Origin: a virus
DNA length: 37,131 nucleotides
IMG/VR virus record: IMGVR_UViG_3300037427_001073
Coordinates: 1 to 37,131 of that record
Strand: one strand, 5' to 3'
This document shows, piece by piece, positions 1-37,131 of this stretch. Made by a program: the position numbers and the translations under genes. The notes under the pieces were generated by a model. It saw only the letters and a program-made list of their open reading frames with translations, searched no databases and was not told the origin of the DNA. The first letter of the stretch is position 1, and every line of letters begins with the position of its first letter.

Positions 1-2
1 GG

Positions 3-293
3 AAGCCAGAAGAAGGTACAATGCTTATGCTTGATGATTTAACTGCTGAGAAATCTTCAGAGATAGTTAATCAATTTGCAGCAGATCAAAACTGGTGGGC
101 ATCCTTAGATTCACAAATTGAAGCTCAAAAGGCTGCACCAGTTAATGCTGAAAACTTTGAAGCACCAGAAGTGACTTTGGATACAACAGTGGAAGCAACA
201 CCAGAACCTGAACCAGTTACACCAGAACCAGAACCAACACCAGAGCCTGTTGTAGATGATGTTGATGAGGAGGAAGATACTAGCGAAGAGTGA
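3..293 (+). CDS. C-terminal part of an unknown (probably tail-region) protein, acidic Pro/Glu-rich tail
   Basis: The reading frame is open from the first full codon at position 3, so this may be the end of a longer gene cut by the window edge. An ATG at 21 preceded by AGAAGG could instead be the true start (90 aa). The last 45 residues are runs of Pro-Glu-Pro and Thr-Pro-Glu followed by an acidic DDVDEEEDTSEE tail, typical of a flexible linker or disordered end rather than an enzyme. It overlaps the next gene by 4 nt (GTGA). With tail-fibre genes at the far end of the window, it is probably the end of the tail module. No family recognised. Confidence 0.6.
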   Translation, partial: KPEEGTMLMLDDLTAEKSSEIVNQFAADQNWWASLDSQIEAQKAAPVNAENFEAPEVTLDTTVEATPEPEPVTPEPEPTPEPVVDDVDEEEDTSEE

Positions 294-643
294 TTAACCC
301 TATAGAAGAGGCTCAGAAGTTGTATGACAAAGATTCTACTCGATCATTCGGGGAGGATTTAGCCTTTTATCTTTCAAAAGGTTATGTTTACAGCGGTGGA
401 GACTTTTTTATAATGGGGCGGCCAATTAGAAAAGAAGACGATGGATTCGTACTCGACTATAGTTTTAGTTTTAGTGATGCCGATACTTGGTTTGTACATC
501 TTGCATCGGGAAAGAACTCTTTGCGGAGGTTTCTTGATATCGCTCCTTTCCCGCTTGAATGGGTTTGCTGGCACAAAAACAAATCTGATAAAAAAGAATT
601 AAATTATTATAAATGGGAAACGTATAAAGATAAGGTAGAATAA
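290..643 (+). CDS. Small conserved phage protein of unknown function
   Basis: A 117-residue soluble protein starting at GTG 290, coupled to the upstream stop by a GTGA overlap and sharing one base with the next start (TAATG at 643). It is rich in aromatics: GYVYSGGDFFIMGRP around residues 31-45 and a Trp-rich IAPFPLEWVCWHK near residue 85. From memory this resembles short proteins found beside internal-virion-protein genes in marine podoviruses, but I cannot assign a function. No membrane segment or signal peptide. Its position suggests a virion-assembly or ejection role; this is inference only. Confidence 0.75.
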   Translation: MINPIEEAQKLYDKDSTRSFGEDLAFYLSKGYVYSGGDFFIMGRPIRKEDDGFVLDYSFSFSDADTWFVHLASGKNSLRRFLDIAPFPLEWVCWHKNKSDKKELNYYKWETYKDKVE

Positions 644-1494
644 TGGGATCAACAAAAATTAGTGAAGAAAAAAGAGATTACGCTGGAGAGTACGAAAAGA
701 ACCTCCTAACTCAATTAAAGTACGCAGATCAGCTTTACGGCAAAGAGGCAGAATATCAGCCTAAGTATGCTGAAATGCAATTCAACATAGCGAAGAATCT
801 AACTCCGCAAGTGATGGATTTATATCAGAACGAGATATATCCACGCATGGCAGAGATGGACAGAGCCGCTACTGAACAAGCTAGGCTAGGTGATGTAGAG
901 GCGATAGAGAAATATGGGGGTAGAATGGTTAGTGCTCTTGAAGGGGCATCACCAGAGGAAACTGCCATGAAGAAGGAGCTTAACCGTCAAGCAATGGACG
1001 AATTAGCTCTAGGGGGTAAGCTCACCCCATTCCAGCAAAGAGCCCTTAGAGAGAGCGTGAGGGGGGGCCAGAGTGCTCGTGGATTTGGTTTTGGCATAAA
1101 CGACCAAGCGATGGAAACATTAGCTGAGATGAACGCTATGGAGGATCGCAGGAGAGGCAGGCAGCAATTCGCTCAAGGGCAACTAGGGCTCTCTAGTAGC
1201 CTCACAGCAGACCCAATGATGGCTGTGCTTGGTAGGTCATCAAGAGCTTACAATCCTGCTGCTGCTCTAGGGCAGGCAGGAAGTTACAGAGGAGGTAACG
1301 TATTTAACCCTGAGAGTGGCTATGCGGGACAATTGCATGGACAGAATGCAAACATGGCTATGCAGGCCAAGAAACATAATGCAGACATGAATGCTGCTAT
1401 GTTTGGGGGAGCGATGGGTGCTCTAGGTGGATTGGGTGGAGGTATGTTTGGAGCCGCTGGTCAAGCGGGTAGTTTTGGAGAATTATTTAGTTAA
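643..1494 (+). CDS. Internal virion / DNA-ejection protein, first of three
   Basis: 283 residues. The first half is charged and helical (about residues 1-190, rich in Glu, Lys, Gln, Ala and Met). The end is a glycine- and alanine-rich hydrophobic stretch (about residues 253-277, repeated GGxxGALGG / GGGMFGAAG) that could insert into a membrane. That combination is typical of small podoviral ejection proteins that form the first part of the trans-envelope channel. It starts at ATG 643, overlapping the previous stop by one base, and leads into two much larger internal-protein genes. Assigned from composition and gene order, not from a recognised family. Confidence 0.6.
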   Translation: MGSTKISEEKRDYAGEYEKNLLTQLKYADQLYGKEAEYQPKYAEMQFNIAKNLTPQVMDLYQNEIYPRMAEMDRAATEQARLGDVEAIEKYGGRMVSALEGASPEETAMKKELNRQAMDELALGGKLTPFQQRALRESVRGGQSARGFGFGINDQAMETLAEMNAMEDRRRGRQQFAQGQLGLSSSLTADPMMAVLGRSSRAYNPAAALGQAGSYRGGNVFNPESGYAGQLHGQNANMAMQAKKHNADMNAAMFGGAMGALGGLGGGMFGAAGQAGSFGELFS

Positions 1495-1500
1495 AGCATT

Positions 1501-1506
1501 AGGAGG
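1501..1506 (+). promoter_or_regulatory. Strong Shine-Dalgarno for the second ejection protein
   Basis: AGGAGG ends 10 nt before ATG 1517 and is one of the few full-consensus ribosome sites in the window. It contrasts with the early-region genes, whose starts follow A-rich leaders without a Shine-Dalgarno. Confidence 0.75.
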
Positions 1507-1516
1507 TTAATATAAA

Positions 1517-3595
1517 ATGAGTAGTCAAGCACTAGCAGCAGGGTTGTCTTCGTTTGGATCAAGCATAGGACAAGGGTTCCAGAATTACACAGCAGGCCGA
1601 GAAAGGCGTGAGCTTCTTTCTGGTGAGGCACAAGCTATTTATTCTGAGCTTGCGGATTTAGGAGTAAGAACTCAATCACAGCAAAAAATGTTCGACAAAC
1701 TCCAGAACGCTGGAGACATGGGAACCCGTGAGCTACAAGGAATTATATCAGAGTATGATACTCAGGAAAAAATGGATCAGCTTAAAAGGGCTAAGAAAAT
1801 CCAACAGTTTCAATTTGATAAATTACAATATGAACAAGATGAAAGAAACAGAGCTATAGTTAGGGACAAAGCTGTTTCTGATGCTTATGGAAAATACAGT
1901 GTAGGATCTACAGTCCCTGTCAACACGCAAGAAACAAAAGATATTCCAGCACAATACAGAGAGGGTGGAGAGTTCTCTCCTACTCAACCTTGGGCTCAAA
2001 ATTTTAATCCAAATCTTGATGAGTATGGTGTTCCTAAAGGAGAAGGATTTAAACACGCTGAAGGCTCACTTGGGTCAGTGGCTCCATCTTGGTGGGATGA
2101 AAATCAACCTAATCAAATACCAGAATCTAATCCTATTTTTAATGAAGTCGAAACTGCTGAACTTAAATTAAATAAAGTAAATGAAATGAAATCTGGTTTT
2201 GTTAAAGATGTTAATAAAGCTATAGATGAGCAGAATATAAAATCTGGATATAAAGGAACAGTTAGTGAAGTGCCTTTTGCAAGAGATTTTGCTGAAGCTA
2301 AAAGATTTGTTTCTGGTGAAAAATTAGTCAATGACGATGGGAAACCTACTGATGCTGATATTGTTAGGTTTGAAACTAATGAGTTTGGGAATGAGTTAAA
2401 AGTCACTGGAAAATTTAAGCCTGAATTTATAAAACCAATTCAGAAAAAAATGAAAGGACTTTCTGATATGATAGAAAGTTATTCAGAAGAAGCAAATCAA
2501 GCTCAAGGCGATGTAAGAAACAAACTGTTTGACTATATGCCTGCAAGTGGTGATTTAAACGAGGCAGCAAATGCTTATGCTTTAAATGAAAAATCTAATA
2601 CTCTTCCACCAGTAAATATTCCTGTTCCAGATTCAGAACCAGAAGAACCTTTCACCTTAAAAACAGGAAGAGAGCTTGTCTCTCCTGAGAGGCAAGAGGA
2701 ATACACTGTTAGCCGTCCAAAAACTGCTGTTGAAAAAGAAGAACTCTTACAGCAATTAATTGCAGAAAGAGCATCTGATTTGGGAGCAAAAGGAATTAAG
2801 TCTCTAAATGAATTAACTAAGAATACTGATCTTCAGATTGTTGAACTTGGAGGGTCGAACTATGTGTTTAGTCCTAAGAGCGGATCGTTTCAAGCAGTTC
2901 CAAAAGACAAAAAAGAAGCAGAGGATGCCGCTAATCAAATAGCTATATTAGGTAAGTGGGGATTACTCCCAGAAGAAGCCACTGTAAAACTACCAAATGG
3001 TACAACTGTTAAATTAACAATGCCTTCTCCTGAGAATGGAGGGCCGAAAACAGAGTCACAGGCTAAGGCTTTTCTTCATGCTGGAAGTATGAAAATGACA
3101 GGATCAGTTATTGATGAAATGACTGGCCAAGGTTTTGATGCTTCTAGAATAGATAATGCTTTTGAGTTGTACCACAATCAAAACGCAATCAAATCACCAG
3201 AAGCTAAAAGATATGCAGCAGCTATGAATAAATGGCTAGAAGCATATTTGCGTCATGTATCAGGTGCTGCAATTGCAAAGCATGAATATGAAGGAGCTAG
3301 GCAACAATTTTTCCCAGTTGTTAATGACGGGCAGGATGCCATTAATGATAAGAAAAAATTAAGAGAGGGAATGTTCTCTCTGATGGAACAAGTTTCTGGA
3401 GGCAAAGTAACTGATGATGCTCTAAGAAGTAAGGCTAAAAAATATGAATTAAAAGCAGGAGAAACTTTAAGTTTAGTTTCTGATTCTGCCAATGATGCTG
3501 CTTCTGAAGCAGAAAAAAGAGGGTTAAAATCAGGAGACACATATATTTGGATCGATCCGAAAAGCGGGAAGTCAATACCTTACAAAGTAAATTAA
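1517..3595 (+). CDS. Internal virion / DNA-ejection protein, second of three
   Basis: 692 residues. The N-terminus is small-residue rich (ALAAGLSSFGSSIGQG), then come about 90 residues of charged helix likely to be coiled coil (residues 25-120), a Pro/Glu-rich middle (about 350-400) and a helical C-terminal half. No enzymatic motif seen. Size, composition and position match the middle-sized internal protein of podoviruses, which is packaged in the capsid and ejected with the DNA. The start is fixed by a full Shine-Dalgarno, and the stop lies one base from the start of the 2031-residue protein, so the two are surely co-translated. Function inferred from context. Confidence 0.65.
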   Translation: MSSQALAAGLSSFGSSIGQGFQNYTAGRERRELLSGEAQAIYSELADLGVRTQSQQKMFDKLQNAGDMGTRELQGIISEYDTQEKMDQLKRAKKIQQFQFDKLQYEQDERNRAIVRDKAVSDAYGKYSVGSTVPVNTQETKDIPAQYREGGEFSPTQPWAQNFNPNLDEYGVPKGEGFKHAEGSLGSVAPSWWDENQPNQIPESNPIFNEVETAELKLNKVNEMKSGFVKDVNKAIDEQNIKSGYKGTVSEVPFARDFAEAKRFVSGEKLVNDDGKPTDADIVRFETNEFGNELKVTGKFKPEFIKPIQKKMKGLSDMIESYSEEANQAQGDVRNKLFDYMPASGDLNEAANAYALNEKSNTLPPVNIPVPDSEPEEPFTLKTGRELVSPERQEEYTVSRPKTAVEKEELLQQLIAERASDLGAKGIKSLNELTKNTDLQIVELGGSNYVFSPKSGSFQAVPKDKKEAEDAANQIAILGKWGLLPEEATVKLPNGTTVKLTMPSPENGGPKTESQAKAFLHAGSMKMTGSVIDEMTGQGFDASRIDNAFELYHNQNAIKSPEAKRYAAAMNKWLEAYLRHVSGAAIAKHEYEGARQQFFPVVNDGQDAINDKKKLREGMFSLMEQVSGGKVTDDALRSKAKKYELKAGETLSLVSDSANDAASEAEKRGLKSGDTYIWIDPKSGKSIPYKVN

Positions 3596-3596
3596 A

Positions 3597-6500
3597 ATGG
3601 CATCAACAATCACTAATAATTCTGGTTTTTCAGTAACCGAAATAGAGAACGAACCTATAAGAACTAGTTCTGGTTTTTCTGTTACTCAAATAGGAGATGA
3701 ATTTATTTCTGATAAATCAAGTGGTTTTAGTGTAACTCAAATAGGAGAAGAAGCTCTAGGGGAAAAACATATTCTCGATAAGATGAGTGACCCTCATTAT
3801 ATGCCAACTGAAGAAGAGTATTATGCTTATTTAGAGGCAGAAGAGAATGTTGAAAAACCAAGTGCTATAAGTTTATTAAAATCAGGAATAGCAATGGCTG
3901 CTTCTGATCTTGCTGGAATCTTTACTGGGTCTTACAACTTAATAGCAGAAGGAGAGTTTGGTGAGGGGTTCAAAGCTATTGGTGAAGCTGCTGCAAGAGG
4001 CACTGCTGACATAGGGCAATTAGCTAGAAAGATTGTTCACGACAATGTGCAGTACGCTTTAGGAGATGACTCGAGTGATTACGAAGTTTTCCTAGCTACA
4101 AGAAAGCTGCAATCAATCCGAGAGAAAGCTAGAGAGGGTGATGCAGGGCTTTTGTTTGATCTAACTCCAGAAGCTAACAAGGTTGCAGAAGGATTATCTT
4201 ATGTAACTGATCCAACTGTTTTTATTCCCGGTGCAGGGTTAGTTGCTAAAGGCACAACAAAGCTCGGATCGATGGCAACCAGTGGTGCTGGAAAAGTTAT
4301 AGGAGGCACAGGCAGATTAGGTAAAGGGTTAGCAGACAAAGCATCAGATGCATTGCAAGACTTAGCCCCCGGTGCAACTGCAAGTGACATACCAAGAGTT
4401 GGCTTAGTAGGCTCTGCCATTGAAACTGGTAGAACCCTTCCTAGCATGATGGACACAGCAGGAAGAACTCTTGAGCAGGCATCAAAGCAAATCGGTAAAC
4501 AACCATCCCGAATGGGAGTGTTAAGAACGATTAGTGAAAACGCTTCAGTGCCAGCAGACATAAGGCAGTTTGCAGGAATGATTCGTTTTATGGATAAACC
4601 CTTAGCTGCTGCTGGAACAGTTGGTAGAGGGGCTTTTGAAGGTGCTGTTATTGGTTCTACTTTGGGAGCCCTTGCAGAGGGGCGTGAGGGTTTTTATAGC
4701 GGATTAGGGGCTGGAGGTTTTATGGGTGCTGGTGCTTCCTCAATTGGAGGGGCAGCAAGCAGGGTATCAGGCTATAGAAGAAAGCAAGCTATAAGCAAAG
4801 ACTTTGCAGATTACATTTCAAGAAAATCAAAAGAAGAGGGGATTAACATAGCTAACTATGCTGGCAAAGATGTTAACGATATGGCTCTGATTATGGATGT
4901 AGAAAGGATTGCTACTGGACACACTGGTAGAGATATGACCTTTAAGTTTTTAAACGATGAACAGTTTAGAACTGAGCTCGCTAAGAGAGAAACAATGAGC
5001 GAAGGAGTAAGAGTTACTCCAGAAGAAGTTCAATCAGCAAGAGGTGTTTATATTGATGACTCTTCACCTACAATATTAGTTAACACCAGCTTTGAATTTA
5101 ACAAGGGAAGAACATTGGCTCACGAAGTTTTTCATGGACTCAGCAGGCTAGAGACGATGAAAGATTTTACAGATAGACTTTCAGATAATTTATTTGGAAT
5201 ATATGATGCTGGAGGAAATTTAATTAAAGACGGGGTACTTACTAAAGAAGGAAAAACAAAAAAAGAAAAAAACAAAATCATTTATGATTTAGGATTACAG
5301 TACGCTAAACACTTAAATAAAAAAGCTAGGAGACAGTTTTTTGGAGACGATGTCTCTGCTAAAGGTGATTCAAAAATATCCCCAGAATTAAAGTCACAAA
5401 GATTTAGACAAAAATTAGCAGAAGAAATAGGGGCTGAATACTTTGCTGGTTTACTTGCTGGCAGTAGCCCTGACTCATTACTACCTAAGAATATAGACAG
5501 CATGACAAGAGGCTTTTTAGATAGAATTATGTTGTCAGATTCAGAAAGTAAGTTAGGGGTAATGCGTAAAGTTTTAGACAGAGCTTTTGGTGATGTTTGG
5601 AAATGGGATAAAGCAACTGGCAAACCAACTGCTGGTGATTTGTTTTCAAAAGATGGTAAGCCTTTAACAAACAGTCCAGAGATAAACGCTTTACTGCGTG
5701 ACATGATTAGGGCTAAGAAAAAAATTACTTCAAAGTTGGAGTATGCAGATAAGTCTAAGCAAAACACAGCATCCCCGAGAAACTTAGGTCAGGATGAAAT
5801 TAAAAGGCTAATAGGGTTGAACCCTGCAATGGCTGACTTGTTTACTTTAAACGCTAGAGGCAAATACGTTCCAAGAAAAGATGTTGATATAGCTGCTGAA
5901 GAACAACAGAGGAGCGGGGCTATTGTTAATGCATTAAGCAATACTACAAGTGGAGCAGAAGCGGGTGCTGTTAGATTGGTAAGTGAGGGTGAATATTCTG
6001 GTATGAAATTTAATCCAGAACAAATTGAATCGCTTTTAGAAATACCAGAACTTAATGACCATGTTAAAACTCATCTAAGAGAAATAAATGATAAGATAGG
6101 TGAGGGTGATGTTTTAGAAATTGATTACTATGCTGCTACTAACAAAGGCAGAAGAATAAACAGGGAAACTGGTAAGCCTTATTATGTTTCAAAATACAGC
6201 ACCAGAATAAGAATGTCTCGGAGGAAGGTTGTCCCTTATCACATGAACATTTCCAATGCTGGAAACTTTCACATGAAGGCTTTAGATATTACAAAGCTGG
6301 GTGATAAGATTGACAAGTGGAACAAGAATAAAAATAAAAGAGAATGGATAAAAGAGTGGAGCAACATGGATGAATTATATTCTGATTTATCTCGTTACCT
6401 ACAAAACTTATCTAAGCCAGAAGGAGAAAGAGTTGAGTCTTCAAGCCTGTTTGGGGAAACCAAAAGAAATATATTAAATGAACTATTAGGGGCTAGAAGA

Positions 6501-9500
6501 AACGAATTAGTAAATCCTTTGCAGCTTCTTGAGTACGCTGAGAAAGATAATCTTATAAGAGACTTCAGACTTGATCGTATTAACCAAATGAACTGGGAGA
6601 CTTTCATGGGTAAAGAATGGAAGATGAGCGAAGAAAGTTACCAACTGCAAAAAATAAATTATCTTCCTGCAAACAAGCAACCCGAAAACTTACCAGTAGA
6701 AACTCCAAGGTTAAGCAAAGAACAAGAAGCTAACATTAAAGAGGTTCAAGAACATTATAACAAAGTCACACCTCAACGCATTAAAGAATTAAAAAGAGAA
6801 GCTCTTGAGTCTTTGAGTGTTAGAATTGAAGAGTTAGGAATACCTAAAAAAGAAGCAAAACAACTTGCTCAAAAAGCATATAAAACTATATCAACAAATA
6901 CAAAACGAACATCTGCTGTAGTGAGTGGTATAGGCAAAATGGATTTAGCTAGAATGGCTGGAACTTCAAGCAAAAAAGGAGGTTTCCCTATGCGATCCCA
7001 TGTTAACAAAAGTTGGCTTACAAGTGCGTTTGAGGCAATTGAAAAAGACTCTGATGTAGCGGCTATGAAAGCACAGCAAGTAGCCAAGCAACTGTCTAAA
7101 AAAGAACTTGGCGATATGATGAAAGGTGTTGATTCAGACGCACAAGTAGCTTCTGGGGAAAGATCAGCAACCATGAAACTTGGAGAAGAGTTTAGGGACA
7201 GAGAATCATTAGCTGATGAAAAAGCATTTGGTTCATCATTAAGAAAAGATTTAAACGCTCCACCTCGGGTTTATGCATCAGTAGGAGATGGTCAAAAGTT
7301 TTTATCACAAGGTAATTACGATGCATTTTTTACTTGGAAAAAAACTGCTCCAATTGTTGTAACAAGCCATCACCATTATGGAGTTGGAAACGGACTAACA
7401 AACATTCACGCTTCAAAAAATGTAGGAGATAAAAATGCTAGAAGTTTCGGTGATCCCACAAATGAAAAATACACAAAATTAAAATCTGGCAAAAAAGTTT
7501 TAGACACACATTTACTTGTAGGCAATAAAGGAATTGATGCTGCAAAAATTCATCAACTCATGGTATCGCTTCCCGCATCTGCTTTAAAAGAGGTTAAAAG
7601 AGCTTATAAAAAAGATGGTGTTAATTCAGCTTGGAAAGAATTAGAGAAAGCATCTTACAAGCAAAATATGGGGCAAGGTTCTCAAGGTAGATCAAGCTCA
7701 TTTACACATACAACAGAACAGGGAGATGTAATCCGTCCATTAGTTGCTGTGCAATCAAACAGAACAGAAGCATACGTTCTTGATCCTAGTTTTAAAAACG
7801 TAGAAAGCGTCACTATTGTAACTTCAAAAGAAAAGAATGTAAGGTTGCTGAAAAAGAAAATTGTTGAAGCATTTGAAGCGAATGGAGTGAAGTTGCCTAA
7901 AGTTAAAATTGTTCTTCCAGAATCAGGCCCAAGCCCACACAGAGGCAGACAAAAGTTAGCAAAAGAATATGAGCAGCTTACTGGAGAAGTTCATTACTTA
8001 CCAGAGGTTGAAACGGTTCGCACAGTTGACCAACTAGTTGAGGCAGCTAGATCAGAAAAGGATTGGCGAACATGGTATCAAAGGTACAGCAACCAGCTTA
8101 ATACCTTGTTCGGGGTATCGGGTGCTAAAACATTTGAAAAGATTTTAGGGTCAACCTCCCAAGCTACTGGGGTTGCAGGCAATGTAACTCTTGCCTTGAG
8201 GGCTTACACGCAAATGATAACAGGCCAACCGTTTGAAGGATTCCTTGAGGGCGTTAAGAATAACCTTGAGCGAATCCGAAACGAGGAGATGGTGCAGGGG
8301 CAGAAGATAGGGGAGTTTGCTAGGGCAGCAACAGGAGACGAGAGTGGTGTAGCTATAGACAGGCACGTTGCCCGTATAATTTTTGGAAGAGAAAACTTGC
8401 AGGGTGGAAGCACTCCATCAGCGAGGCAAGTTAAGAGGGGGAAAATAATAGTTAACCAAGTAGCTAAAAAACTTGGATGGAAGCCGAGAGAAGTGCAAGC
8501 TGCCTTATGGGCTGCTCAAATTGAACTCGACGCAAGAGCGAGAGGTGTAGAGCCTAAAAAAGAATCATACGATACCTACCTAGACAATGTATATAGATCA
8601 AAACGAGGGAAGTCCACAGTTGCCGAAATCATCAAGGGTGCAAGAGCCATCGAGCGAGGAGATGCAGAACTCGTTTCTGGAACTCTTGGAAGCACAGGCA
8701 AAGGTAAAAGCAAGAGGCCAGATCGTTCTGGAGTTATTATTAGAGAGCAAGGAAATGAACGAACAATAAAGTTCATGCCCGAGGTGGATGGCAAACCTCT
8801 TGGCCCGAGCTCAGAGCAAATGCTTCAATCATTACTTGATGGTAATATAAGCAGGGATCAATTTGATGCGGCTATAGAAGTATTAAGACCAGTTGATAAA
8901 GTTGAAATCCCAACTGATGAAAATGTTCACCTTAATGAAGGCAACATGAGGAAGTTGGAAATGACAATGAAACCAACTCAAATGCCTTTAGTCGGTGAAG
9001 CTAGAAAATTACCAGATGGAACTCCTGTTGGTTTAAGGATAGACATCCCAACATTCAATAGGTCTGTTGAGCTAATGCAGCAGGGAGTTTTAAATGAACC
9101 AGTTTATGCAGTTACAATCCATGAAGGTGCTGAGAAAAAAGCAAAGTTAGGAAAGAGAATTGGTTATGACATATTCAGCAGGGTAAAGAGTTTTAGCAAA
9201 AATGATCCTGTTATGTTCCATACTATTAACCAAAAAAAATCAGAGCAGATTGGAACTGGTGAAGCTAATAAAACCACTATAGCCACTGCTGAAGGATTGC
9301 TTGTTCAAAGCAGAGAGTTGCCAAGTGATTTAAACACATGGGCTCAAGTTGGGATGAACCCTAAAAGGCACACATACTTTTATGACAGAGAAACAGGGCA
9401 AGCTGTTAAAGGTGGAGAAGAAACAATTAACTTTGGCAATACTGTATTTGTTAAAAAACCTATTTACTTTTCAGAAGCTGAAAGATTAAGCCTGTTCACA

Positions 9501-9692
9501 TACTTACCAGAAACAGTTGGTGAATCCAAAGTCAGCGAAAGTGGTGACGGGTACAAGGCTATCAAGCGTGATGGCAAGACAAGGGTATACTCACCTAGTG
9601 GAAGGCTAATAGGCGTTGCAAGCTCGGAGAAGGTCGCTGATAAGATTTATAGGAAACACAGTGGGATTAGAACGAATAATATTCGCAAGTGA
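3597..9692 (+). CDS. Giant (2031 aa) polyvalent ejection protein with zinc-metalloprotease motif
   Basis: The largest gene here. Seen in order: three copies of an SGFSVT(E/Q)I motif (residues 8-56); hydrophobic and amphipathic helices (about 80-400); a zincin motif HEVFH at 509-513 preceded by RTLA, with AEEIGAEYFAG about 100 residues later as a possible third zinc ligand; a long charged middle; a helical domain around 1490-1600 including AIDRHVARIIFG; and a C-terminal domain (about 1800-1990) with TPVGLRIDIP and WAQVGMNPKRHTYFYDRETG. The last two resemble modules I know from phage and plasmid polyvalent proteins, which enter the host with the DNA. Likely role: ejected effector and channel protein, perhaps with a peptidase acting on envelope or host proteins. 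Domain calls are from memory of motifs. Confidence 0.7.
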   Translation: MASTITNNSGFSVTEIENEPIRTSSGFSVTQIGDEFISDKSSGFSVTQIGEEALGEKHILDKMSDPHYMPTEEEYYAYLEAEENVEKPSAISLLKSGIAMAASDLAGIFTGSYNLIAEGEFGEGFKAIGEAAARGTADIGQLARKIVHDNVQYALGDDSSDYEVFLATRKLQSIREKAREGDAGLLFDLTPEANKVAEGLSYVTDPTVFIPGAGLVAKGTTKLGSMATSGAGKVIGGTGRLGKGLADKASDALQDLAPGATASDIPRVGLVGSAIETGRTLPSMMDTAGRTLEQASKQIGKQPSRMGVLRTISENASVPADIRQFAGMIRFMDKPLAAAGTVGRGAFEGAVIGSTLGALAEGREGFYSGLGAGGFMGAGASSIGGAASRVSGYRRKQAISKDFADYISRKSKEEGINIANYAGKDVNDMALIMDVERIATGHTGRDMTFKFLNDEQFRTELAKRETMSEGVRVTPEEVQSARGVYIDDSSPTILVNTSFEFNKGRTLAHEVFHGLSRLETMKDFTDRLSDNLFGIYDAGGNLIKDGVLTKEGKTKKEKNKIIYDLGLQYAKHLNKKARRQFFGDDVSAKGDSKISPELKSQRFRQKLAEEIGAEYFAGLLAGSSPDSLLPKNIDSMTRGFLDRIMLSDSESKLGVMRKVLDRAFGDVWKWDKATGKPTAGDLFSKDGKPLTNSPEINALLRDMIRAKKKITSKLEYADKSKQNTASPRNLGQDEIKRLIGLNPAMADLFTLNARGKYVPRKDVDIAAEEQQRSGAIVNALSNTTSGAEAGAVRLVSEGEYSGMKFNPEQIESLLEIPELNDHVKTHLREINDKIGEGDVLEIDYYAATNKGRRINRETGKPYYVSKYSTRIRMSRRKVVPYHMNISNAGNFHMKALDITKLGDKIDKWNKNKNKREWIKEWSNMDELYSDLSRYLQNLSKPEGERVESSSLFGETKRNILNELLGARRNELVNPLQLLEYAEKDNLIRDFRLDRINQMNWETFMGKEWKMSEESYQLQKINYLPANKQPENLPVETPRLSKEQEANIKEVQEHYNKVTPQRIKELKREALESLSVRIEELGIPKKEAKQLAQKAYKTISTNTKRTSAVVSGIGKMDLARMAGTSSKKGGFPMRSHVNKSWLTSAFEAIEKDSDVAAMKAQQVAKQLSKKELGDMMKGVDSDAQVASGERSATMKLGEEFRDRESLADEKAFGSSLRKDLNAPPRVYASVGDGQKFLSQGNYDAFFTWKKTAPIVVTSHHHYGVGNGLTNIHASKNVGDKNARSFGDPTNEKYTKLKSGKKVLDTHLLVGNKGIDAAKIHQLMVSLPASALKEVKRAYKKDGVNSAWKELEKASYKQNMGQGSQGRSSSFTHTTEQGDVIRPLVAVQSNRTEAYVLDPSFKNVESVTIVTSKEKNVRLLKKKIVEAFEANGVKLPKVKIVLPESGPSPHRGRQKLAKEYEQLTGEVHYLPEVETVRTVDQLVEAARSEKDWRTWYQRYSNQLNTLFGVSGAKTFEKILGSTSQATGVAGNVTLALRAYTQMITGQPFEGFLEGVKNNLERIRNEEMVQGQKIGEFARAATGDESGVAIDRHVARIIFGRENLQGGSTPSARQVKRGKIIVNQVAKKLGWKPREVQAALWAAQIELDARARGVEPKKESYDTYLDNVYRSKRGKSTVAEIIKGARAIERGDAELVSGTLGSTGKGKSKRPDRSGVIIREQGNERTIKFMPEVDGKPLGPSSEQMLQSLLDGNISRDQFDAAIEVLRPVDKVEIPTDENVHLNEGNMRKLEMTMKPTQMPLVGEARKLPDGTPVGLRIDIPTFNRSVELMQQGVLNEPVYAVTIHEGAEKKAKLGKRIGYDIFSRVKSFSKNDPVMFHTINQKKSEQIGTGEANKTTIATAEGLLVQSRELPSDLNTWAQVGMNPKRHTYFYDRETGQAVKGGEETINFGNTVFVKKPIYFSEAERLSLFTYLPETVGESKVSESGDGYKAIKRDGKTRVYSPSGRLIGVASSEKVADKIYRKHSGIRTNNIRK

Positions 9693-10389
9693 TCTGCATG
9701 GGGATTTACTAGACAGTGAAGCAGTTGATGCGTTATATGCTTTTACTAAGGAGTGGAAGCCACACCACAAAATATTTGGCGGGGATTTGTTTGACTTCCG
9801 ACCACTTCGCAAAGGTGCAACGACAGAAGAAAAAGCGGAAACAATACAGCACGATTTAAATGCTGGGTTAAAATTTCTTTCAGCATGGAAACCTGATTAT
9901 TGGTTAAGGGGTAATCACGATGAGCGACTTTGGGAGTTTGCAGAAAAGGATGGCATAGAGGGTGAGTTTGCAAAATTAGGAGTTAGTGATTTAGACACTA
10001 AATGCAAATTACAAAAAATAAAAACTCTACCATACTGCAAACGTAAAGGTATTTTGAAAATGGGTAAGCTCTCAATGCTTCACGGATATTTTCATGGTGT
10101 TAATGCAGCAAGGCAACACGCTTTAGTTTATGGCTCATGTTTGTTTGGACACGTTCACACAATCGATGTTGCAAGTGTTCCATCTCTTGAGAGAATACAA
10201 GCAAGAGCAGTGGGGTGTATTTGCAGATTAGATCACCCATATAATCAACGAATGGTCACCACGCTCAGACACTCACATGGTTGGAGTTATGGAGTGATCA
10301 ATAATAAGACAGGAGATTTCAAAGTATGGCAGATGGAAAAGGTAGGGGAAAAATTCATAGGACTAAAAAACCTAATTCAGATTGGGTAA
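9661..10389 (+). CDS. Calcineurin-like metallophosphoesterase
   Basis: 242 residues from GTG 9661, chosen because AGGAAA lies just upstream and the catalytic core begins a few residues in; the frame is open further upstream inside the giant gene. All five metal-site motifs of the family are visible: SDLHGD (10-15), GGDLFD (40-45), GNHDE (84-88), LHGYFH (140-145) and GHVH (163-166). These proteins bind two metals and hydrolyse phosphomono- or diesters; the substrate cannot be read from sequence. Phage members include phosphatases and nucleases. It overlaps the end of the ejection-protein gene by 32 nt, so it is the last gene of the late operon or the first of the early region. Confidence 0.9.
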   Translation: MGLERIIFASDLHGDLLDSEAVDALYAFTKEWKPHHKIFGGDLFDFRPLRKGATTEEKAETIQHDLNAGLKFLSAWKPDYWLRGNHDERLWEFAEKDGIEGEFAKLGVSDLDTKCKLQKIKTLPYCKRKGILKMGKLSMLHGYFHGVNAARQHALVYGSCLFGHVHTIDVASVPSLERIQARAVGCICRLDHPYNQRMVTTLRHSHGWSYGVINNKTGDFKVWQMEKVGEKFIGLKNLIQIG

Positions 10390-10604
10390 CCAATCTTCAA
10401 AAAAATTACGAGGAATCCACACCTCCAGACGGGTACAAATCATTAACTGAATTAGTTAAAGAGTTAGGTGTTGCCAAAAACACACTACACTATCGCGTTA
10501 AAGCAATGGTCGCTAGTGGTGAGCTTGCAGAGATAACTTGCAGGCATAAACTTGATGGTGTTCTTCGTAAAATAAAATACTACGGCCCTCCAAATACCCA
10601 ATAA
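10326..10604 (+). CDS. Winged helix-turn-helix DNA-binding protein
   Basis: 92 residues. The segment SLTELVKELGVAKNTLHYRV (about 39-58) reads as a helix-turn-helix, followed by KAMVASGELAEITCR and a basic LRKIKYYG end that would form the wing, as in MarR/ArsR-like domains. The first 25 residues are basic. It overlaps the phosphoesterase gene by 64 nt, and its stop lies only about 20 nt from the TTGACT of the first early promoter/operator. That makes it one of three candidate regulators of the operator sites. Which site it binds, if any, is not shown by the sequence. Confidence 0.7.
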   Translation: MADGKGRGKIHRTKKPNSDWVTNLQKNYEESTPPDGYKSLTELVKELGVAKNTLHYRVKAMVASGELAEITCRHKLDGVLRKIKYYGPPNTQ

Positions 10605-10608
10605 AACT

Positions 10609-10653
10609 GGGGTTAAAATAGGGGTTGACTATACATACAACTGTATGTATACT
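10609..10653 (+). promoter_or_regulatory. Early promoter/operator module, copy 1
   Basis: TTGACT (10625-10630), a 17-bp spacer and TATACT (10648-10653) form a near-consensus sigma70 promoter. Most of the spacer is a 22-bp palindrome with perfect 10-bp arms, TATACATACA and TGTATGTATA, separated by AC (10630-10651). It overlaps both core elements, so a protein bound there would block RNA polymerase. GGGGTTAAAATAGGGG precedes the -35. The same layout recurs at 12578 and 14140. Confidence 0.85.
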
Positions 10654-10705
10654 GTCTGTGTTCGCTCGATTAGGGGTGAGCAACAAATCAAAAATAAAAA
10701 TACAA

Positions 10706-10942
10706 ATGATAAACTACAAAAAAGTCTGGAAAGGGTACACAAACTTGGAAACAAGAGTTGATGTATGGAGAAGTGATCACGAAACAGGCAAATGGAAATG
10801 GTCTGTGCAAGTTATCGGCACAACACTCACCGAGTTTTTCAGAACCAAAAAAGCAGCTATGGCAAGGGCTGAAGAAATTATAAACACATATAACGAATAC
10901 AGTAAGGATAACCCAAACGCCTGTGAGGTTTGCCCTATTTAA
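10706..10942 (+). CDS. Small early protein, unknown function
   Basis: First gene behind promoter module copy 1. The frame is open upstream to a TTG inside the -35 box, which would precede the transcript start, so I take ATG 10706 (78 residues). The leader upstream is A-rich without a Shine-Dalgarno (ACAAATCAAAAATAAAAATA, then CAA before the ATG). The protein is a compact alpha/beta type: GKWKWSVQVIGTTLTEFFRT followed by a helix KKAAMARAEEIINTYNEY. The pattern of strands then a helix recalls small DUF-type phage domains, but I recognise no family. It is probably an early host-interaction protein, by position only. Confidence 0.7.
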   Translation: MINYKKVWKGYTNLETRVDVWRSDHETGKWKWSVQVIGTTLTEFFRTKKAAMARAEEIINTYNEYSKDNPNACEVCPI

Positions 10943-10944
10943 TG

Positions 10945-10979
10945 AACAGGAACTTATTAATCAACAAACAATAAAAAAT
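10945..10979 (+). repeat. 35-bp perfect direct repeat, copy 1 (gene leader)
   Basis: Begins AACAGGAACTTATTAATC and ends in ACAATAAAAAAT, running into the ATG of the next gene. It is identical over 35 bases to 11436-11470. A looser third version (TTAATTAACCAACAAACATA) precedes the ATG at 12849. Confidence 0.95.
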
Positions 10980-11451
10980 GAATAAGTACATACATAAAAA
11001 CATCCGAGAAAAGTTTGCAAAAATTAAACGTGAATCTGTTAAAGATTATTATACATCTGGAGAAAGGCGTAAATGGATTTTCTTTACCAGCAATCACACT
11101 TCAGTCGTTCACCCAATTGATGAAGATGGTTATCAAAGCCCTCCTCCAGAACACACAGACACATCTGATTTAAGGGCTTATTACGATAGCGATTTTCCAA
11201 CAAGAAAAAATATAGAGTCAGAAATTAGAGGAGCTTTATTTCATATCAAAAATGATATTGAAAACGGAATCCCCGCATACGGTTTTACCATCTTAATGGA
11301 TGCTGCTGTATATTGTTACGAATCGCACAGGGAGAAACTTGAAGGAGTTGATCCAGAACCAACAGGGGAGCATACAGATGCAATTGCAACAGCAACCCTG
11401 ACTAAAGAAGATGTTTTAAAAGAACTAGAATCACTAACAGGAACTTATTAA
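10978..11451 (+). CDS. Early protein, unknown function
   Basis: 157 residues, starting directly at the end of repeat copy 1, with no Shine-Dalgarno. The N-terminal 30 residues are basic (KYIHKNIREKFAKIKRE). The middle holds a His/Pro/Asp-rich stretch (SPPPEHTDTSDLR), and the C-terminal half is helical with an acidic THR-rich end. No domain recognised. Its last codons (TGTY) and stop lie inside copy 2 of the 35-bp repeat, so the repeat ends this gene and leads into the next. It sits in the operon driven by promoter module copy 1. Confidence 0.7.
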   Translation: MNKYIHKNIREKFAKIKRESVKDYYTSGERRKWIFFTSNHTSVVHPIDEDGYQSPPPEHTDTSDLRAYYDSDFPTRKNIESEIRGALFHIKNDIENGIPAYGFTILMDAAVYCYESHREKLEGVDPEPTGEHTDAIATATLTKEDVLKELESLTGTY

Positions 11452-11470
11452 TCAACAAACAATAAAAAAT
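11436..11470 (+). repeat. 35-bp perfect direct repeat, copy 2 (gene leader)
   Basis: Identical to 10945-10979. This copy covers the last codons and stop of one gene and the leader of the next, with ATG 11474 three bases beyond its end. Copying of a leader by duplication is the simplest explanation. Confidence 0.95.
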
Positions 11471-11473
11471 ACT

Positions 11474-11824
11474 ATGAGTTATCATAACAGAAAACGACTC
11501 CACAAGAGAGTCATGGAGGTTGGCAAGGTTGCTAACCCTAAACTTAAATCAATCAGTGCAGCAGCACTTGACGAGATTCAAACACAGCAAGATGCATTGC
11601 TGGTGAACTTGGTGTCACGTTACGCCAAGAATGGGACTCGGTTAAATATTAAGCGTAAAGATTTACGCAAACCGAACACAGGCAAAGCCACACATGGCAG
11701 TCAGGTTAGCGACCAGATGCTTGCACAGCTTAGTGTTGTGGAAGAGCTTTTGAGAAGGGTTAGAAACCTTGAGAGAGGACATGAGTTCTTCATGCAAAAG
11801 ATTGTGAGAAAGGGGGGAAAATAA
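11474..11824 (+). CDS. Basic early protein with a histone-fold-like segment
   Basis: 116 residues. The N-terminus is basic (HNRKRLHKRV). Residues 27-64 read as an SIS turn, a 25-residue amphipathic helix (AALDEIQTQQDALLVNLVSR...) and a strand-turn TRLNIKRKDLR. This is the order of helix 2, loop 2 and start of helix 3 in histones, where the H3 signature is a long helix followed by RVTIMPKDI. The C-terminal 40 residues are a helical, coiled-coil-like tail. If correct it would be a DNA-binding dimer; the resemblance is from memory and by eye. It is otherwise an unknown basic protein. It follows repeat copy 2 and overlaps the next gene by one base (TAATG). Confidence 0.65.
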   Translation: MSYHNRKRLHKRVMEVGKVANPKLKSISAAALDEIQTQQDALLVNLVSRYAKNGTRLNIKRKDLRKPNTGKATHGSQVSDQMLAQLSVVEELLRRVRNLERGHEFFMQKIVRKGGK

Positions 11825-12264
11825 TGGACACCAAACTGCAACGCATTCCTGTCGATATAACAGACACTCCACTAACCGTACACCTCAACGAGTTTATCAG
11901 GTTTGAGGTGTGGGTTGAGAACGTGGATGTGATGGTTAGATATAATTATCACCCAGCAGTTGAGGCAACTCAGACTGAACCTCCACACAGCGAGTGGTTT
12001 GAAATTATTGATTTCAGTTTTAGCGAGTGGGATTTAGAAGCGTCACTAATTGATATTAACGATAATAAAATTATGGTCGCTAAAGGTAAGGATTCTAGCA
12101 AGCAAGCATTCCCGCAATTTGGTGCTTATGATGTGTATAAGTTTTTAAGAATCAAATTAGGTGACACAGAAGATCAAACTGTTAAGCAGGAATTGGGTGA
12201 TCAGATTGTTGACAGATTCCAAAACCAGTGGGAGCAGTTTCTGGAAAACGGACATGAAGAGTAA
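11824..12264 (+). CDS. Early protein, unknown function
   Basis: 146 residues, start overlapping the previous stop by one base. It begins with beta-rich sequence (HLNEFIRFEVWVENVDVMVRYNY) and has a Trp-rich acidic centre (SEWFEIIDFSFSEWDLE), then an acidic helical end. Net charge is strongly negative, opposite to its basic neighbour upstream, which would fit either a partner of that protein or an unrelated host-inhibitor. No family recognised. No membrane segment. Confidence 0.7.
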   Translation: MDTKLQRIPVDITDTPLTVHLNEFIRFEVWVENVDVMVRYNYHPAVEATQTEPPHSEWFEIIDFSFSEWDLEASLIDINDNKIMVAKGKDSSKQAFPQFGAYDVYKFLRIKLGDTEDQTVKQELGDQIVDRFQNQWEQFLENGHEE

Positions 12265-12538
12265 GAAGAAAACTAACCTTGTGGAAGTACAAGCCAAACT
12301 GGAGAAGCAATATAAAATGCTAACCCATGTTGGCTTGCTTCCTAAGCTGAAGGCAACCAAGACAATTGTAGATAGGTTTTGTAAGTGCGTGGATTGGAAA
12401 GCTGATACTGAGAAATTTGGATATGATCGCAAAGAAAAGTTTCTGTCCAAAAACAATTACTCTAAAGCATGGTTAATGCAGCATGGTGATTTTGTCATGC
12501 TTGATCCACTACCAAAGTTAAGGAAGTTAAAAAGGTAG
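12254..12538 (+). CDS. Small basic early protein, unknown function
   Basis: 94 residues from ATG 12254, which overlaps the upstream gene by 11 nt. The frame is open further upstream, but that part is a shadow of the preceding gene. It is strongly basic at both ends (MKSKKKT and KLRKLKR), with a helical VEVQAKLEKQYKMLTHVGLLPKLKATKTIVDRF segment starting near residue 10. No domain recognised. Last gene before promoter module copy 2. Confidence 0.65.
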   Translation: MKSKKKTNLVEVQAKLEKQYKMLTHVGLLPKLKATKTIVDRFCKCVDWKADTEKFGYDRKEKFLSKNNYSKAWLMQHGDFVMLDPLPKLRKLKR

Positions 12539-12577
12539 TTTTATTAGGGTTTTTGCCATTTGAAAAAAATTACAAAA

Positions 12578-12622
12578 AGGGATAAATAAGGGGTTGACTG
12601 TATGTATATCTGTATGTACATT
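12578..12622 (+). promoter_or_regulatory. Early promoter/operator module, copy 2
   Basis: TTGACT (12594-12599), 17-bp spacer, TACATT (12617-12622). The spacer carries TGTATGTATA and TGTATGTACA separated by TC. Here the two arms read in the same direction, and only an imperfect dyad (TGTA at one end, TACA at the other) remains, unlike copies 1 and 3. AGGGATAAATAAGGGG precedes the -35, as in the other copies. It lies in the 113-nt gap between genes. Confidence 0.8.
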
Positions 12623-12651
12623 GATGTCACCCCGAGGAAGGGTAACTTACA

Positions 12652-12813
12652 ATGAAAATAGAAAAGACATCAAAAGAGGCAGTTTACATCACAATCAATG
12701 GCAAAACCGTTTACATCGATGATAGCACAGGCGAATTGATAATTGACGCTTGGGATGCTGAAACAGAAGAAACAATCAAACTCTCGCCTAATTTAGGCTT
12801 TTTAGCCCAGTGA
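12652..12813 (+). CDS. Small (53 aa) early protein, unknown
   Basis: First gene behind promoter module copy 2. ATG 12652 gives 53 residues: a basic start, a beta-like AVYITINGKTVYIDDSTGEL, then an acidic DAWDAETEETIKL end. A likely small two-strand fold with a self-contained hydrophobic core. The start follows ACTTACA, close to GCATACA before the gene behind module copy 3. No Shine-Dalgarno at normal spacing, although GGAAGGG lies about 10-16 nt upstream. Function unknown. Confidence 0.65.
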   Translation: MKIEKTSKEAVYITINGKTVYIDDSTGELIIDAWDAETEETIKLSPNLGFLAQ

Positions 12814-12848
12814 GATTTTCGCTTAATTAACCAACAAACATAAATACA

Positions 12849-13784
12849 ATGAAAGCATATATCGGACATCTACAAGACTCAGTCGAATTAGAAAAAAGAG
12901 AACTTGAAAAATTAGTAAATCAAATCCAACAAGACTTGGAGAAAGGTTTGTCTAAGGAAGAGTTTGAAGCTGAAGAGTTAAACAATAAACCTCAACGTGA
13001 CGAGATGGATCAGATTGTTAATAATCAATTAAAATTGCAGAAAAGGATTGCTCCGCAACTAAGTGAAGCACACATAAGAGTTAATGTTGCAATGAGCTAT
13101 AACTGGAAAGAAAAAAATAAGTTCACAATTTTTCAAAACGCTTCAATTAATTCTTCAGAGAAAATGGTTAATTCATTTATTCGTAAAGGTGAGCAGGCAT
13201 TTGGTGAAGATAAGTTTGCACCATACCGTGAAAAGATTGAGTTTGCTTTTGATAACATTAAAGGATGCCAGCACGATCTAATGGTAGCTAGGGAAGAGCG
13301 TGACAAAGCTCGTGAAAGAAAGAATTACACATTTGAACAACTAAAAAAAGTTGATCCAATATTTAAAGGTAAACTCTGGAAAGTTGCTGAAGAATATGAA
13401 ACTGATTACATCAAACAATTTGTTAAAAGCTGCGAATACATTTTCACAGCAAGAGCAATCAAAAGAGAGAAAGAAACTGGAAAGATACAAAGAGCTTGGT
13501 CTGATAAAGATGAAGCACTTGCAATAGAGATGGCTAAGATGGAAATCTTGCGATACGTTTACAAGCTCTCCAGAAAGATCGGTAAGGAAGTAAAGACCGC
13601 AAATCTAACAGGAGACTTATGGTCTTATTCGACTTTAGAAGTTGAGTGTGAGGATGGTGAAAAACAAATATGGAATACTCATCAAATTACAAACTACTCC
13701 TGCTATGGCAGACCTTTTACACAATGGCCCACCCGTAAGGGTGAGCCATGTGTTCACAATATAAACTTAAACAAATGGGATTAA
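12849..13784 (+). CDS. Coiled-coil-rich early protein, unknown function
   Basis: 311 residues. Residues 10-75 are heavily charged helix with heptad-like spacing (ELEKRELEKLVNQIQQDLEKGL), followed by more helical charged sequence (EERDKARERKNYTFEQLKK near 150). The C-terminal 60 residues turn beta-like and carry two Cys (VECEDGE, NYSCYGRP). I see no catalytic motif. The leader ends CCAACAAACATAAATACA directly before the ATG, a degenerate form of the 35-bp repeat leader. Probably co-transcribed from module copy 2. Confidence 0.7.
   Translation: MKAYIGHLQDSVELEKRELEKLVNQIQQDLEKGLSKEEFEAEELNNKPQRDEMDQIVNNQLKLQKRIAPQLSEAHIRVNVAMSYNWKEKNKFTIFQNASINSSEKMVNSFIRKGEQAFGEDKFAPYREKIEFAFDNIKGCQHDLMVAREERDKARERKNYTFEQLKKVDPIFKGKLWKVAEEYETDYIKQFVKSCEYIFTARAIKREKETGKIQRAWSDKDEALAIEMAKMEILRYVYKLSRKIGKEVKTANLTGDLWSYSTLEVECEDGEKQIWNTHQITNYSCYGRPFTQWPTRKGEPCVHNINLNKWD
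13724..13749 (+). other. Stable RNA hairpin with GUAA tetraloop inside a gene
   Basis: ATGGC-C-CACCC, loop GTAA, GGGTG-A-GCCAT: two 5-bp stems either side of a single C-A mismatch, capped by a GNRA-type loop. It lies about 35 nt before the stop of the coiled-coil gene and just ahead of a tiny overlapping gene, so it may tune read-through or translation there. Confidence 0.5.
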
Positions 13785-13879
13785 AAATAAATTATATATA
13801 TTTTGAGAACACTAAAGGCGAAATTGTTAACCTTTGGAATACTAATAAAAATAAATGGGTTTTAATTAAAAATCTTTAA
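13775..13879 (+). CDS. Tiny (34 aa) ORF between two early genes
   Basis: ATG 13775 overlaps the upstream stop by 10 nt in another frame and runs 34 residues, ending 4 nt before the next ATG, so it fills the gap exactly. The sequence (INYIYFENTKGEIVNLWNTN, then KWVLIKNL) has alternating hydrophobics like a small beta hairpin. It loosely resembles the TSLIIYRIDQRNGWCLF strand pattern of the next gene. Real small gene or chance is undecided; tight packing favours real. Confidence 0.45.
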   Translation: MGLKINYIYFENTKGEIVNLWNTNKNKWVLIKNL

Positions 13880-13883
13880 AACA

Positions 13884-14147
13884 ATGAATAAAATAAAATG
13901 GACAAAGCTGGAAGGCAGTTACCACAAGACACGCTCAACTGTACTGGAGGATAACACAAGCCTGATCATTTACAGAATCGATCAGAGAAACGGATGGTGC
14001 TTGTTTAGGCAGGATAAGAATGGCAATCAGATAGGTGAATCAATATGTGATTACCGTGTTGCTAATCTTAAAAGAGAAGCTCAAGAGATAGCTGATAAGG
14101 TGAAGGAGGAAGAATTGTCCAAACCAGTTGGATTTATTTGGGGATAA
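13884..14147 (+). CDS. Small early protein, unknown function
   Basis: 87 residues starting at ATG 13884 after the leader TTTAAAACA, without a Shine-Dalgarno. The first 55 residues look like a compact beta domain (EDNTSLIIYRIDQRNGWCLF then QDKNGNQIGE). A helix follows (VANLKREAQEIADKVKEEEL). The end of the coding sequence overlaps the conserved G-rich upstream part of promoter module copy 3. No family recognised. Confidence 0.65.
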   Translation: MNKIKWTKLEGSYHKTRSTVLEDNTSLIIYRIDQRNGWCLFRQDKNGNQIGESICDYRVANLKREAQEIADKVKEEELSKPVGFIWG

Positions 14148-14184
14148 TTTAGGGGGTTGACGTACATACAGATGTATGTATAAT
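14140..14184 (+). promoter_or_regulatory. Early promoter/operator module, copy 3
   Basis: TTGACG (14157-14162), a 16-bp spacer and a consensus TATAAT (14179-14184). The spacer holds a perfect palindrome TACATACA-GA-TGTATGTA (14163-14180), in register with copy 1. GGGGATAATTTAGGGGG precedes the -35 and begins inside the upstream coding sequence. Best core promoter of the three. Confidence 0.85.
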
Positions 14185-14211
14185 TAGCCCCACACCAGCA
14201 AGGTGCATACA

Positions 14212-14940
14212 ATGAAAAACAACAAAATACACCCATTTGAAAGATCAGGATGCGGCATTGGCCCATTTGAAATAATCAGCCACATCAGCCTCCCTTCATC
14301 GGCTATGCAGGAGCACAACGCTTTAGCCGCTCAAGTCCAAGCTGAAGAGGCTCGTAATGTAGCTAAAAGTTTCGGAGTTTCTCTCGGCTCTTGCGATCAT
14401 TGTGGCATGGGGATTTTCCATCACAATGTTATCAGAGACAGTGAGGGTAAGCGGTTCGTTGTTGGCTCTGACTGCGTTGTAAAGACATCCTTGGATAGTC
14501 TTGCTGATGCTGCAAAGATTAATAAGAACAGAGTTCAACGTGAGCGTAATGCTGAGAAACGTCAAATCCGAAATGAGAAATGGTTGGCTGCTCCCTCCAA
14601 GGATAATCCTGCCAAGACAAATGCAGAGATTAAGCAAGAGCAGATTGATCAACGCAATGCCAAGCGTGAGCAGGCTGAACTTGATCGTAAGGAAAGAATT
14701 AAACTTGTTTGCCGCAAGTGGAATTTTTGGGTTATTCAAATATTGGTATCAAATAAGTCAGGTGGATCATTTGTTCAATCAATTGTTAGCGACTTAAAGC
14801 AGGGCTCAGAGCCAAGAGGCAGAGGGTTGGATATTTGTGCTGAGATATTTGCAAAAACATTTGGAAGAGCTAACTCAGAAGCCTTCAAAAAAGCACACGC
14901 TGAGTTCTGGGAAAATATTGAAAAAAAGGTGGAGGCATAA
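14212..14940 (+). CDS. Zinc-ribbon-like protein with a long basic coiled coil
   Basis: 242 residues from ATG 14212, preferred over an in-frame GTG at 14203 because the ATACAATGAAAA context matches the gene behind module copy 2. Residues about 58-90 contain CDHCGMGIFHHNVI...GKRFVVGSDCV, a CxxC plus GSxC pattern typical of treble-clef or zinc-ribbon modules seen in phage proteins. This is followed by a highly charged helical stretch (about 95-165, RVQRERNAEKRQIRNEKW and similar) and a helical C-terminus. Probably binds nucleic acid, from the Cys pattern and charge. First and main gene driven by promoter module copy 3, so likely made early and strongly. Confidence 0.7.
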   Translation: MKNNKIHPFERSGCGIGPFEIISHISLPSSAMQEHNALAAQVQAEEARNVAKSFGVSLGSCDHCGMGIFHHNVIRDSEGKRFVVGSDCVVKTSLDSLADAAKINKNRVQRERNAEKRQIRNEKWLAAPSKDNPAKTNAEIKQEQIDQRNAKREQAELDRKERIKLVCRKWNFWVIQILVSNKSGGSFVQSIVSDLKQGSEPRGRGLDICAEIFAKTFGRANSEAFKKAHAEFWENIEKKVEA

Positions 14941-14950
14941 GCCTCCCCTT
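14926..14950 (+). terminator. Strong hairpin at gene end, possible terminator
   Basis: AAGG-(T)-GGAGGC, loop ATAA, GCCTCC-CCTT. The loop contains the stop codon of the upstream gene. A run of A precedes the stem, but the sequence after it is CAATTCTTT rather than a clean T-run, so termination would be partial. It may instead protect the mRNA end. Confidence 0.4.
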
Positions 14951-14968
14951 CAATTCTTTAATAGAACA

Positions 14969-15172
14969 ATGAAAGTTACAGACACAAACGGGAAAGAATA
15001 CGAGTTCTCCCACAGGCATTATTCGGTTGGATGCGGAGGCAATGAGTCTCCTATCCTTTGGGGCGGCAAGGCATATTTATATGTCTGGAACATTATCAAT
15101 CATGTGCATGAATACTATGTATATGGTGAGGATGTTTTTATAAAGGACAATGAGGCTCCTTGGCTTTCATAA
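14969..15172 (+). CDS. Small early protein, unknown function
   Basis: 67 residues from ATG 14969, which follows TAGAACA; the frame is open upstream but overlaps the preceding gene. Short beta-rich protein: KVTDTNGKEYEFSHRHYSVG, then Gly-rich CGGNESPILWGG, then aromatic YLYVWNIINHVHEYYVYGED. Likely one compact beta domain. No known family recognised. It is flanked by hairpins on both sides (14926 and 15181). Confidence 0.6.
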   Translation: MKVTDTNGKEYEFSHRHYSVGCGGNESPILWGGKAYLYVWNIINHVHEYYVYGEDVFIKDNEAPWLS

Positions 15173-15180
15173 TTCCCCAC

Positions 15181-15198
15181 AGCCCTCTTCGGAGGGTT
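15181..15198 (+). other. Hairpin with C(UUCG)G tetraloop
   Basis: AGCCCTC, loop TTCG, GAGGGTT: a 7-bp stem (one G-U pair) closed by the very stable UUCG loop. It lies between two small genes with no T-run after it, so more likely an mRNA processing or stability element than a terminator. Confidence 0.5.
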
Positions 15199-15229
15199 GA
15201 TGGGAGTGATGAACACTCTGGACAAAACA

Positions 15230-15529
15230 ATGAAAAATATAAACAAAACATACTGGGTGACTATAAATCATAGTCACGACACGCACTACAAGGTTGAATT
15301 AAAAAAACACGAACACCTAACTCCAGAAGAGGTTGGCAAATTATTTGAAAAATTATTTGAGCTAGGCCGAATTGAATTGGATGGGGAACTTGATTTTCAT
15401 CCTTACAACAAAATATCTAAAGATAAATTGGATTTCTTTAAGGCTGATTTATTAGACTTAGAAGACATGGTAAAATCTGAAGGTTTAGATAATTGGAAAA
15501 TGCAAATTGAAGACATCAGCTTACTATAA
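15230..15529 (+). CDS. Small acidic early protein, unknown function
   Basis: 99 residues from ATG 15230, chosen because ACAAAACAATGAAA matches the other early starts; an in-frame ATG at 15200 sits just after the UUCG hairpin. Begins with a beta strand (KTYWVTINHSHDTHYKVELKK), then a helix typical of LTPEEVGKLFEKLFELG, an acidic linker and a second amphipathic helix ending the protein. Net acidic. Its stop directly abuts the next ATG. Family unknown. Confidence 0.65.
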   Translation: MKNINKTYWVTINHSHDTHYKVELKKHEHLTPEEVGKLFEKLFELGRIELDGELDFHPYNKISKDKLDFFKADLLDLEDMVKSEGLDNWKMQIEDISLL

Positions 15530-15823
15530 ATGGATAATATATTAAAATTCAAAGTTGGGGAAACATACCACACCAGATCGAATGGTGATTGGGATTGTAT
15601 CTACTCGTTCACAGTTGTTAAGCGAACTGATAAAACAGTTTGGTTAGAATCAGATTTTCACGACAAGCCAAAAGCTAGGCGTGTAAGAGATTACTTTGAT
15701 TGTAATCCTCACAACAATTCTGTGATGGAAAGCGTTGCTCCACTGGGATCATATGCAATGGCTCCTCTACTATGTGCAGATAAAAATAAACCACTAAAAA
15801 ATTCTTATGACGAAGAAAGCTAA
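15530..15823 (+). CDS. Conserved phage/plasmid protein of unknown function (KVGETYHTRSNGD type)
   Basis: 97 residues. The order FKVGETYHTRSNGDWDCIYS, a TVVKRTDKTVWLE strand, RRVRDYF, then ESVAPLGSYAMAPLL matches a short family I have often seen in phage and plasmid genomes, where the core reads as GKTYxTRSxCDxxxIYSF...ARTxKTVT...G.YSMAP. Its function is not known to me. The conserved Cys of the usual TRSICD core is displaced here to D-C two residues later. It overlaps the ribbon-helix-helix gene by 17 nt. Confidence 0.7.
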   Translation: MDNILKFKVGETYHTRSNGDWDCIYSFTVVKRTDKTVWLESDFHDKPKARRVRDYFDCNPHNNSVMESVAPLGSYAMAPLLCADKNKPLKNSYDEES

Positions 15824-15947
15824 AATACTGTGCTCTTACCGTTTCACGAAGGAGCATATAAAAAAATTAAGACGGGTTGCTAAGAAAAGAAAAACAACAG
15901 TAACAGAGATATTGGAGCGAGCAATTGTTTCAATTAAGGAAGTGTAA
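15807..15947 (+). CDS. Ribbon-helix-helix (CopG/Arc-like) DNA-binding protein
   Basis: 46 residues. One short strand (ILCSYRFTKE), then helix KEHIKKLRRVAKKRK, a TTVT turn and helix EILERAIVSIKEV are the full ribbon-helix-helix pattern, where two strands pair in a dimer and insert in the DNA major groove. The length is minimal for the fold. Strongly basic. It starts 17 nt inside the preceding gene. Such dimers bind short palindromes, so it is a prime candidate for the operators at 10630, 12599 and 14162, but the binding is inference. Alternatively it could be an anti-host regulator. Confidence 0.75.
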   Translation: MTKKAKILCSYRFTKEHIKKLRRVAKKRKTTVTEILERAIVSIKEV

Positions 15948-15960
15948 AATTAAAATTGTT

Positions 15961-16107
15961 ATGAACATAGGCTTAATAAAAAAACACAATGAAAGTAAGC
16001 GATGGATGCTTGTAAAAAAGAAACATTTTATTAGTAGCGTTGGTGAACCTTTTACAAAAAAGACTAGGGCTACTAATATACAAAAACCTAAGAAGCGGAA
16101 TCGGTAA
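15961..16107 (+). CDS. Tiny basic protein, unknown
   Basis: 48 residues from ATG 15961; a longer form from TTG 15925 would run inside the ribbon-helix-helix gene. Very basic (about a third Lys or Arg; ending KKTRATNIQKPKKRNR), with no domain I recognise. Its stop codon overlaps the next ATG (TAATG at 16107), which supports that both are translated. Possibly a nucleic-acid-binding or host-targeting peptide; undetermined. Confidence 0.5.
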   Translation: MNIGLIKKHNESKRWMLVKKKHFISSVGEPFTKKTRATNIQKPKKRNR

Positions 16108-16211
16108 TGCTTACCTTTATAAATAAAAAAAGCTACCATGCAGACAAAGTCCGGCGAATCATGGTAGCCAATTTGGACAGAACATTCGCTGGGCAGAAAA
16201 TAACAGAATGA
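16107..16211 (+). CDS. Tiny (34 aa) ORF coupled on both sides
   Basis: Starts at ATG 16107 overlapping the previous stop (TAATG) and ends at TGA 16209-16211 overlapping the next ATG (ATGA at 16208). Such double coupling is rare by chance and favours a real gene. The product (SYHADKVRRIMVANLDRTFA core, residues 9-28) is basic and helical. A perfect 9-bp inverted repeat lies within it, so the region could alternatively act as a leader controlling the SSB-like gene. Confidence 0.5.
   Translation: MLTFINKKSYHADKVRRIMVANLDRTFAGQKITE
16132..16168 (+). repeat. 9-bp perfect inverted repeat upstream of the SSB-like gene
   Basis: GCTACCATG (16132-16140) and CATGGTAGC (16160-16168) enclose a 19-nt loop. 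The element ends 39 nt before the ATG of the SSB-like gene. It could be an operator or an RNA stem regulating translation of the replication genes. No T-run follows, so it is not a terminator. Confidence 0.7.
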
Positions 16212-16855
16212 AATTATCAGTAAACACTAATGGCTCTTCGTTTGAGAAGAGGGAGTATATACCAGTACAAGCAGACATCTATCAAGCTGTGTGCGTTGAC
16301 ATAGAAGACATGGGCTGGAAGAAAGGTTCTTTTGGATGGAAGGGTGAAATTAAATTTTACTTTGAAGTCTTCGTAGAGAACGAGGAGACGGGTGAAGTAA
16401 AAGCTATGTTGACAAAAACCAAAGCTAAGAATGCGGTCATCTCACCAAGGAGTTACATCTACAAAAACATTCTTAAAAGTTGGATTGGAGATGAGGAGTT
16501 AGGGTCAGGTAAGTTTGATCTTTCAACTCTAATTGGACGGTCTGCAACTATAGTTGTTGAGGATGGTGAGCCCTTCACAGGATCAAATGGCGAAGAGGTT
16601 GAATGGACATTCGTTGAAAAATGCAAGTCTTCTAAATTGGAGGTAAAACCATCAGGCCAATACGTTCGAGTGATAGAGCGTGAAGGTTATGAGGCTCCAG
16701 AATATTCAGCATTCACATCTGGCCCACCTGAAGCAATAGCCGAGCGTGAAAAGAAACGTGCAGAGGCTAAGGCAGAGCGTGAGGCTAAGAAGATTGTAAA
16801 GGATACTGCTAAGGAAGTAACTAAAGAGGATACCGACGATGAAGTCCCATTCTGA
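16208..16855 (+). CDS. Single-stranded DNA-binding protein, phage type, with SSB-like C-terminal tip
   Basis: 215 residues. The first 150 read like the OB-fold of phage ssDNA-binding proteins: ADIYQAVCVDIEDMGWKKG, strands around KFYFEVFVEN, YKNILKSWIGD and GKFDLSTLIGRSATIVVEDG. A long Glu/Lys/Ala helix (about 172-203) links to the tail DTDDEVPF. Bacterial SSB ends DDDIPF, and that tip recruits replication and repair enzymes; its presence here suggests docking to host partners. It leads the replication cluster, and its 3' end overlaps the exonuclease start by 17 nt. Role: coats ssDNA during replication and recombination. Confidence 0.75.
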   Translation: MKLSVNTNGSSFEKREYIPVQADIYQAVCVDIEDMGWKKGSFGWKGEIKFYFEVFVENEETGEVKAMLTKTKAKNAVISPRSYIYKNILKSWIGDEELGSGKFDLSTLIGRSATIVVEDGEPFTGSNGEEVEWTFVEKCKSSKLEVKPSGQYVRVIEREGYEAPEYSAFTSGPPEAIAEREKKRAEAKAEREAKKIVKDTAKEVTKEDTDDEVPF

Positions 16856-17519
16856 CAATAAAAGGGAATGGGTTTTGGGTAAGTCTACACCAAGTACGGC
16901 TCGGGTTTGTTTCGATATCGAGACAGGCCCAGAGCCTCTTGGCAAGATTCGTGAGTTGATGCCAAAGTTTAAAGCCCCATCAACCTACAAGACCGAGGAG
17001 GCAATTAAGAAGAACATAGATAAGCAGCAGCTTAAATATATTCAAGACGCTCCTCTCCACGCTGAAACTGGAAGAGTGATTGCAATCGGTTATGCATTAA
17101 CTGACGAGGATGAGGTGTTTGTTTTTAGCAACTCTTCAGAGAGTGAATTGCTCACAGAGTTTTGGGCGTACTATAGAGACATGAGCTCTGCAACTTGGAT
17201 CGGTCACAATAGTAATTCATTTGATTGGCCATTTATTGTTAGGCGATCCATGAAACATGGTGTAGGTTTTCCAGCCGAATTTTATAAGCCTATTAAATGG
17301 CAGAACAATTTGGTTGATACTATGGACGTATTTGCATTAGGAGAATATCAGAAACGCATTAGCCTAGACAGACTTGCTAAGTTTGTTGGCGTTGGTGAGA
17401 AGTCTGGCAGTGGTGCTGATTTCTATGAGAAGTGGCTGAACGATAGGGATGCTGCATTAGAATATCTTGAGAACGATGTGAGGCTCACTAAAGCCGTATG
17501 GGATAAAATAGGATGGTAA
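16839..17519 (+). CDS. DnaQ-like 3'-5' exonuclease (RNase H fold)
   Basis: 226 residues. All three exonuclease motifs are present: VCFDIETGP (D26, E28), IGHNSNSFDWPFIVRR (motif II) and YLENDVRLTKAVWDKIGW (motif III, Tyr...Asp), in the arrangement of the PolB-exonuclease-like predicted 3'-5' exonucleases. Two-metal removal of nucleotides from 3' ends is the expected activity. No polymerase domain is fused or nearby, so it works as a free-standing nuclease, in end processing, recombination or host DNA breakdown. It overlaps genes on both sides (17 and 7 nt). Confidence 0.85.
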   Translation: MKSHSDNKREWVLGKSTPSTARVCFDIETGPEPLGKIRELMPKFKAPSTYKTEEAIKKNIDKQQLKYIQDAPLHAETGRVIAIGYALTDEDEVFVFSNSSESELLTEFWAYYRDMSSATWIGHNSNSFDWPFIVRRSMKHGVGFPAEFYKPIKWQNNLVDTMDVFALGEYQKRISLDRLAKFVGVGEKSGSGADFYEKWLNDRDAALEYLENDVRLTKAVWDKIGW

Positions 17520-17953
17520 CTAAAGCTGTAGGAGTTGATGTTGGTGTTAATGGAGGAATTGTTGCCTTGAATACAGACAACTCTTACACCTCTATTTCCA
17601 TGCCTAGAACTAATAAAGATATTGCCGAGTTATTTGTCTACTTGAATCCTCATGTAGCATATGTGGAGAAAGTATCTGGCTATATCGGTAAAGCACATCC
17701 AGCTAGTCGGATGTTTAATTTTGGGGTGAACTTCGGAGTCATTCTTGGAGCCCTGCATGGCTTGGATTCCGAGGTTCATCTCATTAGACCACAAGAGTGG
17801 CAGAAGCCTCTAGGATTACCTAAGCAGGAATGTAGAACGGAGCACAAGCGTGAACTCAAACGAGTTGCCGAGAAGATGTTCCCTAACCTTAAACTAACTT
17901 TAAAAACTTGTGATGCAGCTTTAATACTGCACTACGGAATCAATAAAAAATGA
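17513..17953 (+). CDS. RuvC-like Holliday-junction resolvase
   Basis: 146 residues, near the length of the RuvC core. VGVDVGVNGGIVAL (catalytic D9 of DxG), YVEKVSG (E52), IRPQEWQKPLGL and TCDAALILHYG (D134) match the acidic metal-binding positions of the RuvC / RNase H fold. Expected to cut four-way junctions formed during recombination-dependent replication or before packaging. It sits between the exonuclease and the initiator in a translationally coupled string; the next start overlaps it by 4 nt (ATGA). Confidence 0.85.
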   Translation: MVTKAVGVDVGVNGGIVALNTDNSYTSISMPRTNKDIAELFVYLNPHVAYVEKVSGYIGKAHPASRMFNFGVNFGVILGALHGLDSEVHLIRPQEWQKPLGLPKQECRTEHKRELKRVAEKMFPNLKLTLKTCDAALILHYGINKK

Positions 17954-18165
17954 AATATAACACAGCACCCCAAGCAGGAGAACCCCCGTCAATGGATTGG
18001 GAGGTTCATAATACAAACCTACATCTTAGTAGGAAGATCAGAGAAAACATATTAAGCAGACGTTGGCCTGCTGAGACATCTGCCGAACGTCAAATGCTCT
18101 ATAACTTTAATGCGTCTGGCTTAACAATTAAACAGTTTCTTGATGGCAATAAAAAATGCAAATGA
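17950..18165 (+). CDS. Small protein in the replication cluster, unknown
   Basis: 71 residues, ATGA overlap with the resolvase gene and ATGA overlap with the initiator gene, so it is translated with both. Soluble and basic (LSRKIRENILSRRWPAETSA). The C-terminal half (SAERQMLYNFNASGLTIKQFLDGNKK) could be a helix-turn-helix, but the pattern is weak. No family recognised. Its constant place between resolvase and initiator hints at an accessory replication factor. Confidence 0.65.
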   Translation: MKYNTAPQAGEPPSMDWEVHNTNLHLSRKIRENILSRRWPAETSAERQMLYNFNASGLTIKQFLDGNKKCK

Positions 18166-18995
18166 AATTTATAGTAAATAGAAACAGGGATAAAGTCAGT
18201 GAATTGATTGAGCTTATAGCTAATCTATTTGGCTTTTCAGAAACCGACATTTATAAAAAACGCAGAACAAGGGATTATGTGTGTGCAAGGTTCTGTGTCT
18301 ATCATGTGTTGAGGAATAATCTGAAGTTATCATTTAGCGAGGTAGGCAGATTATGCCACAGAGATCACGGATCAATTATGCATGGAGTTAAGGCTTTAGA
18401 TGATTGGTGTGCTACTGAAGAGCTTGCGAAGGAAACAAGAATATCCTGTGAAGAGCTTGCGAGTAAGTGGGTTATAGAGCGTGGATATTTTAAGAACAAC
18501 TTAGGAACAAAATGCGAACTACCTGTGGATAAATCAATCAAGGCTGTAAATACAAAACAAACTAAAACTAAAGGAAAACCTAAAGCTAAGTCTGGACTTA
18601 TTCCCAGCATATTATCAAGCGACGAAAAAACGACCTATACTTACTATTATAATAATAATAAATATATAACTTATACATTAACAGATCAGTTACATAACAC
18701 TGAGTTTTTCAAATCCATTCGAGAATTTATTCAGTACAGAAAAGAGAGCGGCAAGAGACTAACTCAAAGAGGTATGGATATCTTGATGGCTAAGTTATCT
18801 TCAGAGAATGCGGCTCTAGTAATTGAAGCGATAGAGGCATCAATGGCCAATGGTTGGCAGGGAGTATTTTTAAACAATAAGAACAATGCAAAAAACAATA
18901 AAACAAACAATTCGGAATATAACATCAAAGCCAGAGCAGACTACTCAGGAGCCATTAAGCAACGAGCAACTGAAGAGTTGGGCGAAGTTTTTTAA
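18162..18995 (+). CDS. Replication initiator: DnaA domain IV fused to a phage replisome-organiser tail
   Basis: 277 residues from ATG 18162 (ATGA overlap); ATG 18156 is possible. The first 80 residues match DnaA domain IV: VSELIELIANLFGFSETDIY, then YVCARFCVYHVL, LSFSEVGRLCHRDHGSIMHG, the signature that reads DnaA boxes. The ATPase and oligomerisation domains of DnaA are absent. A low-complexity linker (about 115-175, Lys- then Tyr/Asn-rich) leads to a C-terminal domain (FKSIREFIQYRKESGKRL ... ALVIEAIEASMANGWQGVFL) like the ends of phage O/DnaD-type initiators that recruit a helicase loader. Likely binds the phage origin; the DnaC-like gene follows with a 110-nt overlap. Confidence 0.8.
   Translation: MKFIVNRNRDKVSELIELIANLFGFSETDIYKKRRTRDYVCARFCVYHVLRNNLKLSFSEVGRLCHRDHGSIMHGVKALDDWCATEELAKETRISCEELASKWVIERGYFKNNLGTKCELPVDKSIKAVNTKQTKTKGKPKAKSGLIPSILSSDEKTTYTYYYNNNKYITYTLTDQLHNTEFFKSIREFIQYRKESGKRLTQRGMDILMAKLSSENAALVIEAIEASMANGWQGVFLNNKNNAKNNKTNNSEYNIKARADYSGAIKQRATEELGEVF
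18524..18700 (+). other. Candidate replication origin inside the initiator gene
   Basis: A perfect DnaA box (TGTGGATAA, 18524-18532, reverse strand TTATCCACA), a near match TTATTCCCA (18598-18606), then a very AT-rich run (about 18640-18680: ATTATAATAATAATAAATAT and onward) containing TTATACATT (18671). It falls in the linker coding region of the initiator, the same placement as the lambda origin within gene O. The box and AT tract are seen; their use as an origin is inferred. No iterons found. Confidence 0.4.
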
Positions 18996-19515
18996 CAACT
19001 TCCAACCATGCAAAGACACAAAGCTGATGAAACCTCTAAGGGCATCTGCTGGATTTGCTAGGGACTTGATCTACAAGAAAACAGAGCCACGTTGGTTATC
19101 AATGATTGGAAACTCAGGTACTGGCAAGACACATCTAGCCAAAGGTATTTGGAAAGGTTGGGAAGGCAAGGGCCAATACTTTGAGCGTGGTGGAATCACA
19201 ATGGTTAAGCATGGATTGTTTAAGAGCTATTCCAAAATGTGTAACGAGATGAGATCAGGAGCTTTTGGTATTTTTCAAAGCTGTGCTGATGCTGATTTTC
19301 TTGTGCTTGATGATTTGGGTGCAGAGTATGCAACCGAGTTTAGTCAACGACAGTTAGCTTCAATGTTAGATCAGAGATTAGGTAAGTGGACTGTGTTAAC
19401 ATCTAACCTATCCATGAATGATATTTCTGATATTGATGTGAGGATTGCTGACAGAATGATTCGAGGAGATAATGAAGTGGTGGAGATTGATTGTGTTAGC
19501 TATGCAATGAGATAA
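18886..19515 (+). CDS. DnaC/IstB-like AAA+ helicase loader
   Basis: 209 residues. Walker A GNSGTGKTH (75-83), Walker B FLVLDDLG (138-145), sensor-1 TSNLS (172-176) and an arginine pair RIADRMIRG (186-194) define the DnaC/DnaI-type ATPase. Known role: opens or loads the replicative helicase at an origin. No DnaB-type helicase or primase is seen in the window, so it probably loads the host helicase. ATG 18886 gives a 110-nt out-of-frame overlap with the initiator; the first 40 residues are disordered-looking and a start a little further in is possible. Confidence 0.9.
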   Translation: MQKTIKQTIRNITSKPEQTTQEPLSNEQLKSWAKFFNNFQPCKDTKLMKPLRASAGFARDLIYKKTEPRWLSMIGNSGTGKTHLAKGIWKGWEGKGQYFERGGITMVKHGLFKSYSKMCNEMRSGAFGIFQSCADADFLVLDDLGAEYATEFSQRQLASMLDQRLGKWTVLTSNLSMNDISDIDVRIADRMIRGDNEVVEIDCVSYAMR

Positions 19516-19519
19516 GTTG

Positions 19520-19551
19520 ACATAGAAACACAGAAACATAGAAACATAGAA
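19520..19551 (+). repeat. Four tandem 8-bp repeats upstream of the RlpA-like gene
   Basis: ACATAGAA, ACACAGAA, ACATAGAA, ACATAGAA in a row, directly after the loader stop and 14 nt before ATG 19566. They start inside a TTGACA (19517), but no -10 follows at the right distance. Simple repeats here could change copy number and so alter leader length. Confidence 0.9.
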
Positions 19552-19565
19552 ACTAAATAAACATA

Positions 19566-19946
19566 ATGAAACAAACGAACATAAAAAATACGTTAATAAC
19601 TATAGCCCTAAGTGCATTGGTGTTTGGTGTAATTGTAACCAGACCCTATGCAGAGCAACCGACTGTAATTGCTAGTTGGTATGGAAAAGCCTACAGAGGC
19701 AATATGTGTTCTGATGGTAAGACAATATTTGATGAGCGTAACCCTGAGTTAGCTGCACATCGATCCTTACCATTTGGAACACGAATTAAGATAAACATAA
19801 CTAAGGATAAGTTTATCATTTGCAAGATTGTAGATCGTGGGCCTTTTGTCAAAGGAAGGGAGCTAGACCTAAGTAAAGCTGCTTTTGCTAAGTTAGCTGA
19901 TCTAGATGCTGGTCTTATAAAGGTTAAATATACCGTTTTAAGGTAA
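19566..19946 (+). CDS. RlpA-like double-psi beta-barrel protein, candidate endolysin
   Basis: 126 residues. Residues 8-25 are a hydrophobic signal/anchor segment (NTLITIALSALVFGVIV), cleavable or kept as a membrane anchor. The rest matches the RlpA domain: VIASWYGKAYRG, AAHRSLPFGT (H65), KIVDRGPFVKGRELDLS (D90, D101). In RlpA proteins the equivalent His and Asp are needed for lytic transglycosylase action on denuded glycan strands. The SPOR domain of cellular RlpA is missing. No other muralytic gene is visible in the window, so this is the best endolysin candidate. It lies far from the holin/spanin genes, between replication and packaging genes, ahead of a terminator. Confidence 0.8.
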   Translation: MKQTNIKNTLITIALSALVFGVIVTRPYAEQPTVIASWYGKAYRGNMCSDGKTIFDERNPELAAHRSLPFGTRIKINITKDKFIICKIVDRGPFVKGRELDLSKAAFAKLADLDAGLIKVKYTVLR

Positions 19947-19958
19947 ATACATCATAAT

Positions 19959-19987
19959 AGCCCAAGGATTCATTCTAAGGGCTTTTT
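19959..19987 (+). terminator. Intrinsic terminator after the RlpA-like gene
   Basis: AGCCC-A-AGGA, loop TTCA, TTCT-AA-GGGCT, followed by a further TTTT (19984-19987): a two-part stem with a small internal loop and a five-T tail including the last stem base. It follows the stop by about 13 nt and probably ends the replication/lysis transcript. Confidence 0.75.
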
Positions 19988-20000
19988 CCCCTCAAAGTAT

Positions 20001-20396
20001 ATGGAGAGTCCAAACGAACAATCAAATGAACTGAGTGATGCCTTACGAGAGAACAGAGAGGAAGCCCAGAGTCTCAAGGTACACGAGGATGCAAAGAAGC
20101 AAGCTGCCAAGGCTTTAGGGCTCACTGTTAACCCTGCTGGTACTTGGGGCAAGAAGACAGAGCTACACTTCAAAGCATATTATGATCCCCCAAAAACAGG
20201 CAGTATTCATTACTGGCTCGCATATGGGCGTGAGATACTCGCAGAAGCTAGATTGAAGAAAGTATACCTCAGTGAGATCAAATGTGCTGCAATCGGGCTT
20301 CACGGCTTCGCAAGTGGCACAGATATACACAGCCTAGCCGCTCGCAGGATTTACAGCGATCTACACAAGCTATCCAAGACTTATAGACGGGTGTGA
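20001..20396 (+). CDS. Protein of unknown function before the small terminase
   Basis: 131 residues. The first 35 are charged helix (ESPNEQSNELSDALRENREE), followed by a basic Gly/Ala region (KQAAKALGLTVNPAGTWGKK) and a C-terminal helical domain ending RRIYSDLHKLSKTYRRV. No recognised family. It begins 13 nt after the terminator T-run, so it probably has its own promoter, which I cannot see, or relies on read-through. Placement next to a terminase-like HTH gene hints at packaging or transcription control. Confidence 0.6.
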   Translation: MESPNEQSNELSDALRENREEAQSLKVHEDAKKQAAKALGLTVNPAGTWGKKTELHFKAYYDPPKTGSIHYWLAYGREILAEARLKKVYLSEIKCAAIGLHGFASGTDIHSLAARRIYSDLHKLSKTYRRV

Positions 20397-20455
20397 ATAA
20401 CTCTGTGAATTAATTTGAGTGGTAAATCAGGTATAATACGTTATAACACCCACAA

Positions 20456-20932
20456 ATGCCGAGGAGCTCGAAGAAAGGCACTGATTACGATAGGTCAAGC
20501 TATAAAAAGTATGACCCTGAGAAATACGAGCTTATTCTCTCCATGAGAAAGCAAGGCAAATCTTATAACGAGATCACCAGCGTCACAGGAGCTTCACCTA
20601 ACACTATAAGCCGCATTTGCTATGAGAATGCAGAGGAACTAGGCAAGTGGAAGAAAAGAGTCTCCAGCAAGCTAGGAGAGGCAATAGACCTACTTTCTGA
20701 CCGTCTGATTACTGAGGCTGATAAGTTATCTATTGGTCAAGTACCCGTCAGCATTGCTATAGCTGCTGATAAGAAGGCTATGCTGGACAACGAGAATGTA
20801 ACTCATGTTGTTCACCACAAGGGACTTACACATTCAGAGCTCGGGGATAAGCTGGAGCAAATGAAGAGAGCCAAGCAAGAGCCCCAAGTCATTGATGTAG
20901 AAGAGGATAAGCAGGAGGAGCCACTCAATTAA
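20456..20932 (+). CDS. Helix-turn-helix protein, candidate small terminase subunit
   Basis: 158 residues. The N-terminus is basic; residues 28-52 (ILSMRKQGKSYNEITSVTGASPNTI...) form a Hin/homeodomain-like helix-turn-helix. A helical middle follows (SKLGEAIDLLSDRLITEADKL) and an acidic end (VIDVEEDKQEEPLN). A DNA-binding head, helical oligomerisation region and acidic tail is the layout of many small terminases (DNA recognition for packaging). It lies about 2.6 kb before the large subunit rather than beside it, so a transcription regulator is an alternative. A TATAAT at 20432 lies upstream but lacks a properly spaced -35. Confidence 0.55.
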   Translation: MPRSSKKGTDYDRSSYKKYDPEKYELILSMRKQGKSYNEITSVTGASPNTISRICYENAEELGKWKKRVSSKLGEAIDLLSDRLITEADKLSIGQVPVSIAIAADKKAMLDNENVTHVVHHKGLTHSELGDKLEQMKRAKQEPQVIDVEEDKQEEPLN

Positions 20933-21099
20933 ATATAATACCTATTGTGCGAAAACAACTACACATATACATACATAACTCACTGGATATCAACAACTTA
21001 GCACCCGCAAGAAAGGGGGCGGGGGGGGTCTTGAGGGTTCGAGGGGAGAAATCGTGACGGGTTGGAACCTATAGATTTTTTTACATAAAAAGACATACT
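20933..21099 (+). other. 167-nt non-coding region with G-quadruplex motif, candidate packaging or control site
   Basis: The longest gap between genes here. 20966-20975 is TATACATACA, identical to one arm of operator copy 1 but without its partner. 21015-21046 holds four G-runs of 5, 8, 3 and 4 with loops of 1, 6 and 5 nt, which meets the usual intramolecular G-quadruplex pattern; it stands out in AT-rich DNA. Beyond it come GGGTTGG and a T7 tract. It sits between the small-terminase-like gene and the rest of the packaging genes, where cos or pac sites are common. No promoter found. Confidence 0.6.
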
Positions 21100-21492
21100 A
21101 TGGCAGGCGATTTACAGAACATATTTAATTCCATTTACTCAGCAGCTTCCCAAGCACAGCGAGCAGTGGAGGAGCAGCAGGCACAGCGATTCGTTTCAAC
21201 TTACTTTGAGAAGGATGGTAGTCCTAAGAGCATAACCTTAAAGCTCAATGATAAGAATGTGGAGGCTCCACTGGTGACACTGGTGCAGCATAACCCTCTT
21301 AAAATTGATGAGCTAGAGATTGATCTGGAGCTTAATCTGGATCACACGGGGGAGAAGACTCTGGGATGCCTTGGAAAGCTAAGGCAGGGAAAGCAGATGG
21401 CTAATATGAAGATAAAATTTACCTCTACGGATCAAGCAGAAGGCTTGGCTCGGGTAGGTGACAACCTAGTTAAATTAATACCAACGATATAG
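21100..21492 (+). CDS. DUF2589-family protein 1
   Basis: 130 residues. MAGDLQNIFNSIYSAASQAQ at the start, an acidic-basic KDGSPKSITLKL segment, VEAPLVTLVQHNPLKIDELE and a beta-rich end fit the DUF2589 family as I recall it (MAG..NIF.SI.SAA; PLISLV.HN.LKIDEM). The function of the family is not known to me. It is usually found in bacteria as neighbouring pairs, and a second member follows here 7 nt downstream. Nothing membrane-bound or enzymatic is visible. Presence between packaging genes of a phage suggests it is made late and may be a virion or assembly component. Confidence 0.7.
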   Translation: MAGDLQNIFNSIYSAASQAQRAVEEQQAQRFVSTYFEKDGSPKSITLKLNDKNVEAPLVTLVQHNPLKIDELEIDLELNLDHTGEKTLGCLGKLRQGKQMANMKIKFTSTDQAEGLARVGDNLVKLIPTI

Positions 21493-21499
21493 AAATAAA

Positions 21500-22117
21500 A
21501 TGGCAGCAGACTCAAATCAACTGGCAGACTATGGCAATTTGCCCATAGGTGATCTTATCCTTAGCCCAATTTTAGCGGCTTCTGATGGGGGTACAGCATT
21601 GGCGAAATCGACCTTGCAATTTGTGCAGGAAATCGGCTTTGACGAGAACGGAAAAACGAAATGTTTAGAGGTGGAAATTGAACGGATGACAAAAGGGGAT
21701 AATGATACCCTTGTACCCGTAAAGCAGACAATTAAAACACCTCTGTTAAGCCTTGTGCAGATTCCTAATGTTGGGATCACGGATTTGGATATTACGTTTG
21801 ATATGGAGATATCCTCCCACACAAGCGATACCTCATCCACTGACAGCACAAAGACAGATTCATCCACTACAGAAGGACACGCTTCAGCAAGTGGCAAGGT
21901 TTGGGGAATTGGGTTTGATGTAGGGGGTTCACATAGCAGCACACATAATGGAAGTGTGACCACAAGTAGCTCACAGACCCGTGAAACTGACTTCTCTAGT
22001 CGCTACACTATAAACTGTAAGGCCCAGAACCTAGGTATGTCAGAAGGCATGGGTAAGTTGACACAAATGCTTTCACAACAGATGGATGTTGTGGATACAG
22101 CGGGAGACAGTAAATGA
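21500..22117 (+). CDS. DUF2589-family protein 2, with Ser/Thr-rich insert
   Basis: 205 residues. NLPIGDLILSPILAASDGGT, LQFVQEIGFD, VKQTIKTPLLSLVQIPNVGI and TDLDITFDMEI match the second, longer type of DUF2589 protein. Between about 106 and 165 there is a Ser/Thr/Gly/His-rich stretch (SSHTSDTSSTDSTKTDSSTT and onward) before the final beta segment NCKAQNLGMSEGMGKL. Such inserts occur in exposed loops of multimeric proteins. Paired with the shorter paralogue upstream and followed by a structured leader. Function unknown; a pair forming a hetero-oligomer is inference. Confidence 0.7.
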   Translation: MAADSNQLADYGNLPIGDLILSPILAASDGGTALAKSTLQFVQEIGFDENGKTKCLEVEIERMTKGDNDTLVPVKQTIKTPLLSLVQIPNVGITDLDITFDMEISSHTSDTSSTDSTKTDSSTTEGHASASGKVWGIGFDVGGSHSSTHNGSVTTSSSQTRETDFSSRYTINCKAQNLGMSEGMGKLTQMLSQQMDVVDTAGDSK

Positions 22118-22121
22118 TTTG

Positions 22122-22193
22122 CCTAATCGATGCGGTCATAACTAGGAGGAACTGATTAGGTAGGCTTGGAATAGAGTCGGAGGAGAGCTCCGA
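22122..22193 (+). ncRNA. Possible structured leader or small RNA
   Basis: In the 90-nt gap after the DUF2589 pair, CCTAATC (22122-22128) can pair with GATTAGG (22154-22160), enclosing AGGAGGA, and TCGGAG (22177-22182) pairs with CTCCGA (22188-22193) around GAGAG. Two stems in a short gap suggest an mRNA leader for the next gene or a small RNA. No tRNA T-loop or cloverleaf is present. GAGG at 22196 is a fair ribosome site for ATG 22208. Confidence 0.4.
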
Positions 22194-22207
22194 ACGAGGT
22201 TAATTGT

Positions 22208-22498
22208 ATGTTACCTATTGTTGAACACCGAGCCGTTTTTTCTGATGCAGGAGTTAGAGCTTTGGCTATAGCTGTAATAATGCAGGCAATAAAAGACTAT
22301 AAATTAATGCGTAAAAGAGGCGGCAAAAAGGGCTTCAAGAAAGATGGTCAAAGGATATTTGAGAGTGCTGTAACTAACGAAGTTAAGCTGTTTTTTAAAG
22401 AAGACGGTTTAGGGCAATATTATTTGATATTAGCAGGGCTAGATTGGGCTCCAGATGAAATATTAAAAAAAATTGATGAAAGAATATTTAAACTTTGA
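22208..22498 (+). CDS. Small protein, unknown function
   Basis: 96 residues behind the structured leader and GAGG ribosome site. The N-terminal half is a hydrophobic helix with a few charges (AGVRALAIAVIMQAIKDYKL), followed by a basic KRGGKKGFKKDGQRIF and a helix rich in Phe and Tyr, ending DERIFKL. Could bind nucleic acid through the basic centre. No family recognised. It overlaps the next gene by 23 nt. Confidence 0.6.
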   Translation: MLPIVEHRAVFSDAGVRALAIAVIMQAIKDYKLMRKRGGKKGFKKDGQRIFESAVTNEVKLFFKEDGLGQYYLILAGLDWAPDEILKKIDERIFKL

Positions 22499-22757
22499 TG
22501 ACTTTGATGATTTTGATGAAGATGAGTTTCCAGAAAAAAATTGGTACATATTTAGATACCTCAACAGTGAGGGAGTTGGGTTTCATGCAGTGGCTTTTGA
22601 GTCAACAGAGGGTGTGGCTGTAAGAGCTAAATGTGACAGTGCTATAGATATTAATTTTGCAAACAAACTGATAGATGATTGGATTAAAAAAGAGTTCTTC
22701 GAGGGCGAAGATTTGGATGACTCAGGTGACGAAAGCGTTAAACGTCACGGAGACTGA
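22476..22757 (+). CDS. Small acidic protein, unknown function
   Basis: 93 residues from ATG 22476 (a TTG three bases earlier is also possible). Opens with a run of Asp/Phe (FDDFDDFDEDEF), encoded by a GATGA(C/T)TTT repeat, then a beta-rich core (NWYIFRYLNSEGVGFHAVAF) and an acidic end. Strongly acidic overall, a common property of phage DNA mimics and inhibitors, though it also fits a structural adaptor. Overlaps the neighbour genes on both sides. Confidence 0.6.
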   Translation: MKEYLNFDDFDDFDEDEFPEKNWYIFRYLNSEGVGFHAVAFESTEGVAVRAKCDSAIDINFANKLIDDWIKKEFFEGEDLDDSGDESVKRHGD

Positions 22758-23079
22758 TTTAAGGAAAGTTCCCAACATAGAAAATCACATCCAAGAGCGT
22801 AAAGTGGGAAAGAACATAGGCCACATGGTAACAGCAGAGGGCGTAGAGTTAGCTGAGAAGCATTTTTCTAAACCTTCTGGGCCAGAAGAGGTTCGTATTG
22901 TTCAACGTCCTAGAAACAAAAATTTGCTTGTCTGCAAAAGTGGAGATAAAGAGTTTAGAGTAAAGGTTCGTGATAATTTGAATTGGTCTGTTGGACAGCA
23001 GATAGAAGTAACCCCAGATGGAGACATTTATCAACTAACAGCACAATGGCGAAGATGGGAAATGAGGAAAATCCGCTAG
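22717..23079 (+). CDS. Small protein, unknown function
   Basis: 120 residues from ATG 22717; the frame is open upstream inside the previous gene, which it overlaps by 41 nt. Residues 1-45 are helical (KALNVTETDLRKVPNIENHI). Residues 58-110 look like a small beta barrel (VRIVQRPRNKNLLVCKSGDK, then KVRDNLNWSVGQQIEVTPDG), possibly an OB- or SH3-like fold. It is moderately basic at the end (RRWEMRKIR). No family recognised. Confidence 0.6.
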   Translation: MTQVTKALNVTETDLRKVPNIENHIQERKVGKNIGHMVTAEGVELAEKHFSKPSGPEEVRIVQRPRNKNLLVCKSGDKEFRVKVRDNLNWSVGQQIEVTPDGDIYQLTAQWRRWEMRKIR

Positions 23080-23267
23080 ATCGTCAGTGTGAGATGCTAG
23101 AGAACGAGTTTATGGGGTTAATCCATAGAGCTTACGAAGAATATGATCTACCTCAAGAAGCTATATGGGGCGTTATGTTGAAAGCATTGATGCGTGAATT
23201 AATTTATAATATTGGATCAGAATATTTTATAGAAACCGAAGAAGATGACTATGAAGGAGAAGAGTGA
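23046..23267 (+). CDS. Small acidic protein, unknown function
   Basis: 73 residues from ATG 23046 (MAKMGNEENP); the frame is open upstream but overlaps the preceding gene in a sequence that reads as noise. Helical and acidic: EMLENEFMGLIHRAYEEYDL, MLKALMRELIYN, ending EEDDYEGEE. It overlaps the previous gene by 34 nt and the next by 23 nt. Could be a partner or inhibitor of the neighbouring Nmad-like protein; no direct evidence. Confidence 0.55.
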   Translation: MAKMGNEENPLDRQCEMLENEFMGLIHRAYEEYDLPQEAIWGVMLKALMRELIYNIGSEYFIETEEDDYEGEE

Positions 23268-23562
23268 AATTAAAGATTTATTAGTAGGTTTGGATTTAAA
23301 AACCCAGATGGGTAAGGACGCATTAAAAGAGGCTGTAAAATTCATAAAAATCTTAGATCAAAAACAACAGGATTATGGTTCTGACAATATAAGTTTAAGC
23401 GGAGAGTTAGGTGTTATAGTTAGGAGTCAGGATAAGATTTGCAGATTAAAAAATTTATTGGGTAAAGAAAAAGTTAACCATGAAAGTGTTAGTGATAGCT
23501 GGATGGATTTAGCTAATTACGGGCTAATTGGTTACATGGTGCATAATAAAATTTGGAAGTGA
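23245..23562 (+). CDS. DUF1599-like (nucleotide-modification-associated domain 1) protein
   Basis: 105 residues. KQQDYGSDNISLSGELGVIV, SQDKICRLKNLLGKEKVNHE, ESVSDSWMDLANYGLIGYMV follow the DUF1599/Nmad1 pattern (DYG, vR..DK..RL, E...D...DL.NY), a helical family grouped with NTP-pyrophosphatase-like proteins and found beside phage base-modification genes. Such proteins may act on nucleotides to be modified or cleaned from the pool. No modification synthase is nearby, so the link is only family-based. The next gene starts at GTGA overlapping its stop. Confidence 0.75.
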   Translation: MTMKEKSEIKDLLVGLDLKTQMGKDALKEAVKFIKILDQKQQDYGSDNISLSGELGVIVRSQDKICRLKNLLGKEKVNHESVSDSWMDLANYGLIGYMVHNKIWK

Positions 23563-25157
23563 TAGAGCTAACGGATCATCCAACTATTTATAAGCCTAGC
23601 GAGGCTGAAATCCTTGATTATGAAAAAGATTACGGACAAGACGCTACTGTAGCTTTGTTGATGGAGCGTGAGCAGCTTATCAAGCTGGAAAAAGATGATC
23701 CATATAATCACAGGCAAGTTTTAGACCATTGGAAAGATGCGGAAGAATTATTAAAAGACCATGATCAGCTATTGATCTCGGGAGGAAACCGGAGTGGTAA
23801 AACTGCCTTTGCAAGTTGGTATGTTGTTCAGCTTTTAACAAAAAAAGCAGGGGCAAGAATTGCCTGTTTCAGTATGACTCACCAAAGCAGCATTCGTGAC
23901 CAGCAGCCTGCTGTTTATGAGATGTTGCCTAAAGAGTTTAAGAAAATGAAACGGGGGCAAGTGCAAAATGTTAAATACACACAAAAGAACGGATTCAGTG
24001 ACGGCACATTCGTCTTCCCAAACGGATCACAATGTTGGTTCAATGCATACCAGCAACCTCTCGACGTATTGGAAGGGTTTGAGGCTGACGCTATTTGGTT
24101 TGATGAGTTGGTTCCTCATACATGGTATGAAACTGCTGCTTATCGACTTGTAACTCGTAAAGGTAAAATGCTGGTAACAGCTACACCAATAACAGGCTAC
24201 ACTCCTGTCTATGGCACTTTTGTTAATGGTGCAGAAATTAAAGAGACTCGCCCTGCTCCACTTTTAGAAAATCAACCAACTGTTGCTGGAGCCAAGAGGG
24301 GTGAGATGCCTTACATCATGGAGTGCATCGATCCTAAGAAGGCTTGTATGTTCTTCTTCACAGAATTTAATCCCTATAACCCTTATGACCAAATGGAGAA
24401 GACGTTGGCAGGAGAAACGTCAACGCAAATTAAAATCCGAGCCTATGGATATACAGATAAATCGGCGGGAAACTTTTTCCCTAAGTTTGGAAAAACTCAC
24501 ATCATCAAGCCCGAAAAGATTCCAGAAGATGGCACGAACTATATGTGCGTCGATCCCGCTGGGAGTCGCAACTGGTCTATGCTTTGGCTACGGGTTGATC
24601 GTGATGGGAATATGTACGTTTATCGTGAGTGGCCTGATCTTAAAACGTATGGTGAGTGGGCTGTGCCTGCTCAAAAGCCAGAAGGAGCTATAGGCCCAGC
24701 GGCAAAACCAGAGGGCAGGGGATTACTTGAGTATAAGGAAATAATTGATGAGCTTGAAGCAGATGAAAGCATCGAGGTAAGGCTTATTGACCCCCGAGCA
24801 GGAGGAAGTACAGCCGCAACTGCTGAAGGTGGAGAGACATTAATAGATTTACTTGAGGATATTGGATTGGATTTTTATAAGGCTGCTGGATTGCCTATTG
24901 AGCAGGGGTTAAGCCTGATAAATGAAAAATTAAACTATAACATTGATGAGCCTTTAAGCGTCCTAAATCAACCAGCGTTATTTATTAGCGAAGATTGTGG
25001 AAACTTGATTGATTGCATGAAAGAAGTAACCGCTTCTGGAGGTGACAAGAATAAGTGGAAAGATTTTGTGGATTGTTTGAGGTATTTACTTACTTACGAT
25101 CCCATCTATGTTGATGGGCAAACGTGGAAGGCACACGGTGTTGGTGGAGGATATTAA
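23559..25157 (+). CDS. terL: Large terminase subunit
   Basis: 532 residues from GTG 23559, which overlaps the previous stop as GTGA; a TTG at 23553 is the other candidate. ATPase part: Walker A GGNRSGKT (75-82), Walker B DAIWFDE, and the coupling motif near VTATP (206-210). Nuclease part (RNase H-like): CVDPAG (D332), LIDPRAG (D411) and DFVDCLRYLL (about D505) supply the metal-binding Asp residues. It packages DNA into procapsids by ATP hydrolysis and cuts genome units. The portal gene follows after one small HTH gene. Full length, no defects. Confidence 0.95.
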   Translation: MIELTDHPTIYKPSEAEILDYEKDYGQDATVALLMEREQLIKLEKDDPYNHRQVLDHWKDAEELLKDHDQLLISGGNRSGKTAFASWYVVQLLTKKAGARIACFSMTHQSSIRDQQPAVYEMLPKEFKKMKRGQVQNVKYTQKNGFSDGTFVFPNGSQCWFNAYQQPLDVLEGFEADAIWFDELVPHTWYETAAYRLVTRKGKMLVTATPITGYTPVYGTFVNGAEIKETRPAPLLENQPTVAGAKRGEMPYIMECIDPKKACMFFFTEFNPYNPYDQMEKTLAGETSTQIKIRAYGYTDKSAGNFFPKFGKTHIIKPEKIPEDGTNYMCVDPAGSRNWSMLWLRVDRDGNMYVYREWPDLKTYGEWAVPAQKPEGAIGPAAKPEGRGLLEYKEIIDELEADESIEVRLIDPRAGGSTAATAEGGETLIDLLEDIGLDFYKAAGLPIEQGLSLINEKLNYNIDEPLSVLNQPALFISEDCGNLIDCMKEVTASGGDKNKWKDFVDCLRYLLTYDPIYVDGQTWKAHGVGGGY

Positions 25158-25348
25158 TGAATACGTTATTAACAGAAGAAAGTGTGTTTATAGGATTCAA
25201 AGAGGCAGCAACCTCTTTAGGATTTAGTATTAGTTATTTGCAGAAACTTGCGAATGCAGGAGCTCTTAAAACGTATACTACTGAGGGCGGCAAGCGAAAA
25301 CTATATAGAAAAAACTTGATACAAGTATTTGAATTAAATGAAAGATAA
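25157..25348 (+). CDS. MerR/excisionase-like winged-HTH protein
   Basis: 63 residues from ATG 25157 (TAATG overlap with terL). FIGFKEAATSLGFSISYLQK LANAGALKTYTTEGGKRKLYR is a helix-turn-helix plus wing of the excisionase/MerR superfamily. The DNA-binding head of lambda Nu1 belongs to the same superfamily, so with terL directly upstream and the portal gene overlapping downstream, a packaging-site DNA-binding role is plausible. It could otherwise be a late transcription regulator. No integrase is present, so a classical excisionase role is unlikely. Confidence 0.75.
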   Translation: MNTLLTEESVFIGFKEAATSLGFSISYLQKLANAGALKTYTTEGGKRKLYRKNLIQVFELNER

Positions 25349-27425
25349 ATTAGCAGAGGCTTCAGAGAAGCCAGATATACGGGAATTGCACGATGAATAT
25401 CGTCGAGCAATTGGTGAAGGCTTCACATCGGAGCGTTTGGACTATTGTGATAAACAAAGATTAGCAGTTTGGGATTCTCAGACAAATGATTTTAAGAAAC
25501 ACGCAACAGACGAGGCACAAGCATTTCCTTGGGAGGGTGCAGCAGATACAAGAGTCAGATTAGTTGACTCTACAGTAAGGAGTCTGCTCGACCTTTTAAT
25601 GGTAGCCTTTAGACGGGCTCAGGTTCGTATTAATCCTGTTGAAACTAGTGACACAGAATCAGCTTCAGCACTTAACACATTATTTAGATGGTTAGTTGGA
25701 TCAAGGCTGTACAACGAACTACAGCGAGAAGCTGAATTGTTTGGTGAATACGGATTAACTTACGGTTACAGCGTGATGTTTGTAGGTTGGGAGCAAACTC
25801 AAATTTTAAAACCTCAAAAAATTACACTTGAAGCATTGCAGGCAATGGCTCAACAGGGAGGTGAAGAAATTGGATTAACAGAAGACATTATTGAAATGAT
25901 TCAAAACCCAGAAGCTGCTGATCAGGTTGCTGAATTGTTTATTGGTCTTGTGCCTAATGTTAAAAAGCGTAGAGCCTTAAAAATGGTTAAAGAACTTCGT
26001 GAAACTGGTGAGACAGAAATACCAATGCCAGAGGTTAATCGTAATCAGCCTGTTTGCGTAGCTTTAAAGCCTTACGAAGATATTGTTTTCCCAGAAGAAA
26101 CTTGTGAACTTCAAAAAGCCCGAGTTATTTACAGAAGAGTGTTAATGACAGAGGTTGAACTTCGCAGCAAAATTAGTGATGAAGGTTGGGATGAGGATTT
26201 TGTTGAACAGGCAGTTGAAACTGCTGGAAAAACAACTGATCCAAACGGCATTAGTTTAAATGTAAACACATTAGGGAATTTACCTGATGATAATAAAAAC
26301 TTAATAGAAATTGTTTACTCTTATACTCGGCAATTAAACGAGGATGATGTTGCTGGTATTTACTGTACAGTATTTAGCCCGTACACAACTCAGACAGATA
26401 GTGAAGAACCTCTTTATGCAAAACATGAGCTAGTTGATTATGCTCACGGTCAATATCCTTTTGTTGAATACAGAAGAGAAAGGCCAAGCAGAAGGGCAAT
26501 TACTGAGAGTCGAGGAGTTGCTGAAGTTAGTGCCTGTCATCAAGCAGAGTTAAAAGCTCAACGTGACAGTATAATTGACAGAACTTCATTGGAGACAGTC
26601 CCACCAATTCAATATAACAGAAGGCTTGGAATGGTTAACAATCTAGGCCCAGCGATAATGGTTCCTGTTTCAAAACCGGGAGATTATCAGCCATTACAAT
26701 TAACAGCAGGAGTCCCTGCAACATCAATGCAGTGCATAGATATGATATTGCATGATACAGCAGACTATTACGGACTTCCTCATGGAAATATACCCCCGTT
26801 GACAACGACTATGAAACAACAAGCCCTAGTCAACAACTGGTTAGCCTCATGGACAGAAGTGTACCAGCAAATGCTCGCATTAACTCTGCAATATTTATCC
26901 CCTGATGATATTCAGAGGGTCACGGGGGTTCCTTTACAAGTCAGTGACCTAAACACATTGCCAGACTTTATAATGAAGTTTGATGCAAGGGATATGAATG
27001 ACGATTATGTCCTTAAAAAACTTGAAGTCATTGCACAGCAGCTATTGCCACTTGATGCTGGAGGTTCAATTGAAAGAAATACGCTTATTAAGAAAATGGT
27101 AAGCAGTTTGGCCCCAGAAATGGCTGATGAAATTCTTATCGATCAAGGCTCTGCATCTCAGAAGTTGTTCAATGAAACAAAAGCTGAAATTGTAGCAATG
27201 CAGGCAGGCTATGAAGCTAATTATCAGGAAAAAGACCCAGCAGCCCAAAGTAAGTTGCAATATGTGCAACAACTTATTGAGTCTAATCCAAAAGCTCAGG
27301 GGCAAATGCAGGAAGATGAACAGTTTAAGGCTTTGCTTGAAAACTACACTCAATCACTGCAATTTCAGCTTCAGCAGCAACAAAATTCCCAAGTAGGGAA
27401 AATTGGTGTTAAACCAGTGCAATAA
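25338..27425 (+). CDS. Portal protein
   Basis: 695 residues, the size of a podoviral head-tail connector portal. Central region PFVEYRRERPSRRAITESRG followed by helical sequence (QAELKAQRDSIIDRTSLETV) and IQYNRRLGMVNNLGPAIMVP resembles the stem/wing of such portals. Gln-rich C-terminal barrel-like helices close the protein (QYVQQLIESNPKAQGQMQED). Known role: dodecamer at one vertex through which DNA enters and leaves. Lies directly after terL and its HTH partner, before the scaffold and capsid genes. Overlaps the HTH gene by 11 nt. Confidence 0.85.
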   Translation: MKDKLAEASEKPDIRELHDEYRRAIGEGFTSERLDYCDKQRLAVWDSQTNDFKKHATDEAQAFPWEGAADTRVRLVDSTVRSLLDLLMVAFRRAQVRINPVETSDTESASALNTLFRWLVGSRLYNELQREAELFGEYGLTYGYSVMFVGWEQTQILKPQKITLEALQAMAQQGGEEIGLTEDIIEMIQNPEAADQVAELFIGLVPNVKKRRALKMVKELRETGETEIPMPEVNRNQPVCVALKPYEDIVFPEETCELQKARVIYRRVLMTEVELRSKISDEGWDEDFVEQAVETAGKTTDPNGISLNVNTLGNLPDDNKNLIEIVYSYTRQLNEDDVAGIYCTVFSPYTTQTDSEEPLYAKHELVDYAHGQYPFVEYRRERPSRRAITESRGVAEVSACHQAELKAQRDSIIDRTSLETVPPIQYNRRLGMVNNLGPAIMVPVSKPGDYQPLQLTAGVPATSMQCIDMILHDTADYYGLPHGNIPPLTTTMKQQALVNNWLASWTEVYQQMLALTLQYLSPDDIQRVTGVPLQVSDLNTLPDFIMKFDARDMNDDYVLKKLEVIAQQLLPLDAGGSIERNTLIKKMVSSLAPEMADEILIDQGSASQKLFNETKAEIVAMQAGYEANYQEKDPAAQSKLQYVQQLIESNPKAQGQMQEDEQFKALLENYTQSLQFQLQQQQNSQVGKIGVKPVQ

Positions 27426-27643
27426 TGAAAGCGACAGAACTATTAGCAACAGGAAACGGCGAAGATGTCTTAAAGGCAGTTGATTTAATTATTCAAGAAT
27501 CAATTACTGGAGAAGTCAGCTTTGTCGCAGGAGCACAGATGGAAGACAACGAGAGAGCTCACGCTTGTGGGAGGCTCGATGCCTTGATAAATCTCAAATC
27601 CATACTAGATGAAAAAGTAAACGAAGCGAAAAGAAACAGGTAA
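27425..27643 (+). CDS. Small head protein, unknown
   Basis: 72 residues, TAATG overlap with the portal gene. All-helical and charged (ELLATGNGEDVLKAVDLIIQ, RLDALINLKSILDEKVNEAK). No family recognised; position between portal and scaffold suggests a small head component or assembly factor. It is the last gene before the terminator at 27701. Confidence 0.65.
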   Translation: MKATELLATGNGEDVLKAVDLIIQESITGEVSFVAGAQMEDNERAHACGRLDALINLKSILDEKVNEAKRNR

Positions 27644-27700
27644 AATCTATTAGAACATATCATATCAGGTTTTACATTATCAATTAGTTAGGATTTGGAG

Positions 27701-27730
27701 CCCCTTCAGCGTTATAGCTGTGGGGGTTTT
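27701..27730 (+). terminator. Intrinsic terminator between portal and scaffold genes
   Basis: Stem CCCCTTCAGC (27701-27710), loop GTTATA, stem GCTGTGGGGG (27717-27726) with one T-G pair and one mismatch, then TTTT. Partial read-through would make head proteins from the same transcript; alternatively a promoter lies in the following 50 nt, though none is convincing there. This is the only credible terminator inside the structural block. Confidence 0.75.
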
Positions 27731-27781
27731 CTGTATTTCCATTTATAAAAAATACTGGCGAGGAATCTTGCACCTAAACGC

Positions 27782-28801
27782 ATGGCTGAAGGACAGACTA
27801 AGAGTGACTCACTGCCCGAGTCGCAGGAAGCTAACGAAGGGCTGAAGCAAAACATTGGTGGTCTTTTAGACCAAGCGGGACTTGACCGTCTTATGGAGCC
27901 TGATTCGCTCTTTGAGCCGGAGCAAGAGGAAAGTGAAACACCTGATCCTACGCACCCCGTCGAAAATGAAGCTGAAGATGGTGATGATGAGGAAAAAGAA
28001 TCTACCGAGCCGAGTGGTGAGGAAAATGAAGATTCTGAAACCGAGTCAGAAGTTCTTTCTCAAAGTGAAGAAGATGACGAGTCTGGCAAAGGCCAAGACG
28101 GACTTCTTAAACGCATAGGTAAGCTAACCGCTATCCGAAAAGAGGCAGAGGGTAAAGTCTCAACTCTTGAAGATGAAGTAGCAGACCTAAGAGCTCAACT
28201 TGAGCAAAAAGGTGATGAAGCTCCTACTGTTGTTAATAGCAATGTTCCTTATTCGAGTGTTGTAACTATTAAAGATGTAGATGCTAAATTAACAGAAGCT
28301 CAAGAGGTTTATGATTGGGCCGAAGACAACCCTAATGGGGCTGTACAAGGTGATAAGGATTATTCCGAAGAAGACGTTTTAGCTATTAAGCGGAGAGCTA
28401 GGAAGGCTTTAAGAGACTTGCCAAAACGGAAAGACTATTTATTACGAGAACGTGAAAACTCAAACGTAGTAGAGAATGCTTTTCCTTATTGGAAAGATCG
28501 ATCTCATCCTATGTACCAGCAAGCTATGGAAATAGTTCGCAATAGGCCAGAGATTAAAAGTCATGCCGAGTGGAAGGCTGATGTTACGATTTATCAAATG
28601 GGTTTGATGGCATATGAAGAATTGCAAAATTCAAGAGGCCAGAAAAAACCAGTTGCTAAAGCACCAGCACAACCGACCAAGCCAACTGCTGCAAAAAAGT
28701 CTGTTAGTAAAGAAAAACAGCAAAAGTCAAACGCAGTCAAAAACTTCACTACAAGAAGGGATCGAGACTCACTAACTGAATTAATGAAAGGTTTTATTTA
28801 A
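27782..28801 (+). CDS. Capsid scaffolding protein
   Basis: 339 residues. First 120 residues very acidic (DGDDEEKESTEPSGEENEDS and similar); residues 130-155 a coiled coil (RKEAEGKVSTLEDEVADLRA); the middle helical and soluble (DVDAKLTEAQEVYDWAEDNP); and a basic tail (about 290-335, KKPVAKAPAQPTKPTAAKKS). Acidic head, coiled coil and basic end that binds the shell is the usual scaffold layout, and it sits directly before the capsid gene. No protease domain. It begins 52 nt after the terminator; no strong ribosome site. Confidence 0.75.
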   Translation: MAEGQTKSDSLPESQEANEGLKQNIGGLLDQAGLDRLMEPDSLFEPEQEESETPDPTHPVENEAEDGDDEEKESTEPSGEENEDSETESEVLSQSEEDDESGKGQDGLLKRIGKLTAIRKEAEGKVSTLEDEVADLRAQLEQKGDEAPTVVNSNVPYSSVVTIKDVDAKLTEAQEVYDWAEDNPNGAVQGDKDYSEEDVLAIKRRARKALRDLPKRKDYLLRERENSNVVENAFPYWKDRSHPMYQQAMEIVRNRPEIKSHAEWKADVTIYQMGLMAYEELQNSRGQKKPVAKAPAQPTKPTAAKKSVSKEKQQKSNAVKNFTTRRDRDSLTELMKGFI

Positions 28802-28802
28802 G

Positions 28803-29990
28803 ATGGCACAATTATTTGAAAGCGACTTCCAAGGTGATGGAAGTTCAGCAACAGCAGGCCCAACTAAAAGGGAAGATTTAGCGGATTACATTTCGCTAAT
28901 AGACGCAAAAGACACTCCTTTTTCGAGCATGGCTCCAAAAGGAAAAGACTTAGGAAATATGTATCACCGTTGGTCGGCTGATGTGTATGAAGGAGCAACC
29001 TCAGAAGGGTTTAAGGATGGCAAAGATGCTACTACAACTCCAAGCACTCACGCAAACACAGCGTCAAGCGTGTTGGGTTATGATGGTGGAACTTGGGACG
29101 AAGACGGTGCAAACAACTCACTTGAGTCAACAACTCACGGTGCTGGATATGAGCCTTTGGTAATGAACCATGCTCGTCAGCGTGATGAGCTTGCTAACTA
29201 CGCTCAGTATTTCCGTAGGGCTACCAAGGTATCTCCTTTGGCTGCTGAAGTAACTAACCCAGTTGGAGGTAAAAACCTTCTAGCTCAAGGTGTTGCTAAG
29301 AAAACAGTTGAGTTGAAACGAGACATGGAAAAAACTTTCTTGTCTAACAATGCTCCTAAAAAGGAAGCATCTTCACAGCCTTACAAGACTAGAGGTTTAG
29401 GAAGTTGGATTAACAATGCTCCAGAAGCTGGGGATGCTGATATTCCCGCAGCTTTTAAAACAGCAGCCGCTAACACGCAGGATGTTGGTGGAGCATCTGA
29501 CACATCGTTGTTGACTGAAACACTTATTCAAGACGTTTTGGAGTCTATCTATAACGTAACAGGCAGTGTCCGATCTTACGATCTGATTTGTGGTGCTAAA
29601 GTCAAGCGTGGGTTTACCAACCTTACTGCCACTAGCACAGAGTCAACTACTATAGATGCTTCCAATGATGCTGCCCCCGGGATTGCCGCAACAAAGGTTC
29701 GCACTTTTAACCAAGAGTTGGGTAGCACAACTTTCAAAAACACAATCACGGTTTTTGAGGGTGATTTCGGTACTCTTAACATTCATGTCGATAACTTCAT
29801 GCCAACTGTTAACACGGGTTACATCTTGCCGTTAGAGATGACTGAAATTCGTTATGGTATGTTGCCGAGAGTGCAGGATATTCCTAACTCTGGTTCTGGT
29901 GAAGGACGTATCATCGAAGCCTGTGCCTCACTTGTTGTGAAGCAACCACAAGGTTTTGGTAAATTCGCTCCAGATTTAGCTGCTGGTTAA
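28803..29990 (+). CDS. Major capsid protein (SU10/DUF5309-like)
   Basis: 395 residues. TKREDLADYISLIDAKDTPF near the start, YHRWSADVYEGA, then NHARQRDELANYAQYFRRAT, TVELKRDMEKTFLSNNAPKK and RGLGSWINNAP match the DUF5309 type of HK97-fold capsid protein as in phage SU10 (K.EDL.D.I...DTPF; ELKRDIE). It forms the icosahedral shell. No signal of proteolytic N-terminal delta domain. It starts one base after the scaffold stop, so both are made in linked amounts. It ends AAG before the connector genes. Confidence 0.9.
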   Translation: MAQLFESDFQGDGSSATAGPTKREDLADYISLIDAKDTPFSSMAPKGKDLGNMYHRWSADVYEGATSEGFKDGKDATTTPSTHANTASSVLGYDGGTWDEDGANNSLESTTHGAGYEPLVMNHARQRDELANYAQYFRRATKVSPLAAEVTNPVGGKNLLAQGVAKKTVELKRDMEKTFLSNNAPKKEASSQPYKTRGLGSWINNAPEAGDADIPAAFKTAAANTQDVGGASDTSLLTETLIQDVLESIYNVTGSVRSYDLICGAKVKRGFTNLTATSTESTTIDASNDAAPGIAATKVRTFNQELGSTTFKNTITVFEGDFGTLNIHVDNFMPTVNTGYILPLEMTEIRYGMLPRVQDIPNSGSGEGRIIEACASLVVKQPQGFGKFAPDLAAG

Positions 29991-29991
29991 T

Positions 29992-30342
29992 ATGCTAGTA
30001 AGTCTTGATGGACTTGAAGAGTCCCTAATTAGTGGGATGCTCAAGGAGTTCAAGACGGGTTGGAATCGCCAAAAGGTTATAGCTCGGGCCGCACAAAAGC
30101 GGCTCGGGCAAACCAACCAAAAGGAGCGAAAATCCGTCGAGGGACTAGGCCAAATGAAGGCACAAATTAGTGCTGACAGTTATCACTATTGGGGCCAAAG
30201 ACTTGGCTATGATTGTTGGAAAGATAAACAGTTTATGAACAACTATCTTAACGACAATCCTCAATGCAAAGTGAACAGCAAAGGCACTAAGCTACAAGTG
30301 GGTTATGCATCCACACCTAAATACAGAAAAGTATATAGCTGA
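29992..30342 (+). CDS. Small basic head-connector-region protein, unknown
   Basis: 116 residues. Basic (QKVIARAAQKRLGQTNQKER), with a few aromatics in the C-terminal half (YHYWGQRLGYDCWKDKQFMN) and no domain recognised. The next start overlaps its stop (TGATG). It lies between capsid and head-tail adaptor genes, so a head-completion or adaptor protein is the likely class. Basic charge fits contact with packaged DNA. Confidence 0.6.
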   Translation: MLVSLDGLEESLISGMLKEFKTGWNRQKVIARAAQKRLGQTNQKERKSVEGLGQMKAQISADSYHYWGQRLGYDCWKDKQFMNNYLNDNPQCKVNSKGTKLQVGYASTPKYRKVYS

Positions 30343-31022
30343 TGTTATCTTTAGATTTTGGAACAGTATTATACGGAGTTGCTCAACTTGCAGGGCTAGA
30401 CAGGGACAACTTGCCTAGCCATTTTTTTAAGCAAGTTCGTGACTTGTCCAACAGAAGATTAGCAATCGCTTATCCTTCTGCTCCTTGGCCCGAGCTTGTT
30501 AGAATAAGTGAGTTAACAACTACAACTGCTGATAAGTTTACAATGACCAGCACAATGGGAGAGATAGTTGAGGTTTACGATAAAGACCCTTTATTAAACA
30601 TTGATGCTGTACCACAAACTTACAGATTGTACGACGATGGAACTGATAGATACATTTATACTAGAGACAGTAAGAAAACTATTTTTGTAGAATACAGAAA
30701 AGCCAGAGTAGATTTAACTGGAGATGTTTGGTCAGCAGGCACATACAATAACGGAGTTCAAGCGTATAACAGTGATAATTTTTATACAGTTAATGCATCA
30801 AGCACAACTCAGGAACCTCCTCACGCAAATTGGGATAAGGTAGAAATACCAACAAGATTTTTAGGGTATCTTATACAAGGTATCTTTACAGACTATTTAA
30901 CAGCTAATGGTACTCCAGCGGATATGGAAGAGCAAAAAGCTGAAGGATTACTTTCCTTGGAGATTGATTCTCTTGTTAGAGAAGAAGGTCAAGTAAGGAA
31001 GGTTAAAGTAACAACATATTAA
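30342..31022 (+). CDS. Head-tail adaptor (gp4/tail tubular A-like), probable
   Basis: 226 residues. Opens with a helical segment (FGTVLYGVAQLAGLDRDNLPSHF), a helix QVRDLSNRRLAIAYPSAPWPEL, then a long beta region and a helical C-terminal arm (LLSLEIDSLVREEGQ). This order of short helices, a beta insert (IYTRDSKKTIFVEYRKARVD) and a closing helix fits adaptors that sit between portal and tail nozzle in podoviruses. Identified by size and place more than by motifs. TGATG overlap with the upstream gene. Confidence 0.6.
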   Translation: MLSLDFGTVLYGVAQLAGLDRDNLPSHFFKQVRDLSNRRLAIAYPSAPWPELVRISELTTTTADKFTMTSTMGEIVEVYDKDPLLNIDAVPQTYRLYDDGTDRYIYTRDSKKTIFVEYRKARVDLTGDVWSAGTYNNGVQAYNSDNFYTVNASSTTQEPPHANWDKVEIPTRFLGYLIQGIFTDYLTANGTPADMEEQKAEGLLSLEIDSLVREEGQVRKVKVTTY

Positions 31023-31023
31023 T

Positions 31024-31212
31024 ATGGACAAGAACAAAGTTAAAGAGGCACTAGATATATTATTTGTAGCTAGTGGGAACGCGAACTTAAATCGCCAACA
31101 ACACGAAGTTGTAACGAATGCTGCTCGTGTTATAATGCAAGAGTGCGGTCTAGAAGAACAACCTAATGGATCGCAAGAAGTTTTAGAACCAGAAGTAGTA
31201 AAAGATGAATAA
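31024..31212 (+). CDS. Small protein, unknown function
   Basis: 62 residues. Helical first half (VKEALDILFVASGNANLNRQ), a Cys at ECGLEE and an acidic tail (EVLEPEVVKDE). No family recognised. It starts one base after the adaptor stop and its own stop overlaps the next ATG, so it belongs to the connector operon. Confidence 0.55.
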   Translation: MDKNKVKEALDILFVASGNANLNRQQHEVVTNAARVIMQECGLEEQPNGSQEVLEPEVVKDE

Positions 31213-31453
31213 TGTAAAAATAGCAAGTGCAGCAAAAGCAACTGTCGGAGGACATGATGTTTCCTATAACGAACGAAGAAGAAAGTTGATAATTAACAAC
31301 CAACACGCATCAACAGTTGGTGATTACACTTTGGATTCTTCTGGGACATTAAAAATAGCTGCCGAAACAACAATTGTAATTAGTGATTACATTGGTGCTG
31401 CTACAGCAAATGGAGGCTCTAGTGGCAACGTAAAGTTAGTTGAGCTTTTTTGA
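31205..31453 (+). CDS. Small beta-rich protein, probable minor virion component
   Basis: 82 residues. Repeated short beta strands (IASAAKATVGGHDVSYNERR, SGTLKIAAETTIVISDYIG, VKLVELF) without helices, as in small head-decoration or tail-tip proteins. The stop overlaps the ATG of the first holin-like gene (TGATG). Nothing specific recognised. Confidence 0.55.
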   Translation: MNNVKIASAAKATVGGHDVSYNERRRKLIINNQHASTVGDYTLDSSGTLKIAAETTIVISDYIGAATANGGSSGNVKLVELF

Positions 31454-31620
31454 TGCTTACAGATATATTAGATATGGTAAAGGTATCAACGGCGGGAGTC
31501 GTTGGAGTTGGTTCATGGTATACTGAGCTATCTCAAGTGATCCAAATTCTAATATCTCTAACGTGTTTAGTTTTTATAGTAGGGAAGACCTATTATATGT
31601 TTATAAATAAAGGAAAATAA
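31453..31620 (+). CDS. Holin-like small membrane protein 1
   Basis: 55 residues. ATG 31453 overlaps the previous stop. Residues about 31-47 (VIQILISLTCLVFIVGKTYY) are a clear transmembrane helix. The first half (STAGVVGVGSWYTEL) could be a second, weaker one, with a charged tail INKGK. Size and place at the head of a membrane-protein cluster with spanin-like genes fit a holin, which opens the inner membrane at lysis time. Sequence alone cannot tell holin from antiholin. Confidence 0.6.
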   Translation: MLTDILDMVKVSTAGVVGVGSWYTELSQVIQILISLTCLVFIVGKTYYMFINKGK

Positions 31621-31627
31621 AATAATT

Positions 31628-31798
31628 ATGTTTAAGTCAAAAAGTTTCTGGGGAGGCATTACGGGTTTGCTCGGGGCAATCGCGGGATGGGCCACTGGAG
31701 AAATCGAACTTGGTAATGCAATCTCAATCGGCACAACAAGTATCTTGGCGATTTTCGTCAAACACGCTGTGCATAAAGTTGAGAAAAAAGTAGGCTAA
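31628..31798 (+). CDS. Holin-like small membrane protein 2
   Basis: 56 residues. Basic start MFKSKS, then a hydrophobic Gly/Ala helix (WGGITGLLGAIAGWATG), a short acidic turn (EIELG) and a second helix (AISIGTTSILAIFV) ending in a basic tail HAVHKVEKKVG. The two-helix hairpin with a short turn is a class II holin layout. Its stop overlaps the next ATG (TAATG). It may pair with the gene upstream as holin and antiholin. Confidence 0.6.
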   Translation: MFKSKSFWGGITGLLGAIAGWATGEIELGNAISIGTTSILAIFVKHAVHKVEKKVG

Positions 31799-32076
31799 TG
31801 GGAGGAATCCTTGCGGCTATAGTTTCGCTAATCAAGGCCGTTCCAACCATAGAGCGGCTTTTTTTGCTTATAGCTCAATCATTAAAAGAGTCTAGAGCGA
31901 ATAAAAAATATGATGAAGAATTGGATCAAATTGATGATGCTATTAGTGCTGCTAACAGCGGGATGCAAGACAACAAAGTTTCAAGACTTGAATGGAGTCT
32001 CGACCCTGATCGATCACCCCCAGTTTCAGAACGCAGCAACGAACGCTCCGGCATTCACAAAAGCAGCACTGAATGA
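31798..32076 (+). CDS. Inner-membrane spanin-like protein (Rz-like), overlapped by the outer spanin gene
   Basis: 92 residues. Hydrophobic N-terminal third (ILAAIVSLIKAVPTIERLFL) able to anchor in the inner membrane, followed by a charged helical region (KESRANKKYDEELDQIDDAI) and a Pro/Ser-rich end. It contains the lipoprotein gene 31910-32113 out of frame, as Rz does with Rz1. The hydrophobic region is long and carries charges, so a membrane-associated lysis regulator is the alternative. Confidence 0.55.
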   Translation: MGGILAAIVSLIKAVPTIERLFLLIAQSLKESRANKKYDEELDQIDDAISAANSGMQDNKVSRLEWSLDPDRSPPVSERSNERSGIHKSSTE

Positions 32077-32113
32077 AGTGGCAAGGTTGAACAAAATAAT
32101 TAGGTTAAAGTAA
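31910..32113 (+). CDS. Outer-membrane spanin lipoprotein (Rz1-like)
   Basis: 67 residues. N-terminal signal MMKNWIKLMMLLVLLTAG followed by C19: a textbook lipobox (LTAGC) with K at position 20. The mature chain would be about 49 residues, mostly helical (ATNAPAFTKAALNEVARLNK). It starts inside the upstream gene in another frame and its stop overlaps the nozzle ATG (TAATG). It likely sits in the outer membrane facing the periplasm and pairs with the upstream protein to fuse membranes at lysis, which implies a Gram-negative host. Confidence 0.75.
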   Translation: MMKNWIKLMMLLVLLTAGCKTTKFQDLNGVSTLIDHPQFQNAATNAPAFTKAALNEVARLNKIIRLK

Positions 32114-34194
32114 TGCCAGTTGGTGAAAGCATAGTTGATGGTGACACAGGGTTTGTTGGTGTAAACTCTCGTCTTGAACCTAGCCAGTTGCCTCAAGGTT
32201 TTGTTGCCTCTGCTATTAATAAAAGGTTTGTAAATGGGGTAGCTAAAACAAGATCAGGAATCAAAAAGATGCCTTGGTCAAATGTGCAGGCTGATCATTA
32301 TGACGATACTATTGGCTACGGCAATGGAGACTTTGTTTTATACAGTGGAAGAAAAGTAGATACATCTGGTTCTGATCCAGCTTTTTCTAATGTAACTGTT
32401 TCCGACAACACTAGCACAGATGGCTCTGTAACCATTTCAGCTACAGCAGGCCCAGCTAGTAATAATATTCATGGGCCTTATTTTAAAGCGACACAGGGCA
32501 TTGCAGCAGGGATAAATCCTATAGACACAAATAACAATGTTCAAAATTCATCTGGATGGATAAATGCAGGAAGCAAAGTTTTTGGTTATGGCACTGTTTA
32601 TGGAGCAGGAACTTTCCGTGATCCTTCTGGAATAGAATATTTAATAATCGCATCAAGCAGTGGCACTTACGCATCTAGAGACGGATCACAGTCAGACAAA
32701 TTAACTTGCCCAACAATTTCCTCAGACGTTTCTTTTGTTCAATGTTTTAATGTTATAGTTATGATGAGAGGAGAAGACTTAGAGCCTCTTGTCTTAAAAA
32801 ACATGACAGATGGCTTTGTTTCTATAACACAAGAAGACACGGAAAAAACTGAAGAAACTGAATCTGATGGAACTGAAGCAATTCCCAATTCTGATCATGC
32901 ATTATTTTTTGGTAACAGATTACTTGTTCCTTATGATCGTGATTTTATAGGGGTATCTGATTACCTAAACTATACGAGGTATGCTCCCATTATGAGCAGC
33001 TTCAGAGTCCAACAAGGGGATGATGGAGAAATTACTGGCATACAGAAAGTTAATAATACTACATTGGCTGTATTTAAAAATAACTCCATATTTTTGGTTT
33101 CAAACATTTATGGAGACACAAGTGATGCAACACTTGATGAGGTTACGAGGGATTTTGGAGCAGTAAGTTTTAAATCTACTATTCAAGTTGGTAACGATGT
33201 TTGGTTCTTATCAGGTAAACGTGGTGTTTGTAGTTTGTCTGTAACTGCTAATGGAAAAGTAACAGCTACACAGCAACCTATATCTGAGGCTATTCAATCA
33301 ACTATTGATCTTATTGATTGGACAAAAGCAGATAAAGCTGTAGCTGCAACATATAGTAATCGTTATTATTTAGCTGTTACACTTAAAGGCTCTTCCACAA
33401 CAAACAATGCAATCTTAGTTTACGATATGCTTCAAAAAGCATGGAGTGGTTACGACACAGGATCAGCTATAAATGTTAAGGAATTTATAAGCATGGATTA
33501 CCAAGGCAAAAGGCGTTTATTCTTTTTGTCTAATGATGGCTATGTGAATTTGTATGATGATGAATTAGAGGTGTGTGGGTTTGTTGATGAAGTAGGTGCT
33601 GCTGAAGGTGCTTTAAATTACGAGCAAATCTCAGATGAAATAACCACAAGAGGATATACTGCTAATAATATTGATCAAAAAAAATGGAGATCAGCAGAAG
33701 TTCAAATTTCTACAAACGATCCTAATTTTACAGTAACAACATTGTATGATGGGCCAGAAGAAAACGGTGTAAAACTTATAACTGATAAAACATTTAGCAG
33801 AACAAAATACGACAAGCCATTTGATAAGCCAGAATATGTTCAGTCTAATACTAACAATGATTTTTTCACAAAGTATCGTGAAGATTACAGTGTCAAATTA
33901 GCCCCATCATCAGGAGGGGTAGATGTGACTTTACCAGTAGGTTCTTGTTCAACGGGAAACACAAATCATTCTAGCCTTACAGTTTGTGAAGCAAACAGTG
34001 GGACTTGGAATTTTAATCCAGATGACAAAGGTTTTGATCCTGATTTACATCAGTCTAGTAATAACAAATATAAATTTAGAGGAACAGGAAGATACGTTCA
34101 AATAAAAGTATCTAACACACAAGGAAGACTAGAGCTTAATACAGTTAAGGTAGGAGCTTTAGCTGGAGAGAATTTAATAAGAAAGGAATTATAA
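32113..34194 (+). CDS. Tail nozzle (tubular protein B-like)
   Basis: 693 residues. Typical opening of the family: VDGDTGFVGVNSRLEPSQLP, FVASAINKRFVNGVAKTRSG. A large beta-rich body follows with repeated blades: LFFGNRLLVPYDRDFIGVSD, TTLAVFKNNSIFLVSNIYGD, VWFLSGKRGVCSLSVT, AILVYDMLQKAWSGYD. It is a beta-propeller-like nozzle that caps the short tail and opens at infection. Follows the lysis cassette by TAATG overlap. The length and blade pattern match podoviral nozzle proteins; C-terminal beta domain from about 520 onward unclassified. Confidence 0.8.
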   Translation: MPVGESIVDGDTGFVGVNSRLEPSQLPQGFVASAINKRFVNGVAKTRSGIKKMPWSNVQADHYDDTIGYGNGDFVLYSGRKVDTSGSDPAFSNVTVSDNTSTDGSVTISATAGPASNNIHGPYFKATQGIAAGINPIDTNNNVQNSSGWINAGSKVFGYGTVYGAGTFRDPSGIEYLIIASSSGTYASRDGSQSDKLTCPTISSDVSFVQCFNVIVMMRGEDLEPLVLKNMTDGFVSITQEDTEKTEETESDGTEAIPNSDHALFFGNRLLVPYDRDFIGVSDYLNYTRYAPIMSSFRVQQGDDGEITGIQKVNNTTLAVFKNNSIFLVSNIYGDTSDATLDEVTRDFGAVSFKSTIQVGNDVWFLSGKRGVCSLSVTANGKVTATQQPISEAIQSTIDLIDWTKADKAVAATYSNRYYLAVTLKGSSTTNNAILVYDMLQKAWSGYDTGSAINVKEFISMDYQGKRRLFFLSNDGYVNLYDDELEVCGFVDEVGAAEGALNYEQISDEITTRGYTANNIDQKKWRSAEVQISTNDPNFTVTTLYDGPEENGVKLITDKTFSRTKYDKPFDKPEYVQSNTNNDFFTKYREDYSVKLAPSSGGVDVTLPVGSCSTGNTNHSSLTVCEANSGTWNFNPDDKGFDPDLHQSSNNKYKFRGTGRYVQIKVSNTQGRLELNTVKVGALAGENLIRKEL

Positions 34195-34195
34195 A

Positions 34196-35356
34196 ATGGG
34201 TTTAAATGTAACTGTCTCTAAGGGACATGACTTCACAACTGGGAACGTAACAAGGGCGGCATTAAATGCAGGAGCTACTCCTACAATTGCAGTGACAGGC
34301 TCTGTAGGTGAATCTGAAATTGCTTCTGAGGCAATAACAAATGCTAAAGTTAAAACAAATGCAGACATAGATGTAGCAAAGTTAGCTTTAGCATCTGGTA
34401 AAATAATTATTGGAGCAACAAACGGAAATGCATCTGCTTTATCTGGGACAAGTTCTTTTTCTAGTGTAGCCAGTGAAACAGAAGGAAACGCTGGTTTGCT
34501 TGTTGATGTTGGTGATAAATTTGAAGTATTAAAAACTAATACGTTAGCAGTTTCGACTGATGATATTAATGATAGCAAACAATATTTAAACGGAGACTCT
34601 GCTTTAAGTATTCATAAAGTAACAACTGATGGAGTAACCACAAACAACTTACGAATTAAGCACATTAGTAACTCTGTGCATGGAAATCATATTAGCACAG
34701 CTAACGCACTAGATGGTGCTTCTATTGGAAAAAACAGTGCTGGTAAACTTGCTATTTTAGATAACGGAGTTCACTGGGATAAACTTTATAATCATAAAAA
34801 TAGTGCAGGAAATTTAAGGTCAGCTTTTTTAAGTTATGGCTCGGGTGGCGATCCGAAACCAACAGAGGTAACAGCTTCTGGTCAAATCCTTGTTAGTGGT
34901 GGAACAAGTGCTGACATGGTTCTTAATTCTTTTTTTAAAGAAATAGATGTATTAAACCCTCCTGTTGCTACTGCTGGTTTTAAACGTGTAGCTCATGGAT
35001 TAACAAACCCTGCTGGCAGTGCTGGTGTGATTCCTAAATTTGTTAGTCTTATGCTTGTTTGCGTAAATGAAAGTCAAAAATCTACTGGTCAAACTCATGG
35101 GTATTCACAAGGAGATGTTATATTGATTCCTCACGAATGGTCGTCTGATCCTACTACCGATCAAAATTCTGTATTTTCTATAGCTTGCGATAACACCTAT
35201 ATAATAGTTCATCATGGTGTGCTTACTACCAACTCCCCTCAGTACGCACGCAAATATGGAGGAGCAACTGCTGCTGAATCAGGAACAGCTTCTGCTGATT
35301 TTGAATTAGGAGGTTGTTTAACTGATTTTAAAATAGTTGTTAGTGTTTGTGGATAA
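34196..35356 (+). CDS. Tail protein / fibre subunit
   Basis: 386 residues. An N-terminal part (GHDFTTGNVTRAALNAGATP, then ITNAKVKTNADIDVAKLALA) has the short-repeat beta style of fibre shafts; the C-terminal 130 residues form a compact domain (RVAHGLTNPAGSAGVIPKFV, ACDNTYIIVHHGVLTT, ELGGCLTDFKIVVSVCG). The C-terminal domain may trimerise or bind a receptor. A GAAAGGAA upstream serves as ribosome site for ATG 34196. The stop TAA at 35354-35356 overlaps the next ATG by one base. Two Cys near the end (GGC, VCG). Confidence 0.65.
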   Translation: MGLNVTVSKGHDFTTGNVTRAALNAGATPTIAVTGSVGESEIASEAITNAKVKTNADIDVAKLALASGKIIIGATNGNASALSGTSSFSSVASETEGNAGLLVDVGDKFEVLKTNTLAVSTDDINDSKQYLNGDSALSIHKVTTDGVTTNNLRIKHISNSVHGNHISTANALDGASIGKNSAGKLAILDNGVHWDKLYNHKNSAGNLRSAFLSYGSGGDPKPTEVTASGQILVSGGTSADMVLNSFFKEIDVLNPPVATAGFKRVAHGLTNPAGSAGVIPKFVSLMLVCVNESQKSTGQTHGYSQGDVILIPHEWSSDPTTDQNSVFSIACDNTYIIVHHGVLTTNSPQYARKYGGATAAESGTASADFELGGCLTDFKIVVSVCG

Positions 35357-37131
35357 TGCCTGCACAAACGGACATACCCCCTTTTTCCGTCACTGATGGT
35401 AAGGTAAGTAATCAAGCAAAGATTAATCCGTCAAAACTTGCTCCAGCAAAAGAGGGCCAAGTTTTAATTGCAGGAAAAGATGGTAAGTTTGCTGCTGGTG
35501 ATTTACCAAAAACTGTAGTCACTGCTTCTGGTGAAGTGGATGAATTACTTCCCCCTAATTCTGTTAAGATAGGCCCATCTGCTGTTGATGGAACATCTAA
35601 CAGAACTAAAGAAGTAGGAACAAGTGCAAACGCAATTCCGCAAAGAGATAGCCAAGGGAACCTTCACGCGACTACAGCCGATAGTGCTACATACGCTACC
35701 TATCTTCCTTATACTGGATTAACGGGAACTGTTCCTACTTGGAACCAAGACACGACTGGTAACTCTGATACCGCAACCGCACTAGAAACTGCCAGAACAA
35801 TAGGTGGAGTTAGCTTTGACGGCACAGCTAATATTAATTTACCGGGGGTTAATGCCGCTGGTAATCAGGACACAACTGGTAACGCTTTAACTTCCACAAC
35901 AGCGGCTACTGCACAGGCTGGAGATTCTGCTACAGATTTCTTTTCATCAGGTACAATTGCAGATGCTAGAATAGCTTCGGCAAGCACATGGAATGCAAAA
36001 CAAGATGCTCTAACTTTTGGCATAGCAAATACTAATGCAGTAAAAATAGATCATGCTTCTGTAGCTGATAATGATTTTGCAAAGTTTACAGCAAGTGGAT
36101 TAGAGGGAAGAAGTTATGCGGAAGTTAAAAGCGACTTGTCGCTTAACAATGTAGAAAATACAGCATTATCTACTTGGGCTGGATCAAGTAACATCACAAC
36201 ACTAGGCACTATATCGGGGCCACTAGTTGTTACTGGTAATCTACAAGTATCAGGAACCATTGATACCATTAATGAAACGAATACTGATTTAGTAGATAAA
36301 ACATTAACCCTTGCGCATGGATCAGCTAGTTCTAGTGCCGCAAATGAAGCGGGAATTACTGTCGCTGGTGCAGATGCAAAATTACAGTATTTACATTCTG
36401 GAACTAAATGGAGTTTTAATAAATCAGTTGCAGCTACATCTTTTATCGGCCCTCTTACTGGCAATGTAACAGGCAACCTAACAGGCAATGTAACAGGGAA
36501 TATTACTGGTAACGTAACTGGCGATGTTACTGGCAATGCATCTACTGCCACAAATGTTGCTTACACAGGGTTAACGGGAACAATCCCTACTTGGGCAATT
36601 GCGAATGGAGGAACTGGAGCTACAAGTGCTAGTGCAGCAAGAACAGCTTTAGGTTTAGCAATAGGAACTGATGTCCAAGCATACGATTCAGACTTAACAG
36701 CACTTGCTGCTTTAAACGCACATAACGGTAAATTTATTGTAGGAACTGGGTCTGCTTGGGTCACTGAAAGTGGAGCTACAGCAAGAGCTTCTTTAGGCGT
36801 AGACGAAGCTGGAACAGATAACTCAACGAACGTAACTCTCGCTGGTTCTTACGATTACATAACAGCAGGAGGCACGGGAAATCAGACCCTAACACTTGGT
36901 CAGGTTAACCTAACAACAGATGTTACTGGAACATTACCAGATGCGAATGTTCAAAGTTCTGCAACATGGAATGCTAAACAGGATGCTTTAACCTTTGGTG
37001 CTGTATCGGATGGTTCGTCAAATATTCCTACAAGCGATCATGTTTATGATTTTGTTAATGGCAATTATCTCCCCTTAACTGGCGGCGCAATCACTGGAGA
37101 CGTTTCTTTTTCTGGAGGCGATCTAGAGTTT
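35356..37131 (+). CDS. Tail fibre, truncated at the window end
   Basis: The frame starting at ATG 35356 stays open to the last base (592 codons seen), so the 3' part is missing. Repeated shaft motifs: YTGLTGTVPTWNQDTTGNSD and ARTIGGVSFDGTANINLPGV near the start, then NATTNAQ-type linkers, WNAKQDALTFG twice (about residues 212 and 538), a seven-unit TGN(V/L/I/A) run at about 368-395, and near the end YLPLTGGAITGDVSFSG. This is the classic phage fibre style: short beta repeats forming a trimeric shaft, with the receptor-binding tip expected past the cut. Confidence 0.85.
   Translation, partial: MPAQTDIPPFSVTDGKVSNQAKINPSKLAPAKEGQVLIAGKDGKFAAGDLPKTVVTASGEVDELLPPNSVKIGPSAVDGTSNRTKEVGTSANAIPQRDSQGNLHATTADSATYATYLPYTGLTGTVPTWNQDTTGNSDTATALETARTIGGVSFDGTANINLPGVNAAGNQDTTGNALTSTTAATAQAGDSATDFFSSGTIADARIASASTWNAKQDALTFGIANTNAVKIDHASVADNDFAKFTASGLEGRSYAEVKSDLSLNNVENTALSTWAGSSNITTLGTISGPLVVTGNLQVSGTIDTINETNTDLVDKTLTLAHGSASSSAANEAGITVAGADAKLQYLHSGTKWSFNKSVAATSFIGPLTGNVTGNLTGNVTGNITGNVTGDVTGNASTATNVAYTGLTGTIPTWAIANGGTGATSASAARTALGLAIGTDVQAYDSDLTALAALNAHNGKFIVGTGSAWVTESGATARASLGVDEAGTDNSTNVTLAGSYDYITAGGTGNQTLTLGQVNLTTDVTGTLPDANVQSSATWNAKQDALTFGAVSDGSSNIPTSDHVYDFVNGNYLPLTGGAITGDVSFSGGDLEF
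36457..36540 (+). repeat. Seven 12-bp repeats coding for TGN(V/L/I/A) units in the fibre
   Basis: ACTGGCAATGTA-type units, seven in tandem with small changes, each coding Thr-Gly-Asn/Asp plus a hydrophobic residue. Typical of fibre shafts; copy number could vary between related phages. Confidence 0.9.

Follow-up and report, generated by a model that had tools for sequence, protein, structure and literature searches.

The window analysed here is a viral DNA record of 37,131 bp that is classed as linear and in which no terminal direct repeat of 15–399 bases was found. Positions 21015–21046 of its + strand are occupied by GGGGGCGGGGGGGGTCTTGAGGGTTCGAGGGG, a sequence with G-runs of 5, 8, 3 and 4 located between a gene for a small-terminase-like HTH protein (20456–20932) and a gene that starts at 21100. 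The first-pass annotation had singled out this four-run stretch, and it is indeed present: the strict box GGGGGNGGGGGGGGT, searched with at most one mismatch, occurs once in the window, compared with a mean of 0.01 in shuffled windows. A second canonical G-quadruplex (G4) motif with shorter runs lies at 31663–31691. Elsewhere in the window, positions 3597–9692 encode one protein of 2031 aa, which may be an internal virion protein or a polyvalent protein. The features considered below are as follows:

20456–20932, + strand: probable small terminase (TerS), an N-terminal HTH followed by long helices; its 3′ end is about 80 nt before the G-box
21015–21029, + strand: G-box GGGGGCGGGGGGGGT, proposed cleavage or cohesive-end block (cosN-like); kept in TerL, TerS, box2 and direct-pattern searches
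21030–21056, + strand: spacer of 27 nt, variable in sequence and conserved in length; contains the non-conserved G-runs 21035–21037 and 21043–21046
21057–21063, + strand: box2, ACGGGTT (consensus A[C/T]GGRTT), proposed terminase-recognition part
21075–21092, + strand: A/T tract ATTTTTTTACATAAAAAG (consensus AAAATTTTTTNNCAAAAAG), proposed bendable TerS-binding segment
21100–22117, + strand: two DUF2589 genes between the site and TerL; relatives have other genes in this interval
23553–25157, + strand: large terminase (TerL; phrog_2, E 1.7e-18; Terminase_6N), of the family linked to the site

Conservation of the G-runs had been suggested as a check, and the answer differs between the two halves of the stretch. 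Runs 1 and 2 (21015–21028) are kept in all relatives compared, which were found through their flanking proteins, and so are the ACGGGTT sequence about 28 nt beyond the G-box and the A/T tract (ATTTTTTT...TAAAAAG). Runs 3 and 4 are not conserved: a relative whose flanking proteins are 98–100% identical (L002) has GAGGG...GAGGAAGG in their place, and another (L006) has neither run. The genes directly downstream also differ among relatives, with the site retained. Since runs 1–2, box2 and the A/T tract are kept and runs 3–4 and the downstream genes vary, we take the unit to be the composite at 21015–21092. It consists, in this order, of a 14-nt G-box (G5-C-G8 or G7-A-G5/6, followed by T), a spacer of 27–30 nt, an ACGGRTT box and an A/T tract, about 75 bases altogether.

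Variation within the composite was assessed on 92 distinct sites chosen regardless of the G-box. The box contains 11–14 G in total, interrupted by C in 58 sites, A in 30 and T in 4, and the spacer measures 27–30 nt in 83. A canonical G4 motif (four runs of at least three G, loops of 1–7 nt) is present in 9 of the 92 sites, and the canonical G4 was rejected as the conserved unit on this count.

Directly behind the site in the window, the DUF2589 (PF11655) genes are adjacent (21100–21492 and 21500–22117). In one subgroup of relatives, a perfect inverted repeat, CCCCCCC-TTTA-GGGGGGG, is located ca. 1.3 kb upstream of the site (L034, position 2749; L038, 2864; L039, 2778; L040, 60). An unrelated viral contig (L142, 3988–4060) carries three successive long G-tracts, with neither TerL nor the composite.

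Linkage of the composite to one TerL family

We scanned the 2.9 million viral contigs of IMG/VR with four kinds of query, namely the G-box, box2 plus the A/T tract, TerL and TerS. All four led to the same assembly, in which a G-box is followed, downstream and in the same orientation, by TerL of one family. The exact scan for GGGGGCGGGGGGGGTC alone retrieved at least 119 stretches, compared with 26 in total for the reversed control pattern in a completed scan; four of these 26 precede the same TerL family and resemble the real site in a G8-C-G5 form. Among the GGGGGCGGGGGGGGTC matches listed, 62 loci have the TerL family downstream on the same strand and one has it in another placement, while 55 are without TerL in the stored stretch. 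The reciprocal scan with AATGGATT-gap-AAAATTTTTT-gap-AAAAAG, a query that contains no G-box, gave 26 matches. In 24 of them, an equally spaced G-rich box occurs and the TerL family is found on the same strand; the remaining two have neither.

A TerL profile built from 16 diverse members retrieved at least 589 TerL-bearing relatives from IMG/VR. With a strict filter, the G-box was detected in about 45 of the best ~80 of these, many of the others being too short. The scan with the TerS of a sister group (described below) gave 68 loci, and the box is present in all 47 distinct sites of sufficient length. The distance from the site to TerL ranges from 0.4 to 8 kb. A single distinct site was found in 31 of 33 matching long records, the repeat in one of them (G015) being a terminal overlap and those in two others (G030 and G037) overlapping matches. 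As can be seen, the composite is a DNA signal usually present once per genome unit at or near the terminase genes, with its parts at fixed spacing and in fixed orientation to TerL. An Opitutae locus (L241) yielded no box in the neighbourhood of its TerL, and distant TerL members may differ in their site.

A sequence search for solved structures related to TerL returned none. In two loci (L082, 9255–11873; L085, 715–3333), the TerL frame is 873 aa long and is interrupted within the Walker A region by an intein-like insertion (GGNR | CITGDTPIL...HHN | STKST).

The adjacent HTH gene and selection on DNA

The HTH protein encoded near the site is probably TerS, judging from its HTH content, position and homology. 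A small terminase is expected to combine an N-terminal HTH with a helical oligomerisation part and to be encoded beside TerL or the packaging site, and the protein of 20456–20932 has these properties. Its predicted model shows the HTH at good confidence and then long helices. It is homologous to the TerS of the sister group (HHalign profile match, E 1e-11), for which the predicted structure is of low confidence. A fold search with the window protein gave no significant match (best E 0.23; small terminase G20C, E 0.58), and one of its PHROG matches is annotated as a transcriptional repressor. Such an HTH/TerS homologue lies no more than 1 kb from the site in 178 of the 179 loci with a TerS match, in one of three arrangements: upstream on the same strand, as in the window; antisense and overlapping the site; or between the site and TerL, as in Phage C75C1. 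The last arrangement is the best evidence for the identification, since C75C1-like loci have the usual order site-TerS-TerL, with the TerS gene immediately before TerL.

The antisense arrangement allowed us to ask at which level the site is constrained. In the sister group, whose genomes are ca. 48–49 kb, the TerS homologue is encoded on the strand opposite TerL and the 3′-terminal part of its gene extends across the site; read on that strand, the G-box specifies a PPPPP tail of TerS. Selecting loci by the pattern makes a codon test of the G-box circular, and we therefore ran the test again on loci selected through TerS. In 28 such sequences the five codons are CCC, CCC, CCG (25) or CCT (3), CCC, and CCT (27) or CCC (1); the other conserved prolines of this TerS use up to four codons. 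Box2 also lies within the sister-group gene, where the proline of an NPS motif, untouched by pattern selection, is CCG in 27 of 27 sequences. In at least five further sequences, TerS ends 29–45 nt short of the box and the box is retained. Nearly fixed codons, together with a box that is kept with or without coding overlap, indicate that selection acts on DNA. The site is found in sense, antisense, coding and non-coding settings, i.e., it acts as DNA, independently of the genes that it overlaps. It is unusual for a cis signal to shape the end of a protein, as this DNA constraint does by fixing a polyproline tail where the site overlaps the 3′ end of terS.

Packaging and alternative readings

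A composite that is usually single-copy, linked to the terminase genes, fixed in orientation and constrained as DNA looks like a packaging initiation site, and a terminase-linked DNA packaging site is very probably what it is. The first-pass annotation had suggested a possible packaging start here, at a spot common for cos or pac sites; a packaging site beside the small terminase is well supported, given that the G-box is kept in relatives, is linked to both TerL and TerS and is under constraint at the DNA level, while cos cutting at this place is what we infer. The strict G/C block has, at 13–14 nt, the length of a cohesive end, and the presumed recognition box and the A/T tract come after it. 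This arrangement resembles cos, and the composite is reasonably likely to be a cos site of which the G-stretch forms the 5′ block, with the genome ends and the position of the cut placed there by the same reasoning.

The positions of contig ends bear on this choice. Among contigs selected through TerL or TerS, 17 ends fall within 146 nt at the site, compared with about 4–5 expected (hand estimates were used for part of the background rate and for some of the end positions), and five of the 17 are inside the box or 1–2 nt away. Contigs selected for the whole pattern gave five ends versus 2.3 expected, an excess that is not significant. Two circular contigs are opened 0–1 nt from the box edge, six out of eight circular contigs that were checked have their opening elsewhere, many contigs (circular ones included) cross the site, and the contig of the window has no end there. 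The pile-up fits fixed ends; breaks introduced at a 13-nt G-tract by sequencing or assembly could look the same.

For a cos site, one can envisage that TerS would bind box2 and the A/T tract and that bound TerS would position TerL on the concatemeric genome. TerL would then introduce staggered nicks in or beside the G-box, leaving cohesive ends rich in G/C. The G-box would be the beginning of the virion chromosome, which would continue through TerL and the head genes, and in the arrangement of the window, TerS and the replication genes would be at the opposite chromosome end. Binding by TerS, nicking at the G-box, the type of overhang and fixed rather than headful ends are all parts of this proposed scheme. 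It is very doubtful that near-homopolymer G single-stranded ends of ~13–14 nt anneal in shifted registers or assemble into G-quadruplexes between molecules. If they did, this would explain the strict run length and the single C or A interruption; to our knowledge, near-homopolymer G cohesive ends of this kind have no precedent in phages.

Headful (pac) initiation would also begin with TerS bound to the composite, TerL making the first cut nearby and the later cuts being headful, with permuted ends. The pac sites of P22 and SPP1 lie inside their terS genes, which the overlap of the sister-group site with the 3′ end of terS recalls, and the frequent circularisation of assemblies, with most of the checked circles opened away from the site, would suit this scheme as well. 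However, a near-invariant G-rich block of 13–14 nt is atypical of pac, and contig ends are concentrated in or beside the box, including the two circles opened at its edge; we regard headful initiation as unlikely. We think it quite unlikely that the composite serves as an origin of replication or as a regulatory DNA element for the late region and is tied to the terminase genes by chance. Its place, upstream of TerL where the replication/lysis genes give way to the head genes, and its A/T tract would be appropriate, and regulation would be a conceivable role for the HTH protein encoded nearby, as the repressor annotation of its PHROG match would have it. Yet the site stays when the directly downstream genes change, is still there where the adjacent HTH gene overlaps it in antisense, and is linked to TerL over 0.4–8 kb. 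Nor was a sigma-70-like promoter found in 20700–21700. The role in late transcription that had been put forward for the stretch finds no support in this, nor in the retention of the site where the adjacent gene runs the opposite way. As for a quadruplex of the four G-runs, in DNA or RNA, also suggested earlier, the window sequence does fit (G3+N1-7)x4 and the box alone could form a two-layer quadruplex, but few related sites match, near-identical relatives have lost runs 3 and 4, and box2 and the A/T tract at their fixed spacing would be left unexplained. We consider a quadruplex as the functional unit extremely unlikely. No credible match to an Rfam RNA element was obtained at the site.

The cos reading can be compared with known systems. 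In lambda (cosQ-cosN-cosB), the left end is a G-rich 5′ overhang, GGGCGGCGACCT. Lambda cos is a composite of a cleavage block and a recognition block upstream of the terminase genes (PMC4669245). In its proposed parts, the site described here shares this organisation near the terminase genes as well as G-richness, but its sequence is unrelated, it is ~75 nt long versus ~200 in lambda, and its G-box is nearly homopolymeric. In HK97, an A/T run on one side of the cut is required for small-terminase binding, the small-terminase site covers positions 7–37 with the A-tract from about position 24, and a 10-nt 3′ overhang is produced with the assistance of an HNH protein (PMC11331095). Here too, an A/T run lies on one side of the proposed cut and the terminase genes are adjacent; unlike in HK97, the tract is ~46–60 nt from the G-box, where the cut is placed by inference, and there is a separate ACGGRTT box. 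PaP3 has GC-rich 5′ cohesive ends, GCCGGCCCCTTTCCGCGTTA (PMC3488191), and a podovirus-sized genome like that considered here, but the sequences are unrelated, its TerS is without an HTH and its overhang is not a G-tract. Searches of the open-licence literature for the box sequence, Phage C75C1 and Verrucomicrobiota phage packaging found no published description of the site.

Relatives, hosts and use of the site

Phage C75C1 (OQ984151) is the only full-length TerL relative among 50,697 phage records. Its record, which is circular and silent on packaging, carries the site with a G7-A-G5-TC box in the order site-TerS-TerL; its TerL is related to that of the window, though at 32% identity. A scan of genome contigs gave three TerL relatives, every one in Verrucomicrobiota MAGs, and in a search of that phylum TerL relatives were found in 12 of 387 genomes. 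Four Verrucomicrobiota loci that were extended upstream (L421, L422, L423 and L424) contain the composite or a close form of it together with the TerL family, and one of them, L422, is 14 kb of a 3.75-Mb Verrucomicrobiota contig. The presence of the composite and TerL in Verrucomicrobiota genomes indicates that prophage-like copies exist.

The tailed-phage lineage with this site is large, linked to Verrucomicrobiota and almost wholly uncultured. The site provides a DNA signature for the start of packaging in a lineage with at least 589 TerL-bearing IMG/VR stretches and essentially no cultured member. With it, metagenomic genomes can be oriented and closed, their physical ends predicted and a link to Verrucomicrobiota made. 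The composite is also a compact site for the study of DNA recognition by terminase, and the prophage-like regions in L421–L424 offer a possible laboratory entry point if a host proves culturable.
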